This document shows positions 1-64,000 of a stretch of DNA of 64,000 nucleotides, one piece after another. Under the pieces are notes generated by a model. The model saw only the letters and a list, made by a program, of their open reading frames with translations. It searched no databases and was not told the origin of the DNA. Position 1 is the first letter of the stretch; every line of letters begins with the position of its first letter. The stretch is from Xanthomonas cissicola (GTDB lineage Bacteria; Pseudomonadota; Gammaproteobacteria; Xanthomonadales; Xanthomonadaceae). The position numbers were made by a program, and so were the translations under genes. The stretch is from contig NZ_VZPL01000002.1 in assembly GCF_008801575.1 (NCBI RefSeq), positions 62,001 through 126,000 on the forward strand, read 5' to 3'.

Positions 1-681
1 TCGTACTGCTGGTTATTGCCGCGGTTGCCGCGCTTTTGCCGCGCCTATCCGCATATCCGCATGGACCTGCAATCGGATACGGCCTTTTCGCGTTTCGAAG
101 AAGGCGGCCCGGACCTGGGTATTCGTTATGGCCAAGGCGCTTGGCCCGGGCTAACCTCGCACCATCTGATGGACGACGAGCTGTTCCCCGTGGCCTCGCC
201 GTCGTTGCCGGAAGTGGCTGCACTGCGCACGCCGGCGCAGATCGCGCAATTGCCGTTACTGACCGATATGTCGCCGCAGGGTTGGCGCGACTGGTTCCGC
301 GCAGCCCAGGTCCGCGGCACCACCGTGCCGCCGATGCATACCTTCAACGACAGCACCGACGCGATGCGCGCCGCCGTGTATGGCCTGGGCGCGGTGCTGG
401 CGCGCAAGCACATCGCCCAGCCCTACCTGCAACGTTACGAACTGGTACGCCTGCCCGGCCCCACGCTCAAGGCGCGTTACGCGTACTACATCGTGCACCC
501 CAGCCACCGCGAACTCAGCCCGGCGGCGGCATTGTTCATCGACTGGCTCAAGCGCGAAGCACAGGACGAACGCACCCCGATGCCGGCACTGCCTGCCGAA
601 TTGGTGGCGTTGCCGCCGGGCGAAGGCGTGCAGGAGCCGCGTACGCGGCGGCGTTTGCGGCAAGCACCGGCAACGGAATGA
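1..681 (+). CDS. LysR-family transcriptional regulator, C-terminal part (cut by window edge)
   Basis: The reading frame is open from base 1, so the N-terminal helix-turn-helix lies outside the window and the true start is not visible. What remains is the effector-binding domain of a GcvA-type LysR regulator: the edge sequence reads LLPRLPRFCRAYPHIRM, typical of the start of that domain, followed by DLGIRYGQGAWPG and DAMRAAVYGLGAVLARK, which are characteristic of the two Rossmann-like lobes. The C-terminus carries a basic tail (RTRRRLRQAPATE). It would be a DNA-binding regulator of an unseen neighbour. The target cannot be deduced from this window. Confidence 0.85.
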   Translation, partial: SYCWLLPRLPRFCRAYPHIRMDLQSDTAFSRFEEGGPDLGIRYGQGAWPGLTSHHLMDDELFPVASPSLPEVAALRTPAQIAQLPLLTDMSPQGWRDWFRAAQVRGTTVPPMHTFNDSTDAMRAAVYGLGAVLARKHIAQPYLQRYELVRLPGPTLKARYAYYIVHPSHRELSPAAALFIDWLKREAQDERTPMPALPAELVALPPGEGVQEPRTRRRLRQAPATE

Positions 682-1083
682 AGGAAGCGGCAATCTGGCC
701 TTCGCTAAGAACGGGGCGATCCCGGCCGCTTCCCGGTGCTGGCACGACGCAGCGACGCCGATGGACAGCAAGTGCAGATCGCACTGGGCGCCGACGACAA
801 CCATCTGCGCTTCCGCTCGTCGGCTGCATTGCGGCGGGTCGGCACGCACGAGATCGCGCTGACCATGGCCACACGGGTGAGCTGCCGCAACATCCATCAT
901 GCGCATCACCATGACGTCATGCCGACGATGCTGCGCGCCGCAGTAGGCCGCGCGTTGCATGCCGAGCCCCTCACAAGCCAGGCATGGCCGGCACAGCCCG
1001 CGTGACGCAAGCAACGCACACCATCACCTCGTTTTGTCCTCGCGATGCCTAGGCTTGATGTCCCCAATCCACAGGACATTCCC
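682..1083. other. Intergenic stretch with no gene recognised
   Basis: About 400 bases between the LysR tail and the small acidic protein. Short open frames exist on both strands but have no recognisable domain, no convincing ribosome binding site and overlap each other. An AGGA at about 1073 serves the gene starting at 1084. I see no clear terminator or operator. Confidence 0.5.
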
Positions 1084-1377
1084 ATGCCTACCCTCCGCAT
1101 GCGCATCACCGGCATCGACGACGACGCGCGTGCCATTGCCAACCTGCTGCAAAGCATCGACGGCATCGAGCACGTGGAAGAAGTGGACGATCTGATGCCG
1201 CACCTGGACGACGAAGATTCCAGCTCGGCAGGCCTGTCGGACGACGAAGGTCCGGGCAGCCACGAGTTCGAAGTGGAAGCCGGCAATGAGGCCACCGCGC
1301 AGAAGGTCCGCGACGCGGTGCAAGAACTGGCACTGCAGCTGGACGTGTTTGTGGAATACGAAGTCGACGAAGGTTGA
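1084..1377 (+). CDS. Small acidic conserved hypothetical protein
   Basis: A 97-residue protein beginning MPTLRMRITGIDDDAR. This start is preferred to an upstream in-frame ATG (1045) because an AGGA lies about ten bases before it. The first 35 residues read like a beta-alpha-beta unit (a short strand, then ARAIANLLQSIDGIEHVEEV) reminiscent of small ACT/ferredoxin-like folds. The middle is very acidic (HLDDEDSSSAGLSDDEG). The end contains a helix (AQKVRDAVQELALQL) and a final strand. No signal peptide or membrane segment, so probably cytoplasmic. Function unknown; I do not recognise a named family. Confidence 0.75.
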   Translation: MPTLRMRITGIDDDARAIANLLQSIDGIEHVEEVDDLMPHLDDEDSSSAGLSDDEGPGSHEFEVEAGNEATAQKVRDAVQELALQLDVFVEYEVDEG

Positions 1378-1573
1378 GCCGGGCTCAGCCTACGTGCGGC
1401 CACAGTGCTGCATCGCTGGATCGCACGTGATGCCGTGATGCGTCCTGCTGCGTCTGGGCATGCCGCCAAGCCTCTCAAGCGACGTGCGACCCAGCACCAA
1501 CGACGCACGCCGCATGCAATGGCAAGTTGGATGACCACGCAGCTGCACGGCAGGGCCGCGCAGCTGCGGTGCC

Positions 1574-2377
1574 TCAGGACATCCGGCGCCGACGTACGCG
1601 CCAGCGCCATGCCTGCAGCAGCAACCAGCCGGCGATCAGTGCGAGCGCAGCCACCGGCAACAGCGCCGCCACCGCGCGGATGACGAATGCCACGCTGCTG
1701 GAAAATACCTCGCCGAACTCGGCGGCGGCTTCTGCGATCTCGCCCCTGCCCTGCGCGCCACCGGTACTGCGGAAATTGAGCGTCAGCAACTGCGTGCGCA
1801 CCCGGCGTTGCTGCTGCGCGGCCTGCTGCTGGGTCTGCTGCGCTTCGGCTTCGATCTCGGCCAGCCGCTTGGACAAGGCCAGCAGATCGGTCACCGCCAG
1901 ATCGCGGCGCTGCTGCAATTCCAGCAGGCGCGCATGCTCTTTCTGCAATCGCGCCTGCGCCAGGCTGGTGTCGGCGATCTGCTGCGCCAGATCTTCGGCC
2001 CGGGTGCTACGCGCGGCGACATCGCCGTGCTGGCCGGCCAACTGCACCACGGGTTCGATCCCGTCCGGTGCCAGCCGTACGCTGACGCGCCCACTGGGAT
2101 CGCGCCCGCCTTCCTGCTCGACCGCCAGCAAGGCGCAATCGCCGAACTGCGCGCCCTGGCAGGCAGTGCGTATCGCGGCGATGCGCTGGCCGATCTGGTC
2201 TGCAGGCAGCTCGATGCGCACATCGTGCTCGTAGGCCAAGGCATTGCCCTGCGCGGCGGGCGGTGCCGGCGCCGCAGCGCCGCCGTCGGCCGCCATCTCT
2301 GCGCGATGCTTTGCACACCCGCACAGCGCCCATCCCAGCAGCATGGCCGTGGCATACCGCTGCATGGCGCGGCTCAT
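1574..2377 (-). CDS. DUF4349-type lipoprotein with coiled coil and C-terminal membrane segment
   Basis: A 267-residue protein starting MSRAMQRYATAMLLGWALCGC. The signal peptide ends in a lipobox-like LCGC, suggesting lipid attachment. A periplasmic domain follows, then a glutamine/alanine-rich coiled coil (about 140-200, with LAQARLQKEHARLLELQQRRDLAV). Near the C-terminus is a hydrophobic helix (VIRAVAALLPVAALALIAGWLLL) followed by a basic tail. This order (lipobox, coiled coil, terminal membrane helix) is that of DUF4349 proteins, whose role is not established. The start codon overlaps the stop of the GFA-family gene as ATGA (2374-2377), so the two are translationally coupled. Confidence 0.75.
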   Translation of the reverse strand: MSRAMQRYATAMLLGWALCGCAKHRAEMAADGGAAAPAPPAAQGNALAYEHDVRIELPADQIGQRIAAIRTACQGAQFGDCALLAVEQEGGRDPSGRVSVRLAPDGIEPVVQLAGQHGDVAARSTRAEDLAQQIADTSLAQARLQKEHARLLELQQRRDLAVTDLLALSKRLAEIEAEAQQTQQQAAQQQRRVRTQLLTLNFRSTGGAQGRGEIAEAAAEFGEVFSSSVAFVIRAVAALLPVAALALIAGWLLLQAWRWRVRRRRMS

Positions 2378-2730
2378 CGGCTGGCCCCGTCGACTGCATG
2401 CACCTGCAGCCCGGCAAGATCCAGGGCCGGCAGGCAACGCACGTTGACCGCGACGCCCATTGCGCCGGTCTTGGGGTTGAGGCCCTCGCTGAAGGGCGCG
2501 ATCCCGCACTGCGGGCGATCGTGGTGACCGAGGTGGTGCTGATTGAAGCGGTAGCTGCCGAGAGCTTGCGGCACGGCCTGAAGCTGCAGCTGCGTACGCG
2601 CGCCGAACCAGAGCAAACCGCCGCGGCGGCGACACAGCGAACAGTTGCAGTCGTAGACCTCGGTGATGGGCGCTTCGGTCTGCAGATCGAACGCGATGCG
2701 TCCGCAATGACAGCTACCGGCATAGTGCAT
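2374..2730 (-). CDS. GFA family (glutathione-dependent formaldehyde-activating-like) zinc protein
   Basis: A 118-residue protein starting MHYAGSCHCGRIAFDL, with an excellent ribosome binding site (GGAGGATCAC just before the ATG). It has the cysteine pattern of the GFA/CENP-V fold: C7 and C9 in the SCHCG motif, then C28, C30 and C33 in DCNCSLCRRRG, and a later DRPQCGI. These residues bind structural and catalytic zinc in this family. The founding Paracoccus member condenses formaldehyde with glutathione, but most homologues have no proven substrate. It is the first gene of a two-gene unit with the DUF4349-type lipoprotein, overlapping it by four bases. Confidence 0.88.
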   Translation of the reverse strand: MHYAGSCHCGRIAFDLQTEAPITEVYDCNCSLCRRRGGLLWFGARTQLQLQAVPQALGSYRFNQHHLGHHDRPQCGIAPFSEGLNPKTGAMGVAVNVRCLPALDLAGLQVHAVDGASR

Positions 2731-3107
2731 GTGATCCTCCTTGGGACAGGCCACCGTGCGGGTGGCAAGCATGATGTTGCGTGTACGCGCCGCCTGGGTA
2801 GCGAGGCGACGCCCGGGAACAGGAGTGTACGAAGGATCGCGCCCGCAACGTGCACCCGTCGTGTGCCCCGGGCGATCGCGCCACTGCACGGCTGGCAGGA
2901 TCGGAGCGGCCACCCACACGTGAGGCTCTGTCAGGGAACATGGAGGGCGCGCAGAAGCCCGGTGCAAGCGGCACAAGCTGGTCCAGGCCTCGGCCACGCC
3001 CGCCTGGCGGTGAGCGCCGTCGACTTATTGGCTGCCCTACACCAATGGCGGATGCGCCCGCGCGCGCAGATGCCTATGCTGGCGGTTTGATTCCACCAGG
3101 ACCCACG
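2731..3107. other. Divergent intergenic region with a degenerate repeat copy
   Basis: This 377-base gap separates the divergent GFA (minus) and DUF885 (plus) genes and must hold both promoters. Around 2920-3040 lies a decayed copy of the intergenic repeat seen in fuller form at 41441-41585. Its core CGGCCACGCCCGCCTGGCGG is at 2991-3010, and an end-like TTATTGGCTGCCCTA follows near 3025-3040. No gene is supported here. Confidence 0.45.
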
Positions 3108-4913
3108 ATGCGTCAACGCCTGCTTGTCCTCGCCCTGCTCACCGGCCTCACCGCCTGCCAGCAACAGCCCCAATCGCCGCGCGCCGATGCAACCGCGCCT
3201 GCCGCCAACCAAGCACAGACCCCGAATGCGCGCTTTGCCGCATTATCCAAGCAGGCCCTGGACACCTGGATGCAGCTGTCGCCGGTGACCGCCACCCAGA
3301 CCGGCGACCACCGCTTCGATGCGCAGATCGACGACCTGAGCGCCGGCGGCCGTCAGCGCAGCGTGGACGCGGGCAAGAAGCTGCTGGCCACCCTGGATGC
3401 GATCGAGGTAGCCAAGCTCTCGCGCGAGAACCAGGTGGATGCGGCCATTCTGCGCAATCAACTGCAATCGGAGATCTGGAACACCGAGGTGCTGCAAAGC
3501 TGGGCCTGGGACCCGCAGGTCTACAACGGCCTGGCCGGCAGCGCGCTGTACAGCCTGATGGCGCGCGAATTCGCGCCGCTGCCCGAGCGCCTGACCGCGG
3601 CCACCCAGCGCATGGAAAAGATCCCGAGCATCTTTGCGCAGGCACGCGAGAACCTGGATCCGGCGCGCGTGCCGAAGATCCATGCCGAAACGGTGGCCAA
3701 GCAGAACAAGGGCATCCTGAGCATCGTCGACAGCTTCATCGCCCCCAACATCAGCCAGCTTGGCCCGATCGAGGCGGCGCGTGCGCAGGCGGCCATCGAC
3801 AACCTGCGCAAGGCAGTGGCCGAGCAGCAGACCTGGCTGGACACCGTGCTGGTGCCCAATGCCAAGGGCGACTTCCGCATCGGTGCGGAAAAATACGACC
3901 AGAAGCTGAAATTCGCGCTGCTGTCGTCACTGTCGCGTGCCGATATCAAACAGCGTGCCGAATCCGAGCTCAAGCGCGTGCGCAGCGACATGTACCGGAT
4001 CGCGCGCACCGTGCTCAAGGACACGCCCGGCGCGCCCAAGTTGCCCGAATCGCCCAACGACGACCAGCAGCAGGCGGCAATCGAAGCGGCCCTGGAACTG
4101 GCGTATGCCGACAAGCCGGCGCGCGACAAGGTCGTAGACGCGGCCAAGGCGGCGCTGGCCCAATCGACCGAATTCGTGCGACAGAAGGATTTGATGACGC
4201 TGCCCGATTCGCCGGTGGACATCATTCTGATGCCGGAATTCCAGCGTGGCGTGGCGGTTGCGTATTGCGATTCGCCCGGCCCGCTCGACAAGAACCTGAA
4301 GACGTTCTACGCGGTGTCGCCGATTCCCGACGACTGGAACGACAAACAGGTCGATTCGTTCCTGCGCGAATACAACACCCGCATGATCCAGCTGCTCAGC
4401 ATCCATGAGGGCACGCCGGGGCACTACCTGGAAGGCTGGCATTCGGCCAAGTTCCCCTCCACGCTGCGCGCGGTGCTGCGTTCGGGCATGTTCGCCGAAG
4501 GCTGGGCGGTATACACCGAGCGCATGATGCAGGAGCAGGGCTACCTGGATAACGACCCGCTGTTCCATCTGGTGCAGCTCAAGTTCTACCTGCGCACCAT
4601 TGCCAATGCCATTCTCGACCAGGGCGTGCATGTGGACGGCTGGGATCGCGACAGGGCGATGCACCTGATGACCCACGACACCTTCCAGCAGGAAAGCGAA
4701 GCCTCAGGCAAGTGGGTGCGTGCGCAGCTCTCCTCCGCGCAGCTCCCGACCTACTTCGTCGGCGTGCAGGAACATCTGGACACGCGCAAGGCGGTACAGG
4801 ACAAGCTCGGCGAGACGTTCAACCTGAAGGCCTATCACGACAAGATGCTGTCGTACGGCGCCCCGCCGGTACGCTTCGCCCGCGAGCTGATGCTGGATCA
4901 GCCGATCGAGTGA
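3108..4913 (+). CDS. DUF885 family lipoprotein, putative zinc metallopeptidase-like
   Basis: A 601-residue protein starting MRQRLLVLALLTGLTAC. The lipobox LTAC puts the lipidated cysteine at C17, and an AGGA precedes the ATG by seven bases, so an upstream in-frame extension is rejected. The body belongs to the DUF885 family. It has the family's HEGTPGHY motif at about residues 433-440 followed by EGWAVYTERM with a glutamate at about 464, a layout like gluzincin metallopeptidases (two histidines plus a downstream glutamate). A periplasm-facing, membrane-anchored peptidase is therefore likely, though I know of no defined substrate. It stands alone and converges on the ABC exporter gene. Confidence 0.85.
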   Translation: MRQRLLVLALLTGLTACQQQPQSPRADATAPAANQAQTPNARFAALSKQALDTWMQLSPVTATQTGDHRFDAQIDDLSAGGRQRSVDAGKKLLATLDAIEVAKLSRENQVDAAILRNQLQSEIWNTEVLQSWAWDPQVYNGLAGSALYSLMAREFAPLPERLTAATQRMEKIPSIFAQARENLDPARVPKIHAETVAKQNKGILSIVDSFIAPNISQLGPIEAARAQAAIDNLRKAVAEQQTWLDTVLVPNAKGDFRIGAEKYDQKLKFALLSSLSRADIKQRAESELKRVRSDMYRIARTVLKDTPGAPKLPESPNDDQQQAAIEAALELAYADKPARDKVVDAAKAALAQSTEFVRQKDLMTLPDSPVDIILMPEFQRGVAVAYCDSPGPLDKNLKTFYAVSPIPDDWNDKQVDSFLREYNTRMIQLLSIHEGTPGHYLEGWHSAKFPSTLRAVLRSGMFAEGWAVYTERMMQEQGYLDNDPLFHLVQLKFYLRTIANAILDQGVHVDGWDRDRAMHLMTHDTFQQESEASGKWVRAQLSSAQLPTYFVGVQEHLDTRKAVQDKLGETFNLKAYHDKMLSYGAPPVRFARELMLDQPIE

Positions 4914-4930
4914 GCAGGCTCGCTTCTCCT

Positions 4931-4995
4931 TCTGGGACATTGCCCCCCTTCATGGGGGAGAAAGTACCCCGCAGGGGCGGATGAGGGTGCGGGCG
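4931..4995. repeat. GC-rich intergenic repeat, copy 1 of an inverted pair
   Basis: The segment holds a stem (CCCCC TTCAT GGGGG, 4944-4958), a second small stem (CCCC GCA GGGG, 4967-4977), and then GGATGAGGGTGCGGGCG. The same arrangement (stem followed by GTGAGGGTACGGGGCG) occurs in reverse orientation at 5085-5137. Such stem-plus-GAGGGT units recur between genes in Xanthomonas. Confidence 0.6.
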
Positions 4996-5084
4996 CAGCC
5001 TCGTGTGGCTAACGGAGGACGCACCGTCTTTGTGCAAATTCAACCGACAAAAAAGCGCTGCGTCATCCAACCTTGCGAGTGGCT

Positions 5085-5137
5085 TCGCCCCGTACCCTCA
5101 CCCCAACCCCTCTCCCGCAGGAGAGGGGCTTGGATCC
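5085..5137. repeat. GC-rich intergenic repeat, copy 2, opposite orientation
   Basis: It contains CGTACCCTCACCCCAACC followed by a perfect 9-bp stem (CCCCTCTCC at 5107-5115, loop CGCA, GGAGAGGGG at 5120-5128). Read in reverse complement it matches the organisation of copy 1 at 4931-4995. The pair lies between two convergent genes and could act as a transcript-end structure. Confidence 0.6.
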
Positions 5138-5180
5138 TTGCTGATTTCCCTTGGCAAGTTTCAAGCCGTACCAATGCAGT

Positions 5181-5207
5181 CGCGTGTCCTCACGCGTCGC
5201 TTTTTTT
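5181..5207 (+). terminator. Possible rho-independent terminator for the DUF885 gene
   Basis: Stem CGCGTG (5181-5186), loop TCCT, stem CACGCG (5191-5196), then TCGC and a run of seven T (5201-5207). The stem is short and four bases separate it from the T run, so it is imperfect. It lies about 270 bases past the stop codon. Confidence 0.4.
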
Positions 5208-5208
5208 G

Positions 5209-7041
5209 TCACGCATCCGCCGCAACGAATCCGCCGGTCTGCCGCGCCCACAACCGCGCATACAGGCCGCCATGCGCGATCAGTTCCGCATGCGTGCCTG
5301 TCTCGACGATGCGCCCGCCGTCCATCACCACCAGCCGGTCCATCCGTGCGATGGTCGAAAGACGATGCGCAATCGCAATCACGGTCTTGTTGCCCATCAA
5401 CGCGTCCAGGCTGTCCTGGATGGCGGCCTCCACTTCCGAATCCAGCGCCGAGGTGGCTTCGTCCAGAATCAGGATCGGCGCGTCCTTCAGCAACACCCGC
5501 GCAATGGCGATGCGCTGGCGCTGACCGCCGGAGAGCTTGACCCCGCGCTCGCCCACATGCGCATCGAAACCGCGGCGGCCTTCGCCATCGATCAGCGTGT
5601 CGATGAAGCTGTCGGCGCGGGCCTTGCGCACGGCGTCGAGAAGTTGCGCCTCGCTGGCCTGCGGCCGCCCGTACAGCAGGTTATCGCGGATCGAACGATG
5701 CAATAGCAAGATGTCCTGCGTCACCAGGCCGATCTGTCCACGCAGGCTCTCCTGCGTCACGGTTGTGATGTCCTGTCCGTCGATCAGGATCCGGCCCTGC
5801 TCCAGGTCGTACAGTCGCAGCAACACATTGACCAGGGTGGATTTGCCGGCACCGGACGGCCCGACCAGGCCGATCTTCTCGCCGGCACGCACTTGCAGGT
5901 CCAGCCCGGCAATCACCCCACCGCGCTTGCCGTAATGGAAATGGATGTGCTCGAACCGTACCTGCCCCTGCGTTACCTGCAGCGGCACCGCATCGGCTGC
6001 ATCCTGCACCTGCACCGGCTGCGAGATGGTCTGCATGCCGTCCTGCACGGTGCCGATGTCCTCGAAAATGCCGTTGACCGTCCACATGATCCAGCCGGAC
6101 ATGTTGTGGATACGGATCACCAGACCGGTCGCCAGGGTGATCGCGCCCACGCTGATCTGGCCGCGGCTCCACAGCCACAGCGCCAGCGCGCAGGTCCCCA
6201 CGATCAAGAAGCCGTTCGCCACTGCGATGGCGGTGTCCATGGCGGTGGTCACCCGGGTCTGCCCGCGGTGCTTCACTGCCAGCTCGTCGATGGCATCGCG
6301 CACATACGCCTGTTCGCGGCCGGCATGGGCGAACAACTTGAGCGTGGAAATATTGGTATAGCCATCGACGATGCGGCCGGTCGCCTTGGAGCGCGCGTCC
6401 GATGCAACCCATGCGCGCGCCTTCATGCGCGGCACGAAGAACGCCATCAGCGCCACGTACACCACCAGCCAGAGCAGCAGCGGCGCCATCAGCCAGGGGT
6501 CTGCCTGCGCGAACAACCACAGTGCACTGCCGGTGTAGACCACGATGTACCACAGCGCATCCACCATCTGCACGGCCGATTCGCGCAGCGAGGTGCCGGT
6601 CTGCATCACCCGGTTGGCGATGCGCCCGGCAAAATCGTTGTTGAAGAAACCCAGGCTCTGGCGCACCACGTAGTTGTGCATCAGCCAGCGCGAACGGTTG
6701 CTCAGGCCCGGCACGATCGCCTGGTTGACCAGCAGATTGTGCAGGCCGGTGAAAAGCGGCCTTGCCACCAAGGTGATCACCGCCATCCAGGTCAGTTCGC
6801 CCGCATGCTGCCGGAAAAAGTCCGGCCCTGGCTTGCCGGCAAGCATGTCGACGATGCGGCCGAGGAAGTCGAACATCGCCACTTCCACCAGCGCCAGCAG
6901 CAGCCCGGCGATCAACGTGGCCAGCAGGATCGGCCACAACGGCCGCAGATAATGCAGATAAAAGCGCCACACGCTGCGTGGCGGCATCTCCCGCTCGATG
7001 GGCGGGAAAATATCGATCAGGGACTCGAACCAGCGGAACAT
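5209..7041 (-). CDS. ABC-type exporter, fused permease and ATPase (half-transporter)
   Basis: A 610-residue half-transporter. The N-terminal half carries about six membrane helices (first roughly 34-55, LRPLWPILLATLIAGLLLALVE), forming a type I exporter core. The C-terminal ATPase has a Walker A (GPSGAGKST, about 391-399), the signature LSGGQRQRIAIAR (about 503) and a Walker B ILILDEATSALD, followed by an H-loop histidine in AIAHRLSTI. Everything needed for hydrolysis is present. By family it works as a homodimer in the inner membrane, exporting lipids, peptides or drugs; the substrate is not evident. It is monocistronic and converges on the DUF885 gene. It resembles MsbA/multidrug half-transporters but lacks context to choose. 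Confidence 0.92.
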   Translation of the reverse strand: MFRWFESLIDIFPPIEREMPPRSVWRFYLHYLRPLWPILLATLIAGLLLALVEVAMFDFLGRIVDMLAGKPGPDFFRQHAGELTWMAVITLVARPLFTGLHNLLVNQAIVPGLSNRSRWLMHNYVVRQSLGFFNNDFAGRIANRVMQTGTSLRESAVQMVDALWYIVVYTGSALWLFAQADPWLMAPLLLWLVVYVALMAFFVPRMKARAWVASDARSKATGRIVDGYTNISTLKLFAHAGREQAYVRDAIDELAVKHRGQTRVTTAMDTAIAVANGFLIVGTCALALWLWSRGQISVGAITLATGLVIRIHNMSGWIMWTVNGIFEDIGTVQDGMQTISQPVQVQDAADAVPLQVTQGQVRFEHIHFHYGKRGGVIAGLDLQVRAGEKIGLVGPSGAGKSTLVNVLLRLYDLEQGRILIDGQDITTVTQESLRGQIGLVTQDILLLHRSIRDNLLYGRPQASEAQLLDAVRKARADSFIDTLIDGEGRRGFDAHVGERGVKLSGGQRQRIAIARVLLKDAPILILDEATSALDSEVEAAIQDSLDALMGNKTVIAIAHRLSTIARMDRLVVMDGGRIVETGTHAELIAHGGLYARLWARQTGGFVAADA

Positions 7042-7211
7042 TGCGCAGACTTCGGAAACACCGGGATCTCAGGCTAGCCGATCGGGCGTCAAGCCGCAGT
7101 GGCGCTGGTCGGCACGCGCGGCCTGATCAGGCCACGCAAGGCGTCAAGCCCTGGCGAGGAGAACAAGAGGCGAGGTTTGCAGCGCCTTCGCCCATGAGGC
7201 GCCCACCGCTA

Positions 7212-7820
7212 TCACTCGCGCACGCGCGCAAGCAAGCGATTGACCTCTGCCAGATCGAAATGCCCGGGCTCGAAGCGCCCGCCCAAGGTCGCCAATTCCT
7301 GCACATGCTGCGGATGGTCCGGGTCGGCGATGATCTGCACCAGCGCCTGATAATCCGCAATACCGCCACTGCTATCTGGCGGGCAGGCATGGGCCCCGTC
7401 CACGCAGCGCGCTACGCGCAGACTCGCATCTGGCGGCAACAGCGCTTCCACTTGCAGGCGATGCTGCCAGCCAGGGCCGGCGCCGTAGAAGTAATCGAAG
7501 CCCTTAAGTTCGCCCACCGCGCTTTCCAGCGTGACACGCCCGGCGTGCTTGAGCCGGGGGCGCTCGGGCACATCCAGCCCGGATTCGCCATAACGCCCGC
7601 CGCCGAAGTCGAACTCGTACGGATGGGCGCCATTCCAGCCCATTACCGGCTGCAACACGCGATGCAGCGTGGCCAGGCGTACTGCGCCCGACACCAGCAG
7701 GCGCCGCCAGATCGGCGGCGCACTGCCGGTCAATGCCACATGCAGTTGATACACCGGCGCAGGTGACTGCAGCGCTTGCTGAGCGGATTTCTTTTTTGCC
7801 TTGGTCATCGTGTCGTGCAT
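7212..7820 (-). CDS. Plasmid pRiA4b ORF-3-like protein
   Basis: A 202-residue protein whose core (VYQLHVALTGSAPPIWRRLLV, the following TLHRVLQPVMGWNGAHPYEF and GGRFEPGHFDLAEVN near the end) matches the pRiA4b ORF-3 family. This is a common soluble family of unknown function that is sometimes carried by mobile elements. The N-terminus has a lysine-rich MTKAKKKSAQQ stretch; the start may be 7820 (MHDTMTKAKK) or 7808 (MTKAKK), and neither has a strong ribosome site. No transposase is nearby, so there is no sign that the copy is mobile. It is probably cytoplasmic and stands alone between the exporter and the efflux operon. Confidence 0.85.
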   Translation of the reverse strand: MHDTMTKAKKKSAQQALQSPAPVYQLHVALTGSAPPIWRRLLVSGAVRLATLHRVLQPVMGWNGAHPYEFDFGGGRYGESGLDVPERPRLKHAGRVTLESAVGELKGFDYFYGAGPGWQHRLQVEALLPPDASLRVARCVDGAHACPPDSSGGIADYQALVQIIADPDHPQHVQELATLGGRFEPGHFDLAEVNRLLARVRE

Positions 7821-7873
7821 TCGTCTGCCTGTTATCAGTATGGCGTGCGAGGCAGGCGAATGCAGACGCTGTT

Positions 7874-8018
7874 TAGATCAGCGATAAAACAACAGCGCAA
7901 CCGCCAGGCGGGCGCGGCTGGTGCCCGGGTCGGGATGTACCGCTTGTACATCCCGGTTCCGAGTGCCCCGGCCACGCCCGCGTGACCATCGCTCGCCACG
8001 GTTTGTTCGCCACGCTCA
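7874..8018. repeat. Xanthomonas-type intergenic repeat, diverged full-length copy
   Basis: The left end TAGATCAGCGATAAAACAAC and core AACCGCCAGGCGGGCGCGGC match the reverse complement of the right half of the 41441-41585 element. The right end, read in reverse complement, is TGAGCGTGGCGAACAAAC, matching the other terminus. The terminal TGA at 8016-8018 is the stop codon of the RND pump gene. Between the ends sits a perfect hairpin (7931-7955). Confidence 0.55.
7931..7955. terminator. Perfect 10-bp hairpin downstream of the RND pump gene
   Basis: CGGGATGTAC, loop CGCTT, GTACATCCCG. It lies about 60 bases past the pump stop codon on the minus strand, inside the repeat. There is no T run, so if it ends transcription it is not a classic intrinsic terminator. 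Confidence 0.45.
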
Positions 8019-11000
8019 GGCACTGCGGCGCAGGCGCAAACCGAACAGCAGGTCATACAGGATCGGAATCAGGCCCAGCGTCACCAGCGTGCCCAACGCC
8101 AACCCACCGATCATGGTGATGGCCATGCCCGTCCATAGCGGGCCCGCAAACAGCATCAGCGGCACCAGGCCAACGATGCAGGTGAGCTTGGTCATGACGA
8201 TCGGGCGCAACCGTTTGACCGCGGCAGCCACCACCGCTTCGCGGCGCGGCAGGCCATCGGCAAGTTCGGCTTCGATGCGCTCCAGCAGCAACACCGCGTT
8301 GTTGACGATGATGCCGGCCAGCGCCAGCAAGCCGAAGGTCGCCATGAAGCCGAATGGGTAACCGGTCATCACCAGCGCCAGGGCCGCACCGATCAACACG
8401 AACGGCACCGCCGACAGCACGATGAACAACTTGCGGAACGAGTTGAACTGCCAGACGAACAGCAACAGGATCGCGCCCAGCGCATGCGGCATGTAGTGCA
8501 GCAAGGCCTGATTGGCTTCGGCCGAATCTTCCAGCTCGCCACCAATCTCCACGCGGTAGCCGGGCGGCAATTTGAGCGCGGCGATTGGCGCCGACAACCG
8601 TTCGACGATCTCGGTCGCGGTCAGTTGCGGGTTGCGTGCGGTCACGGTGATGGCACGGCTGAGATTGCGCCGCTGGATCGCCGACGGCTCGCTGTCGCGC
8701 AGCACCGTGGCGACCGCCGCCAACGGTACCGGTGCGCCGCCTGCCTGCGGGTACACCAACGTATCGGCGGGATTGCCGTTGGCGGCACGCTCGTCGGTGC
8801 TGCCGCGCACGACAACCGGCACACCGGTGCCATCGTCGCGGATCAACGTGGCATCCACACCGCTGTATCGCCCCTGCAATGCCTGCGCAATGTCTTCGCT
8901 GCTGACACCGGCGCGGCGGGCCTTGAGCTGGTCCACCTGCACCACATAGCGCGGAATGCGCGCCTGCCAATCGTCCTGCACGTCCACGGTGCCCGGCACG
9001 GCCCGCAAGGCCCTGGCAATCGCAGCAGCGCTGCTGCGCAGGACCGCCTCGTCCGGACCCACCACGCGATACACCGCCATCCCGGCTTCGGTGGCGCCCA
9101 GCGAAAAGCGTTTGGGCTCGGCGCGCAGCGCGGGGAAGTGGCTACGCACATGCGAGCGCACCCGTGCGATCACCGCATCGATGTCGGTATCCGGCCGCAC
9201 GCTGACCGTGAAGTACGCCTGGTTGGCCGCCGGCAGCGGCGGGTTCAGGCCCAGCACGATGCGCGGCCCGCCATCGGCAACATACCCGATGCTGTCCACC
9301 ACCTCGGGGTTGGCGTGGCGGTCGCCCAACCAGCGGCTGAGTTCACTCACCGTGCGCAGGGTCTGGCGTGCATCGCTGCCGGCTTGCAATGTCACCGGCA
9401 TCTGGAACTGCAGGCGGTCGGACTTGGGCAGGAAATCGTATGGAATGGACACCAGCACCGTGACCGCTACCGCCAGCATCGCCGTCATCGCACCGATGAA
9501 CAGCAGCTTGTGCTGCAGCACGCGTTCGATCACGCGGCGGTAGCCGCGATAGAACCGCGATTCGGCTGCGTCGCTGTTCTTGGTGACATGCACCTTGGCG
9601 AAGTACATGCACAGCAGCGGCGTCACCGTGATGCTCAGCAACCACGACCCCAGCAGCGTCACGCCGAGCACGGTGGCCAGCGAGCGCAGATATTCGTTGG
9701 TGCTGGTCTGGCCGAAGAAGAACGGCGAGAACGCCAGCACGATGACCAACGACGAGGTCAGCAAGGGTGTCGCCAACGTCCGGCCCGCATCGATACAGGC
9801 CTGGCGGCGTTCCTCGCCGGCCACCAGACGGCGCTCGATGTCTTCGGCAATCACGATGCCGTTGTCCACCAACAAGCCCAGCGCAAGAATAATGGCGGCA
9901 ATCGAGACCGTTTGCAGCTCCACGTTCAGCACACGCATGACGATCAACGAGGCGAAGATGGTCAACGGCACGATCGCGCCGACGATCAACCCGGTGCGCC
10001 AGCCCAGAAACAGCATCACCACCGCCATGACGATGACGATGGTCTCGCCCATGACGTGATGCATCTTGCCCATCTCGCGCTCGACCACATCGGCCTGGAA
10101 GCTCACCACGTGCTGGGTGAAGCCGACAGGCAGCTCGTGTGCGGTGTCGTCGAGCTTGGCGCGCAGCGCCTTGCCGAAGTCGGCGATATTGCTGCCCGGC
10201 TGCATCGAGACCGAGACCACCACTGCCGGCTGGCCCTGGTACACGGCCGCGCTTTGCGGCGGGTCGGCCGGCATCACCTGCACCTGTGCCAGTTCGCCCA
10301 GGGTCACTTCGCGGGCACCGCCGGCAGGCGCGCCAGGCACGCTCAGCAACACGCCACGCAACTGCTCGGGCGTGCGGATTTCGCCGGACGTAGCCACGGT
10401 CAGCGCCAGCCCGGACACCGCGACCTGCCCACCGGAACCCACCACATTCTGCGCGCGCAACTGCGCCATGACGCTGGACGGCGTCAAGCCGCTCGCCAGC
10501 AACCGCGCACGGTCAAACGACACGTACACCGATTCGTCCTGCAGGCCATACAACTTCACCTGCTCCACGCCGGGCAGGGCGTACAGCTGTTCGCGCATGC
10601 GCCGCAACGGGCCGCGCATTTCGCTCATCGAAAAGCCCGGTGCGGTCACCGCGATCGACGCCACCGACACGCGCCCGAAGTCGTCGTCGACAAAGGGACC
10701 AAGGGTGCCCGCAGGCAATTGCGCGCCGGCCTCTGCGGCCTTGGCGCGCACGCGCTGCCAGAGCGCCGGCAGATCCTGCACATCGTCATAGGCGGTCAGC
10801 TGCACGATCGCGCTGCCCGGATGCACCGTGGTGACGATGCGCTTGATGCCGGCCAGCTCGCGCAAACGCTCCTCCACCGGTCGCGCCAGCAGGTTCTCCA
10901 CCTGTTCGCTGGGCATGCCCGGATAGGCCACCGACACCAGCGTGTCGCGCACGGTCACCGACGGTTCTTCCTGCGATGGGAAACCGAGAAACGCCACGAT

Positions 11001-11075
11001 GCCGCCGATCAGGATCATCGCTGCGGCAAACAATGTCAGGCGGCTCGAGCGCATCGCCATCTGGGTCAGCTTCAT
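8016..11075 (-). CDS. RND efflux pump, inner-membrane permease
   Basis: A 1019-residue pump starting MKLTQMAMRSSRLTLF, with the duplicated RND architecture: a first membrane helix, a large periplasmic loop (PGMPSEQVENLLARPVEERL is the usual porter-domain opening), a membrane bundle, and a repeat of the same. The proton-relay helix reads LGLLVDNGIVIAEDI near residue 400, so the second aspartate of the usual DD pair is asparagine, as in a subgroup of drug-type pumps. It would export small molecules using the proton gradient, with the adjacent fusion protein (4-bp overlap) and the NodT-type channel of the same operon. Substrate unknown. The two-component genes diverging upstream are the likely regulators. 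Confidence 0.93.
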   Translation of the reverse strand: MKLTQMAMRSSRLTLFAAAMILIGGIVAFLGFPSQEEPSVTVRDTLVSVAYPGMPSEQVENLLARPVEERLRELAGIKRIVTTVHPGSAIVQLTAYDDVQDLPALWQRVRAKAAEAGAQLPAGTLGPFVDDDFGRVSVASIAVTAPGFSMSEMRGPLRRMREQLYALPGVEQVKLYGLQDESVYVSFDRARLLASGLTPSSVMAQLRAQNVVGSGGQVAVSGLALTVATSGEIRTPEQLRGVLLSVPGAPAGGAREVTLGELAQVQVMPADPPQSAAVYQGQPAVVVSVSMQPGSNIADFGKALRAKLDDTAHELPVGFTQHVVSFQADVVEREMGKMHHVMGETIVIVMAVVMLFLGWRTGLIVGAIVPLTIFASLIVMRVLNVELQTVSIAAIILALGLLVDNGIVIAEDIERRLVAGEERRQACIDAGRTLATPLLTSSLVIVLAFSPFFFGQTSTNEYLRSLATVLGVTLLGSWLLSITVTPLLCMYFAKVHVTKNSDAAESRFYRGYRRVIERVLQHKLLFIGAMTAMLAVAVTVLVSIPYDFLPKSDRLQFQMPVTLQAGSDARQTLRTVSELSRWLGDRHANPEVVDSIGYVADGGPRIVLGLNPPLPAANQAYFTVSVRPDTDIDAVIARVRSHVRSHFPALRAEPKRFSLGATEAGMAVYRVVGPDEAVLRSSAAAIARALRAVPGTVDVQDDWQARIPRYVVQVDQLKARRAGVSSEDIAQALQGRYSGVDATLIRDDGTGVPVVVRGSTDERAANGNPADTLVYPQAGGAPVPLAAVATVLRDSEPSAIQRRNLSRAITVTARNPQLTATEIVERLSAPIAALKLPPGYRVEIGGELEDSAEANQALLHYMPHALGAILLLFVWQFNSFRKLFIVLSAVPFVLIGAALALVMTGYPFGFMATFGLLALAGIIVNNAVLLLERIEAELADGLPRREAVVAAAVKRLRPIVMTKLTCIVGLVPLMLFAGPLWTGMAITMIGGLALGTLVTLGLIPILYDLLFGLRLRRSA

Positions 11076-12178
11076 GGCGTGCGACCTCCGCTCAACTGCG
11101 TCTGCGCCTGCAGTGGCGTCACCGGCTGGCCGTTCACCAAGAAGCCCACGCCGGCGCTCACCACCTGCTCGCCTGCACGCAGCCCGCGCAGAATCTGCAC
11201 GCGCTCGCCGACGATCGTTCCCAGGTCGACCGCGCGTTCGATCACGGCCCGCGTTGCCGGCTGGTAAACGAACACGCTGGCCTGTTGCCGGTTGAGCCGG
11301 GGCAATACCGCCGACAACGGCACACTCGGCGTGGAAGCGGCAGGCGTCGGCAGCGTCAGCATCACGCTGTCGCCGCTGCGCAGCGAAGGCGCGGCGCCGA
11401 ACGGTTCCAGCAAGGCCTGTACCGTCGTGGCATTGTCCAGGCGGCTGGAAAGACTGCGCAGACGCAGTTCGACCGGCGCGTCGCCCGCATCCACCACGCG
11501 GGCATGCACGGTTTGCCCTGGCACCAGACCGGCACCGGCAGTTGCCGGCAGCGTGGCGACCAGTTGCACATGGCCCTGCCCTTCCACCTGCAGCACCGTC
11601 TGCCCTGCCGCCACATCGGCCTGCGGTTGTTGCAGGCGCGCCACCACGCTGCCATCGAAGGGCGCGCGGAGCTCGCCCAGACGCATGCCGCGGCGCGCCA
11701 TGGCCAGGTCGGCCCTGGCCACCTGCAGCTGCGCGGCGGCCGCATCTGCAGCCGCGCGCGCGGCAGTCAAGGTGGCGTTGGAACTGGCACCGTCATCGAA
11801 CATTGCCTGTTGCTGGCGCAATTGCAGCTGCCGTTCGCCGGACTGCGCCAGTGCCGCGCGCACGTTGGCATCGGCCTGCTGTTCGTGCAGGCGCAGCGGT
11901 TCATCGTCCAGCCGTGCCAGCAGTTGCCCGCGGGTCACCCGGTCGCCGACCTCCACCAGCACTGCCGACAGACGGCCTGCCCCTTCGAACCCCAGCTCGG
12001 CGCGTTGTTCCTGGCGCACCAGCGACGGCACCTGCAGCGGGTTATCGCTCCCTTTGCCGAAGCGCTCCAGCTTCACCGCGCGCGGTGTCTCGGTGGCCGG
12101 CGCATCCGGCCCACTGCATGCGGCCAGTCCCAGCAGCAATGTGCCGCACACCAGGCCGCGATAAAACATCGTCATCAT
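11072..12178 (-). CDS. Efflux membrane-fusion lipoprotein (HlyD/AcrA family)
   Basis: A 368-residue periplasmic adaptor. The signal peptide ends in the lipobox LAAC (C21 region, followed by SGPDAPATE), so it should be anchored in the inner membrane. A split lipoyl domain (GFEGAGRLSAVLVEVGDRVTRG and later ELRAPFDGSVVARLQQPQAD) flanks an alanine/glutamine-rich hairpin (about 100-165). Beta-barrel and membrane-proximal domains follow. The start has three clustered ATGs (12178, 12175, 12169); the first has GGGGG seven bases before it. The stop overlaps the pump start as ATGA, which fits stoichiometric synthesis of adaptor and pump. Confidence 0.92.
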   Translation of the reverse strand: MMTMFYRGLVCGTLLLGLAACSGPDAPATETPRAVKLERFGKGSDNPLQVPSLVRQEQRAELGFEGAGRLSAVLVEVGDRVTRGQLLARLDDEPLRLHEQQADANVRAALAQSGERQLQLRQQQAMFDDGASSNATLTAARAAADAAAAQLQVARADLAMARRGMRLGELRAPFDGSVVARLQQPQADVAAGQTVLQVEGQGHVQLVATLPATAGAGLVPGQTVHARVVDAGDAPVELRLRSLSSRLDNATTVQALLEPFGAAPSLRSGDSVMLTLPTPAASTPSVPLSAVLPRLNRQQASVFVYQPATRAVIERAVDLGTIVGERVQILRGLRAGEQVVSAGVGFLVNGQPVTPLQAQTQLSGGRTP

Positions 12179-12200
12179 TCGATCCCCCGGTGTATGCCGC

Positions 12201-13037
12201 TCAGCGGCTGTAGGTCAATGCGAGATTGCCGCTCACCACGCTGCGGCGTGCCACCAGCGGGCTGTCTTCGGCGTTGTCCAGGTAGCGCGTTCCGGTGACC
12301 CCCACCGTGGTGGCCCAGTGCTCGCCCAGCGAGTGCGTCCAGCTGCCACCTACCGCGGCGGCATACGCACCGGACCCGGCATTGAAGGCGGCAAAGCGGG
12401 TGCGCGCGGCTTGCGCATCGCTGACGCCGAAGTAAGCCTGATTGAAGCGGCGGTCGCCGCCATGCACGTCCAGGTCCAGGGTGACCGTGTCGTTGGCGCT
12501 ATGCAGCAGGGTGAACTCCATCCCGGCGCGATAGCGGTTGCGGCGCGCAGCATCCTTGAGCGTGAATTCCGCCTCCGCATTGACGTTCATGTAGGGCGTC
12601 ACTTGCTGCATCACCAGCGTGCGCGACGTCACCGAGCCAGGCACATCGCCCATGCCGGCCAGCAGGCGCGAGCCCGGCCGCCAGTTGCTGTCGCTTTGCA
12701 GCCGTCCCAGGTCGTAATACAGCGATTGCGATATGTAGAAACCGAACTTGCTCTGGAATTGCAGGCCGCCGCCGCGGGAGGTGTCGAAGAACAGCACGCC
12801 GCGCTGCACCACCAGCACCGGGTTGAATTGCACGCGCGCGCGCTCGGCGCCGGCATACTCCGGCGTGGCAACCGCTGCGGCGCCTGCCGTGATTTCAGTG
12901 CGGTCTCCCAGCAGGCGCGAACTCCCGGTCAGATCGGTTTGTGCGTGCGCGACGCACGGAATGGCGCTCATGCAGGCAAGGACGCCGGCGCGAACGGCAT
13001 GGTTGCCACGCAGGCGATTGAAGGACGATACGTTCAT
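12201..13037 (-). CDS. MipA/OmpV family outer-membrane protein
   Basis: A 278-residue protein starting MNVSSFNRLRG, chosen over a longer frame because GGAGA lies about ten bases upstream and the sequence then begins with a signal peptide ending AHA (AIPCVAHA before QTDLTG). The mature part is rich in alternating beta strands (TEITAGAAAVATPEYAG, RYRAGMEFTLLHSANDTVTL) and ends in an aromatic/basic strand, as in MipA/OmpV barrels. E. coli MipA scaffolds murein enzymes, but other members are stress-induced porin-like proteins. It lies inside the efflux operon between the channel gene and the adaptor, 22 bases from the latter. Confidence 0.88.
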   Translation of the reverse strand: MNVSSFNRLRGNHAVRAGVLACMSAIPCVAHAQTDLTGSSRLLGDRTEITAGAAAVATPEYAGAERARVQFNPVLVVQRGVLFFDTSRGGGLQFQSKFGFYISQSLYYDLGRLQSDSNWRPGSRLLAGMGDVPGSVTSRTLVMQQVTPYMNVNAEAEFTLKDAARRNRYRAGMEFTLLHSANDTVTLDLDVHGGDRRFNQAYFGVSDAQAARTRFAAFNAGSGAYAAAVGGSWTHSLGEHWATTVGVTGTRYLDNAEDSPLVARRSVVSGNLALTYSR

Positions 13038-13056
13038 CGAAGGTCTCCGTCGGAAG

Positions 13057-14526
13057 TCAGGAAGCGGTGGGCAGGCGCACGCCATAGAACGCCTGAAACA
13101 GCGCAATACGGCTCAGCACGCGTTGGCGTGCGGTATCCAGGTAATCGAGTTCGGTCTGAGCGATGCGGGTCCGCTCGGCCAGCAGCGCGCTGCGGTCTTC
13201 CAGACCGGCATCCACGCGTTCATGCATTCGCGCAAGACGCAGTTGCTCGCGTTCGACCTGCTCGCGCGAGCGCGGTTCGGCCTGCGACAAGGTGGCGTGG
13301 GCGTCGAGCGCGTTGGCGACCTCGCGGAATGCAGCTTCGATTGCCTGTTCGTAGGCAACGACATCGGCGCGTTCGCGCACCTGCGCCAGATCCAGATTGG
13401 CGCGATTGCGGCCGCCATCGAACAACGGCAAGTTCAGCTGCGGCATGAAGCTCCACACACCATGGCCTGCAGAAAACAAGCCGTTCAATCCGTCGCTGGC
13501 AGTACCCACGCTGCTGCTCAAGGTGATCGACGAAAAAAACGCCGCGCGCGCCGCACCGATGTCGGCATTGGCCGCGCGCAACTCCAGCTCGGCCTGCTGG
13601 ATGTCCGGGCGTTGCAGCAACAGCGACGAATCCAGGGCGCGCCACGCACTGGCAGGCGTATCAGCGGCGATCAGACCCTGCAGATCGCCGGGTACCGGAG
13701 TGCTGTCGTAGCCGGCCAGCAACTGCAGCGCACGCACCGCCGCAGCGTGGTTGTCGTTGCCCTGCAGGGCCGTCACATGGGCCTGGTCGGCCTGGCGCCG
13801 CTGCGCATCGCGCTCGTCGCGCGCAATCAGCCCTACCTGATATTGCCGCTCGGCAACGGCAAGCAACGCAGCGCTGTCGGCATCCAGCGATTGCAGCTGT
13901 TGCAGCGCCTGCGCCGTGGCACGCTCGGCGGTGTAGGCGCGCAGTACCTCTGCAATCAGGGCGCCACGCGCCGCGTCGCGGCCATAGGTACTGGCCAGGT
14001 AGCGCTGGCGTGCGGCCTCGGACATCGCCTGCAGCTTGCCGAAAAAGTCCACTTCGACATTGCCGATCCCCGCATTGGCAATCACCAGATCCTGCTGGTA
14101 CCGCGCATCCAGCGTCGGGTTGTCGAAATGTTGCCGCAGCTGCTGTGCGCCAACGGCGAGCGTCGGCAGGCGCGACGCCTGCGCGATGCCGTACTGCGCA
14201 CGCGCCTGTTCTACCTGCAACGCCGCACGGCGGAAATCGCCGTTGTGTGCCAAGGCACGTTCGATCAGGGGCCGCAGGTCGCGGTCTGGCGCGAAGGCCT
14301 GCAGAAACGCGCGCTCTTGCGCGTTCAGAGCGACGGCGGCGGTCGCATTGGCGTCGGGCTGACCGGATGCCGGTGCGGATGCCGCCTGCGGGCTGCCGAA
14401 GGTGGCCGGTACGCTGACCACCGGGCGCTGGTAGGCCGGTGTCAGCGAGCAGCCAGCCGCCAGCACCGCACTGGCGGCGACCAGGCACAGGCAAGACCAA
14501 CGATGCGGAATAATTTGTGGAATCAT
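13057..14526 (-). CDS. Outer-membrane efflux channel lipoprotein (NodT/OprM type)
   Basis: A 489-residue protein starting MIPQIIPHRWSCLCLV, with a lipobox LAAGC in the signal peptide. The family opening (CSLTPAYQRPVVSVPATF) and two structural repeats typical of TolC-like channels are visible; each contains the diagnostic ARAAFFSSITLSSSVGTASDG-like segment and the periplasmic helices. It should form a trimeric outer-membrane duct for the RND pump of the same operon. It is the first gene of the minus-strand unit, 105 bases from the divergent response regulator. The longer open frame extending into the regulator is rejected because it runs antisense to that gene. Confidence 0.92.
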   Translation of the reverse strand: MIPQIIPHRWSCLCLVAASAVLAAGCSLTPAYQRPVVSVPATFGSPQAASAPASGQPDANATAAVALNAQERAFLQAFAPDRDLRPLIERALAHNGDFRRAALQVEQARAQYGIAQASRLPTLAVGAQQLRQHFDNPTLDARYQQDLVIANAGIGNVEVDFFGKLQAMSEAARQRYLASTYGRDAARGALIAEVLRAYTAERATAQALQQLQSLDADSAALLAVAERQYQVGLIARDERDAQRRQADQAHVTALQGNDNHAAAVRALQLLAGYDSTPVPGDLQGLIAADTPASAWRALDSSLLLQRPDIQQAELELRAANADIGAARAAFFSSITLSSSVGTASDGLNGLFSAGHGVWSFMPQLNLPLFDGGRNRANLDLAQVRERADVVAYEQAIEAAFREVANALDAHATLSQAEPRSREQVEREQLRLARMHERVDAGLEDRSALLAERTRIAQTELDYLDTARQRVLSRIALFQAFYGVRLPTAS

Positions 14527-14631
14527 GATGTCGGAGCACAGAGCCAATCTCGACCGACATCCTCGACCCGCAGCGTCCAGGTTGTTTTCGGGAATTATCC
14601 AGATTTGATCGAGACGACAGGGCAACACGCC
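14527..14631. promoter_or_regulatory. Shared promoter region between efflux operon and two-component genes
   Basis: These 105 bases separate two divergent start codons and must carry both promoters and probably the regulator's binding sites. An AT-richer patch (TTGTTTTCGGGAATTATCC, near 14582-14600) is the best promoter candidate. I could not resolve a clear direct repeat for the response regulator. Confidence 0.5.
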
Positions 14632-15321
14632 ATGACAGGCAAAAAGGTTCTGCTGGTGGAAGACGACAGCGATAGCGCCAGCATTCTGGAGGCCTATCTC
14701 CGCCGCGACGGCTTCGATGTGGCGGTGGCCGGCGATGGCGAACGCGCCATCCAGCTGCACCGGCAATGGGCACCGGATCTGGTGCTGCTGGACGTGATGC
14801 TGCCCAAGCTCAGCGGCATCGAGGTGCTGTCGACGATCCGCCGCGCCGGCGACACGCCGGTGATCATGGTCACCGCCATTGGCGATGAGCCGGAAAAGCT
14901 CGGCGCCCTGCGCTACGGCGCCGACGATTACGTGGTCAAGCCGTACAGCCCCAAGGAGGTGGTGGCGCGCGTGCATGCCGTGCTACGCCGCAGCGTGGCG
15001 GTGCGCGCGCCGGGCGAACCATTGCAGCACGGTCGGCTGAGCGTGGATCCGGCCGCCGTGGTCGCCAGCGTGCAACACGAAAACGGCGACAGCGTGGCGC
15101 TGGATCTGACGCCGACCGAATTCAACCTGCTCGCGCTGCTGCTCAAGACCCCATTCAAGGCCTTTACGCGCAGCGAACTGCTCGACGCCTGCCTGCCCGA
15201 CAGCGATGCATTGGAACGGGTGGTGGATTCGCACATCCACAACCTGCGTCGCAAACTCGAAGTGCATGGCATCACCGGTGTACTGGTCACCGTGCGTGCA
15301 GTGGGATATCGCTTTCAATGA
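14632..15321 (+). CDS. OmpR-family response regulator
   Basis: A 229-residue two-domain regulator starting MTGKKVLLVEDDSDS. The receiver domain has the acidic pair D11/D12, the phospho-acceptor D54 (in LVLLDVMLPK), T81 and K103 (VVKPYSP), all conserved, so phosphotransfer should work. Residues about 130-229 form a winged-helix DNA-binding domain (LTPTEFNLLALLLK, then VVDSHIHNLRRKLE and TVRAVGYRF). It is the first gene of a pair with a histidine kinase (ATGA overlap at 15318-15321) and diverges from the efflux operon, whose expression it most likely controls. The pair resembles BaeSR-like efflux regulators. Confidence 0.93.
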   Translation: MTGKKVLLVEDDSDSASILEAYLRRDGFDVAVAGDGERAIQLHRQWAPDLVLLDVMLPKLSGIEVLSTIRRAGDTPVIMVTAIGDEPEKLGALRYGADDYVVKPYSPKEVVARVHAVLRRSVAVRAPGEPLQHGRLSVDPAAVVASVQHENGDSVALDLTPTEFNLLALLLKTPFKAFTRSELLDACLPDSDALERVVDSHIHNLRRKLEVHGITGVLVTVRAVGYRFQ

Positions 15322-16511
15322 ACGTGCTGCGGCGGTTTCATGCCTGGCGCAACCAGGCGCCCCTGTGGTGGTGGGTCGGACTGCGCATGAGCGCGCTGGC
15401 GGTGGTGACCATGATGGTCATCGCGTTCGGCATGTGGTGCTATTTCAATCTGCGCTACAGCCTGATCCTGAGCAATGTGCCGGCCGAACCGCGTGCCGAG
15501 ATTTCCCAGCTGATCGAGCAACCCAGGGCCAACCAGGCCCGCCTGTGGGAGCTGTTCCAGCGCTATTACGACATCGAAAATTTCCTGCCCGGGCTGGCCA
15601 ATCCGGACTGGTGGATGCTGGGCGCCATGATGACCATCTCGGTGCCGGTCATCCTGTTCTGCGGCCTGCTCGCGTCGCGGCCGCTGTCGCGGCAATTTTC
15701 GCAGGTGGCTTTCGCGGCGCACCGGGTCAGCGATGGCGATTTCGGCGCACGCGCACAAGTGGTGCGCGGCGCGCCGGACGAGCTCACTGCCCTGGCCGAG
15801 GACTTCAATACGATGAGCGGCAGGCTGCAGCAGTACGAGCGCGAATTACGCGACTCCAGCGCGATGCTGGCGCATGAATTGCGCACCCCGCTCAATGCCG
15901 CGATGGGACGCGTGCAAGGCATGCTGGATGACGTCTTCCCGCGCGAACCCGAGCAACTGCGGCTGGTGCATCGCCAGCTGGAGCAGATCAATCGCCTGAT
16001 CGGCGACCTGCACCTGGTGTCGCTGGCGCGTGCCGGCCAGCTGGTGCTGGAGCCGGAAAGCGTCGAGCTGCGGGAACTCGTCGCCGAGCGCATCGAATGG
16101 GCGGGGCCGGCGCTGCGCGAGGCGCAGATGACCATCCACTACCCCACGCATCCGGCGCTGCGCCTGCATGCCGACCGGCACCGGCTGGGCCAGGTGCTGT
16201 CGATCCTGATCGATAACGCGTTGCGCTACGCCGCCGCCGGCAAGCTGCTGGAGATCGAGGTGCGCCGCGATGGCACCGGCGTGCAGCTCACCGTCGGCGA
16301 CCGCGGCCCCGGCGTGGCGCCCGCGCAATTGCCGCACCTGCTGGACCGCTTCTGGCGCGCCGACAGCTCGCGCGCGCGGCATTCCGGCGGCAGTGGCCTG
16401 GGCCTGGCGATCGCCTCGGCCATCTGTCAGGCGCACGATGGCCAACTGGTCGTCAGCAATCGCCCCGGCGGTGGCCTGCTGGCCAGCGTGCAGTTACCGC
16501 TGGGGCATTGA
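15318..16511 (+). CDS. Sensor histidine kinase, partner of the adjacent regulator
   Basis: A 397-residue membrane kinase. Two membrane helices (about 21-43 and 99-120) enclose a periplasmic sensor loop of only about 55 residues. A HAMP linker follows (about 120-175). The dimerisation domain carries the phospho-acceptor histidine H186 in LAHELRTPLN. The ATPase domain has the N box (N299 in LIDNALRYA), a G1 box (DRGPGV, 327-332) and G2 (GGSGLGLA, 357-364). All catalytic elements are intact. The small sensor loop suggests it may sense a membrane or envelope cue. The gene overlaps the regulator by four bases. Confidence 0.93.
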   Translation: MNVLRRFHAWRNQAPLWWWVGLRMSALAVVTMMVIAFGMWCYFNLRYSLILSNVPAEPRAEISQLIEQPRANQARLWELFQRYYDIENFLPGLANPDWWMLGAMMTISVPVILFCGLLASRPLSRQFSQVAFAAHRVSDGDFGARAQVVRGAPDELTALAEDFNTMSGRLQQYERELRDSSAMLAHELRTPLNAAMGRVQGMLDDVFPREPEQLRLVHRQLEQINRLIGDLHLVSLARAGQLVLEPESVELRELVAERIEWAGPALREAQMTIHYPTHPALRLHADRHRLGQVLSILIDNALRYAAAGKLLEIEVRRDGTGVQLTVGDRGPGVAPAQLPHLLDRFWRADSSRARHSGGSGLGLAIASAICQAHDGQLVVSNRPGGGLLASVQLPLGH

Positions 16512-16542
16512 CGCAACGCCCGGCCACGCGCACGCCAGCGCG

Positions 16543-16564
16543 ACTGCCCGCACCTGCGGGCAGT
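16543..16564. terminator. Perfect hairpin between convergent kinase and antiporter genes
   Basis: ACTGCCCGCA, CC, TGCGGGCAGT: a 10-bp perfect stem with a two-base centre, lying in the 64-base gap between two converging genes. It has no T run, but its position fits a bidirectional transcript end. Confidence 0.5.
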
Positions 16565-16575
16565 TGCGCAACCGA

Positions 16576-17841
16576 TCACCGCGACTGCAGGCTCGGCACC
16601 GCGTCGCTCACATGGGCGTGGCGGCGCATGATCCAGTTGAACAACGGCGTGGCCATCAGCGTGGACAGGATCGCCATCAGCACCAGCACCGAGAACAGGC
16701 CCTGCTCGATTACACCCGCCTGCAAGCCGATGTTGATGATGATCAGCTCCATCAACCCGCGTGCATTCATCAGCGAACCGATCGCCATGGCGTCGCGGTT
16801 GTTCTCGCCGGTGGCACGCGCCGCGGCCCAGCAGGCCACGCCCTTGCCGATGAACGATGCGGCCAGGATCGCCACGCCGGCCAGCATGATCTGCGGCTGC
16901 AGCAACACGCTGAGCTGGGTTTTCAAGCCCGAGTAGGTGAAGAACATCGGCAGCAACAGCACCACGACGAATGGCTGCAGCATCTCGCGCAGCTTCTCGG
17001 TCAATGCGCCCCTGGGCAGGCAGACACCGAGCAGGAAACCGCCGAACACTGCATGGATGCCGATCGCATCCATCGCCCAGGCGCTGGTGCAGAACAGGAT
17101 CAGCACCACCGCCAGGACACTGTTGCTCAGCGGCTGGCCTGGCACCACATGATCGGCCAGCCGCTTGAGCAGATGCCGGCCGACGAAAATCATGAAGACC
17201 GCATAGCCGATGCCGCCGCCGATGGCCAGGTAGGCACTGCCCCAACTACCGCCGAAACTGGCCAGCACCACGGCCAGAATGCACCACGCTGCAGCATCGT
17301 CGAACGCGCCAGCGGTCAGCGCCAAGGTGCCCAACGGGCTATTGGTCAGACCGCGTTCGTGGATGATGCGCGCCAGCATCGGAAAGGCGGTGATCGCGAT
17401 CGCCGCGCCCAGGAACAACGACGCTTCGGTCAGCTTGGCCTTTTCCGAAAACAGGCCATCCACGTTGATCAACCACGGGCACATGGCAAACGCCAGCAGG
17501 AACGGCACCGCGATGCCCGCCATCGACACGCTCATGGCGCTGCGATAGCGCGCGCGAAAGTGGTCGCCGCGGAAATCGGTTCCGACCAGGAACATGTACA
17601 GGCCCACGCCGAACTGCGCGAACACATACAGCACGTCCAAGGTCTGCTTGGGGAACAGGGCCGCCTGCGCGCCCCGCGCCAGCAAGCCGAACAACGAGGG
17701 CCCCAGCATCACGCCGGCAATCATTTCCCCCACCACCTGCGGTTGCCCGAGGCGCTTGGCCAGCATGCCGACCAGCCGGCATACCAACAAAATCGCGGCC
17801 GCCTGCAAAAAGAAGTACACCGACATCTGCGGAGTGGTCAT
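16576..17841 (-). CDS. Kef-type cation/proton antiporter (CPA2 family)
   Basis: A 421-residue polytopic protein starting MTTPQMSVYFFLQAAAIL with about twelve hydrophobic segments. Family hallmarks are VVGEMIAGVMLGPSLFG, FVGVGLYMFLVG-like helix residues around GVGLYMFLVGTDF, GAFDDAAAWCILA (the acidic DD ion-binding motif) and a final MRRHAHVSDAV tail. There is no C-terminal nucleotide-binding (RCK/TrkA-N) domain, unlike KefB/KefC, so it is the short CPA2 type and not glutathione-gated. It would exchange Na+ or K+ for H+ in the inner membrane. It is a single gene convergent with the kinase. Confidence 0.9.
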   Translation of the reverse strand: MTTPQMSVYFFLQAAAILLVCRLVGMLAKRLGQPQVVGEMIAGVMLGPSLFGLLARGAQAALFPKQTLDVLYVFAQFGVGLYMFLVGTDFRGDHFRARYRSAMSVSMAGIAVPFLLAFAMCPWLINVDGLFSEKAKLTEASLFLGAAIAITAFPMLARIIHERGLTNSPLGTLALTAGAFDDAAAWCILAVVLASFGGSWGSAYLAIGGGIGYAVFMIFVGRHLLKRLADHVVPGQPLSNSVLAVVLILFCTSAWAMDAIGIHAVFGGFLLGVCLPRGALTEKLREMLQPFVVVLLLPMFFTYSGLKTQLSVLLQPQIMLAGVAILAASFIGKGVACWAAARATGENNRDAMAIGSLMNARGLMELIIINIGLQAGVIEQGLFSVLVLMAILSTLMATPLFNWIMRRHAHVSDAVPSLQSR

Positions 17842-17986
17842 GCGTGCGGCAACATCCCTGAAAAGTGCGCAGATCGTAACCGGAGCTGCCGCACTTCGAT
17901 AGCGTGCGGCTGCCGTGGCGATCCAAGCCCATCTGCGCGCTTGGGCCCGCCAGGCGCAGCGCGAAGGTCATCCGCGCTTGCCTGCA

Positions 17987-19582
17987 TCATTTGCCCGCAG
18001 CGGTCGGCATCGGCACCGGCGTCAGCACCAGGTCCTGGAAATCGAAGCTGAAATCGGTCAACGGCGAAATCGGCTCCATGCGCATCTCGCGCACCGCGCC
18101 ATCCGGGGTCAGCGCGAAATTGACGAAGGCATCGGCATTCAAGGAGCGGTCGTCCCAGCGCACGATGAAGCTGTCGTGCTGCCAATGCTCCAGCGTGCCC
18201 ACCAACTGGGCGGTCTTGGCGAACTGCAGGCGCAGCCGCTTGCCGTCCTGCACAATCGCCACATCGCCATACCAGGGGTCGCGATAGGTGGCCGCGTAAC
18301 TGCGCAGCGGCAACGACGGCGTGGACCGCGACGCACGCGCGTCCTGGTGCTTGTTCCAACTCGCGTCCGCATCGCTATCGGCCTTCTCCACCAGCTTGGC
18401 GTAAGCGGCGGTCCAATCGGTGGACGGCACCTGCAAGAACGCATCCAGCACCTGGAAGGTCACCGCATTGAACGCTGCGCCCACCTCCTGATTGGTCAAC
18501 ACCACCACACCCAGCTTCTGATCCGGCAGCAGCGTCAGGCGCGACACCATGCCGGGCCAGCCGCCGGTGTGCCAGACCATGCGATGGCCGCGGTAATCGC
18601 TCAGGCTCCAGCCCTCACCGTAGCCGGCGAAGTTCGGCCGCGCCGCGGCAAGCTCGGGCACCTGCACCTCGCCGATCGGGATCGGCGTGATCATCGACCA
18701 CATTTCCTGCTGACGCTTGGCGCTGAACAGGGGTTTGCCATCGGGCAGGATGCCGCCGGCCAGTTGCACATTCATCCACAGCGCCATGTCGTGCACGCTG
18801 GAATAGATGCCGCCGGCGCCGGAGTTGTTGGACCAGGTCAGCGGCGCCACCGTGCGCAGCTCGGTAAAGTCGTACTTGGCATGCCCGACTGCGGCGTGAT
18901 CGCCGGGCTGCAGATGGTCGGCGTTGAAGCGCGTGCCGCGCATGCCCACCGGGTCGAAGATGCGTTGCTGCAGAAATGCCGCGTAACTCTGCCCGGAGAC
19001 CTGCTCGATCACCTTCTGGGCGACTGCGTACAGGATGTTGTCGTACGCATAGCGGTCGCGAAAACCGCCCTTCAGCGGCACCTTGGCCAGGCGCTGCACG
19101 ACCTCTTCGGTGGTGTAGCTGGTGCTGGGCCAGAACAATAAATCGCCTGCCCCCAGACTCAGGCCGCTGCGGTGCGCCAGCAGATCGCGGATGCGCATCT
19201 GCCCGCTCACATACGGGTCTGACATGCGGAACCACGGCAGATGGTCGATGACCTTGTCATCGAGCGAGAGCTTGCCTTCATCGGCCAGAATCGACAGCGA
19301 TGCGGCAGTGAACGCCTTGGTATTGGAGGCAATCGCAAACAACGTGTCGGCCTGCACCGGCGCGGGCTTGCCGGTCTCGCGCACGCCATAGCCGCGCTCC
19401 AGCACCACCTGGCCGTCCTTGACGATGGCCACCGCAATACCGGGCACGTCGAACTGCTTGCGCACGCGTTCCATCTGCGCATCGAACTGCTGCATGCCGG
19501 CGGGGAGTTCGGCCGCGTGCGTTGTCGTCACCAAGCTTGCCACCATCAGCACGCCCCCACTCAGCCATCGGTTCAAGGTCAC
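17987..19582 (-). CDS. Secreted serine hydrolase, class C beta-lactamase fold
   Basis: A 531-residue protein with a signal peptide ending THA (residues about 1-23). The penicillin-binding/beta-lactamase C motifs are present: S86-N-T-K89 (SxxK), Y180-D-N182 (YxN) and H338-T-G-G (the KTG-like box), so the active site looks complete. A C-terminal beta domain of about 130 residues follows (about 400-531), of the kind often attached to these hydrolases (DUF3471-like). In this family the activities are esterase, D-aminopeptidase or peptidoglycan-directed hydrolysis, more often than true beta-lactamase. It is periplasmic by prediction. RraA lies just upstream on the same strand, 22 bases away. Confidence 0.9.
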   Translation of the reverse strand: MTLNRWLSGGVLMVASLVTTTHAAELPAGMQQFDAQMERVRKQFDVPGIAVAIVKDGQVVLERGYGVRETGKPAPVQADTLFAIASNTKAFTAASLSILADEGKLSLDDKVIDHLPWFRMSDPYVSGQMRIRDLLAHRSGLSLGAGDLLFWPSTSYTTEEVVQRLAKVPLKGGFRDRYAYDNILYAVAQKVIEQVSGQSYAAFLQQRIFDPVGMRGTRFNADHLQPGDHAAVGHAKYDFTELRTVAPLTWSNNSGAGGIYSSVHDMALWMNVQLAGGILPDGKPLFSAKRQQEMWSMITPIPIGEVQVPELAAARPNFAGYGEGWSLSDYRGHRMVWHTGGWPGMVSRLTLLPDQKLGVVVLTNQEVGAAFNAVTFQVLDAFLQVPSTDWTAAYAKLVEKADSDADASWNKHQDARASRSTPSLPLRSYAATYRDPWYGDVAIVQDGKRLRLQFAKTAQLVGTLEHWQHDSFIVRWDDRSLNADAFVNFALTPDGAVREMRMEPISPLTDFSFDFQDLVLTPVPMPTAAGK

Positions 19583-19604
19583 TGCATCACCTTCAGGTTA
19601 TTGG

Positions 19605-20696
<1,092 letters not shown>

Positions 20697-21530
20697 ATGA
20701 CCGATCTGTTCGCTTCCGCACCGCCCGCCCTCGAAGGCATCCACATCGGCATTGGTGGCTGGGTCTATGCGCCGTGGCGCGCGGGCATGTTCTACCCGGA
20801 AGGGCTGGTGCAGCGCCGCGAGCTGGAATACGCAAGTCGCCACGTCACCGCCATCGAGATCAACGGAACCTATTACGGCACGCAGAAGCCGGCCACCTAC
20901 GCAAAGTGGCGCGATGAAGTGCCGCCCGGCTTCGTGTTCTCGGCCAAGGCGCCGCGCCGCATTACCCAGTCGCGCAAGCTGGCTGGCACCCAGGCGCAGG
21001 TGGAAGATTTCATCGGCGGCATTGTCGAGCTCGGCGATACCCTTGGCCCACTGGTGTGGCAATTCGAACAAGGGCACCGGCTGCAGGCCGACGATCTGGA
21101 CGCGTTCTTGTCGTTGCTGCCCAAGCGTGCAGGCACGCGTGCGCTGCGCCATGTGCTGGAGATCCGCGACCACGATGCGGTGGATGCCTCGCTGCTCGCA
21201 TTGGTGCGCGGCCATGGCGTGGCCACGGTGTTTACCGATTCGGATGAGCACCCCTCATTCGCCGATCTCTCCACGGATTTCGTTTATGCGCGTCTGATGC
21301 GCAGCCAGGCGCGCCTGACTGCGGGGTATCCGGCGCCGGCACTGGCGCGCTGGGCAGAGCGCATCCAGGCCTGGCGTCGTGGCGAAGACCCGGCCGACCT
21401 GCCGCACGTGGATGCTTCCACAGCGCCGGCACGGCAGCCGCGCGAGGTCTTCGTGTTTTTCATCAGTGCGGCGAAAGAACGCAACCCGGCGGCGGCGATG
21501 GCGCTGTTGAAAGAATTGTCGGCGCGTTAG
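20697..21530 (+). CDS. DUF72 family protein
   Basis: A 277-residue cytoplasmic protein starting MTDLFASAPPALEGIHIGIGGWVY. The motif GIGGWVYAPWRAGMFYPEGL and the following AIEINGTYYGTQKPATYAKW are diagnostic of the DUF72 family, a TIM-barrel-like fold. The glycosidase-like barrel has an acidic centre, but the function has never been established. The stop codon TAG at 21528-21530 is also the first three bases of a repeat end (see the repeat at 21528). No operon partner is seen. Confidence 0.88.
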   Translation: MTDLFASAPPALEGIHIGIGGWVYAPWRAGMFYPEGLVQRRELEYASRHVTAIEINGTYYGTQKPATYAKWRDEVPPGFVFSAKAPRRITQSRKLAGTQAQVEDFIGGIVELGDTLGPLVWQFEQGHRLQADDLDAFLSLLPKRAGTRALRHVLEIRDHDAVDASLLALVRGHGVATVFTDSDEHPSFADLSTDFVYARLMRSQARLTAGYPAPALARWAERIQAWRRGEDPADLPHVDASTAPARQPREVFVFFISAAKERNPAAAMALLKELSAR

Positions 21531-21600
21531 AGCAGTTCGCAACGCGACTGCGCAGCCGCGATGCGGGCGCCGCCGGCACTCGGACCCGGCAGGTTCCACG
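21528..21600. repeat. Intergenic repeat remnant starting at the DUF72 stop codon
   Basis: Sequence TAGAGCAGTTCGCAACGCGACTGCGCAGCC, followed by CGATGCGGGCGCCGCCGGCACTCGG, matches the end and core of the 41441-41585 element read in reverse complement. Only one side of the element is recognisable. The first three bases are the stop codon of the preceding gene. Confidence 0.5.
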
Positions 21601-21931
21601 CGTGCGCTCGGCGTCTGCATGCGGCATCCACAGCCATCTGACGACGGGTTGCTGTTGTATGAGCCGCTCTTGGTCCGCGCATGCAATCGGCGACGATCGA
21701 TGCGGCCGTCTCTGGAGCGCAGCGTTGATCGAAGAGGTGCAGCGATCGATCGCGGCGTGAGGCGGTGCATCGCTCGTCGGCCATCTTGCCGTGATGTAAG
21801 CCGGTCGATGGCTGGCGGGTCGCGCGATGACGGCTCGACAGCCGGGTCAGCCATCCCCTCGCCCCGCCGCTGCACACTGGCGCCGCTTCCCTCGCAGCGC
21901 AACATCACGCACTTTTCGGCGACAATGGCGC
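21601..21931. other. Non-coding stretch before the EamA gene
   Basis: About 330 bases with no supported gene. A longer in-frame start for the downstream permease (21827) is rejected because its first 35 residues are proline/arginine-rich and not hydrophobic. The gene's promoter should lie here. No operator was recognised. Confidence 0.4.
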
Positions 21932-22879
21932 ATGCCCACGACCGACCTGCGCAAGGCGCAACTGCAAATCCACTTCTGCGTCCTGCTTTGGGGCATCACC
22001 GCGATCCTGGGCAAGCTGATCACGCTGCAGGCTTTGCCGCTGGTGTGGTGGCGCATGTTGATCGTGGTGGTGGCACTGGCCTTGTGGCCACGCGTGTGGC
22101 GCGGGCTGCGCGGCTTGTCCGGGCGTGTGGTGCTGGGCTATTGCGGCATCGGCGCGCTGGTGGCCTTGCACTGGCTCACCTTCTACGGCGCGATCAAGCT
22201 GGCCAATGCGTCGGTGGCGGCGACCTGTATCGCACTGGCGCCGGTTTTCACGGCAGTGATCGAGCCATTGGTCACGCATCGCCCGTTCCGTCCGCGCGAG
22301 TTGTTGTTCGGGCTGGCCGTATTGCCCGGCGTGGCGCTGGTCGTCGGCGGGGTGCCGGACGGCATGCGGGCCGGCGTGGTGGTGGGCGCGATTTCGGCGG
22401 TGTTCGTCGGGCTATTCGGCTCGCTCAACAAGCGCATGGTGGCGCATGCCGACCCGCTCACCGTCACCGCGCTGGAACTGGGCGCCGGCACGTTGACCCT
22501 GACCCTGCTTGCACCGGCGATGCCGCTGCTGCTGCCGGCGTTGCATGGCGATCTGCTGGTGGTGCCCAGCCTGCACGATGGCGTGTTGCTGCTGGCGTTA
22601 TCGCTGGCCTGCACCTTGCTGCCCTTCGCGCTGGCGCTGGTGGCGTTGCGGCATCTGAGCGCCTATTCGGTGCAACTGGTGACCAATCTCGAACCGGTCT
22701 ACGCCATCGTGCTGGCGATCGCGCTGCTGGGCGAACAACGCGAACTGACCCTGCAGTTCTATCTCGGCGTGGCGATCATTCTCGGCGCGGTGTTCCTGCA
22801 TCCGGTCCTGGAGCGTCGGCGCACCGCTGCGCACCCGGAATTGCTCGGCACAGCCGAGGCGAAGAATATCGTCGACTGA
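21932..22879 (+). CDS. EamA/RhaT family drug/metabolite exporter
   Basis: A 315-residue inner-membrane protein starting MPTTDLRKAQLQIHFCVLLWG, with ten predicted helices arranged as two EamA repeats. The first repeat opens with LLWGITAILGKLITL and WWRMLIV; the second ends with the family signature NLEPVYAIVLAIALLGE. It would export metabolites or drugs by an exchange mechanism. The start at 21932 is supported by the immediate hydrophobic onset after a short charged N-terminus, although no strong ribosome site is visible. It is a single gene. Confidence 0.9.
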   Translation: MPTTDLRKAQLQIHFCVLLWGITAILGKLITLQALPLVWWRMLIVVVALALWPRVWRGLRGLSGRVVLGYCGIGALVALHWLTFYGAIKLANASVAATCIALAPVFTAVIEPLVTHRPFRPRELLFGLAVLPGVALVVGGVPDGMRAGVVVGAISAVFVGLFGSLNKRMVAHADPLTVTALELGAGTLTLTLLAPAMPLLLPALHGDLLVVPSLHDGVLLLALSLACTLLPFALALVALRHLSAYSVQLVTNLEPVYAIVLAIALLGEQRELTLQFYLGVAIILGAVFLHPVLERRRTAAHPELLGTAEAKNIVD

Positions 22880-23042
22880 TTGCACGGCGCTGCAAGACCA
22901 CGCTTCTCCACAGCGACCGTTGCGTTGAAGCACGCCGATGTTCAAGCGGCATCGCGCGGCGTCAGCATCCCGGCGCGCAGCAATCGACGTTCCATGCGCT
23001 TGCCAGGCCACCTGCATCGGCAGGCGCGCAACCACGCCCACC

Positions 23043-24113
23043 CTACTCCAGCGCAACCACCTGATCGCGCCCGCCGCGCTTGGCCGCATACAGGGCCTGG
23101 TCGGCGCGCTTGATCAACGCCTCCACGCTTTCCTGCGGGTACAAGGTCGCCACACCGATACTCACCGTCACCGGCAGCGCGATCGTCATCGCCGCCACGC
23201 TCTGGCGCAGGTATTCGCATTGCACGCGTGCCTGCAGCAGATTCGCATTGGGCAGCAGCAACACGAATTCCTCGCCGCCATAACGGGCGATGGTGCCGGC
23301 ACCGGCCATATGCGCACGCAGCAGGGTAGACAGTTCGCGCAGCACGGCATCGCCCTGATCGTGCCCATGCACATCGTTGACGGTCTTGAAATGGTCCACG
23401 TCCAGCAGCGCGACCGACAGCGGTTGGCCCACCGCGCGCGTCTGTTCGGTGGCCGCCGCCAATGCCACCGCGAACGCACGCCGGTTGGGCAGGCCGGTCA
23501 AGGGATCGGTGCGGGTCTGTTCGACCAGGTCGGCGTGCAACGCATCCATCTGCGCGTAATAGCCGGCCATCTGCTGTTCGTACCATTCGCGCTCGTGCAG
23601 CTGCTGGCGCAACTGCCGGCCGGCCAGCCGCAACTCAAGCAGCTGCGAGGCCTGCCGCGACAATGCCTGCAAGGCCTCGCGCTGGTCTTCGCGCAGATGC
23701 GCCGGGGCCTGGTCGAACACGCACAGCGAACCCAGCGCCATGCCCTGGCTGGTCACCAGCGGCGCGCCGGCGTAGAAGCGCACCCCGCCGCTGCCCACCA
23801 CCATCGGATTATCGTGAAAGCGTGGGTCCAGCAAGGTGTCGTCCACCATCAGCACTTCGTCCGGGCGCAGGATCGCGTGCGCGCAGAACGAGATATCGCG
23901 CGGTGCTTCGCTGCGCGGCGCACCGTGCGCAGACTTGAACCACTGCCGGTCTTCGTCCACCAGCACCACCGCCGCCATCTGCGTCTCGCACAGCGTGGAG
24001 GCAATCATGGTCAGGTCGTCGAATGCCCGTTCGGCCGGCGAATCCAGCACGTCGTACTGGCGCAGCGCGGCCAGCCGCTCGGCCTCGTTGCTCGGCAATT
24101 CCGGTTTGATCAC
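23043..24113 (-). CDS. GAF-GGDEF diguanylate cyclase
   Basis: A 356-residue soluble protein. The GTG at 24113 is taken as the start because AGGGGGCGG lies just upstream; longer in-frame starts give arginine-rich non-conserved residues. Residues about 1-160 form a GAF sensor domain (starting LPSNEAERLAALRQYDVLDSP, a sequence common in these cyclases), then a coiled-coil signalling helix (160-200). The catalytic domain contains DPLTGLPNRRAF and the active-site GGEEF at 279-283. The inhibitory RxxD site five residues before the GG is absent (AGAG instead), so product inhibition is not expected. It should make cyclic di-GMP from GTP. Confidence 0.92.
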   Translation of the reverse strand: MIKPELPSNEAERLAALRQYDVLDSPAERAFDDLTMIASTLCETQMAAVVLVDEDRQWFKSAHGAPRSEAPRDISFCAHAILRPDEVLMVDDTLLDPRFHDNPMVVGSGGVRFYAGAPLVTSQGMALGSLCVFDQAPAHLREDQREALQALSRQASQLLELRLAGRQLRQQLHEREWYEQQMAGYYAQMDALHADLVEQTRTDPLTGLPNRRAFAVALAAATEQTRAVGQPLSVALLDVDHFKTVNDVHGHDQGDAVLRELSTLLRAHMAGAGTIARYGGEEFVLLLPNANLLQARVQCEYLRQSVAAMTIALPVTVSIGVATLYPQESVEALIKRADQALYAAKRGGRDQVVALE

Positions 24114-24377
24114 TGCCGCCCCCTGGCTGTTATCTGTGAAAGTATGCCGGAGCCCAGCCAGTGCCACCATCGGGCGGCCCCCCACTCTGCAGCACCGCAA
24201 GCGCCGCCCTGGCCGGCATCGGATGTTTCGAAGCGTGATCCATAGAGCGGGCGCAAACGCCCGGCACGGCGTTGCCCGTTGGGCGCGGCAGCACGGCACT
24301 GCAGCGGGGGCATGTGCCGTGTCCGAAAGGCCGGCTGTGCTGGCCTAACAGCGATGCAGTCGGCCCGGCACAGGCGC

Positions 24378-25100
24378 TTACCAATCGGTGCGTTGCGGCA
24401 GCAGCCCGCGCAATTCCGCATCGCTGAGGTTGCGCCACTGCCCCGGCTTGAGCGCAGCCAACTTGATGTTGTCGATGCGCACCCGGCGCAGTTGCGTCAC
24501 CCGGTAGCCGAACTCGGCAGCCATCAGGCGAATCTGTCGATTCAGGCCCTGCTCCAGCACGATGCGGAAGCCGAATTTGGCAATGCGCGCGGTGCGGCAC
24601 GGCAGCGTGGTTTCGTTGTGGATGCGCACGCCGCGCGCCATGCCGCGCAAGAATTCGTCGGTGACCGGCTTGTTGACCGCGACCAGGTATTCCTTCTGGT
24701 GGCGATTTTCCGCGCGCAGGATCTCGTTGACGATGTTGCCGTTGCTGGTCATCAGGATCAGCCCTTCGGAGTCCTTGTCGAGCCGGCCGATCGGGAAGAT
24801 GCGCTGCTCGTGACCGACGAATTCGACGATATTTCCCTTGACCGAACTCTCGGTGGTGCAGGTGATGCCCACCGGTTTGTTGAGCGCGATGTAGACGTGC
24901 TTGCGACCACCGAGCTTCTTGGCCTCGCGTATGCGTAGCGGCTGGCCATCCACCAGCACGGTATCTTCCTCGCCGACCACCGCGCCGGTGCCGGCGGGCA
25001 CGCCATTGACGGTGACCCTGCGTTCGCCGATCAGACGATCGGCCTCGCGGCGTGAGCAAAAGCCGGTTTCGGCGATGTATTTGTTGAGTCGGATCGTCAT
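24378..25100 (-). CDS. rluF: 23S rRNA pseudouridine synthase RluF
   Basis: A 240-residue protein starting MTIRLNKYIAETGFCSRREADRL, which is an S4 RNA-binding domain (about 1-60). The RsuA/RluB-E/F catalytic domain follows, with the aspartate D108 in GRLDKDSEGL that attacks the target uridine, and the KEYLVAV and QIRLMAAEFGYRV family motifs. RluF in E. coli modifies U2604 of 23S rRNA; the sequence matches this branch (KKLGGRKHVYIALNKPVGITCTT) better than RsuA. The repeat starting at 25120 lies just upstream of the start codon. Confidence 0.9.
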   Translation of the reverse strand: MTIRLNKYIAETGFCSRREADRLIGERRVTVNGVPAGTGAVVGEEDTVLVDGQPLRIREAKKLGGRKHVYIALNKPVGITCTTESSVKGNIVEFVGHEQRIFPIGRLDKDSEGLILMTSNGNIVNEILRAENRHQKEYLVAVNKPVTDEFLRGMARGVRIHNETTLPCRTARIAKFGFRIVLEQGLNRQIRLMAAEFGYRVTQLRRVRIDNIKLAALKPGQWRNLSDAELRGLLPQRTDW

Positions 25101-25119
25101 CTGCCAATTATCGGCGATT

Positions 25120-25215
25120 TAGAGCAGCCGACAAAACTACCGTGCAGCCGCCAGAGGCGTGTACACGCAGCACCGGCATGACGCTGCGGGAAGTCGCCTG
25201 GGTCAAGTGCGCTTA
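25120..25215. repeat. Intergenic repeat remnant between rluF and the GGDEF-EAL gene
   Basis: The left end TAGAGCAGCCGACAAAACTAC matches the terminus of the 41441-41585 element, and CCGTGCAGCCGCCAGAGGCG continues the core. The right side is more diverged but ends in TTA at 25213-25215, which is the stop codon (TAA) of the GGDEF-EAL gene read in reverse. Confidence 0.5.
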
Positions 25216-27618
25216 CCCGGAGACGGCCACCAGCTGCGGCGTGTGCAACAGCTCTTCCAGCGGGCATGGACGATGCAGGCTGAAACCCTGCACCTGGCCC
25301 ACACCGGCTTCGCGCAGCCCGGGGATGTCGGCCTCCGATTCCACGCCTTCGGCGACCACCTCGATGCCCAGCGCCAGCCCGACCTGGGCGATCGAATGCA
25401 CCGCCGCGCGATCCACCGCATCGTGCGCATAGTTGCGGACGAAGCCGCAATCGATCTTCAACACGTCCACGGTGAATTGCTTGAGATAGCCGAACGAGGC
25501 CAGGCCGCTGCCGAAATCGTCCAGCGCCACGTGGCAGCCGCGCGCGCGCACGCTCTGCACGAAACGCTGCGCGTGTTCCAAATCGCCGATGACCGCGGTC
25601 TCGGTGATCTCCATGCACAGCTTCGGCACCAGTGCCGGGTAGCGCTCGAACAGGGCGCAGACAACGTCGAGAAAATCCGGTTGCGCGATCGATTGCGCAG
25701 ACAGATTGACGTGGCACAGGTCCAGCGTCGCCACATGCATCGGGTTGGCCGACAACTGCGCGCACAGCGCTTCCAGCACATAGGTATCGACCATGCGCCC
25801 CAAGCCGTAACGCTCCACTGCCGGCAAGAATTCACCCGGACTCAGCACCCGTCCGTCGCTGGCACGCATGCGTACCAGCACCTCGTACTGCAGGCGTCCC
25901 GGGTCGTTCAGCACCTGGATTTTCTGCGCGTACAACAGCAAACGCTCTTCGGCGATCGCCTGTTGCACCGCACTGATCCAGCCGCCATCGTGGCGGCGCT
26001 GCGCCAGTGCCAGATCGTTTTCGTTGAAGCAGCGAATGCGGTTGCGCCCTTCTTCCTTGGCCGCATGACAGGCCAGATCGGCGGCGGTCATCAAGGCATT
26101 GAGGTCGCTGACGCCCTGGCGAATCTCCACCACGCCAAAACTGCAACTGGGCGTCAGCGGCCGCCCGCCTTGATGGCTCCACGGTTGCCCGAGCGCGCCG
26201 TGCATGCGTTCCAGCACGATTTGAGCCTGCGCCAGATCGGTATTGGCCAACAGGATGGCGAACTCATCGCCGCCCAGGCGCCCCAACCAATCGCCGGAAC
26301 GCAGCTGCATGGTGATCACATCGGCGAAGTGGCACAGGAATCTGTCGCCGACCGCATGCCCGAAGGTGTCGTTGACCAGCTTGAAATGATCCAGGTCGAC
26401 AAAACACAGCGCGTGGCACATCTGCGGCGATTGCGGCAGCTCGATCAGGCGCAGCAGCCGGCGTTCGATTTCATGCCGATTGATCAGGCCGGTCATCGCA
26501 TCGTGGCGCGCATGGAAGGCCACTTCGTCGGCCAGCTCATGGGCGTGCGAGACATCTTCGATCACCGCCAGCACCAGGGTCGGCTCTTCCGGCCCCGGCT
26601 CGACCAATGAGGCGCTCCAGCGGCCCCACATCACCCCGCCATCGGCACGCACGAAGCGCAACTCGCCGGACTGCAGCAGCTTGGGCCAATCGAGCATGCC
26701 GCGGCTGTCCAGCTTGATGTCTTCCGGATGCATCACCTCGGCCAGCGTGCAGGCCTGCAGCTCTTCGGGTCGGTAGAGCAGCACATTGGCCATCGACGCG
26801 TTCGCATCCAGCACGTTGCCGCGCAGATCGAACTTGACCATGCCCAGCGCCGCCTGCTGAAACGCGGTGCGGAAGCGGCCTTCGTGCGACAGCAGATAAT
26901 CGCGAATGCGCCGCATCGCCAGTACGCAGGTGATCAATACCAGCAGCAAGGTGGCCAGGCTGCAGACCACCATCACATCGTGCAGCAGCCGCGCGCAGCG
27001 GGTCAGGTAGGCCAGGAATTCGGAGGCGTCGCGGCGCATGCGACCGTCCAGCAGATGCAGTTCATCGCGCAGTGCCTGCAGCGCGCGCGGGTCGGGCCGG
27101 TTGGCGGCCTGCACCGAAGCGGCGCGGTCGGCCAGGTCGCTCAGTTGCAGGATGCCGACGTCGGTGCGCTTCCACAGCGCGATGGCGTCGCCGAGATACG
27201 GAAATTGGTGCCCGTAGCGATACAACCGCACCATTTGCGGCATGTCTTGATGAGCATTACGCCCAGCGCCCAGACCGGCGTAGACCGCGTCCCAATCGAT
27301 CACCGGTTGTTCGATCGCCACGCGTGCGGCACGGTCGCCCAGCGGCACTTCCAGCGCGCGGCAAGCGGCCTGCAGATCGGCCGTATCGCCGCTGCCCAGG
27401 TAGCGCTCCATCCAGTACACCGATTCTTGCTGGGCGTTGGACCAATGGTTTTGGCCGACGATCCAGGCAGTAGCGCCGGACTGGACTTCGATCACCAGCG
27501 CCGACACCACCGTCATGCAGACGGCGATACCGATCAACAGCGCCAGAGGAAGCGTCAGCCAGCCACGCACCAGATGCATGGTCTGCCCACCGCCCTTGCC
27601 GCGTATCGCCTGCGCCAT
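25213..27618 (-). CDS. Membrane PAS-GGDEF-EAL cyclic di-GMP protein
   Basis: An 801-residue protein: a membrane helix near 18-43, a periplasmic helical domain (about 45-220), a second helix (about 220-240), a PAS domain (about 245-370, GRFRTAFQQAALGMVKFD), a GGDEF domain (intact GGDEF, 449-453) and an EAL domain. The inhibitory RxxD site (RSGD) sits five residues before GGDEF. In the EAL domain the signature is EVL (579-581), and the other key elements are kept: NLSAQS, EITETAV, DDFGSG, KIDCGF and EGVE. Both activities are possible. AAGGA precedes the start. The output is cyclic di-GMP turnover, controlling motility, biofilm or virulence. Confidence 0.9.
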   Translation of the reverse strand: MAQAIRGKGGGQTMHLVRGWLTLPLALLIGIAVCMTVVSALVIEVQSGATAWIVGQNHWSNAQQESVYWMERYLGSGDTADLQAACRALEVPLGDRAARVAIEQPVIDWDAVYAGLGAGRNAHQDMPQMVRLYRYGHQFPYLGDAIALWKRTDVGILQLSDLADRAASVQAANRPDPRALQALRDELHLLDGRMRRDASEFLAYLTRCARLLHDVMVVCSLATLLLVLITCVLAMRRIRDYLLSHEGRFRTAFQQAALGMVKFDLRGNVLDANASMANVLLYRPEELQACTLAEVMHPEDIKLDSRGMLDWPKLLQSGELRFVRADGGVMWGRWSASLVEPGPEEPTLVLAVIEDVSHAHELADEVAFHARHDAMTGLINRHEIERRLLRLIELPQSPQMCHALCFVDLDHFKLVNDTFGHAVGDRFLCHFADVITMQLRSGDWLGRLGGDEFAILLANTDLAQAQIVLERMHGALGQPWSHQGGRPLTPSCSFGVVEIRQGVSDLNALMTAADLACHAAKEEGRNRIRCFNENDLALAQRRHDGGWISAVQQAIAEERLLLYAQKIQVLNDPGRLQYEVLVRMRASDGRVLSPGEFLPAVERYGLGRMVDTYVLEALCAQLSANPMHVATLDLCHVNLSAQSIAQPDFLDVVCALFERYPALVPKLCMEITETAVIGDLEHAQRFVQSVRARGCHVALDDFGSGLASFGYLKQFTVDVLKIDCGFVRNYAHDAVDRAAVHSIAQVGLALGIEVVAEGVESEADIPGLREAGVGQVQGFSLHRPCPLEELLHTPQLVAVSG

Positions 27619-27649
27619 CGCCGTCCGTCCTTCGCCGCCCTAGTGCGAT

Positions 27650-27785
27650 TCAGGCACCCACTGGGCGCCTGAAGGCAGTAACGGCCGCAACGGCCGAGTC
27701 TGTATGGCTATGCCCGCTTGGCGTAGTGCACTCGGGGTTAGCGACGCTGACTAGATCAGCCTGATCGCCGCCGCCTTCAGGCGCC
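27650..27785. other. Nested inverted repeats upstream of the GGDEF-EAL gene
   Basis: A quasi-palindrome (TCAGGCACCC around a centre, with GGGCGCCTGA) spans 27650-27672 with one mismatch. In addition GGCGCCTGAAGGC (27664-27676) is repeated in exact reverse complement as GCCTTCAGGCGCC (27773-27785). The region lies between the GGDEF-EAL start and the 3' end of deaD; it could be an operator or a foldable leader. Confidence 0.4.
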
Positions 27786-27801
27786 GTAGCGCCCCACTTG
27801 C

Positions 27802-27827
27802 TCGCTATGCTCTTTAATGCATAGCGA
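27802..27827 (-). terminator. Hairpin downstream of deaD
   Basis: On the minus strand TCGCTATGC, loop ATTAAAGA, GCATAGCGA: a perfect 9-bp stem about 55 bases past the deaD stop codon. No T run follows, so the role as a transcript end is inferred from position. Confidence 0.45.
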
Positions 27828-27879
27828 TACTGGGCAACCCTACTGTCTGCAGGATCCCTGCGGGCGGTGCCGAACAGGC

Positions 27880-29778
27880 CTACTCGCCGCGCGGCTTTGG
27901 CGGACCCTTGCGGTGCGGTGCGCCGGCGCGGTCCATCGGACGTCCCGGGCCGTTCGGACGACCGGACGGCTTGCCGCCACGCGGGAAGCGCGGCTTGGAC
28001 GCCGCAGTGGCCGCTTCGCCGTCTTCCAGCTTGCGCATGTTGAGCTGCTGACCGGACACCCAGACCTTCTTCAGGTGGGCGAGCAGTTCGCGCGGCATGT
28101 CGGCCGGCAGATCCAGGATCGAATAATCGTCCTGGATGTCGATACGACCGATATAACGGCTTTCCAGCCCGGCTTCGTTGGCGATCGCGCCAACGATGTT
28201 GGCCGGCTTCACGCCGTGGCTGTGGCCCACTTCGATGCGGTAGCTCTCCATGCCGAACTCGGGCTCTCCGCGTGGGGCCGGCTCGCGGCGCGGACGCTCG
28301 CCGGTATCGTCGCCGCGCGACGGACGCGCAGCGCGTTCGCCGTCGGCACGCGGGCCACGTTCGAACGTGGGTTCGAAACGCGGGCGCTCGCCCCGGTCGG
28401 CTCGCTCGTTGCGCTGGCGCGGAGCGGACTCTTCGCGCACACCGCGCACCGGCGGGGTCAGCAGGAACGGGGCATCGCCCTGCAGCAGCTTGGCCAGCGC
28501 GGCAGCGATATCGATCGCCGGCACGTTGTTTTCGGCCTCGTAGCGCTGCAGCAGATCGCGATACATGTCGATCTGACCACCGGCCAGGGTCTCGGTGATG
28601 CGGGTCATAAAGCGCGCGACGCGGGTGTCGTTGACCGCGTCCACGCTCGGCAGCTGCATCTCTTCGATCGGCTGACGGGTGGCGCGTTCGATGGAGCGCA
28701 GCATGCCCTTCTCGCGCGGCGTCACGAACAGGATCGCGTCGCCGTTACGCCCGGCACGGCCGGTGCGACCGATGCGGTGCACGTAGCTTTCGGTGTCGTA
28801 GGGAATGTCGTAGTTCAGCACGTGGCTGATGCGCTCCACGTCGAGACCGCGTGCGGCCACGTCGGTGGCGACCAGGATGTCCAGCTTGCCGTCCTTGAGC
28901 TGGGCGATGGTCTTCTCGCGTGCGGCCTGCTGCATGTCGCCGTTGATGGCCGCTGCCGCCATGCCGCGCGCCTGCAGCTTCTGCGCCAGCTCTTCGGTGG
29001 CCGCCTTGGTGCGCGCGAAGATGATCATGCCGTCGAACGGCTCGACCTCGAGAATGCGGGTCAACGCATCCAGCTTGTGCAGCCCGCTCACCCACCAGTA
29101 GCGCTGGCGGATGTTGGCCGAGGTGGTGGTCTTGGCCGCGATGGTAACTTCGGCCGGGTCCTTCAGATAGGTCTGCGCGATGCGGCGGATGGCCGGCGGC
29201 ATGGTGGCCGAGAACAACGCCACCTGGCGCTGCCCCGGCAGTTTCTTCAACACCGCTTCGACATCGTCGATGAAGCCCATGCGCAGCATTTCGTCGGCTT
29301 CGTCCAGCACCAGCGTCTTGAGCTGGGACAGATCCAGGGTGCCGCGGTCCAGGTGATCGATCACCCGGCCCGGGGTACCGACCACCACATGCACGCCGCG
29401 CTTGAGCGCGCTCAGCTGCTGGGCATACGGCTGGCCGCCGTAGACCGGTAGCACGCGGAAGCCGGGAATGGCTTCGGCATATTTCTGGAACGCCTCGGCG
29501 ACCTGGATGGCCAGCTCGCGGGTCGGGGCCAGTACCAATGCCTGCGGCTTGACCTGGTTGAGATCGGCGTTGGACAGCACCGGCAGCGCGAACGCGGCGG
29601 TCTTGCCGGTGCCGGTCTGGGCCTGGCCGAGCACGTCGCGGCCGGCCAGCAGCGCGGGGATGGTGGCGGCCTGGATCGGCGACGGCGACTCGTAGCCCAC
29701 ATTGGCAACGGCCTTCATCACAGCGTCCGAGAGGCCGAGATCTGCAAACAGCAGCGGCGCGGAAGATTCTTGGGTCAT
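27880..29778 (-). CDS. deaD: DEAD-box RNA helicase, DeaD/CsdA type
   Basis: A 632-residue helicase starting MTQESSAPLLFADLGLSDAV, with GGAG eight bases before the ATG. Helicase motifs are in order: Q motif (SPIQAATIP), Walker A AQTGTGKT (about 53-60), PTRELA, DEAD at 159-162, SAT near 190, and HRIGRTGR near 330. After the core comes an arginine/glutamate-rich linker (repeated RGERPR-type segments), then a DbpA-like RNA-binding domain (MESYRIEVGHSHGVKPANIVG), and a glycine/proline/arginine tail. This order is that of DeaD/CsdA rather than RhlE or SrmB. It remodels structured RNA and ribosome intermediates, usually most needed in the cold. Confidence 0.92.
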   Translation of the reverse strand: MTQESSAPLLFADLGLSDAVMKAVANVGYESPSPIQAATIPALLAGRDVLGQAQTGTGKTAAFALPVLSNADLNQVKPQALVLAPTRELAIQVAEAFQKYAEAIPGFRVLPVYGGQPYAQQLSALKRGVHVVVGTPGRVIDHLDRGTLDLSQLKTLVLDEADEMLRMGFIDDVEAVLKKLPGQRQVALFSATMPPAIRRIAQTYLKDPAEVTIAAKTTTSANIRQRYWWVSGLHKLDALTRILEVEPFDGMIIFARTKAATEELAQKLQARGMAAAAINGDMQQAAREKTIAQLKDGKLDILVATDVAARGLDVERISHVLNYDIPYDTESYVHRIGRTGRAGRNGDAILFVTPREKGMLRSIERATRQPIEEMQLPSVDAVNDTRVARFMTRITETLAGGQIDMYRDLLQRYEAENNVPAIDIAAALAKLLQGDAPFLLTPPVRGVREESAPRQRNERADRGERPRFEPTFERGPRADGERAARPSRGDDTGERPRREPAPRGEPEFGMESYRIEVGHSHGVKPANIVGAIANEAGLESRYIGRIDIQDDYSILDLPADMPRELLAHLKKVWVSGQQLNMRKLEDGEAATAASKPRFPRGGKPSGRPNGPGRPMDRAGAPHRKGPPKPRGE

Positions 29779-29945
29779 GGGTAACTCCGGAGGCGCCGCA
29801 CGGAGCCGGCAGGCGCAAAGCAGCATAGTGTGCCTCTTCAGCCCCCTTGCTGTCGAAATTTTCGTGACAGTCCATTCAGGTTGTGAGGAATCGCGCTCCT
29901 GCGCGAATCATCCCGTGTCGTCCCTTCACCTGCCCGACCGGAGCC

Positions 29946-30443
29946 ATGCCCCTGGACACAGATCTGCACACCCGCTTCAGCGCCCTGCTGCAGCAGCATC
30001 GCGCCATCGTGCTGAAAGTGGCGGCCAGCTATTGCCGCGACCGCGACGACCGCGACGAACTGGCGCAGGAAATCGCTACGCAATTGTGGCGGGCATTTCC
30101 CGGCTACGACCCGAGTCGGCGCTTTTCCACCTGGATGTACCGCATCGCCCTGAACGTGGCGATCAGCGATCTGCGCGGCCGCCGCGCGGCCGGCGAGCCG
30201 ATCGCGCTGGACGCGGTGGTGGAGCGCATCGCCGATCCATGCGCACACGACCCTGTACGCGAGCAACAGGTGGCCGCGCTGTATGCCTTCATCGCACACC
30301 AACTGCCGCTGGAACGCGCGCTGCTGTTGCTCTATCTGGACCAACACAGCTATCGCGAGATCGCCGACGTGCTCGGCATCAGCGAAACCAATGTCGCCAC
30401 CAAACTCAGCCGCCTGAAATCGCGAATCCGCGCCGAGCTGTGA
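29946..30443 (+). CDS. ECF-type RNA polymerase sigma factor
   Basis: A 165-residue sigma factor starting MPLDTDLHTRFSALLQQHRA. Region 2 contains CRDRDDRDELAQEIATQLW and FSTWMYRIALNVAISDLRGR, which bind the -10 element and core polymerase. Region 4 contains LLLYLDQHSYREIADVLGISETNVATKLSRLKSRIR, a helix-turn-helix that reads the -35 element. There is no region 1.1 or 3, as usual for extracytoplasmic-function factors. Its next gene, 29 bases on, encodes a four-helix membrane protein, which is the likely membrane partner. Confidence 0.92.
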   Translation: MPLDTDLHTRFSALLQQHRAIVLKVAASYCRDRDDRDELAQEIATQLWRAFPGYDPSRRFSTWMYRIALNVAISDLRGRRAAGEPIALDAVVERIADPCAHDPVREQQVAALYAFIAHQLPLERALLLLYLDQHSYREIADVLGISETNVATKLSRLKSRIRAEL

Positions 30444-30472
30444 ACCCCACCAATCCGCAACCGGAGCAAGAC

Positions 30473-31120
30473 ATGGAACTGGACGACATCGCCCTGGCCT
30501 GGCGTTCGCTGGAACAACGGCTGGATCAACACGCCGCACTCGCCGGCCAGGTGCTCGGCGACCTGCGCAGCCACGCAGCACGCGCGCACCTGCGCCCGTT
30601 GTGGCTGAGACAGTCGGCGCAACTGCTGTGCGCCATCGCATTGAGCGGCCTCGTTGCCCACAGCTGGTTTGCGTTCCCCGAACAGGCGGCAGCCATCGTC
30701 GGCGGAGTATTGCTGCAGATGTGGTGCGTTGCGCTGGCAGCCTCTGCGGCCCGTCAACTGTGGCTATTGTCGCAGTTGGATTTCGCCAGGCCACTGCTGC
30801 AGACACAGCGCGCGCTTGCACAGCTGCGGCGCTGGCGCACACGCGTCGCGCCGTGGCTGGGCGTAGCGTTCTGGGTGCTGTGGGTAGCGGTGGCAGACGC
30901 TGCGTGGCGGGCCCTCACCGGCCGGTCGTTGCCGTACGCCTGGCTGCTATGCAACCTGCTGGTCGGCGTACTCGGCGGCATCGGCACCTGGCTGGGCTAT
31001 CGACGGCTGCAGCGCAGCGGTCACCCCTGGCTGGAACGCCTGGACACCGTGCACGCCGGCCGCGGCGTCGCTCGTACCGAAACCCTGCTGGAACAGATCG
31101 CGCGTTTCCAGCGCGAGTAG
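30473..31120 (+). CDS. Four-helix membrane protein, possible sigma-factor partner
   Basis: A 215-residue protein starting MELDDIALAWRSLEQRLDQH; GGAG lies about ten bases before the ATG, although an in-frame GTG at 30440 that overlaps the sigma stop is also possible. A soluble N-terminal part (about 1-45) is followed by hydrophobic segments near 48-66, 72-92, 126-146 and 155-175, and a basic cytoplasmic end. I do not recognise a named family. The position directly after an ECF sigma gene, in the same unit, is typical of anti-sigma factors, and the N-terminal domain could bind the sigma factor, but no zinc motif (HxxxCxxC) is present. Confidence 0.75.
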   Translation: MELDDIALAWRSLEQRLDQHAALAGQVLGDLRSHAARAHLRPLWLRQSAQLLCAIALSGLVAHSWFAFPEQAAAIVGGVLLQMWCVALAASAARQLWLLSQLDFARPLLQTQRALAQLRRWRTRVAPWLGVAFWVLWVAVADAAWRALTGRSLPYAWLLCNLLVGVLGGIGTWLGYRRLQRSGHPWLERLDTVHAGRGVARTETLLEQIARFQRE

Positions 31121-31156
31121 GCGGATAATCGCGGTCTCCCTGCGACCGAGCGCACC

Positions 31157-31399
31157 ATGCAATACCTGGAATTCGACCTGGACGGCGACTACATCGAACT
31201 CAACCAGTTGCTCAAGCTGGCCGGCATTGCCGACAGCGGCGGCCAGGGCAAGGCGATCGTCGCCAGCGGCGCGGTCAGCGTCGACGGCATGCAGGAGCTG
31301 CGCAAGACCGCCAAGATCCGCCCCGGCCAGCTGGTACAGCTGGACGATGTGGAAATTCGCGTGCTGGCATGGGACCCGGACGCCGAGCCTGACGCATGA
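31157..31399 (+). CDS. Small S4-domain RNA-binding protein (YbcJ-like)
   Basis: An 80-residue protein that is almost wholly an S4 domain: EFDLDGDYIELNQLLKLAGIADSGGQGKAIVASGAVSVDG, with the GGQGKA turn and VDG loop typical of the YbcJ family. Such proteins bind structured RNA, possibly ribosomal. The stop codon overlaps the start of the next gene as ATGA, so the two are probably co-translated. Confidence 0.88.
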   Translation: MQYLEFDLDGDYIELNQLLKLAGIADSGGQGKAIVASGAVSVDGMQELRKTAKIRPGQLVQLDDVEIRVLAWDPDAEPDA

Positions 31400-31716
31400 A
31401 GGTCGTGGAGATCAGCCGGCGCAACAACGCACCTTCGGCCGACGATCCAATCCACGACGTCTGTGTTTTTTCGATCGCCATCGACTCGGACCAGCCGTTC
31501 TGGCTGGAGCAATCCATCGGCGGCGGCCATGCCGAGCGAGGCGGCTGCAGCATGCTGGCCTTGCACGAACTGGACACCTGGCGCGGCCACTGGTGTGCAC
31601 ATGTGACCAGGGCGGGTTGCGCCTGGGTGATTCCGATCCTGGAACAAGCCCTGCGTACCGACGATGCGCAGGCGGCCATCGCTGCAATCTTGGCGCGGGT
31701 GCAAGCGACTGATTGA
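31396..31716 (+). CDS. Conserved hypothetical protein coupled to the S4 protein
   Basis: A 106-residue protein starting MKVVEISRRNNAPSADDPIH. It is not recognised as a known family. It has several tryptophans and cysteines (DTWRGHWCAHVTRAGCAWV) in a mixed fold, no signal peptide and no membrane segment. Overlap with the preceding stop codon (31396-31399) supports that it is real and co-expressed with the S4-domain protein. It is convergent with the MAPEG gene. Confidence 0.7.
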   Translation: MKVVEISRRNNAPSADDPIHDVCVFSIAIDSDQPFWLEQSIGGGHAERGGCSMLALHELDTWRGHWCAHVTRAGCAWVIPILEQALRTDDAQAAIAAILARVQATD

Positions 31717-31742
31717 AGCTCACACCTGCCGGCGACGCTGCA

Positions 31743-32144
31743 TCAAATGCCCAGCAGTGCACGCACCAGTTTGATGATGCCCCAGAACGACACCACCCAG
31801 ATGGCGCTGCGCAGGTACGCAATACCCGCGGCATACACCGGCACATAGGCCACGCGCGCCCACAGGTAGAGCTGCACGGCGAGTGCTGTGTCTGCGCTGG
31901 TGCGCCCGGCCACGCTCACCGCCAGCACGGCGGCCGCGAAGATCGGAAAGGTCTCCAGATAGTTGTGGAACGCGCGGTCCAACCGGGCGGCCACGCCGGT
32001 CAGCGGCTTGGCCTCGCCATCGCGTGCGCTGGCGTTCCACTTGGTGCCGCGTTGGGCGGTCATGCTGGCCGAGGCAGCCAGCAATTGCACCAACCCGAGC
32101 ACCATCGCCCAGCCCAGCATCTGCAGCTCGATCGTCAGTTGCAT
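31743..32144 (-). CDS. MAPEG family membrane protein
   Basis: A 133-residue inner-membrane protein with four helices, starting MQLTIELQMLGWAMVLGLVQLL. The segment RLDRAFHNYLETFPIFAAAVLAV is the MAPEG family signature (eicosanoid and glutathione metabolism membrane proteins), with the ERAHRNxxE-type glutathione-binding residues as DRAFHNYLE. Bacterial members usually have unknown or glutathione-transferase-like activity. It is preceded closely (25 bases) by the DUF4019 gene on the same strand. Confidence 0.88.
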   Translation of the reverse strand: MQLTIELQMLGWAMVLGLVQLLAASASMTAQRGTKWNASARDGEAKPLTGVAARLDRAFHNYLETFPIFAAAVLAVSVAGRTSADTALAVQLYLWARVAYVPVYAAGIAYLRSAIWVVSFWGIIKLVRALLGI

Positions 32145-32169
32145 ACGTTTCTCCCGGCCGATGGAAACA

Positions 32170-32706
32170 TCACTTCACCGCCGTGCGCAGGCTGTAACCG
32201 GCCAACCGCCAGGTCTTGTCTTCGTCCAGACGGAACGACACCAGCTCGCGGACCGGCTGCTGTGCCTTGGCGAAACGGGTCGGAAAGCTGACGTTGACAT
32301 ACAGGCCTTCGGGCACCTGCGCGCCGGGACCGTACTTGACCCGCGTGACCGAGCCCTGCCCGCGCCCCACCACCGCACCCAGCCGCGCGCGTTCGGTACC
32401 GATCTGGCTGACGAAGACATCGCGCTTGACCGCGGTCTTGGCCACCTTGGACGCGCCATCCCACAGCGAAGCGACCTGGTTGCCGTCCACCATCTGCGCC
32501 ACGCGCAAGGCGGCCTGAGTCATCTCGGTGTTCTGCTTGGTCAGCTGCGCCTGCTGCGCCGGGCTGAGGGCCGGCTGCCCGGCGGGCGCTGCAGGTGCCG
32601 GTTGCGCCGCAGCCGGGCTGGCGGAGCGACTGGCGGCCTGCGGTTGTTGAGCGAACGCCAGCGCTGGAGCCAGTGCCAACACGATAACCAGACGAGAACG
32701 AAGCAT
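32170..32706 (-). CDS. DUF4019 family exported protein
   Basis: A 178-residue protein starting MLRSRLVIVLALAPALAFAQQ, a clear signal peptide with an AFA cleavage site near residue 19. An alanine/proline/glutamine-rich linker (about 20-50) follows, then a domain of about 120 residues with GNQVASLWDGASKVAKTAVKRDVFVSQI and YVNVSFPTRFAKAQQPVRELVSFRLDEDKTWRLAGY, which matches DUF4019. It should be periplasmic. Function unknown. A longer frame upstream (to 32928) is rejected because it has no signal peptide and runs into non-coding sequence. It lies 25 bases before the MAPEG gene and may form a unit with it. Confidence 0.83.
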   Translation of the reverse strand: MLRSRLVIVLALAPALAFAQQPQAASRSASPAAAQPAPAAPAGQPALSPAQQAQLTKQNTEMTQAALRVAQMVDGNQVASLWDGASKVAKTAVKRDVFVSQIGTERARLGAVVGRGQGSVTRVKYGPGAQVPEGLYVNVSFPTRFAKAQQPVRELVSFRLDEDKTWRLAGYSLRTAVK

Positions 32707-33095
32707 GGGACGGGGACCTTGTACGGATCGGGTGGAAAGGAAGAGGCGCCGCCCACCCTTTGGTGGGTAGCGCAGTCTAGGACGCGTCGTGCGCAACACA
32801 AGTCTGCGGATGCAGGTCCGGGGGACGGCGCTGAAGGCAACACGGCAAGCGCCGACGCGCCTCTTGGACAACGCACTTCTCGAGCACGCAAGCGGCGAGC
32901 AGGGACCTCTGGCCACGGCCGCGCGCATTCGACGTCATCAGTCTGGCAGCGGCGTTTTCATCCTTCTGTTGAAGTGGCAGGCATGCTGCAGATGGCAGCA
33001 TCGGCTGGGTGCGATGCGTGCGGCAATGTCTTGGCGTCATCAGGGGCCAGTCGCGAACAGGGCCCTTGAAGTCCCATCGCCGTTGTCTGCGCGAT
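32707..33095. other. Intergenic stretch, no gene supported
   Basis: 389 bases between the DUF4019 start and the stop of the small membrane protein. There is a small CCCACC-CTTT-GGTGGG hairpin near 32753-32768 in the leader of the DUF4019 gene. No other structure or gene was recognised. Confidence 0.4.
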
Positions 33096-33350
33096 CTATG
33101 CCTCGCCTCCGGAAGCAGGCGGCACGGCCGTCACGCCACGCGGCCGCCACAGACGCCAACTGACCCAGAAGGCACGCGCGATCGCGGCGATCAGCGCCGC
33201 CAGACTCAGCCAGGCTGCCAGCGTCGCCGGCCATTGTTCGTGCATGGCCGCAGCGGCCAGGCGCAGCAACTCGGCCACGCCGAAGCCAACCAGCACCAGC
33301 AGGGCCGACGGTAGATATGCCAGTAACACACCCTTGGTCTTGCCTCGCAT
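33096..33350 (-). CDS. Small two-helix membrane protein
   Basis: An 84-residue protein starting MRGKTKGVLLAYLPSALLVLVGFGVAELLRL. A strong GGGGGG ribosome site lies just before the ATG; longer in-frame starts add only arginine/proline-rich residues and are rejected. Hydrophobic segments are near 7-30 and 42-62, and the end is basic then acidic. It is not recognised as a family. It lies downstream of the ClpP-like lipoprotein on the same strand, 76 bases away. Confidence 0.6.
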   Translation of the reverse strand: MRGKTKGVLLAYLPSALLVLVGFGVAELLRLAAAAMHEQWPATLAAWLSLAALIAAIARAFWVSWRLWRPRGVTAVPPASGGEA

Positions 33351-33426
33351 ACGCCCCCCGGCTCGGTTGTGATGCAGCGACGATAGGCAGCGCGCAGTGC
33401 GATGCGCGTGAAGCCCATCACTGCGC

Positions 33427-34653
33427 TCAGCCGTCGGGGTGCGGCGCGGACGGCGGGCCGGCCTGGGCGGCATCCTGCGCTGGCGCGGAGTCCGGCTCGG
33501 CTGCAGGCGTTGCCGCACCTGCGGCATCGCGCTGGGCCTGGCCGTTCTGCGCCTGGCCGTTCTGCGCCTCATCGGTCTGCGTCTCGGCCGTCGGGCTGGC
33601 CGGTAGCGCCGCGGCATCGGTTTCGGCCAGCGGGCTTTCTTCCGGGCAGGCCGCATCCGGAAAGCCGAAGCGCTGCTTCAAGGCCAGGCCGCAGGCATTG
33701 ACCGCATCCAGGTCCGCGCCTTCGCCCTTGCACTTTTGGTCGAAGGCGACCAGAAACGCGTCCTTGCGGCGCACGAAGGCATCGCCGCACTTGCGCATCT
33801 GGCGGATGCGTTCCAGATCGTCCTGCACGGCATTGGTGCCATCCAGCCCGTATTCGCGCAACTCCTCCATGCTGAGCAGGCGCAGGCTGCGGTTGGGCAC
33901 GGTCATCATCAGGTCGGCCACCGCCACCGCCACGCCGTTGCGCTCCAGGTAATCCTTGACGTTGCCGTAGACCTCGCGCAGTTCGCGATTGAGCTCGGCG
34001 CGCGAGGTCGCCTTGGAGCTGATCCGCATCATGCGGTGAATACCGACCTTGCCGGCGACCAGGCGGTTGTCGCCGGCCGCCAGCACGAACACGCAGGCGC
34101 TGTGGCAGATCGAGCCTTCGCGCACCCAGATGGTCCAGTTGGATTCGCCAATGGTGTCGCCGGCGCGGATTGCCGCCTCCACCTGCCCGCCACTGGAATC
34201 CAGGTCCAGGATGCGATGCGGCAACTTCCACTGCTCCGCGACCGAGGCCAGACGCCACACCAGGGCCGCAAAACCTGCGTTGATCTTGCCGGCGTAGCGC
34301 ACCCGCACCAGCCCGGTCTCGCGACACGGCGCCAGCGCCGCTTCCACGCTGGCCCGGTCCAGTGTCGGCAACAGCGTGCCGTCGCCGGCTTCGCGGCTGT
34401 AATCGGTCGCGCAGCTGATCCAGGCCTGGCCCGATTCCAGTTCCGCCTGCGGCCAGCCTGCCTCGCCCGCCTGCGTGCGCGGGCGCGGCGGCGGGACCGG
34501 GTCGGGCGTATCCACCGACACCATGTGATCGCCATCGCCCGCCTGCCCTGCACCACTCTGCTGCGCAACCGCTGCATCGGCCGAGGTCGCCGACCGATCG
34601 CAGGCGGCCAGCAGGAGCAAGCAGGCAAGGGACAGACAAACCGATTTCAGCAT
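33427..34653 (-). CDS. Lipoprotein with a ClpP/crotonase-like core
   Basis: A 408-residue protein. The chosen ATG (34653) starts a signal peptide, MLKSVCLSLACLLLLAAC, with lipobox LAAC; an in-frame GTG at 34665 is possible. The middle holds HRILDLDSSGGQVEAAIRAG, ICHSACVFVLAAGDNRLV and KVGIHRMM, in the order of a ClpP-like protease fold: the strand before the oxyanion loop, a serine in HSACVFV at the place of the ClpP nucleophile, and a histidine in VGIH. Such domains occur in periplasmic peptidases. The C-terminal 100 residues are low-complexity (alanine, proline, glutamine; repeated NGQAQ). It sits divergent from the Ada/AlkA fusion. Confidence 0.8.
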   Translation of the reverse strand: MLKSVCLSLACLLLLAACDRSATSADAAVAQQSGAGQAGDGDHMVSVDTPDPVPPPRPRTQAGEAGWPQAELESGQAWISCATDYSREAGDGTLLPTLDRASVEAALAPCRETGLVRVRYAGKINAGFAALVWRLASVAEQWKLPHRILDLDSSGGQVEAAIRAGDTIGESNWTIWVREGSICHSACVFVLAAGDNRLVAGKVGIHRMMRISSKATSRAELNRELREVYGNVKDYLERNGVAVAVADLMMTVPNRSLRLLSMEELREYGLDGTNAVQDDLERIRQMRKCGDAFVRRKDAFLVAFDQKCKGEGADLDAVNACGLALKQRFGFPDAACPEESPLAETDAAALPASPTAETQTDEAQNGQAQNGQAQRDAAGAATPAAEPDSAPAQDAAQAGPPSAPHPDG

Positions 34654-34800
34654 GATGTGGGGCACGGAGCGCGACGGAGATCACCCGCAGTCTATGGCTG
34701 AATGGATCGATGGGTTGACCCGGCCATGAACGCGCAGGTCCGCCGCAACCGCGTCCGAAAACGGCCAGCCGGCGCGGGGGCGAGCGCATAGACTGGCGAC

Positions 34801-36264
34801 ATGCAGACCGCAACGCCCGACCGGACCCAATGCGACCGCGCCCGCCTGGCACGCGATGCACGCTTCGACGGGCTGTTTTTCACCGCCGTGCGCAGCACCG
34901 GCATCTATTGCCGCCCGGTGTGTCCGGCACCGCCGCCGAATCCGTCCAATATCAGTTACTACCCCACTGCCGCGGCGGCCAGCGCCGCCGGCTACCGGCC
35001 ATGCCTGCGCTGCCGGCCGGAGCTGTCGCCGCAGGCGCAGCAGCATCTGGGCGAAGAAAGCGTGCAGCGTGCGCTGGCGATGATTGCCGACGGCGCGCTG
35101 CAGGAGCAGCCGGTGCAGACGCTGGCCGACGCGGTGGGCTTGAGCGCGCGCCAACTGCAGCGGCAATTCGTGCAGCAGCTGGGCGCCACGCCGATCCAGG
35201 TGCACGGCACGCATCGGCTGCTGCTGGCCAAGCAATTGCTGACCGAAACCGCCCTGCCGGTCACCGAGGTCGCGCTCGCGGCCGGCTTCAACAGCCTGCG
35301 CCGCTTCAATGCGGCCTTCCTGCAGGGCTGCGGCATGCCGCCTTCTGCACTGCGCAAGCAGCGTGCCGAGGTGCCGGGCGGCGAACTGACATTGCGCCTG
35401 GGCTATCGCCCGCCGCTGGACCTGCCGGCGATGCTGGCCTTCTTGCAGCGCCGCGCGATCCCGGGCATCGAGCAGGTCGATGCGAACGGCTACCGGCGCG
35501 TGATCGGCGCGCCGGGCAACGCCAGCGTGATCGAGGTCAGCGCGGCACCGCAGCGCGCGGAGCTGCTGCTGCGCATCGGCGCCACCGACCCGCGCCAGAT
35601 TCCGCAGATCGTGCGACGCGTGCGCCGGCTGTTCGATCTGGATGCAGACCTGCAGGCCGTGCACGCCACGCTCGCGCCGGAACCGCTGCTGGCCGAGGCA
35701 ATCGCGCGCCGACCCGGCCTACGCGTGCCCGGTGGCTGGGACGGCTTCGAAGTGGCGGTGCGTGCGGTCCTGGGGCAACAGATCAGCGTGGCCGGCGCGG
35801 CAACGCTGGCAGCGCGGCTGGTCGACCGCCACGGCGGCCATCATGCCGACATGCCCCCCGGACTGGATCGCAGTTTCCCCATGCCCGAACAGCTGGCCGA
35901 CGCGCCGCTGGAACAGCTCGGGCTGCCGCGTGCGCGCGCCGCCACGCTGCGTGCGCTGGCCTCGGCCTGCGCGCAAGGCCAGCTGCACTTCGGCGCCGGA
36001 CAGCGCCTGCCTGATTTCATCGCCGCCTGCACCGCGCTGCCCGGAATCGGACCGTGGACCGCGCATTACGTGGCCATGCGCGCGTTGTCGCATCCGGACG
36101 CGTTTCCGGCCGGCGACCTGATCCTGCAGCAAGTGCTCGGCGCCCCCGAGCGCCTGAGCGAACGCGCCACCGATGCCCGTTCGCAAGCGTGGCGACCGTG
36201 GCGCGCCTACGCCGTGCTGCACCTGTGGCATCTGGCCAACGACCGCAAGGACACCCGCGCATGA
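34801..36264 (+). CDS. Ada-N / AraC / AlkA fusion: DNA alkylation repair protein
   Basis: A 487-residue protein with three domains in order. An Ada zinc-binding domain has cysteines C37, C41, C68 and C71; C37 is the residue that takes methyl groups from phosphotriesters in Ada. An AraC helix-turn-helix follows (about 80-180, LADAVGLSARQLQRQF and VTEVALAAGFNSLRRFNAAF). An AlkA 3-methyladenine glycosylase domain (about 190-487) has its helix-hairpin-helix LPGIGPWTAHYVAMRAL and the catalytic aspartate D439 (FPAGDLIL). It is thus an alkylation sensor and repair enzyme in one chain. It overlaps Ogt by four bases. Confidence 0.93.
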   Translation: MQTATPDRTQCDRARLARDARFDGLFFTAVRSTGIYCRPVCPAPPPNPSNISYYPTAAAASAAGYRPCLRCRPELSPQAQQHLGEESVQRALAMIADGALQEQPVQTLADAVGLSARQLQRQFVQQLGATPIQVHGTHRLLLAKQLLTETALPVTEVALAAGFNSLRRFNAAFLQGCGMPPSALRKQRAEVPGGELTLRLGYRPPLDLPAMLAFLQRRAIPGIEQVDANGYRRVIGAPGNASVIEVSAAPQRAELLLRIGATDPRQIPQIVRRVRRLFDLDADLQAVHATLAPEPLLAEAIARRPGLRVPGGWDGFEVAVRAVLGQQISVAGAATLAARLVDRHGGHHADMPPGLDRSFPMPEQLADAPLEQLGLPRARAATLRALASACAQGQLHFGAGQRLPDFIAACTALPGIGPWTAHYVAMRALSHPDAFPAGDLILQQVLGAPERLSERATDARSQAWRPWRAYAVLHLWHLANDRKDTRA

Positions 36265-36806
36265 GCACACTGCACTACGACACCTTCCCCTCGCCGATCG
36301 GCGCGCTCAGCGTGGCCGCCGACGACAAAGGCGTGCACCACATCCTGTTTGCGCAGAACCGCTACGACGCCATCGGCCGTGCGCGCTGGTTGCACGACCC
36401 CGATGCGCCGCTGGTGCGCGAAGCACGCGAACAATTGCTCGATTACCTGCATGGCGGGCGACGCAGCTTCGATCTGCCTCTGGCGCCAGTCGGCACACCG
36501 TTTCAACTGACGGTCTGGCGCACGCTGGCGCAGATTCCGTTCGGGCAGACCTGGAGTTATGCGCAACTAGCGCAGGCGGTCGGCAAACCGGCCGCCAGTC
36601 GCGCGGTGGGCGCCGCCAACGGACGCAACCCGCTGCCGATCGTGCTGCCCTGCCATCGCGTGATCGGCGCCAATGGTGCGTTGACCGGCTTCGGCGGCGG
36701 CCTGCCGACCAAGCAGGCGTTGTTGCAGTTGGAAGTCTGGTCGCCGCGTAGCGCCGCGCGCGCCGACGATCTGTTCGCACCCGCCTCGGCAGCGCGCACC
36801 GGCTGA
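36261..36806 (+). CDS. ogt: Methylated-DNA-protein-cysteine methyltransferase
   Basis: A 181-residue repair protein starting MSTLHYDTFPSPIGALSVAAD. The alkyl-acceptor motif PCHRV (cysteine C131) is intact, as are the helix-turn-helix motif FGQTWSYAQLAQAVGKPAASRAVGAANGRNPL and the C-terminal GFGGGLPTKQALL. Each molecule transfers one alkyl group from O6-alkylguanine to its own cysteine. Its start overlaps the stop of the Ada-N/AlkA fusion, so the methyltransferase that E. coli Ada carries in its own chain is here supplied by the next gene of the same operon. Confidence 0.93.
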   Translation: MSTLHYDTFPSPIGALSVAADDKGVHHILFAQNRYDAIGRARWLHDPDAPLVREAREQLLDYLHGGRRSFDLPLAPVGTPFQLTVWRTLAQIPFGQTWSYAQLAQAVGKPAASRAVGAANGRNPLPIVLPCHRVIGANGALTGFGGGLPTKQALLQLEVWSPRSAARADDLFAPASAARTG

Positions 36807-36842
36807 CTTCGCGGAGTCATCGCTGCGCCGTAAACTTACGCC

Positions 36843-38141
36843 ATGATCGACCGACGTTTTGGAGTTGCCGCAGCGGCGCTTGCCTTGCTTGCGGCCTGTA
36901 GCAGCCCCCCATCCGCGCGCAGCGCGCCCACGCAGTTGCCGACTGCAGCGCCCGGTACCGCATCGGCCAGCACCCCGCACGCATTGCTGCTGATCTCCAT
37001 CGACGGCCTGCGCGCGGACATGCTCGATCGCGGCATCACGCCGAACCTGTCGCACCTGGCACGCGAAGGCGTACGTGCGCGCTGGATGGCGCCCTCGTAT
37101 CCGTCGCTGACGTTTCCCAATCACTACACCCTGGTCACCGGGCTGCGCCCGGACCACCATGGCATCGTGCACAACAGCATGCGCGACCCGACGCTTGGGG
37201 GTTTCTGGTTGAGCAAGTCCGAGGCGGTGGGCGATGCGCGTTGGTGGGGCGGCGAACCGGTGTGGGTGGGCGTGGAGAACACCGGCCAGCATGCCGCCAT
37301 CTGGTCGTGGCCAGGCAGCGAGGCGGCGATCAAGGGCGTACGCCCGTCGCAGTGGCGCCATTACCAAAAAGGCGTGCGCCTGGACACGCGCGTGGACGCG
37401 GTGCGGGGCTGGCTCGCAACAGACGGTGCCCAGCGCAATCGCCTCGTCACGCTGTACTTCGAACATGTGGACGAAGCCGGCCACGACCACGGCCCGGAAT
37501 CGCGCCAGTATGCCGACGCCGTGCGCGCGGTCGATGCGGCCATCGGCCGGCTGCTGGCTGGCACGCAGCGCGACGGTACCCGCGCGCGCACCAACATCAT
37601 CGTGGTCTCCGACCATGGCATGGCCGAGGTGGCGCCAGGGCATGCGATCAGCGTGGAAGACATCGCGCCGCCGCAGATCGCCACCGCAATCACCGATGGC
37701 CAGGTGATCGGTTTCGAACCACTGCCCGGGCAACAGGCCGCTGCCGAGGCCACCGTGCTTGGCGCGCACGACCACTACGACTGCTGGCGCAAGGCGGAGC
37801 TGCCGGCACGCTGGCAGTACGGTAGCCATCCGCGCATTCCGTCGCTCGTGTGCCAGATGCATGAAGGCTGGGATGCGCTCTTCCCGGACAAGCTTGCCAA
37901 ACGCGCGCAGCGCGGCACGCGTGGCTCGCACGGCTATGATCCGGCATTGCCATCGATGCGCGCCGTGTTCCTGGCGCAAGGCCCGGATCTGGCGCAGGGC
38001 AAGACACTGCCAGGCTTCGACAACGTGGATGTCTATGCGCTGATGAGCCGGCTGCTGGGTATTCCGGCCGCACCCAACGACGGCAACCCGGCAACCTTGC
38101 TGCCGGCCTTGCGCATGCCGCCAGCACCCGACGCCCGGTAG
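36843..38141 (+). CDS. Nucleotide pyrophosphatase/phosphodiesterase (NPP), alkaline phosphatase superfamily
   Basis: A 432-residue exported hydrolase with a lipobox-like start (LLAACSS). Metal ligands and nucleophile are all present and at the positions known for the Xanthomonas axonopodis NPP: D54 (SIDG), T90 (PSLTFPNHY, the nucleophile), D210 and H214 (HVDEAGH), D257-H258 (VSDHGM) and H363 (RGSHGY). Two zinc ions should bind. By family it cleaves phosphodiester and pyrophosphate bonds of nucleotides such as p-nitrophenyl-TMP or ATP, in the periplasm or outside. It follows ogt by 36 bases but has no functional link to it that I can see. Confidence 0.95.
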   Translation: MIDRRFGVAAAALALLAACSSPPSARSAPTQLPTAAPGTASASTPHALLLISIDGLRADMLDRGITPNLSHLAREGVRARWMAPSYPSLTFPNHYTLVTGLRPDHHGIVHNSMRDPTLGGFWLSKSEAVGDARWWGGEPVWVGVENTGQHAAIWSWPGSEAAIKGVRPSQWRHYQKGVRLDTRVDAVRGWLATDGAQRNRLVTLYFEHVDEAGHDHGPESRQYADAVRAVDAAIGRLLAGTQRDGTRARTNIIVVSDHGMAEVAPGHAISVEDIAPPQIATAITDGQVIGFEPLPGQQAAAEATVLGAHDHYDCWRKAELPARWQYGSHPRIPSLVCQMHEGWDALFPDKLAKRAQRGTRGSHGYDPALPSMRAVFLAQGPDLAQGKTLPGFDNVDVYALMSRLLGIPAAPNDGNPATLLPALRMPPAPDAR

Positions 38142-38318
38142 AGGCGACTGGCATCGGCAACAATACCGGCGTGCGCACGCGTGCGGCTGCAACACCGAAA
38201 ACGCGCATGCAGGCAAGACGCGGCTCCAAGTCGCCGCCGCATACCTCATGTTGGCGACAGCACAGGAATGTGGGTCGCTGTCGACACCGCTGCGGCCCAG
38301 CAGTGCGACAATGACGCA

Positions 38319-39710
38319 ATGTCTGGTTCCAAACTCCCCCCGCGTCGCTTGCGGCCGCTGTTGTCCAGCGAAGGCTGGCGTCGTCGCGCTGCACTGTGGG
38401 GCGGCGCGATTGCGGTGGCGCTGGTGGCGATCGTCTTCGCAAAGGCCAGCGACGCGGCCTTCCATCTTTTTCAACGCATTACCGCGCACTCGATCTGGTG
38501 GGCGCTGCTGCTGACGCCGGGCATCTTCGCCCTGCTTGCCTGGCTCACCTCCGGTGCGCTGCGGCCCACGCGCGGCAGCGGCATCCCGCAGGTGATTGCC
38601 GCGCTGGAACACCCCGACCCGGCATTTCGCGACAGCAACCTCTCGTTGCGCGTGTCGGTCGGCAAGCTCGCGCTGACCACCTTGTCGCTGCTCGGCGGCG
38701 CATCGGTAGGACGCGAAGGACCCACCGTGCATGTCGGCGCCAGCCTGATGCATGTGTTCGGGCGCTGGTTCGGTTTTCGCGACCCACGCGAGCCCTCGCA
38801 TTTTCTGCTCGCCGGCGGCGCCGCCGGTATCGCGGCCGCGTTCAATACGCCGCTAGCGGGTGTGGTATTTGCGATCGAAGAACTGAGCGGGCGTTTCGAG
38901 CACCGCTTTTCCGGCACCTTGCTCACCGCGGTGATCGTTGGCGGGGTGGTGTCGCTAGGCCTGCTGGGCAGCTACACCTATTTCGGCAAGGTGGCGGTGG
39001 CCTTGCCCTTGGGCCAGGCCTGGTTGGCGATCGCCTTGTGCGGCAGCGTGGCCGGGTTACTCGGTGGCCTCTTCGCGCGGATGGTGCTGGCCAGCGTCAG
39101 CGGCAAACCGCGCTGGCTGGGTGCGCTGCGCCAACGGCATCCGGTGCTGCTGGCCGCGCTGTGCGGCGTTGCCCTGGTCGGGCTGGCGCTGGTGTTGGGG
39201 CAAGGCGCGTTCGGTACCGGCTACGACCAGGCGCGCAGCCTGGTGCAGGGGCATGCGGTGGTCGGCCACGAGTTCGGCATGATGAAACTCATCGCCAATC
39301 TGGTCTCGTATCTGGCCGGCATTCCAGGTGGCCTGTTTTCGCCGGCGCTGGCAGTGGGTGCCGGCATCGGTCACAACCTCTCGGTGCTGATGCCCAGCGT
39401 GGATCCACGCACCTTCGTGCTGTTGGGCATGTGCGCCTATCTCACCGGCGTGACCCAGGCGCCGCTGACCTCGGCGGTGATTTCGCTGGAGCTCACCGAC
39501 ACCAGCCAGATGCTGCTGCCGATCCTGGCCACCGTGCTGATTGCGCGCGCAGTCTCCGGGCTGGTCTGCAAGACGCCGATCTATCGCGGCCTGGCCGAGC
39601 AGTTGCTGGCCGTGCCGGCGCCCGCTCCCGCTGCAGAGCGCGCGTCGACGTCGCAGCGCCAGACCTCGGCTGGAAACAGCGGCCAGGACGACGCTTCCCA
39701 ACGAACATGA
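38319..39710 (+). CDS. ClC-family chloride channel/transporter
   Basis: A 463-residue membrane protein starting MSGSKLPPRRLRPLL. ClC hallmarks: GSGIPQV (86-92, with the chloride-binding serine S87), GREGPTVH (131-138, gating glutamate E133), and GIPGGLFSPALAVGAGIG. About a dozen or more helices are expected. There is no CBS pair at the C-terminus; the tail is alanine/serine/glutamine-rich. In bacteria these proteins are H+/Cl- antiporters used in acid resistance, or channels. The gene stands alone and precedes the alcohol dehydrogenase gene by 72 bases. Confidence 0.92.
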   Translation: MSGSKLPPRRLRPLLSSEGWRRRAALWGGAIAVALVAIVFAKASDAAFHLFQRITAHSIWWALLLTPGIFALLAWLTSGALRPTRGSGIPQVIAALEHPDPAFRDSNLSLRVSVGKLALTTLSLLGGASVGREGPTVHVGASLMHVFGRWFGFRDPREPSHFLLAGGAAGIAAAFNTPLAGVVFAIEELSGRFEHRFSGTLLTAVIVGGVVSLGLLGSYTYFGKVAVALPLGQAWLAIALCGSVAGLLGGLFARMVLASVSGKPRWLGALRQRHPVLLAALCGVALVGLALVLGQGAFGTGYDQARSLVQGHAVVGHEFGMMKLIANLVSYLAGIPGGLFSPALAVGAGIGHNLSVLMPSVDPRTFVLLGMCAYLTGVTQAPLTSAVISLELTDTSQMLLPILATVLIARAVSGLVCKTPIYRGLAEQLLAVPAPAPAAERASTSQRQTSAGNSGQDDASQRT

Positions 39711-39782
39711 GCTGCCGCACCGCTCGCCAGCGGTGCAGCACGGTAGACCCCCTCCTCATCGTGCTGCTTCCCGAGGTTGCGT

Positions 39783-40868
39783 ATGCGCGCAATGCACTTC
39801 GAGCGTTTTGAACAGGTTCCGGAAATTCTGCAGCTCCCCGACCCGACGCCAAGCGATGACGGCGTGGTGATCAAGGTGGCAGCCACCGGCATCTGCCGCA
39901 GCGATTGGCACGGCTGGATGGGGCACGATCCGGACATCGCATTGCCGCACGTGCCGGGACATGAGTTCGCCGGCGAAGTGGTCGCCATGGGAAAACGCAT
40001 CTCGGGCTTTGCGATCGACACCCGGGTCACCGTGCCGTTCGTGTCAGGGTGCGGGCGCTGCGCGCAGTGCCATGGCGGCAATCAGCACGTGTGCTCGCAC
40101 CAGTTCCAGCCCGGCTTCACCGCATGGGGATCGTTCGCCGAATATGTCGCGATCGATTTTGCCGAGACGAATCTGGTCAGACTGCCGGAAAGCATCGACG
40201 ATGCGACGGCGGCAAGCCTGGGATGCCGGTTTGCCACCTCGTTCCGGGCCGTGGTCGATCAGGCCAGAACCGGCCCAGGGGAATGGGTCGTGGTCCATGG
40301 CTGCGGCGGCGTCGGGCTTTCGGCAGTGATGATCGCAGCGGCGCTGGGGGCGCAGGTGGTTGCAGTGGACATCTTCGACGACAAGCTGGCGTTTGCCGTC
40401 GAATGCGGCGCGGTCGCAACGGTCAACGCGTCGAAAGCGGCCGACACGGTGGAGGCGATTCGCGAGATCACCAAGGGCGGCGCGCACGTTTCCATCGATG
40501 CGCTCGGCAGCCCCGCGACCTGTTTCAACTCCATCAGCAACCTGCGGCGGCGCGGCCGTCATGTCCAGGTGGGACTGATGCTGGGCGAACACGCCACGCC
40601 CAGGATCCCGATGGCGCAGGTGATCGGCCACGAACTGGAGATCTACGGCAGCCACGGGATGCAGGCGTGGCGGTACGATGCCATGTTGACGATGATCCAG
40701 GCCGGGAAGATCGCACCTCAACGGCTCATCGGCAAAAGAGTGGGCCTGGACGAGGCCATTGCGGTGCTGACCGGCATGGACGCTACGCGCGATCTCGGCA
40801 TCAGCGTCATCGATCGCTTCCAGCCCGTATCGCCGCCGGCATCCTGGGCACCTGGTGGCACACCTTGA
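39783..40868 (+). CDS. Zinc-dependent alcohol dehydrogenase (MDR family)
   Basis: A 361-residue oxidoreductase. Start at 39783 is chosen for a GAGG ten bases upstream; ATG at 39792 is also possible. Catalytic zinc ligands are C38 ([10 protein letters not shown]) and H60-E61 ([10 protein letters not shown]). Structural zinc ligands are C90, C93, C96 and C104 ([17 protein letters not shown]). The nucleotide-binding loop is [24 protein letters not shown] near 176-199. The acidic residue after the last strand (AVDIFDDK) suggests NAD(H). It oxidises or reduces an alcohol/aldehyde of unknown identity in the cytoplasm. Confidence 0.92.
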
Positions 40869-40905
40869 TGGGCCGGACAGGAGCGTAAACGACCGGCCTG
40901 CACAA

Positions 40906-40932
40906 CGAAAAACGCGGCGCAAGCGCCGCGTT
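40906..40932 (-). terminator. Rho-independent terminator of the THX gene
   Basis: On the minus strand AACGCGGCGC, TT, GCGCCGCGTT, then TTTCG. The perfect 10-bp stem followed by T-rich sequence, 25 bases after the THX stop codon, is a standard intrinsic terminator. It also lies about 40 bases after the convergent dehydrogenase gene. Confidence 0.85.
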
Positions 40933-40956
40933 CCGGTGTCGCGAAGCGAGCTGGGA

Positions 40957-41139
40957 TCAGCTGGCCTTGGCGACGGTCTTCTTGGCGACGGCCTTCTTGG
41001 CCGGGGCCTTGACCACGCCCTTCTTGGCAACCGGGGCAGCTGCACCCACGACAACCTTGCTCACCGCGTGCGAACGCGAATTGCCGTAGCTGGCGTTGTA
41101 GCGCTTGCCCTTGGCGGTCTTACGGTCACCCTTACCCAT
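40957..41139 (-). CDS. 30S ribosomal protein THX-like
   Basis: A 60-residue basic protein starting MGKGDRKTAKGKRYNASYGNSR, the start of the THX family, which binds a cavity at the top of the 30S head. An AGGAG lies about 12 bases before the ATG. The C-terminus is an alanine/valine/lysine-rich tail (KKGVVKAPAKKAVAKK) longer than in the Thermus protein. It is expected to be highly expressed; an intrinsic terminator follows. Longer in-frame starts are rejected because they code for unrelated proline-rich sequence. Confidence 0.9.
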   Translation of the reverse strand: MGKGDRKTAKGKRYNASYGNSRSHAVSKVVVGAAAPVAKKGVVKAPAKKAVAKKTVAKAS

Positions 41140-41440
41140 TTCGTCGACTCCTGAATGTGAATACAAATTCCCGTGCTGGCACAGGTCTGGCGAGGTTTCA
41201 CCGGCGGCGCCCTCGCGCAAGGCCGACAAGCCTACCACGGCGGCCCCGGCGCGCGTAGCTGGGCAGCGCCCGCCCCACTTGCGGAGCTGGCCGACTCCAG
41301 CACGATGCCTGCGGTTGTGAACTGTGATCGGCTGCGGGTGGAAAGCCGCAGAGCAGCGCGAAGGTGCGGGTGGCAGACGTCGATGATCTCCGCTGTCCGC
41401 ATCGGCGTGGCGGCGACGCAACCGCCCTACGACAGAGGCT
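41140..41440. other. Intergenic stretch, no gene supported
   Basis: 300 bases between the THX start and the repeat. The THX promoter must lie near its proximal end (minus strand). No other motif recognised. The small open frames in this part code for arginine-rich runs with no known family. Confidence 0.4.
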
Positions 41441-41585
41441 TAGAGCGGCCAACAAACGTAGCGAGCAGCTGTCAGGTGGGCGCGGACGGCGCGCAGGAAC
41501 CAGAGTGTGCGAGTGCTGCATGCCGATTCCGAGCACCGGCCGCGCCCGCCTGGCGGCTGCGCAGTAGTTTTGTTAGCCGCTCTTA
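41441..41585. repeat. MITE-like intergenic repeat, best-preserved copy
   Basis: The element begins TAGAGCGGCCAACAAAC and its other end, read in reverse complement, is TAAGAGCGGCTAACAAAAC, so the termini are inverted repeats of about 17 bases. The core contains CGGCCGCGCCCGCCTGGCGG (41537-41556 region). The last three bases on the plus strand (TTA, 41583-41585) are the stop codon of the MerC-family gene in reverse. Related, more decayed copies lie near 2920-3040, 7874-8018, 21528-21600 and 25120-25215. No protein is encoded. Confidence 0.7.
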
Positions 41586-41999
41586 GTGCGCGCAGCTGGC
41601 GTCGTGCACATGCCCATGCCCGTGATTCAGGCGAAGATTGACCAGGTGGGCGATACCGACCAGGGCGCCACCCAGCGTCATCACCACCGCATGCGGCACC
41701 ACCGAATGATGGAGCGGGTCGTACAGCAGGCCCAGCCACAGCAATGCCAGACCGGGCAATAGCAACGCCAGCGCATGCAGCGCTTTGTGCCGGCGATACC
41801 CGAGCACCAGGCTGAAAAGGCCCAATAGCGTCACGAACACCACGATGGCCAGTTCCACCCCGTCGCCCAGCCAGAACGACAGGCCCAGCGAAGGCGCCAG
41901 CGCCAGCACCAGTGGCAATACCGCGCAGTGCACGGCGCACAACAGCGAGCCGGTTGCGCCGAAGCGGTCAAGAAGATGGCGAAGGGTTGGTAGAGGCAT
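41583..41999 (-). CDS. MerC-domain membrane protein, possible zinc transporter
   Basis: A 138-residue protein starting MPLPTLRHLLDRFGATGSLLCAVHCAVLPLVLALAPSLG. The motif CAVHCAVLP in the first helix and the four-helix topology fit the MerC family. The C-terminus is histidine-rich (NHGHGHVHDASCAH), with metal-binding capacity. MerC proteins move Hg2+, but relatives lying next to zinc receptors and under Zur control have been proposed to be zinc uptake proteins. It diverges from a ZnuD-like TonB receptor across a probable Zur operator, 25 bases upstream of the start. Its stop codon is the end of the repeat. Confidence 0.88.
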   Translation of the reverse strand: MPLPTLRHLLDRFGATGSLLCAVHCAVLPLVLALAPSLGLSFWLGDGVELAIVVFVTLLGLFSLVLGYRRHKALHALALLLPGLALLWLGLLYDPLHHSVVPHAVVMTLGGALVGIAHLVNLRLNHGHGHVHDASCAH

Positions 42000-42023
42000 G
42001 ACGTCCAGCAGGGTATTCGCGGC

Positions 42024-42046
42024 GACGTGGAATAATATAACATCTT
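42024..42046. promoter_or_regulatory. Probable Zur (zinc uptake regulator) binding site
   Basis: The sequence GACGTGGAATAA followed by TATAACATCTT lies between the divergent MerC-family and TonB receptor genes. The right half (TATAACAT) is exact to the well-known Zur box half, and the left half matches the expected mirror in about eight of twelve positions, around an AT-rich centre. It sits 25 bases before the MerC start and about 115 bases before the receptor start, a position from which a repressor could control both. Confidence 0.65.
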
Positions 42047-42161
42047 ACTGTTCCAGCCCCGCATCGATGCATCGCGCAGTCATGCGGGTTCGCCGCCGGC
42101 GCAGTAGGCAAGCTGCGCCTTACCACTGATACACAGTAACAATTACAGAGTCCGGCCCACC

Positions 42162-44225
42162 ATGCCCCCTTTTGCACACCCGTTCCGTCGTTCCGCGCTC
42201 TCGCTGGCCCTGGCCAGCCTGCTGACCCCTGCCCTGGCCATGGCCGAGGACGCTCCGGTCGCTGCCGATGGGCAGACCCCGCCCAGTTCGGACACACGCC
42301 ACGATGCCAGCCCCTCCAGTGGGCGCCATATCAAGGATCTGGACAAGGTGGTGGTCACCGCCAGCCCGTTGCGCGATGCGGCCGGTGAGTTGAGCCGCCC
42401 GGTGGAAGTGCTGGCCGGCGAGCGTCTGGACGAGGTGCGCAGTTCCAGCCTGGGCGAAACCGTGGCCAGCCTGCCCGGCGTACAGAGTTCCAACTTCGGG
42501 CCCGGCGTGGGCCGGCCGATCATCCGCGGCCTGGACGGCCCGCGCGTGGCAGTGCTGCGCGACGGCCTGTCGACCCAAGACGTGTCCACCGTCAGCCAGG
42601 ACCATTCCCCGGCAATCGAGCCGTTCCTGGCCAACCAGATCGAAGTGCTGAAGGGTCCATCGACGCTGCTGTACGGCTCCGGCGCCATCGGCGGTGTGGT
42701 CAACGTGGTCGACGGGCGCATCGCCGAGACCCCGGTGGACGGCTTCAGCGGCCGCGCCGAAGTACGCTTCGACGGCGGCGACAAGGACGGCAACACCGAC
42801 ATGTTCCGCGTCGATGCCGGCAATGGCAGCGGGCTGTCGATCCACGCAGATGGCGTGTATCGCAACCAGAACGACTACGACACGCCGAAGGGCCGCCAGC
42901 TCAACAGCTGGGTCGATTCCAAGGTGGGCTCGATCGGTGCGTCGCTGTCCGGCGATTGGGGTTTCGTGGGTTTGTCGGCATCGCGTTTCCGCGATAACTA
43001 CGGCAACCCGGGCGAGCCGGGCGACCCGTCCATCGGCGAGCGCGGGGTGTCGCTGAAGTTGCAGCAGGACCGCTACGACCTCAAGGGCGGGCTGACCGAT
43101 CCGTGGGGCGAAGGCAGCGCGCTGCGTTACAGCTTCGGCCATACCGATTACGCGCATACCGAATTCGAAGGCGCCGAAGTCGGCACCGTGTTCACCAAGC
43201 GGGCCAACGAAGGCCGCGTGGAAGCCTCGTTTACGTTTGGTGGCGGCTGGCAGACTGCATTCGGCCTGCAGGGCAGCGACAGCACCTTTCAGGCGATCGG
43301 CGAAGAATCCTTCGTGCCCAAGACCGATACACGCTCGCTCGGCGCATTCGCCGTTGCACGCAATAGTTGGGAGCGCGTCACCGCCGAAGTCGGCGCGCGC
43401 ATGGACAAGGTCAAGTACCAGACCGATATCGGCGTGGACCGTGATTTCACTCCGACCAGCTTCTCGGCCAGCGGCGGTTTCCGCTTCAACGAACAATGGC
43501 GTCTGACCGCCAACCTGGACCACGCCGAGCGCGCGCCGGCCGAAGAAGAACTGTTCGCCAACGGCCCGCATATCGCCACCCTCGCCTTCGAAATCGGCGA
43601 TGCCAATCTGAAGACCGAGAAGGCCAACCAGGCCGAGCTGGGCTTGAATTTCCAGAACGCATGGGTGGATGCCAAGGTGGCGGCGTACTACAACCGCTAC
43701 AACGACTTCGTCTACATCGTCGACACCGGCGGCCAGTGGTTCAACGAAGAAGACAACGACTTCCTGCCGATCCGCCAGTGGACGCAGGCCGATGCGATCT
43801 TCCACGGTTTCGAAGGCGAGGCCACCTTCCACCTGGCCAACAACGATAACGGTGCGTGGGACCTGCGCGTGTTCGGCGATACGGTGCGTGCGCGTCTGAA
43901 CGATGGCGGCAACCTGCCGCGTATCGCACCGGGACGTTTCGGTGCGCAGCTGCGCTGGGATGCCGACCAGTGGCGCGCATCGCTTGGTGCCACCCGCACC
44001 CTGAAGCAGGACAAGGTGGCAGTGAACGAAACCCCGACCGACGGCTACACCTTCGTCGATGCGCATCTGGCGTATCACGTGGACCACGGCAGCGCCGCGT
44101 GGGAAGTGTTCCTGGACGGCAATAACCTGACCAATCAGGACGCACGCGTGCACACCTCCTTCCTCAAGGACGATGTGATGCTTCCTGGCCGCAGCGCTTC
44201 GTTCGGCGTGCGCTTGTTCTTCTGA
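42162..44225 (+). CDS. TonB-dependent outer-membrane receptor, ZnuD-like (zinc)
   Basis: A 687-residue receptor with a signal peptide ending AMA (about residue 28). The plug (about 60-190) has the TonB-box-like VVVTASPLRD region, RPIIRGLDGPRVAVLRDG, and EVLKGPSTLLYGSGAIGGVVNVVDG. The rest is a 22-strand barrel ending in F. Near the C-terminus it has HTSFLKDDVMLPGRS, which I recognise from the ZnuD zinc receptors. With the Zur-like box and divergent MerC-family gene this fits zinc uptake across the outer membrane. An intrinsic terminator follows. Confidence 0.87.
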   Translation: MPPFAHPFRRSALSLALASLLTPALAMAEDAPVAADGQTPPSSDTRHDASPSSGRHIKDLDKVVVTASPLRDAAGELSRPVEVLAGERLDEVRSSSLGETVASLPGVQSSNFGPGVGRPIIRGLDGPRVAVLRDGLSTQDVSTVSQDHSPAIEPFLANQIEVLKGPSTLLYGSGAIGGVVNVVDGRIAETPVDGFSGRAEVRFDGGDKDGNTDMFRVDAGNGSGLSIHADGVYRNQNDYDTPKGRQLNSWVDSKVGSIGASLSGDWGFVGLSASRFRDNYGNPGEPGDPSIGERGVSLKLQQDRYDLKGGLTDPWGEGSALRYSFGHTDYAHTEFEGAEVGTVFTKRANEGRVEASFTFGGGWQTAFGLQGSDSTFQAIGEESFVPKTDTRSLGAFAVARNSWERVTAEVGARMDKVKYQTDIGVDRDFTPTSFSASGGFRFNEQWRLTANLDHAERAPAEEELFANGPHIATLAFEIGDANLKTEKANQAELGLNFQNAWVDAKVAAYYNRYNDFVYIVDTGGQWFNEEDNDFLPIRQWTQADAIFHGFEGEATFHLANNDNGAWDLRVFGDTVRARLNDGGNLPRIAPGRFGAQLRWDADQWRASLGATRTLKQDKVAVNETPTDGYTFVDAHLAYHVDHGSAAWEVFLDGNNLTNQDARVHTSFLKDDVMLPGRSASFGVRLFF

Positions 44226-44256
44226 CAGCGGTCTCTCTCCCCTGCTGAGTGGAAGG

Positions 44257-44281
44257 AAGGCCGCCTTCGGGCGGCCTTTTT
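44257..44281 (+). terminator. Rho-independent terminator of the ZnuD-like receptor gene
   Basis: Stem AAGGCCGCC, loop TTCG, GGCGGCCTT, then TTT, starting 31 bases past the stop codon. The stable UUCG-type loop, GC-rich stem and following T make a textbook intrinsic terminator. Confidence 0.9.
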
Positions 44282-44614
44282 GTGTGCGTTGCCGACCTAT
44301 CAGCGCCTCCTGCGGAGTGCTGCACTGTCCTGCAGTCGCGTTCGCCACTGCGTGGATCTGCACGGCACACAGGACGGGAGCTTGGTCGCGCTCCACGCAG
44401 GCACAGCCTTCTTCCAAATGCAGAAGCGCAACCCAATGCTGCTGCGTCGCACAACAGGCTGCGGCGCATCTGGGGTTAAAAGTTCATTAGCACTGCGCTG
44501 ACAGGGGGCGCAAGCGACGCGATAGCGCGGGCGCGCGTGCACTGGCTGCCGATGCCTGCACACCGCGGCGTGGCTCGGCAGCGTTCTTGCACTTCAAGAC
44601 AAGGAGCCTTGCGC
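44282..44614. other. Intergenic leader of the second TonB receptor
   Basis: 333 bases after the terminator. It holds the ribosome site AAGGAG (about 44600-44605) and an AT-richer patch (GTTAAAAGTTCATTAG near 44475-44490) that could be part of a promoter. No Fur- or Zur-like box was recognised in it. Confidence 0.4.
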
Positions 44615-46996
44615 ATGCGTTTTTCATCGCCCCGCTACACCCTCTCGCTCGCCGTCGCTGCCGCGCTGCTGGCACCTGACGGCCGCACGCAGACCGCCCC
44701 GCCTGCATCAGTCAATCAAGAGGCCACCACGCTGGATGCGGTTATCGTCAGCGGCACCGCGCGCTTCAAGGGCTTGGCCAAGCGCGACGCCAGTTTCTCG
44801 ATCACCACGGCCAGCCCGGAGCAGATCCAGCAGGCGGTGCCGCAGAGCACTGCCGACCTGCTCAAGATCGTGCCTGGCGTATGGGCCGAGCCCAGCGGTG
44901 GCGGCACCGGCGCCAACATCTTCGTGCGCGGCATGCCGTCGGAAGGCGATGCGCCGTTCGTGACCATGCAACTGGATGGCTCGCCGCTGTTTCCGCCGCC
45001 GACCTTGTCGTTCCTGGAGAATTCCACGCTATTCCGCGTCGATGACACTGTCGAACGCATGGAAGTGCTGCGTGGCGGCTCCAGTCCGATCTTCTCCAAT
45101 GGTCAGCCCGGCTTGACCGTCAATTTCATCCAGAAGAAAGGCCAGGACGAACCCGAAGGCAGCGTGCGCCTGACCGGCGGCAACAACGCATTGCGCCGCA
45201 TCGATGTGTTCAACAGCGGGCCGATGGGCAATGGTTGGTACTACAGCGTGGGCGGCTTCTTCCGCGAAACCGACGGCGTCCGCGACCCGCAGTTCTCCGC
45301 CGACAAGGGCGGCCAGTTCAGCGCCACGTTGAGCAAGCGTTGGGACAGCGGCGAGCTGTCGCTCTACGCGCGCCACACCGACGATAACAACGCGTTCTAC
45401 ACCGCGATCCCATTGCTCTCGCGCAACAACGGCAACGATCTTTCCAGTTTCCCCGGCCTGAACGCGCAGACCGGCACCCTGGTCGGCCGCGACTTCCGCA
45501 ATGTGGATCTGTTGGTCGGACCCAACGGCCAGACGTTGCGGCGCGATCTGGCCGACGGGCGCGGCGTCAACATCGACGTGTTCGGCGGCGAATGGAATTG
45601 GGAGAGCGGCGGCTGGACCGTTGCCGACCGCTTCAACGTGATCAGCGGCAGCGCGCCGACCTACGCGCTCTTTACCGGCGATACGCCGCAACGCCTGGGC
45701 GATGTCATTGCCGGTTACGGCAGCGGCGGCAGCGCCAGCTACACCAATGGCGGGGGCGCGGTGGACCCTAACCAGCAGGTACTCGAAGCCGGTTGGTGGT
45801 CGGTGGACAAGCGCCTGAATTCCTTTACCAACGACCTGCGTCTGAGCCGCGAGCTGTTTGCCGGCAATACGCTGACCGTAGGCGCCTATTACGCCAAGTA
45901 TTCGTCTGCCGATACCTGGTACCTGGGCAACACCATGCTGCTCACTGCGCAAAACAACGCGCGCCGCATCGATGTGGCGTTGGACGATGGCCGCCAAGCC
46001 ACCCGCCAGGGTTTCACCAGTACCGCGTTCTTGAACCTGCGCGCCAAGTACGACGGCGAAAACATCGCCGCCTTCGTTGCCGACGAGTGGGAGCTGAGCG
46101 AACGCCTGCGCCTGGACCTGGGCGCACGCTACGAGCGCCAGAGCGTCACCGGCGATGTGCACGACACCACGACCGTGGATCTGGATGGCAACCCGGCCAC
46201 GTTGTACGACAACGCCACCTCGCTGGCGCTGGCAACCACCCGGCGCATCGATCAGGACGATGAAGCGTTCTCGTGGACAGCCGGCCTGAACTTCACGCTG
46301 GACCAGAACAACAGCCTGTTTGCGCGGGTCAATTCCGGGGTGAAGTTTCCCGGCTTCGACAACCTGCGCGATGGGCAGGACCGCGTGCAGGACGTGGATC
46401 AATACGAGCTGGGTTTGAAGTCCGGGACGAGCGCCTACGACCTGTATCTCACCGCGTTCTACAACACCTTCAAGAACTCGCCGTTCCAGGCGTTCCTGGC
46501 CAATGGCGAGAACTTCACCGCCGTGGGCGATTCGCGCGCACGCGGCCTGGAAGTGGAAGGTGCAATCCGGCCGTTCGGCGGGTTCGAGCTGGCTGGCACC
46601 GGAGTGTGGCTGGACGCCAAGTACCGCAATTATCGCGAATTCACCGGCAACCAAGTGATGCGCCAACCCAAGCGCCAGTTCCGTATCACGCCCAGCTATT
46701 ACTGGATGCTGCCGTTCGGCGACCTCAAGGTGTTTGCCACCTATTCGTACATCGGCGAGCGCTTTGCGGACCTGGCCAACAGCCAGCGCCTGCCCTCGTA
46801 CGACATGCTGGATGTCGGCGCCAACCTGCATGTGGGCGAACATTGGGAAGTGACGGCCAGCGGCAGCAACGTCACCGACACGCTGGGCCTGACCGAAGGC
46901 AACGTGCGCGTGCCTGGCGCAGCCACCGGTGGTGTCTTCATGGGCCGCCCCATCGCCGGCCGGCAGTACCAGATGTCGGTGGCGTACCGCTGGTAG
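44615..46996 (+). CDS. TonB-dependent receptor, siderophore-type
   Basis: A 793-residue outer-membrane receptor starting MRFSSPRYTLSLAVAAALL, with AAGGAG nine bases before the ATG. A TonB-box-like TTLDAVIVSG is followed by a plug domain with STADLLKIVPGVWAEPSGG, GANIFVRGMP and DTVERMEVLRGGSSPIFSNGQPGLTVNFI. The barrel ends with QYQMSVAYRW. The layout is that of iron-siderophore receptors (FhuA/FpvA superfamily), but no ligand can be named. There are no nearby siderophore genes. A strong hairpin follows at 47016-47043. Confidence 0.9.
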   Translation: MRFSSPRYTLSLAVAAALLAPDGRTQTAPPASVNQEATTLDAVIVSGTARFKGLAKRDASFSITTASPEQIQQAVPQSTADLLKIVPGVWAEPSGGGTGANIFVRGMPSEGDAPFVTMQLDGSPLFPPPTLSFLENSTLFRVDDTVERMEVLRGGSSPIFSNGQPGLTVNFIQKKGQDEPEGSVRLTGGNNALRRIDVFNSGPMGNGWYYSVGGFFRETDGVRDPQFSADKGGQFSATLSKRWDSGELSLYARHTDDNNAFYTAIPLLSRNNGNDLSSFPGLNAQTGTLVGRDFRNVDLLVGPNGQTLRRDLADGRGVNIDVFGGEWNWESGGWTVADRFNVISGSAPTYALFTGDTPQRLGDVIAGYGSGGSASYTNGGGAVDPNQQVLEAGWWSVDKRLNSFTNDLRLSRELFAGNTLTVGAYYAKYSSADTWYLGNTMLLTAQNNARRIDVALDDGRQATRQGFTSTAFLNLRAKYDGENIAAFVADEWELSERLRLDLGARYERQSVTGDVHDTTTVDLDGNPATLYDNATSLALATTRRIDQDDEAFSWTAGLNFTLDQNNSLFARVNSGVKFPGFDNLRDGQDRVQDVDQYELGLKSGTSAYDLYLTAFYNTFKNSPFQAFLANGENFTAVGDSRARGLEVEGAIRPFGGFELAGTGVWLDAKYRNYREFTGNQVMRQPKRQFRITPSYYWMLPFGDLKVFATYSYIGERFADLANSQRLPSYDMLDVGANLHVGEHWEVTASGSNVTDTLGLTEGNVRVPGAATGGVFMGRPIAGRQYQMSVAYRW

Positions 46997-47015
46997 TTCG
47001 CCGTCACACCCTGAG

Positions 47016-47043
47016 CCGCGCAGCAGCCCAGACTGCTGCGCGG
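47016..47043 (+). terminator. Strong hairpin after the second TonB receptor gene
   Basis: CCGCGCAGCAG, loop CCCAGA, CTGCTGCGCGG: a perfect 11-bp stem about 20 bases past the stop codon. No T run follows, so it may be a terminator or an mRNA-stabilising end. Confidence 0.6.
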
Positions 47044-47816
47044 AACTTCGCTACCGCATGCGTCGATGCGCAGCCTGGCGGCACCGGCATGCCCGGGCCA
47101 TGTCCGGCGTTGCCAGACGCTGCGGGCGCCATGCGTCTGCCACGCGCGACAGACGGTGCAATACCGTGATGACGGGGGCGGAGGCGAACAAAACCGCACG
47201 CGAAGCACAACGACGCATCGTGATCGCTTATTTCGATCGAAATAACCGCCACTGCCAAGTTTTCTGCAATTTTCGTCGGCAGAACTTCGCATGCAAGGCA
47301 TCACCCGACACGCCCGTCGTAAATTGCGCGATGTGTCACGAAGATGTCGTCGCTGGCATGCCTTGCAGACAATGCTGTCCCCATTTGTAATCCAGGCGTT
47401 CTTGGTGCAGACGCATCGACAACATCGGCTGCGTCGACACGCACAGGGGAGCCGACGCAGGACCTGACCGCAGCGTCCGTCGGCAGAAATGCGCTTGGTA
47501 ACTCAACTGGGATAAACGCACATGGCTCTTGTTGCTGCCTCTTTTGCATCGATGTCGCACGCCCCGGGCATCGACACGCGGCATCTGGCTGCCTGCGGTG
47601 CGGCTCTGCTTGCAGATCGCGTTGCCTGACGGGCTTTCCGGATCCGGCTGGTATCTGCCGGGTCCTTCACTCGCATTCCTCTTTCGGCTCCACCAACACC
47701 GGCTTCACAGGCGCGAGCTTCGTGGAGTGGAGCAGTTGCAAGGCCGATCGCGCGGTTGGCCTGACGGAGGACTGCGTCACTCGACGGCGCCCACCATTCG
47801 ACTGGAATCAAACGGA
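47044..47816. other. Long intergenic region upstream of the protease modules
   Basis: About 770 bases with no supported gene, the longest gap in the window. It contains a perfect 18-bp palindrome (47228-47245) and must carry the promoter of the first protease module. Open frames in this stretch code for arginine/serine-rich sequence without recognisable domains and start in no convincing context. Confidence 0.45.
47228..47245. promoter_or_regulatory. Perfect 18-bp AT-rich palindrome
   Basis: TTATTTCGATCGAAATAA is an exact palindrome in otherwise GC-rich non-coding DNA. The symmetric AT-rich ends with a central CGATCG look like a dimeric regulator site. It is about 570 bases before the first protease gene, which is far for a direct operator of that gene. 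Function unknown. Confidence 0.4.
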
Positions 47817-49628
47817 ATGAACTCTCTTCGCAGGCGACCTCTCGCGCTGTTGATAGCGGTCCTCCTGACCGGCGGCACGCCGCTGTCGGTACTTGCTGCC
47901 ACCCAGGCAACGGCTGCCACCACCCCGGCCACTACCAGCGCCAAAGCGAAAGCCACAGGCAACGACCCATTACTGCGGTACCAGTGGCATATCTCCAACC
48001 AGGGGCAGGCCGTGATCGGCGACAGCCGTCCGGTCGCTGGCGTGGACATGGATGTGGACATCCTGCATGCCCTGGACATTCGCGGCCGCGGCGTGCGGGT
48101 CGGCGTGGTGGACGATGGGCTGGAATTGGGCCATGAAGATCTGGCAGACAACATCCTGCCAAACGGGTCGCACAATTTCGGCGATGGGTCGCACGACACC
48201 ACGCCGATCGATCCGAGTAACTGGCACGGGACGTCCGTCGCCGGCATCATCGGTGCGGTGGGCTGGAATGGCCGCGGCGGACGCGGCGTGGCGCCAGAAG
48301 TGCAGCTGGCAGGATTCGACGTTTTTGCGCGCGATTCTTCGGTCACCGATGCCAGCATCAGGTATGCATGGGGCGATGGCCCGGAGGCGCGCAATATCGA
48401 TGTCTTCAACAACAGCTGGGGGTCGGTTGCCCCGTTCTACTTTGATTTTTCTGTGGAGGACCAGCGCACCTGGCAAGCATTGATGGGTTCGACACGTGGC
48501 GGCCTTGGCGGCATTTATGTCAAATCCGCTGGCAATAGCTTCCTGCGCTTCCTTGAGCCCGACGAGAACGGAAAACCCGTCAATGTCTGCAGCGAACAAT
48601 CGCGCGCATTGCAGGTCGGCTGCTCGCTGGCCAACATCGATCCCTTCGCAAATCTGCCCGGCACCATCGTCGTGGCCAGCCTGAATGCCAAGGGCACCCG
48701 TGCCTCGTATTCGTCCACAGGCTCTGCGTTGTGGGTTTCCGGTCTTGGCGGCGAGTTCGGTTTTCAACGCAAGTTCTATCCCGACGCAGCGTCCACCTTT
48801 TCCCCGGATTCGGCGCCCTATGCCTACGATCCGGCGATTGTCACCACCGATCTCAGCGGCTGCACAGCGGGCGAGAACGTCGAAGATCCCGACGTGGTCT
48901 ACAACGCATTGGATGGCAGCAAGTCGAAGATCGATGCGTCGTGCAACTACAACGCGATCATGAACGGGACCTCGGCCGCAGCGCCTACCGTGTCTGGCGT
49001 GGCTGCGTTGATCCTCAGTGCCAATGCGAGCCTGAGAGCACGCGACGTCAAATATATTCTTGCGACAACCGCGCGCCAGATCGACCCATGGCAGCCGCGG
49101 GTGGTCTACCAGGGCAGCGTGATCGATCCGGGCTGGATCACCAACGCAGCCGGGCACCGTTTCAGCAATTGGTACGGCTTCGGTCTGGCCGATGCCGCGG
49201 CCGCGGTCTACAAGGCGCGCTATTTCACACCGCTGCCGCCCATGCGTGATACCCAGTGGGTCAGCTCCACCGATGCGGCCACCCAGATCGGTGGCCCGGC
49301 GCGCCCGGGTAAGCTGCGCATCCGTGTGCAGCAGGCGATGAAGGTGGAAGCGGTGCAGCTGTCGCTGCAGTCGGCGCACAAGACGCCGTCCAACCTGCGT
49401 GTGGTGCTGGTGTCCCCGAGCGGAACGCGCAGCGTCGTCGCCACGCCGTTTTCCGTCCTGGATCCGGCTGCTTATGCGCAGACGGGGTTCTATATCGACC
49501 TGACCTCCAGCAATGCGTTTCTGGACGAGAAATCACGCGGCATCTGGACCCTGGAAGTGACCGACATGACCGATCCCAGGAGCACTGTCGCACTCAACGC
49601 TTTCAAACTTCGCATCGTGGGGCACTGA
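47817..49628 (+). CDS. Kexin-like S8 serine protease with P domain (module 1)
   Basis: A 603-residue secreted protease starting MNSLRRRPLALLIAVLL, signal peptide to about 28. After a short alanine/threonine linker the catalytic domain begins at about 50 (DPLLRYQWHISNQGQ, as in kexins/furins). The triad is D99 (GVVDDGLE), H137 (WHGTSVAG) and S386 (NGTSAAAPTVSG), with oxyanion N240 (SAGN). The last about 140 residues are a P domain (LRVVLVSPSGTRS ... GIWTLEVTD). There is no N-terminal propeptide of the usual 80-100 residues. The next gene, one base after the stop, encodes a small secreted partner that may supply this function in trans. Confidence 0.9.
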   Translation: MNSLRRRPLALLIAVLLTGGTPLSVLAATQATAATTPATTSAKAKATGNDPLLRYQWHISNQGQAVIGDSRPVAGVDMDVDILHALDIRGRGVRVGVVDDGLELGHEDLADNILPNGSHNFGDGSHDTTPIDPSNWHGTSVAGIIGAVGWNGRGGRGVAPEVQLAGFDVFARDSSVTDASIRYAWGDGPEARNIDVFNNSWGSVAPFYFDFSVEDQRTWQALMGSTRGGLGGIYVKSAGNSFLRFLEPDENGKPVNVCSEQSRALQVGCSLANIDPFANLPGTIVVASLNAKGTRASYSSTGSALWVSGLGGEFGFQRKFYPDAASTFSPDSAPYAYDPAIVTTDLSGCTAGENVEDPDVVYNALDGSKSKIDASCNYNAIMNGTSAAAPTVSGVAALILSANASLRARDVKYILATTARQIDPWQPRVVYQGSVIDPGWITNAAGHRFSNWYGFGLADAAAAVYKARYFTPLPPMRDTQWVSSTDAATQIGGPARPGKLRIRVQQAMKVEAVQLSLQSAHKTPSNLRVVLVSPSGTRSVVATPFSVLDPAAYAQTGFYIDLTSSNAFLDEKSRGIWTLEVTDMTDPRSTVALNAFKLRIVGH

Positions 49629-49629
49629 T

Positions 49630-50238
49630 ATGAAACCGATGAATCTTGCTTGCCTGCTGACGCTATCACTCGCCGCAACCGGTGCTGCCCAGGCAGCGCA
49701 ATACATGGACGCCAAGACCCTGCGTGCGGCAGCGACCGGCGTGCGTTTCAAGTCCGGGCAGGACATGTTCCGCATGCTGCCGGGCACAGTGGTGAGCGAG
49801 CACACGCCGCCACGGAACGCGACATCAGCGCAGCGATCGGCAGCCAAAGCCGGCATTACCGGTGCAGTGTCCCCCGGCGACAAGGTCGCCGCGCGCATCG
49901 GGCCGTATGCGGTCGTACTGGATGCGCCTGCGGGTGCTGCGCGCAGTCTTGCCACCGACGCCGAACGCCCCATCGCCGCTGCGGTGAATGAGCGCAACGG
50001 TCGTGTCGTGCTGGTCAACCCGCAGGTGAAGCTCACCGGCACGACGCCCGCCACTGCGAAATCGCTGGCTGCCAGCACCGGCGGAACCATTGCCTACACC
50101 TCGACGGTGGACGGCAGCGCAGTGATCACCTATGCATCGGTGGAACAGGCCCAGCGTGCACTACTCGGCCTGCAGCGCAGCAGCGACGTCGCGCAGGCGG
50201 CGCTGGTGGTCATGCAGGCAGTCATGCAACCGATGTAA
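49630..50238 (+). CDS. Small secreted protease partner (module 1), possible external chaperone
   Basis: A 202-residue protein with a signal peptide (MKPMNLACLLTLSLAATGAAQA). It is not a named family to me but is clearly homologous to the partner at 52168-52764: both have RAAATG ... FR..PG.VV in the first third, then an A.R...YA..LD strand, and later TTPA.A..LA..TGG...Y.S..DGSA.I.Y. The layout resembles the inhibitory prodomain or external chaperone of subtilisin-like proteases. The gene begins one base after the protease stop, so the two are co-translated. The C-terminal end (MQAVMQPM) could contact the active site, as in such chaperones. Confidence 0.75.
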   Translation: MKPMNLACLLTLSLAATGAAQAAQYMDAKTLRAAATGVRFKSGQDMFRMLPGTVVSEHTPPRNATSAQRSAAKAGITGAVSPGDKVAARIGPYAVVLDAPAGAARSLATDAERPIAAAVNERNGRVVLVNPQVKLTGTTPATAKSLAASTGGTIAYTSTVDGSAVITYASVEQAQRALLGLQRSSDVAQAALVVMQAVMQPM

Positions 50239-50245
50239 ATAGACC

Positions 50246-50269
50246 GGCCGCAGGCTGATCCCTGCGGCC
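50246..50269 (+). terminator. Hairpin between the two protease modules
   Basis: GGCCGCAGG, loop CTGATC, CCTGCGGCC: a perfect 9-bp stem, eight bases after the module 1 partner stop. There is no T run. It may terminate or attenuate transcription into module 2. Confidence 0.5.
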
Positions 50270-50345
50270 ATTCCACGTCGGGCGGCATGCAGGCCCATTT
50301 GGCCGACACCTGCATCTGCGTGCGCCCCATTACCGATACCATCCC

Positions 50346-52166
50346 ATGACAACCTCTCCCCTGCGGCGATTGCCTCTGCTGTGCGCGTGCCTGCTGGCGC
50401 TCGGACCCTTCTCGCTGACCGCCGATGCTGCGGCAACCGGTGTCGATGCACCGATCAGGACGACGCAGAACACACGCAATGCCAGCGACCCGTTGTTCCG
50501 CTACCAATGGCATCTGCTCAATCAAGGCCAGCCGGTGTTCGGCGACCAACGTCCACGGCCGGGCGTCGATCTGGATGTGGACATCCTGCACACGCTTGGC
50601 ATTCGCGGAGCCGGAGTCAAGGTGGCGGTCATCGATGGCGGGCTTGAGATTGCGCATGAGGATCTCGTCGACAACATCGTTGCCGGCGGCTCGCATAACT
50701 TCTTGAATGGTTCCAACGATCCGACGCCGCCTGCGGATGAAATCGACAATGACCACGGCACCGCGGTCGCCGGCATCATCGCGGCACGCGGATGGAACGG
50801 TCTGGGTGGACGTGGTGTTGCGCCGGAGGCGAGTGTGGCTGGCTTCAATGCACTTTCCATAGTCGATGGCAGCAAGCAGTACGTCGATATCCGTTACTCC
50901 TGGGGTGATGGCCCGGAAGCCCGTGCGATGGACGTGTTCAACAACAGCTTCGGCATCTCGACAGCGGTCTATCCATTCAGCGATCTCGACGAGCAGCGCT
51001 CTCTGGAAAAAATGATGCGTGCCCAGCGTGGCGGCAAGGGCGGCATCTACGTCAAGGCAGCCGGCAATGATTTCAATACGCTGCTTGATGTGGATGCACA
51101 GGGCAAGCTGATTGATCGCTGCAGCGACCAGACCCGGCAGCTTGGCGTCGCCTGCAGTAGCGCCAATATCGACAACCTCAACAGCCTGACCACCATGATT
51201 GTGGTCGGTGCGGTCAACGCCGACGGTGTGCGTGCGAGTTATTCATCGCCCGGATCCGCAGTGTGGGTGTCCGGTCTCTCCGGCGAATTTGGGTTCCAGC
51301 GTCGCTTCGACCCGCATCCTGAGACTTACAGTCCGTTCTATACACTGCTCGCTGCGCAGGGACCGCAGCCATTCTTCTCACCGGCGATCGTCACGACCGA
51401 CCTGAGTGGATGCGCGGCAGGCAATAACCGCGATCGCACGCGTGCGCCGCAGAACGCGCTGGATACCAGCCACTCAAAGATCGATGCCTCGTGCAACTAC
51501 AGCGCACGCATGAACGGCACCTCTGCCGCCACACCGACGGTTGCAGGCGTCGCAGCGCTGATGCTGGGCGCCAACCCGCAACTGACGCTGCGCGATGTCA
51601 AATACATCCTGGCGACGACGGCGGTGCAGGTCGATCCCCATCAGGCCAAGGCGTTCTACAAGGACGCCGTGATCGAGCCCGCCTGGATCACCAACGCGGC
51701 CGGCCACCGTTTCAGCAACTGGTATGGCTTCGGTTTGGTGGATGCAGCCGCGGCGGTGGAGCGTGCGATGCATTTCACTCCGCTGCCGGCGATGCAAGAC
51801 ACCGAGTGGACCGTCTATGACGGCGAGAGCAGCACCATCGGCGGTATCGGCTCGCCCGCGCGATTAGCGATCGACATCAAGCAGTCCTTCAAGGTGGAAG
51901 GCGTACAGCTGTACTTCGCAGGGACGCACAAGCATCCTCGCCAACTGCGCGCCGTGCTGGTATCGCCCAGCGGCACCCGCAGCACCGTGATGACGCCGTT
52001 CTCCACGCTCGACCCGGGTGATGGCTTCGTGGTCTTCCTGACCTCCAGCAATGCCTTCCTGGACGAGGCGGCAGCCGGTCGCTGGACACTGGAGGTGGAC
52101 GACATGCTCGCCGACAACGGCAAGGAACAACTGCAGGAATTCGAAATGCGCGTGGTGGGCCACTGA
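50346..52166 (+). CDS. Kexin-like S8 serine protease with P domain (module 2)
   Basis: A 606-residue paralogue of the module 1 protease, with a signal peptide to about 28 (MTTSPLRRLPLLCACLLALG). The catalytic domain begins DPLFRYQWHLLNQGQ (about 48). Triad: D97 (AVIDGGLE), H137 (NDHGTAVAG) and S393 (NGTSAATPTVAG), oxyanion near N241 (KAAGND). Cysteines at about 259, 270, 356 and 383 are shared with module 1. The P domain ends RWTLEVDD ... RVVGH, the same last residues as module 1. No N-terminal propeptide is present. The downstream small partner follows after one base. Confidence 0.9.
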   Translation: MTTSPLRRLPLLCACLLALGPFSLTADAAATGVDAPIRTTQNTRNASDPLFRYQWHLLNQGQPVFGDQRPRPGVDLDVDILHTLGIRGAGVKVAVIDGGLEIAHEDLVDNIVAGGSHNFLNGSNDPTPPADEIDNDHGTAVAGIIAARGWNGLGGRGVAPEASVAGFNALSIVDGSKQYVDIRYSWGDGPEARAMDVFNNSFGISTAVYPFSDLDEQRSLEKMMRAQRGGKGGIYVKAAGNDFNTLLDVDAQGKLIDRCSDQTRQLGVACSSANIDNLNSLTTMIVVGAVNADGVRASYSSPGSAVWVSGLSGEFGFQRRFDPHPETYSPFYTLLAAQGPQPFFSPAIVTTDLSGCAAGNNRDRTRAPQNALDTSHSKIDASCNYSARMNGTSAATPTVAGVAALMLGANPQLTLRDVKYILATTAVQVDPHQAKAFYKDAVIEPAWITNAAGHRFSNWYGFGLVDAAAAVERAMHFTPLPAMQDTEWTVYDGESSTIGGIGSPARLAIDIKQSFKVEGVQLYFAGTHKHPRQLRAVLVSPSGTRSTVMTPFSTLDPGDGFVVFLTSSNAFLDEAAAGRWTLEVDDMLADNGKEQLQEFEMRVVGH

Positions 52167-52167
52167 C

Positions 52168-52764
52168 ATGAAAACTTCTCTGATCACACTGCTGTGCGTC
52201 GTTGCCGCCAGCATGTCTGCACCCGTCTCGGCACAGGTGTTCGATCGCGCCCGCCTGCGGGCTGCCGCAACCGGGCAGACCGTTGTGGTGGACCGGGCCA
52301 GCTTCCGGCTGATTCCAGGAGCAGTGGTACGGCTGGCCGACGCCACGCGCGGCGCTGCCGCCACGCAAACGCTAACAAGCACGCAGACACGCACCAACGC
52401 ACCGGTTGCCCGCGTCGATCGCTACGCGATCTATCTCGACATCAGCGGCGCGGCGGACGCAGTCGCGCGCACCACGCGCAGCGAACCATCGGCGACCGTC
52501 GTGGCCGCGCTGGAAACGCGTAGCGGCCAGCCGGCATTGCTCGGTGCTTCGATCAAATTGTTCGATACCACGCCAGCCATCGCGCGTGCACTGGCCACGC
52601 GTACGGGCGGCAGGTTGCTCTATGCCTCCGCCACCGACGGCAGCGCGATGATCGGCTACGACTCGGCGATGACGGCATTGGACAATTGCCGCCAGCTGCA
52701 AGGCAGCCACGGCGTGGGAGCGATCAAGCCGGAAGTGATCTTCCCGGCGGCACGGCCGTTGTGA
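52168..52764 (+). CDS. Small secreted protease partner (module 2), possible external chaperone
   Basis: A 198-residue protein starting MKTSLITLLCVVAASMSAPVSAQ, with a clear signal peptide. It aligns along most of its length with the module 1 partner: LRAAATG, FRLIPGAVV, ARVDRYAIYLD, TTPAIARALATRTGG and YASATDGSAMIGY. The C-terminal ends differ most (AIKPEVIFPAARPL here), which would be expected if each end is matched to its own protease. It starts one base after the protease stop, as in module 1. No enzyme motif is visible. An external intramolecular-chaperone-like role is inferred from the parallel arrangement and from the known Aeromonas sobria ASP/ORF2 pair. Confidence 0.75.
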   Translation: MKTSLITLLCVVAASMSAPVSAQVFDRARLRAAATGQTVVVDRASFRLIPGAVVRLADATRGAAATQTLTSTQTRTNAPVARVDRYAIYLDISGAADAVARTTRSEPSATVVAALETRSGQPALLGASIKLFDTTPAIARALATRTGGRLLYASATDGSAMIGYDSAMTALDNCRQLQGSHGVGAIKPEVIFPAARPL

Positions 52765-52794
52765 CGCTACGCTAGAACCGCTGCAGTCACGCGT

Positions 52795-52825
52795 GCCACG
52801 CTGCTGCATTGGGTCGCAGCGTGGC
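52795..52825. terminator. Hairpin between convergent module 2 and aldo/keto reductase
   Basis: GCCACGCTGC, an 11-base loop, GCAGCGTGGC: a perfect 10-bp stem that extends outward by about three further pairs. It lies between two converging genes and suits a bidirectional transcript end; no T run. Confidence 0.55.
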
Positions 52826-52843
52826 GCGTTGGCGCAGCCCGCC

Positions 52844-53875
<1,032 letters not shown>

Positions 53876-54031
53876 CGAAGAAGTCCTTGCAACGTTGAAT
53901 GGAAGATGCGCTGCGTTATCGTTGGCCGCTAGCGCCTGTGGCGTGTTGATGGCGAAACCAGCGTCGATGCACATCGAGAGCCGCCTGACGCGCACTGCGC
54001 CAGCGTGGCCAATGACCAGTGGGTACTCAGC

Positions 54032-55249
54032 TCACCCCATCTGCGTACAGGCCAGTGGCGCAGCCGCGCGGCGTCGTTGCAACTGCACGCTCCACAGCGC
54101 GGTACCCAGCCCGACGGCACTCAACAGCGCGGCCACCCAGGGCGTTGCGACCAGGCCCGCCTGCGTGGCGATCACCACACCACCCAGCCATGCGCCCAGC
54201 GCATTGCCCAGGTTGAAGGCGGCGATATTGAGGCTGGAGGCCAGGTTCTGGCCGGCGCCGCGCGCGTGTTCCAGCACGCGCAACTGCAGTGGCGCCACGG
54301 TGGCGAAGGCAGCCACGCCCAGTAGCCCGACAAAGGTCACCATGGCGGCCTTGCTGTGCAGGACGCATCCCAGTGCGCCCAGCACGACCACCAGGGCCGC
54401 CAGGCTGCCCAGCAGGGCCGCGGTAGGGCGACGGTCCGCCCGCCGCCCACCGAGCAGATTGCCGACGATCATGCCCACGCCGAACACCAGCAGCACCGGC
54501 GACACCGCCGATTGCGCAAAGCCGGTGACCTGCAGCAGCAGCGGCTGGATGTAGGTGAACACTGCGAACACGCCGGCGTAGCCCACCACGGTGATCGCCA
54601 GCGCCAGCAGCACCTGCCCCCGCTGCAATACCGCCACTTCCTGCCGCCACGACACCGGCGTGGCAGCACCTGCCGCGGCCGGCACCCACACCGCGACCGC
54701 GGCAGTGGCCAGCACACCGATCGCAGCCACCGCCCAGAAGGTCGCGCGCCAACCCAGTTGCAGCCCCAGCCAGGCACCGGCCGGCACCCCGAGCAAGGTG
54801 GCCACGGTCAGCCCGGCGAACATCAGTGAGATGGCCGATGCACGGCGTTCGGCCGGCACCAGCGACGTCGCCACGACGGCGCCGACGCCGAAAAACGTGC
54901 CGTGGGCCAGCGACGTCAGCACCCGCGCAACCATCAGGCTGGTGTAGTCCGGCGCCAGCGCGCAGGCCACGTTGCCGACCGTGAAGATCAGCATCAGACC
55001 GACCAGCACCGCCTTGCGCGGCAGGCGTGCGCTGGCCAGGGTCAGCACTGGCGCACCGACGAACACACCCAGCGCATAACCGCTGATCAACAGGCCCGCG
55101 GCGCTGAGCGAAACGCCCAGATCCGCGGCTACCTGCTGCAGCAGCCCCATGATCACGAACTCGGTCGTGCCAATGCCGAAGGCACCGATGGTCAGTGCCA
55201 GCAACGCCGGCGGAAAGCGCGACGAACGCGCAGAGGTGAGGTTGGACAT
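54032..55249 (-). CDS. MFS transporter, AraJ/drug-efflux type
   Basis: A 405-residue twelve-helix transporter starting MSNLTSARSSRFPPALLALTIGAFGIGTTEFVIMGLL. The opening GTTEFVIMGLLQQVAADLGVS is typical of the AraJ/YdhP-like efflux branch. The loop between helices 2 and 3 (SARLPRKAVLV), and NLASSLNIAAFNLGNALGAWLGG near helix 11, are also characteristic. It would export drugs or sugars in exchange for protons. A divergent LysR gene lies 101 bases upstream and is its likely regulator. A longer in-frame start (55303) is rejected because it precedes the hydrophobic onset with proline-rich sequence. Confidence 0.9.
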   Translation of the reverse strand: MSNLTSARSSRFPPALLALTIGAFGIGTTEFVIMGLLQQVAADLGVSLSAAGLLISGYALGVFVGAPVLTLASARLPRKAVLVGLMLIFTVGNVACALAPDYTSLMVARVLTSLAHGTFFGVGAVVATSLVPAERRASAISLMFAGLTVATLLGVPAGAWLGLQLGWRATFWAVAAIGVLATAAVAVWVPAAAGAATPVSWRQEVAVLQRGQVLLALAITVVGYAGVFAVFTYIQPLLLQVTGFAQSAVSPVLLVFGVGMIVGNLLGGRRADRRPTAALLGSLAALVVVLGALGCVLHSKAAMVTFVGLLGVAAFATVAPLQLRVLEHARGAGQNLASSLNIAAFNLGNALGAWLGGVVIATQAGLVATPWVAALLSAVGLGTALWSVQLQRRRAAAPLACTQMG

Positions 55250-55350
55250 GGGCAGGGGCAAGGGGAGGACTGCGCACAGCCTGCGCCCCGCGTTTACTTG
55301 CAAAAACCCCTGCTATGCTGATTCACTTTCAATCAATCATTGAGAATCGG
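55250..55350. promoter_or_regulatory. Divergent promoter with a LysR-type palindrome
   Basis: The 101-base region between the MFS gene and the LysR gene contains TCAAT-CAATC-ATTGA (55329-55343), a symmetric dyad of the kind LysR proteins bind. Nearby, TTGCAA and TATGCT around 55296-55318 could be -35 and -10 elements for the LysR gene. Their spacing has not been tested. Confidence 0.5.
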
Positions 55351-56265
55351 ATGGACCGTCTTGGCGACATTGCCCTGTTCCTGCGCGTGCTCGACCTGGG
55401 CTCGATCACCGCGGGCGCGCGCAGCCTGGATCTGTCGGTGGCGGTGGCCAGCCAGCGTCTCAAGCGCTTGGAACGCGAGCTGGGCGTGCGCCTGCTGCAT
55501 CGAACCACGCGCCGCCTGCATCCCACTGCCGAAGGGCAGCGGCTGGCCGAGCGTGGCCGCGTGTTGGTGGAAGATCTGGACGCGCTGGCCGAGGATCTGC
55601 GCGAAAGCGCGCACGATGTGGGTGGCGTGCTGCGCATGACCATGTCCGCCTCATTCGGGCGGCAATACGTATCGCCGCTGCTGCCGGAATTCCAGGCCCG
55701 CCATCCGCGCCTGCGCATCAGCGCGCACCTCAGCGACGACCTGGTGGACCTGGTCAAACAGGGCTTCGATCTGGCGATCCGGATCGGCCCACTGGAGGAC
55801 TCCGGGCTGGTGGCCCGGCGTATCGCCGACAACCGCCGTACCCTGGCGGCCTCGCCCGCCTATCTGCAGCGTCACGGCACGCCGCGCACGCCGGACGAGC
55901 TTGCACAGCACGCCGGCGTGTTGCTGATGGGCCGTGACGGCCGCCAGGACGTGTGGACACTGCAAACGCCCGACGGCGGGCTGGTGCGCGTGCGCATGCA
56001 GAGCCGCTTCGAAAGCAACTTCGGCGAACTGGTGCGCGACGCCGTGGTCGCCGGCCAGGGCATCGCGGTGCATTCGTATTGGCACATCGCCGACGAATTG
56101 CGCAGCGGCCGCCTGGTCCACGTCATGCCCGATTACCCGCCACCGGCCTCGCAGATCAGCGCAGTGATGCCGGCGCGCCAGTTGCAACCGCCGCGCGTGC
56201 GCGCGTTCGTGGATTTCCTGCAGGAGCGGCTAGGCGAGCAGCCGCCTTGGGAACTGGCGACATAG
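55351..56265 (+). CDS. LysR-family transcriptional regulator
   Basis: A 304-residue regulator starting MDRLGDIALFLRVLDLGSITAGARSL. The first about 60 residues are the winged helix (AVASQRLKRLERELGVRLLHRTTRRL); then a linker helix and the two-lobed effector domain with GRQYVSPLLPEFQARHPRLRI. It sits divergent from the MFS exporter, with a palindrome in the shared promoter; the usual pattern is that such a regulator controls the divergent gene. The inducer is unknown. Confidence 0.92.
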   Translation: MDRLGDIALFLRVLDLGSITAGARSLDLSVAVASQRLKRLERELGVRLLHRTTRRLHPTAEGQRLAERGRVLVEDLDALAEDLRESAHDVGGVLRMTMSASFGRQYVSPLLPEFQARHPRLRISAHLSDDLVDLVKQGFDLAIRIGPLEDSGLVARRIADNRRTLAASPAYLQRHGTPRTPDELAQHAGVLLMGRDGRQDVWTLQTPDGGLVRVRMQSRFESNFGELVRDAVVAGQGIAVHSYWHIADELRSGRLVHVMPDYPPPASQISAVMPARQLQPPRVRAFVDFLQERLGEQPPWELAT

Positions 56266-56586
56266 CGCCCGCCGCCGCGCGCATGGGACCGGGCGGCAGC
56301 GGCGGTTGCCGTGCGGATGGCCCCGCAGCGAGACGCGCGTGCCTGCGTTGCACGCCGGGGTACGTCGAGGTCTGCGGCATGCCAGCCATCATTGGAAAGA
56401 CGGCATCGATGCGTTGTACGCGGCGTCTCATGCGCGCCCACTGCGCGACTGGCTGGCAGCCCGAACGCGCAGCCTTCAACCGCATGACGGGCTGGCCAGC
56501 TGTTACATCGGCTCTCAGCATCACCGTGCACGACCACAAGCTGAGGCCGGCTGCGTGCGAACCGTCGAGGCAATCGCTGCCCCGGA
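56266..56586. other. Intergenic stretch, no gene supported
   Basis: 321 bases after the LysR stop. It is GC-rich, with GCCGCCGCGCGC- and GGGCGGCAGCGGCGG-like runs near 56270-56310 that could fold. I found no gene, no clear terminator and no recognisable repeat. Confidence 0.4.
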
Positions 56587-56790
56587 TCAACGTCCGCCGC
56601 GCAGCAGGCGCTTGTGCAGGCTACGCCGCTGCGCGGCGCTCAATAGATGTCCATGCGTCCGCAACAGCCCCAGGATCTGCAGATGGGCCTGCGCGGTACG
56701 CCGTGCCAATTCGGTGGCGGCAGCGGCTTGGAGCCGCTTCCACTCGGCGGGGCTGGTCGGCGTTGGAAAACTTGAACGTTTTGCGGGCAT
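56587..56790 (-). CDS. Small basic hypothetical protein
   Basis: A 67-residue protein, MPAKRSSFPTPTSPAEWKRL and on to LLSAAQRRSLHKRLLRGGR. The codon choice looks coding (synonymous third positions are mostly G or C), and no other gene covers this stretch. It is rich in arginine, alanine and leucine with two amphipathic helices. There is no clear ribosome site. Not recognised; it may be a small nucleic-acid-binding or regulatory protein. Moderate to low confidence that it is real. Confidence 0.4.
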   Translation of the reverse strand: MPAKRSSFPTPTSPAEWKRLQAAAATELARRTAQAHLQILGLLRTHGHLLSAAQRRSLHKRLLRGGR

Positions 56791-57014
56791 GGCAGCAGGC
56801 GGATGCGAGAGACCTCGCCATGATACGGCCGGCCCGTGATCGCCCTATCGGGCCGATGCGCAGTTCACGCGCAGGCGGCCACGACTGCTGCGCGCTTTCC
56901 AGCGGGCGCAAGCCCGCAACCCGCGCAGCGGACCTTGCCGCCCGTACCACCTGCACTCTTGTACGATCGGTGCCTTCGCGGCTGGACCGCATTGCACCGT
57001 CGACGGGTTGTTGC

Positions 57015-57923
57015 ATGTCTTCGCTGACCGAGTTGAGCACGATATTGCTGCGTCATGCGCCTGGCGACGGCATGCATCCCACGCAGATCGCCGGGTTGCA
57101 GATCATGCGTAGCGCATCGCCGACCGTAGCCATGCCCACTGTCTACACACCCATGCTGTGCCTGGTGGCGCAAGGCCGCAAGCAGGCAATGCTCGGCGCG
57201 CATGCGTACTTCTATCACCCGCAGATGTACCTGGTGGCGTCGGTGGATCTGCCCATCGTCGGCTCGGTAATCGAAGCCAGCGGCGCGCAACCGTATCTAT
57301 GCTTCTGCCTGGACCTGGACACCGCGGTGCTCAGCGAGCTGGCAATCAACCATCCGGAACTGGTGGACACGCAGCGCGATGCGGCATCGGCCGGGCTGTT
57401 ACTCAATCGCAGCACGCCGCAGTTGCAGGACGCGGCGCTACGGCTGGCGCGCCTGCTCGATCAACCGCATGAAATTGCCGCGCTCGCGCCCTTGATCGTG
57501 CGCGAACTGCTGTACCGCCTGATGGCCGACCCGGCCAATGCGGCGGTGCGCCAGATGGCCATCGCCGACAGCCGGCTCAACCAGATTTCCAGAGCCATCG
57601 TGTGGTTGCGCGAACACTATGCGCAGCGCTTCAGCATCGAGCAGATCGCCGATCTCTCGGCGATGAGCCGCTCCACCTTCCATGCGCATTTCAAGGCGGT
57701 GACCACGATGACGCCGCTGGACTACCGTTCGCAGCTGCGCGTGCACGAAGCACGCCGCCTGATGGTGGCCGATGCGCTGACCGCTGCCGACGCCGGCTTC
57801 CGGGTTGGTTACGAGAGCGCGTCGCAGTTCAGCCGCGACTACGCACGCATTCTCGGCATCTCGCCTGCGCGCGATGCGCAACGGCTGCGTGCCAACGCGC
57901 AGGACGCCACCGAAGCGGCGTGA
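57015..57923 (+). CDS. AraC-family transcriptional regulator (AraC_N type)
   Basis: A 302-residue regulator starting MSSLTELSTILLRHAPGDGMH. Residues about 1-190 are the AraC N-terminal domain of the kind with LCLVAQGRKQAMLG and FYHPQMYLVASVDLPIVGSV. Two helix-turn-helices follow: FSIEQIADLSAMSRSTFHAHFKAVTTMTPLDYRSQLR and TAADAGFRVGYESASQFSRDYARILG. The start at 57015 is supported by the domain opening; longer open sequence upstream is non-conserved. A cupin gene converges from the other side; such regulators often control an oxidoreductase or cupin nearby, but no operator was identified. Confidence 0.9.
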   Translation: MSSLTELSTILLRHAPGDGMHPTQIAGLQIMRSASPTVAMPTVYTPMLCLVAQGRKQAMLGAHAYFYHPQMYLVASVDLPIVGSVIEASGAQPYLCFCLDLDTAVLSELAINHPELVDTQRDAASAGLLLNRSTPQLQDAALRLARLLDQPHEIAALAPLIVRELLYRLMADPANAAVRQMAIADSRLNQISRAIVWLREHYAQRFSIEQIADLSAMSRSTFHAHFKAVTTMTPLDYRSQLRVHEARRLMVADALTAADAGFRVGYESASQFSRDYARILGISPARDAQRLRANAQDATEAA

Positions 57924-57942
57924 GGTCTGCCATGCTCAGCAC

Positions 57943-57959
57943 GGGCCGCACAGCGGCCC
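57943..57959. terminator. Hairpin between convergent AraC and cupin genes
   Basis: GGGCCGC, ACA, GCGGCCC: a perfect 7-bp stem in the 108-base gap between two converging genes. It has no T run, and the role is inferred from position. Confidence 0.4.
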
Positions 57960-58031
57960 CTGCAATCCGCCGCCGCGTTCTCTCGCGCTGACGCGGCACC
58001 ATCGCCGCGCCAGCATCGGCATCGCAGCTGT

Positions 58032-58502
58032 CTACTCCGCTGCATACTGCGCCTCGCTCACCTGCTCCAACCAGGTGACGGGCGCACCGTCGTGCGATTC
58101 GGCGATGGCGATATGCGTCATTGCCACGTTGGCATTGGCGCCGTGCCAATGCTTGACGCCGGGCGGAATCCACACGATATCGCCCGGGCGGATCTGCTGC
58201 GCCGGCTTGCCCCACTCCTGCACGCGCCCGGCGCCGGCTGTGACGATCAGCGTCTGGCCCAGCGGATGGGTATGCCATGCGGTGCGCGCGCCCGGCTCGA
58301 AGGTGACGGTGGCGCCGCCGACGCGTGCCGGCGCGTCGGCCTGGAACGGTGCGTCGATGCGCACCTTGCCGGTGAAATACTCGGCCGACCCCACGACCGA
58401 TGGCGCACCGCCCGCCCTGCTCACCCTGATCGGCTGCGCAGCCTCATCCGGTGTCACGGCGGCCATCATGGAGACAGATATCGCGGTCGCGAACAGATTC
58501 AT
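58032..58502 (-). CDS. Exported cupin-domain protein
   Basis: A 156-residue protein with a probable signal peptide (MNLFATAISVSMMAAVTPDEAA). The cupin motif follows: GARTAWHTHPLGQTLIVTAGAGRVQEWG with H77 and H79, and VKHWHG with H118 and H120; these would bind a metal. The ligand glutamate of motif 1 is replaced by Q83, a common variation. It is a small beta-barrel enzyme or binding protein, possibly periplasmic. The substrate is unknown. It is divergent from nothing and lies downstream of the TetR gene on the same strand. Confidence 0.85.
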   Translation of the reverse strand: MNLFATAISVSMMAAVTPDEAAQPIRVSRAGGAPSVVGSAEYFTGKVRIDAPFQADAPARVGGATVTFEPGARTAWHTHPLGQTLIVTAGAGRVQEWGKPAQQIRPGDIVWIPPGVKHWHGANANVAMTHIAIAESHDGAPVTWLEQVSEAQYAAE

Positions 58503-58598
58503 TGCAGCGCTCCTTCATTTTTAGTCTTGGCACTGTAGCGCGCTGGCCCACCGCCATGACCTGGGCACGCACGACTGCTGCATCGCACGCCGGCCGGC

Positions 58599-59273
58599 CT
58601 AGAATTCGCTGGGCAATTCGCGCTTGCTATCGCCCCCTGGCACCACCGCGTCCGGTCGATACGCCCGCAGGAACAACGCCACCGCGCCGCTGACATACGC
58701 ATCCAGCTGCACCGACCGCGCACCTGGCGCATCGTCGCGCGCAGCGGCGGTGGCCGGCCGCCCGGTCATCAACCCGAAGAAATGCACCGATGCATCGGGC
58801 ACGTTGTCGATCACCAATGCCCCGCGTTGCACCTCGCGCGCCAACAACGTGCGCATCATGGTGTCGTAGCGCTCGAAGCACAGCGTCCACATTTCCTCGC
58901 GCATCTGGCTAGGCAGCAGTGGCGGGCGTACCAGGCCATACGCGGCATCCTCCCGCATGCTGCTGGCAGACACGCGCAGCACTGCATCGGCCACCGCAGC
59001 CAGGCGTTGCTCCAACGGCCCCTGCAGCGCCAGCAAGGCCGTCCAGCGATTGGGCGAGGCCTGCGCCAGCGCTTCCAGGGTGGTGCGGAACAGCACCTCC
59101 TTGGACGCGAAATGCGCATACACCGTGGCCTTGGACACCATCGCGTGTTCGGCGATGGTGTCCATGCTGGTCCTGTCGAAGCCGTGCTGTTGAAACAGCA
59201 CGCGTGCCGCCGCCAGGATGGCGCCACGCTTGTCGTGTGGCGCACGTGCAATGGGCGGCGCGTCATCATCCAC
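58599..59273 (-). CDS. TetR-family regulator at the end of the efflux operon
   Basis: A 224-residue regulator starting [27 protein letters not shown]. The helix-turn-helix is at about 17-60 ([32 protein letters not shown]), followed by the helical ligand-binding domain (about 70-210). It begins 8 bases before the end of the channel gene, so it is the last member of the same transcript. As in other RND operons it probably represses the operon and responds to a pump substrate; here it is distal rather than divergent at the head of the operon. Confidence 0.9.
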
Positions 59274-60777
59274 GCGGCGGCTCCGCTGCTGGGCTCGCGG
59301 CGGCAGTGGGCGCGGCGGTTTGCAGCCAGCCTCCGCCCATGGCCTTGTAGAACGTCACCAGGTTGGTGAAGCGCGACAGCTGGGTGTTGATCAAGGTCTG
59401 CTGCGCGCTGTACAGCGAACGCTGCGCATCCAGCGCCTGCAGATAGCTGTCGATGCCCCGTTCGAAACGCGCCTGCGACAGCCGGTAGCTATCGGCAGTG
59501 GCATCCACCAGCGCTTGCTGGGCCTGTAGTTGCCTGCCCAGCGTGTCGCGCTGCGCCAACGCGTCGGAGACCTCGCGGAACGCGATTTGGATCGACTTTT
59601 CGTAGCGCGCCACTTCGATATCGCGGTTGGCCTTGGCCATGTCCAGATTGGCGCGATTGCGCCCGGCATTGAAGATCGGCAAGGTCAGCGTGGGCACGAA
59701 GCTCCAGGCACGCGTGCCGGCATCGAACAACCTGGACAGGCTACTGCTGGACGAACCGGTCGATGCGGTCAGGCTGATGCTGGGGAAGAACGCCGCCCGC
59801 GCCGCCCCGATATTGGCGTTGGCTGCACGCAAGTTGCGCTCGGCTTCCAGAATGTCGGGGCGACGTTGCAGCAACTGCGATGGCAAGCCGGCCGGCACGC
59901 TGGCCAACACATTACTCTCCACGCTCGCGTTGTCGGGCAGTGCATGCGGCAGCAATTCCACCGGCACCGACGTGCCGACCAGCAGCACCAGGGCGTTGCG
60001 ATCCTGCGCCACTTGGGCGGTGTAGCGCTCCACGTCCACGCGTGCGGTTTCCACCGTGGTCTGCGCCTGACGCAAGGTCAGTTGCGAGGCCACGCCCAGT
60101 TCGAAGCTGCGCTGCTGCAGGCGATAACTGTCGCTCTGACTAGTCAGGGTGGATTGCGCCAGCTGCAGCAACTGCTGGTCGGCCGCCAAGGTCAGATAGG
60201 CGGTGGCCACTTCTGCCACCAGACTGATATGCGTACTGCGGCGCGCCTCGGCGGTGGACAGGAATTGCTGCAATGCCTGTTCCTTCAGGCTGCGCACGCG
60301 CCCGAACAGGTCCAGCTCATAGGCACTGATGCCGATATTGGCGCTGTAGGTGCGGAACACCTGCGGCTGGCCGGGAATGGCCAGCTCCGACGGCGTGCGC
60401 GCATTGTTGGCGGTACCGGTGCCATCGATCGCGGGCAGCAACGCGGCGCGGTCCACCCGATATTGCGCGCGTGCCACCTCGATATTGAGCGCGGCCACGC
60501 GCAGGTCGCGGTTATTGTCCAGTGCCAGCGCAATCACCTGCTGCAGCGTCGGGTCGGTGAAGACCTGGCGCCAGCCGATATCGGCAATATAGGCCGTGTC
60601 GGCGTTGTTGCCGGTATCGGCAGTGGCAGCGGCAGCCGGAGGGGCTACCGACACGTCGGTGCCGGCAAATTGCGCTGGCACCGGTGCGTCGGGCCGCGTG
60701 TAGCGCGGCATCAGCGTGCAACCGGAAAGCACGCTGGCCACGCCAAGCGCGCAGAGTGTCGTGCGAATCGTGGTCAT
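59266..60777 (-). CDS. Outer-membrane efflux channel lipoprotein (OprM/NodT type)
   Basis: A 503-residue channel starting [20 protein letters not shown], with lipobox LSGC. It has the two duplicated channel repeats; each contains a [22 protein letters not shown] strand and long helices ([28 protein letters not shown]). The C-terminus ends with a threonine/alanine/proline tail. It should form the trimeric outer-membrane duct of the AcrAB-type pump encoded just upstream on the same strand. The start lies one base beyond the pump stop. The TetR gene overlaps its 3' end by 8 bases. Confidence 0.93.
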
Positions 60778-60778
60778 G

Positions 60779-63700
60779 TCAGTGTCCTGTCGGTTGCGGT
60801 GCGGGCGAAGCAGGCTGTGGACGGCGCTGGAACAGGCCACACACCAGCACGAAGAACAGCGGCACGAAGAAGATCGCCAGCACCGTGCCGGAGACCATGC
60901 CGCCGATCACGGCCGTGCCCAGCGCGTGCTGCGCGCCGGCGCCGGCGCCACTGGTCAACACCAGCGGCACCACGCCGAGGATGAAGGCCAACGAGGTCAT
61001 CAGGATCGGTCGTAAACGCATGCGCGCCGCTTCCAGTGCTGCAGCCACCAGGCTCTTGCCGCCTTCGTGCAACTCCCTTGCGAACTCCACGATCAAGATC
61101 GCGTTCTTCGATGCCAGGCCAATGGTGGTGAGCAAGCCCACCTGGAAGTACACGTCGTTCATTTTCCAGGTCAGCATGGCTGCCAGCAACGTGCCGAACA
61201 CGCCCAGCGGCACCACCAGAATCACCGAGAACGGAATCGCCCAGCTTTCGTACAACGCGGCCAGGCACAGGAACACGATCAGGATCGAGACGCTGTACAA
61301 CAGCCCGGTCTGGCCGGACGAGGCTTTTTCCTGCCGCGACAATCCGGTCCACTCGAAGCCGATGCCCGGGGGCAGCTTGGCGGCTGCGGCTTCGACGATC
61401 TGCATCGCCTCGCCGCTGGAGGCCGCACCCGGCAACGCCATGCCCAGGATCTCCATCGACGGCACGCTGTTGTAACGCTCCAGGCGCGGCGAACCGGATT
61501 GCCAATTTGCCGTGGCGAAGGCGTTGAACGGCACCATGGTGCCGGCGCTGTTGCGCACGAACCAATGGTCGATGTCCTGTGGGTTCATGCGGTATGGCGC
61601 ATCGGCCTGCAGCATCACCTTCTTGACCCGGCCCTTGTCGATGAAGTCGTTGACGTAGGTGCTGCCCCACGCGCTGGAGAAGGTGTCGTTGATGTCGGAG
61701 ATCGACACGCCCATCGCCTGTGCCTTATGCGGGTCGATTTCCAGCTTGAATTCCGGCGTGTCTTCCTGCCCATTCGGGCGTACCGCCACCAGACGCTTGT
61801 CCTGGGACAGTTCGGCCAACAATTGATTACGCGCCTGCATCAACGCGGCGTGACCCAGATTGGCGCGGTCCTGCAGCATCAGATCGAAGCCGGTAGCATT
61901 GCCCAACTCCGACACCGCAGGCGGTGCGAACGCAAACACCTTGGCATCGCGGATACCGGAAAAAAATGCCCCGGCCTTGGCCGCCACGTCGGTGACGCTC
62001 TGGCCTTTACCGGTGCGCTCGTCCCAAGGTCGCAACTTGACGAAGGCAAAGCCCACGTTCTGGCCGCTACCGGCAAAACTGAAACCGGTCACGGCGAAGA
62101 CACCGGCAACAGACTCCTTCTGATCGACCAGGAAATGATGCTCCACCTGCTTGAGCACATCGCTGGTGCGCGCATTGGTGGCACCGGGCGGCAACTGCAC
62201 CAGCACGAACAAGGTGCCCTGGTCTTCGTCCGGCAGGAATCCCACTGGCAATTTCATGAACCCGAACACCACCAAGGCCAGCAACGCGGCGTAGGCGAGC
62301 ATGTAGCGCCAGCCCTTGCCAAGCATGTGCCGCACCACGCCCTGGTAGCCGGTGTTGCCGCGATCGAACAGGCGGTTGAACCAACCGAAGAACCCGGTGG
62401 TCGCCAGGCCATGGCCCTTGTGGACCGGCTTGAGCAAGGTGGCGCACAAGGCCGGGGTCAGGATCATCGCCACCAGCACCGACAAGGTCATGGCCGAGAC
62501 AATCGTGATCGAGAACTGCCGGTAGATCACGCCGGTGGAGCCGCTGAAAAACGCCATCGGGACGAACACCGCCGCCAGCACCAGCGCCACGCCGATCAAT
62601 GCGCCGGAAATCTGGTCCATCGATTTACGCGTGGCGTCCTTGGGCGATAACTGCTCCTCGCCCATCACGCGTTCGACGTTTTCCACCACCACGATCGCAT
62701 CGTCCACCAGCAAACCGATCGCCAGCACCATCGCGAACATGGTCAAGGTATTGATGGTGAAGCCGAACGCCGCAAGCACACCGAAGGTGCCCAGCAGCAC
62801 CACCGGCACCGCAATGGTCGGGATCAGGGTGGCGCGGAAGTTCTGCAGGAACAGGTACATCACCAGGAACACCAGCACCACCGCCTCCACCAGCGTGTGT
62901 ACCACCTGCTCGATGGAGATGCGCACGAACGGGGTGGTGTCGTACGGCTTTTGCACTTTCATGCCGGGCGGGAAGAACTTTTCCTGCTCTTCCAGGCTTT
63001 TATCGATCGCGCGCACCGTATCCAGCGCATTGGCCCCGGTCGCCAGCTTGATCGCCAGACCGGCGGCCGGCTTGCCGTTGTAACGGCCCACCGTGTTGTA
63101 GCTTTCGCTGCCCAGCTCGATGCGCGCCACATCGCGCAAGCGCACCTGCGAGCCATCGGACTGCGTGCGCAGCAGGATATTCTCGAATTGCTCGGCGGTC
63201 TTCAGCCGGGTCTGGGCAGTGATGGTGGCGTTGAGCTGCTGGTTGGCCACCGCCGGCAACGCGCCCAACTGGCCGGCGGAGATCTGCGCGTTCTGTGCCT
63301 GGATCGCGTTGCGCACATCCACGGGCGTGAGGCTGAAATTGCTCAGCTTGTTGGGGTCCATCCACACCCGCATCGCGTACTGCGAACCGAACAAGGTGGT
63401 GTCGCCCACGCCTTCGAGGCGGCTGATGGTTTCCTGCACGTTGGCAGCCACGTAATCGGACAGGTCCGAATCGCTCATGCTGCCGTCTTCGGACGTAAAG
63501 GCCAGCACGTTGAGGAAGTTGGTGGCCGACTTGGTCACCGTGACGCCCTGCTGCTGCACTTCCTGCGGCAACAACGGCGTGGCCAGCGACAACTTGTTCT
63601 GCACCTGCACCTGCGCGGTGTCGGGGTCGGTGCCGTTTTCGAAAGTCAGGGTGATGGTCACCGCCCCGCTGGATTCGCTGGTGGACGCCATGTAGCTGAG

Positions 63701-63922
63701 GTGATCCAGCCCCTTCATCTTCTGCTCGATGACCTGGGTGACGGTGTCTTCCAGGGTCTGCGCCGAGGCGCCCGGGTAGTTGGCGGTGATGGCGACAGCC
63801 GGCGGTGCGATGGCGGGGTATTGCGCAATCGGCAAGGTGGCGATGGAGAGGATGCCGGCCAGCATCACGATGATGGCCAACACCCAGGCGAAGATCGGAC
63901 GATCGATAAAGAAACGTGCCAT
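60779..63922 (-). CDS. RND multidrug efflux pump (AcrB/MexB type)
   Basis: A 1047-residue pump starting [27 protein letters not shown], the standard AcrB opening, with length close to AcrB (1049). It has the porter domain [26 protein letters not shown], the proton-relay [18 protein letters not shown] with the DD pair, and the docking loops. A GAGGCGGG ribosome site lies before the start. It would expel hydrophobic drugs or plant compounds using proton flow, with the adaptor (63938-64000, partial) and the channel (59266-60777). No defect was seen. Confidence 0.95.
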
Positions 63923-63937
63923 GACGTGATCCCGCCT

Positions 63938-64000
63938 CTAGTTGGCCGCACGCGGTGCGGTCGGGGCAGAAGGACCGGCAGCATTCCCGGCGGCGGGCGT
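63938..64000 (-). CDS. Efflux membrane-fusion protein, C-terminal end (cut by window edge)
   Basis: Only the last 20 residues are visible, TPAAGNAAGPSAPTAPRAAN, then stop TAG (63938-63940). This low-complexity alanine/proline tail is typical of AcrA/MexA-type adaptors. The stop is 15 bases before the pump start, so this is the first visible gene of the adaptor-pump-channel-TetR operon. Its N-terminus lies outside the window. Confidence 0.75.
   Translation of the reverse strand, partial: TPAAGNAAGPSAPTAPRAAN

Follow-up and report, generated by a model that had tools for sequence, protein, structure and literature searches.

Tandem kexin-like protease genes, each followed by a gene for a putative detached prodomain, in Xanthomonas cissicola and related genera

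The protease locus and its two modules

The window analysed here, a stretch of 64,000 nucleotides of Xanthomonas cissicola (contig NZ_VZPL01000002.1, positions 62,001 to 126,000), contains two protease genes in tandem, each followed by a gene for a small exported protein that is referred to below as its partner. In window coordinates the features are:

47817-49628, + strand: protease A, 603 aa, exported S8 subtilase with a C-terminal P domain at 49344-49616
49630-50238, + strand: partner A, exported protein of 202 aa with the tail VVMQAVMQPM
50246-50269, + strand: hairpin with a perfect 9-bp stem directly 3' of partner A, without a T run
50346-52166, + strand: protease B, 606 aa, same architecture as protease A, P domain at 51894-52151
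52168-52764, + strand: partner B, exported protein of 198 aa with the tail PEVIFPAARPL

A first-pass annotation had described two S8 proteases with a full triad and a C-terminal P domain, a catalytic domain that begins near residue 50 without a propeptide, and a homologous exported partner of 198-202 residues one base behind each protease, all of which was borne out. Matches to the Pfam families Peptidase_S8 (2.5e-43 for protease A, 5.2e-36 for protease B) and, at the C terminus, P_proprotein (2.4e-18 and 9.5e-15) lie above the curated cut-offs, and the triads are D99, H137 and S386 in protease A and D97, H137 and S393 in protease B, the latter having DG in place of DD at the catalytic Asp. 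The two proteases are 57% identical and the two partners 35% (E 4e-23), signal peptides of proteases and partners were judged by eye, and a single base separates stop from start in both modules (TGA-T-ATG and TGA-C-ATG). The partner ends also read as annotated, MQAVMQPM against IFPAARPL.

Counted from the start codon, the mature-domain anchor 'DPLxRYQWH' is 49 residues away in protease A and 47 in protease B, and only about 20 residues separate it from the signal peptide as placed by eye. The anchor was found in 69 of the 72 proteases in the set; there its distance from the start has a median of 49 residues and exceeds 80 residues in five: in four of these (L041_C, L086_1869, L087_10175 and L096) the start was probably called too far upstream, while the fifth, from Pseudoalteromonas (L081), has a truly longer N-terminus, as has L083, one of the three without the anchor. 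Pfam recognises no prodomain in the longer N-termini of L081 and L083, and neither Pfam nor the anchor distance gave any sign in proteases A and B of a fused N-terminal prodomain, a trait of kexin and furin. Proteases A and B account for the only two P-domain matches in their own genome, which has 17 Peptidase_S8 matches. Three further S8 proteases stand in tandem elsewhere in that genome (contig C1; L108-L110), and the neighbours L108 and L109 resemble proteases A and B in their S8 fold and export but have PPC rather than P domains, together with a long N-terminal stretch (about 105 residues from signal peptide to the anchor PND, against about 20). Pfam names no prodomain in L108 or L109 either, so that the contrast with A and B is one of length and look, and alignment of partner profile A3 with these N-terminal stretches by hhalign, on two sequences only, returned nothing.

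The hairpin between the modules has a strong GC stem, GGCCGCAGG...CCTGCGGCC, and was found in the 9 of 12 folded loci that have two modules, with a paired change in L043; it is absent from the three in which a third protease separates A from B, and is perhaps a partial terminator or an mRNA stabiliser. Directly upstream of the modules lie two ORFs that resemble TonB-dependent receptors by eye (42162-46996).

The partners compared with ORF2 and other known systems

The protease ASP of Aeromonas sobria has been cited as an exception among the subtilases in that it has no built-in propeptide, as stated in the available part of PMC9549277. According to the accessible portion of PMC5638518, the downstream ORF2 is necessary for active, mature ASP, the C-terminal residues of ORF2 are located around the catalytic site, and related operons are named in four other genera. 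It had been proposed in the first-pass annotation that the same principle is present twice in a row in the window, and this gained support: ASP is the closest PDB protease for both A and B, ORF2 is the best fold match for both partner models out of 350,542 chains (reference structures 3hjr, 3wqb and 2mk4), and no prodomain is found in the proteases. In the predicted model of partner A an N-terminal extension (residues ~25-56) and a low-confidence linker precede a ferredoxin-like body of prodomain type (~116-195), and the same fold is predicted for partner B.

The link to ORF2 came from fold searches only. Partners A and B match no Pfam family, ORF_2_N (PF18492) included, and no NCBIfam family above its cut-off; the positive controls for ORF_2_N, from Vibrio (L080) and Pseudoalteromonas (L081), scored 1.1e-25 and 1.2e-9. 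The PDB matches obtained by phmmer with both partners, or with profiles A1 and A3, include no ORF2, and partner searches in the own genome return partners A and B only. The body of two homologous partners from the sister genus g16 (L082 and L090) does match, above cut-off, the fervidolysin-type N-terminal prodomain PF22148, which the window partners do not; a body of this type is not fused to the protease here.

Taken together, the window modules share with ASP/ORF2 an S8 and P-domain protease without a prodomain, a small partner gene just downstream, the (predicted) partner fold and a similar tail (Q-P-M in partner A, Q-P-K in ORF2 according to the accessible part of PMC5638518). They differ from it in that the partners are not recognisable as ORF2 by sequence, two or more modules stand in tandem, and the tails end in Met or Leu rather than Lys; moreover, the alignment of protease A ends before the region of ASP around Arg566, apparently absent from the window proteases. 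In comparison with kexin and furin (PCSK), which have an N-terminal prodomain, the putative prodomain is here encoded by a separate gene after the protease. The kind is already known, from Aeromonas and some further genera, and the Xanthomonas branch differs by a partner family without a sequence link to ORF2, tandem diversified modules, and derivatives without partner or without protease. Among the open-access papers and abstract openings listed, none linked Xanthomonas to ASP/ORF2, and the available part of an X. citri secretome paper holds nothing assignable to the protease A/B locus. Two candidate relatives were set aside on the accessible text of their reports: the Bcn-B bacteriocin protease of X. 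perforans is of trypsin/Arg-C type (PMC7259588), and the Lysobacter soli peptidase with a P domain belongs to the M12 metallopeptidases (PMC12285256).

Distribution, pairing and losses

The search for the same pair in other genomes, suggested at the outset, covered 34 other Xanthomonas genomes and found at least one in 27 of them, a recurrence by which the arrangement is not due to chance; it is not peculiar to the source genome. With the own genome counted, the protease is present in 28 of 35. From 29 loci of the protease-bearing Xanthomonas genomes 47 open-frame proteases were taken, leaving out the broken copies (L025, L027, L028, L029, L034, L039, L042 and L044) and including one without its 5' part (L036_C). 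Directly downstream of 42 of them lies their own partner, exactly one base away in 41 pairs and overlapping in L051. The other five comprise L027_A, with a partner that has been cut and joined to a fragment of protease B, and a third protease type, C, in L036, L040, L041 and L045; full length is retained by L027_A, L040_C, L041_C and L045_C. A second module (X) in X. nasturtii (L030 7211-9698, + strand) has diverged far from A and B and its partner tail ends in Arg.

In a sample of 297 genomes of the family, 31 have a partner match, and three further genera have the protease, namely g16 (8 genomes), g290 (3) and g298 (2), with an own partner in 25/25 proteases examined (4 of them found through the partner). 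The two g298 genomes hold 6 and 8 pairs, three of which stand in direct tandem in L085 and likewise in L087, where a fourth lies about 4 kb off; at these tandem loci the C-terminal residues of the partners differ within one locus. Outside the family, L080 and L081, both from plasmid-collection records, are of the known kind, in which the partner of the protease matches ORF_2_N, and in the distant gammaproteobacteria L083 and L084 a small ORF follows the protease, that of L084 passing PF22148. Class-wide searches of 369 genomes, the own included and with few candidates scored per genome, found the partner in at least 2 and the protease in at least 4. A remnant in G005 (E 7.7e-4, locus L052) gave no match on closer search.

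Over 63 pairs, protease and partner distances correlate at 0.913, a value that linkage alone can cause, and the real pairing was reached by none of 2000 within-genome partner shuffles (2 of 14400 orders for g298 alone). Trees built from 36 of the 63 pairs recover the same groups A, B, g290, g16 and g298 for protease and partner, although g298 is weak in the partner tree (81/76) and g290, which groups with B in the protease tree, has no resolved place in the partner tree. Among the gene pairs compared, dN/dS is 0.26-0.44 for partners and 0.10-0.27 for A or B proteases. Met is the last residue of the tail in 21 of 22 group A partners and Leu in 19 of 19 of group B, and outside Xanthomonas the tail ends in K (g16), L (g290) or one of L, N, W, M, R, Y and T (g298); the last three residues are conserved (90th and 74th percentile), though other parts are more so. 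The view that the partners are dedicated was upheld in part, as they are inherited together with their own protease and their tails are constant within ortholog groups and differ between them, and was weakened by the four partnerless full-length proteases and by four partner genes without such a protease within ~5 kb. From the tails, an exclusive fit of each partner to its own enzyme is plausible.

Two X. arboricola pathovars and four g290 genomes offer derivatives of these pairs:

L040 5290-7101, - strand, and L041 9011-10822, + strand: protease B with an export signal that probably comes from a partner gene
L099 4619-5314, - strand: stand-alone partner

In L040 and L041 the protease B gene opens with 112 bases that can be aligned to the 5' end of partner A at the same locus, with local scores of 80 and 85 against 18-27 at six other loci. 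Partner C was thus probably lost in a deletion through which protease B acquired the export signal of a partner. Protease C is still open there with an intact triad, and the C proteases of L040, L041 and L045 together with L036_C show dN/dS of 0.13-0.22 among themselves, against 0.13-0.27 for A of the same genomes, so that protease C of L040 and L041 may rely on partner A, or the losses may be too recent for decay to be visible. The stand-alone g290 partners (L099-L102) have their own signal peptide and a conserved tail, VIQAFDERN or VIQSVDERN, no relative of these proteases lies within ~5 kb, and three of the four genomes have no P-domain match. A divergent M4 metallopeptidase adjoins the partner in L102.

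Proposed mechanism and alternatives

Gene anatomy, the missing prodomain, the ORF2-like predicted fold and the co-inheritance of the pairs were observed directly or by prediction, and by analogy with ASP/ORF2 we consider it very probable that each module encodes a secreted protease of kexin/furin type whose prodomain is a separate gene, the partner folding and plugging the enzyme, and that the two modules arose long ago by duplication of protease and partner together, after which partner and tail would have diverged faster than the protease. As stop and start lie one base apart, a single message most likely serves for the translation of both protease and partner; such a junction should hold the two at similar dose, and Sec signals would export both. 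In the periplasm, the prodomain-like body would bind the catalytic domain and template its folding, and the C-terminal tail would plug the active site until removed, as has been described for ORF2 and ASP. The partner would thus be a prodomain in trans, acting as folding template and temporary plug.

Prodomain-like proteins of the I9 type exist alone as inhibitors, which counts for the idea that the partner is an inhibitor or immunity protein only, guarding the producer cell while the protease folds without help; the stand-alone g290 partners and the four partnerless full-length proteases point the same way. This is nevertheless improbable, since no other prodomain is present in the protease, each of the 28 protease-bearing Xanthomonas genomes retains one or more intact partner genes, and ORF2 is described as needed for active ASP in the available part of PMC5638518. 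Less probable still, and very unlikely, is mere co-secretion of two proteins with unrelated functions: the partner has no named family and no link to ORF2 by sequence alone, but both partner models pick ORF2 first, both proteases pick ASP, and partners of relatives match prodomain families of Pfam.

A more serious contender, to which we give about one chance in three, is that partners are non-specific and one per genome suffices. The partnerless C proteases of L040, L041 and L045 adjoin a related A pair and show A-like dN/dS, and the L040/L041 deletion, in fusing a partner's 5' end to protease B, left C partnerless; on the other hand, wherever proteases A and B are both open (13 of 13 Xanthomonas genomes) both partners are kept, tails are constant within groups and different between them, and no within-genome partner shuffle equalled the real pairing. 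Beyond the prodomain in trans, a bolder and rather doubtful proposal is that Xanthomonas and three sister genera multiply and diversify cognate pairs of kexin-like protease and detached prodomain (three in tandem, up to eight per genome), with the C-terminal partner residue (K, M, L, W, Y, R, N or T) as key to each enzyme and some lineages using the freed prodomain as a secreted protease inhibitor. Should the partners be detached prodomains as proposed, the ASP 'exception' would form a diversified class within the Xanthomonas family, and the duplicates, partner losses, partner-protease fusion and partner-only genomes would form a ready test panel for how prodomains match enzymes, are shared, or turn into free inhibitors.

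A rule by which the S1 Asp accompanies a Lys tail and is missing with Met or Leu tails was considered and rejected. The residue aligned by eye with what we take to be furin Asp258, in S1, is not Asp here, and an Asp aligned by eye with what is presumably furin Asp306 is present with tails K, L, Y, N, T, R and most M. By eye, this second Asp is missing from two W-tailed g298 enzymes, the M-tailed L086_1869 and L043_A, and the distant L080, L081 and L084; its retention elsewhere argues, if anything, against Met or Leu as the preferred P1 residue.
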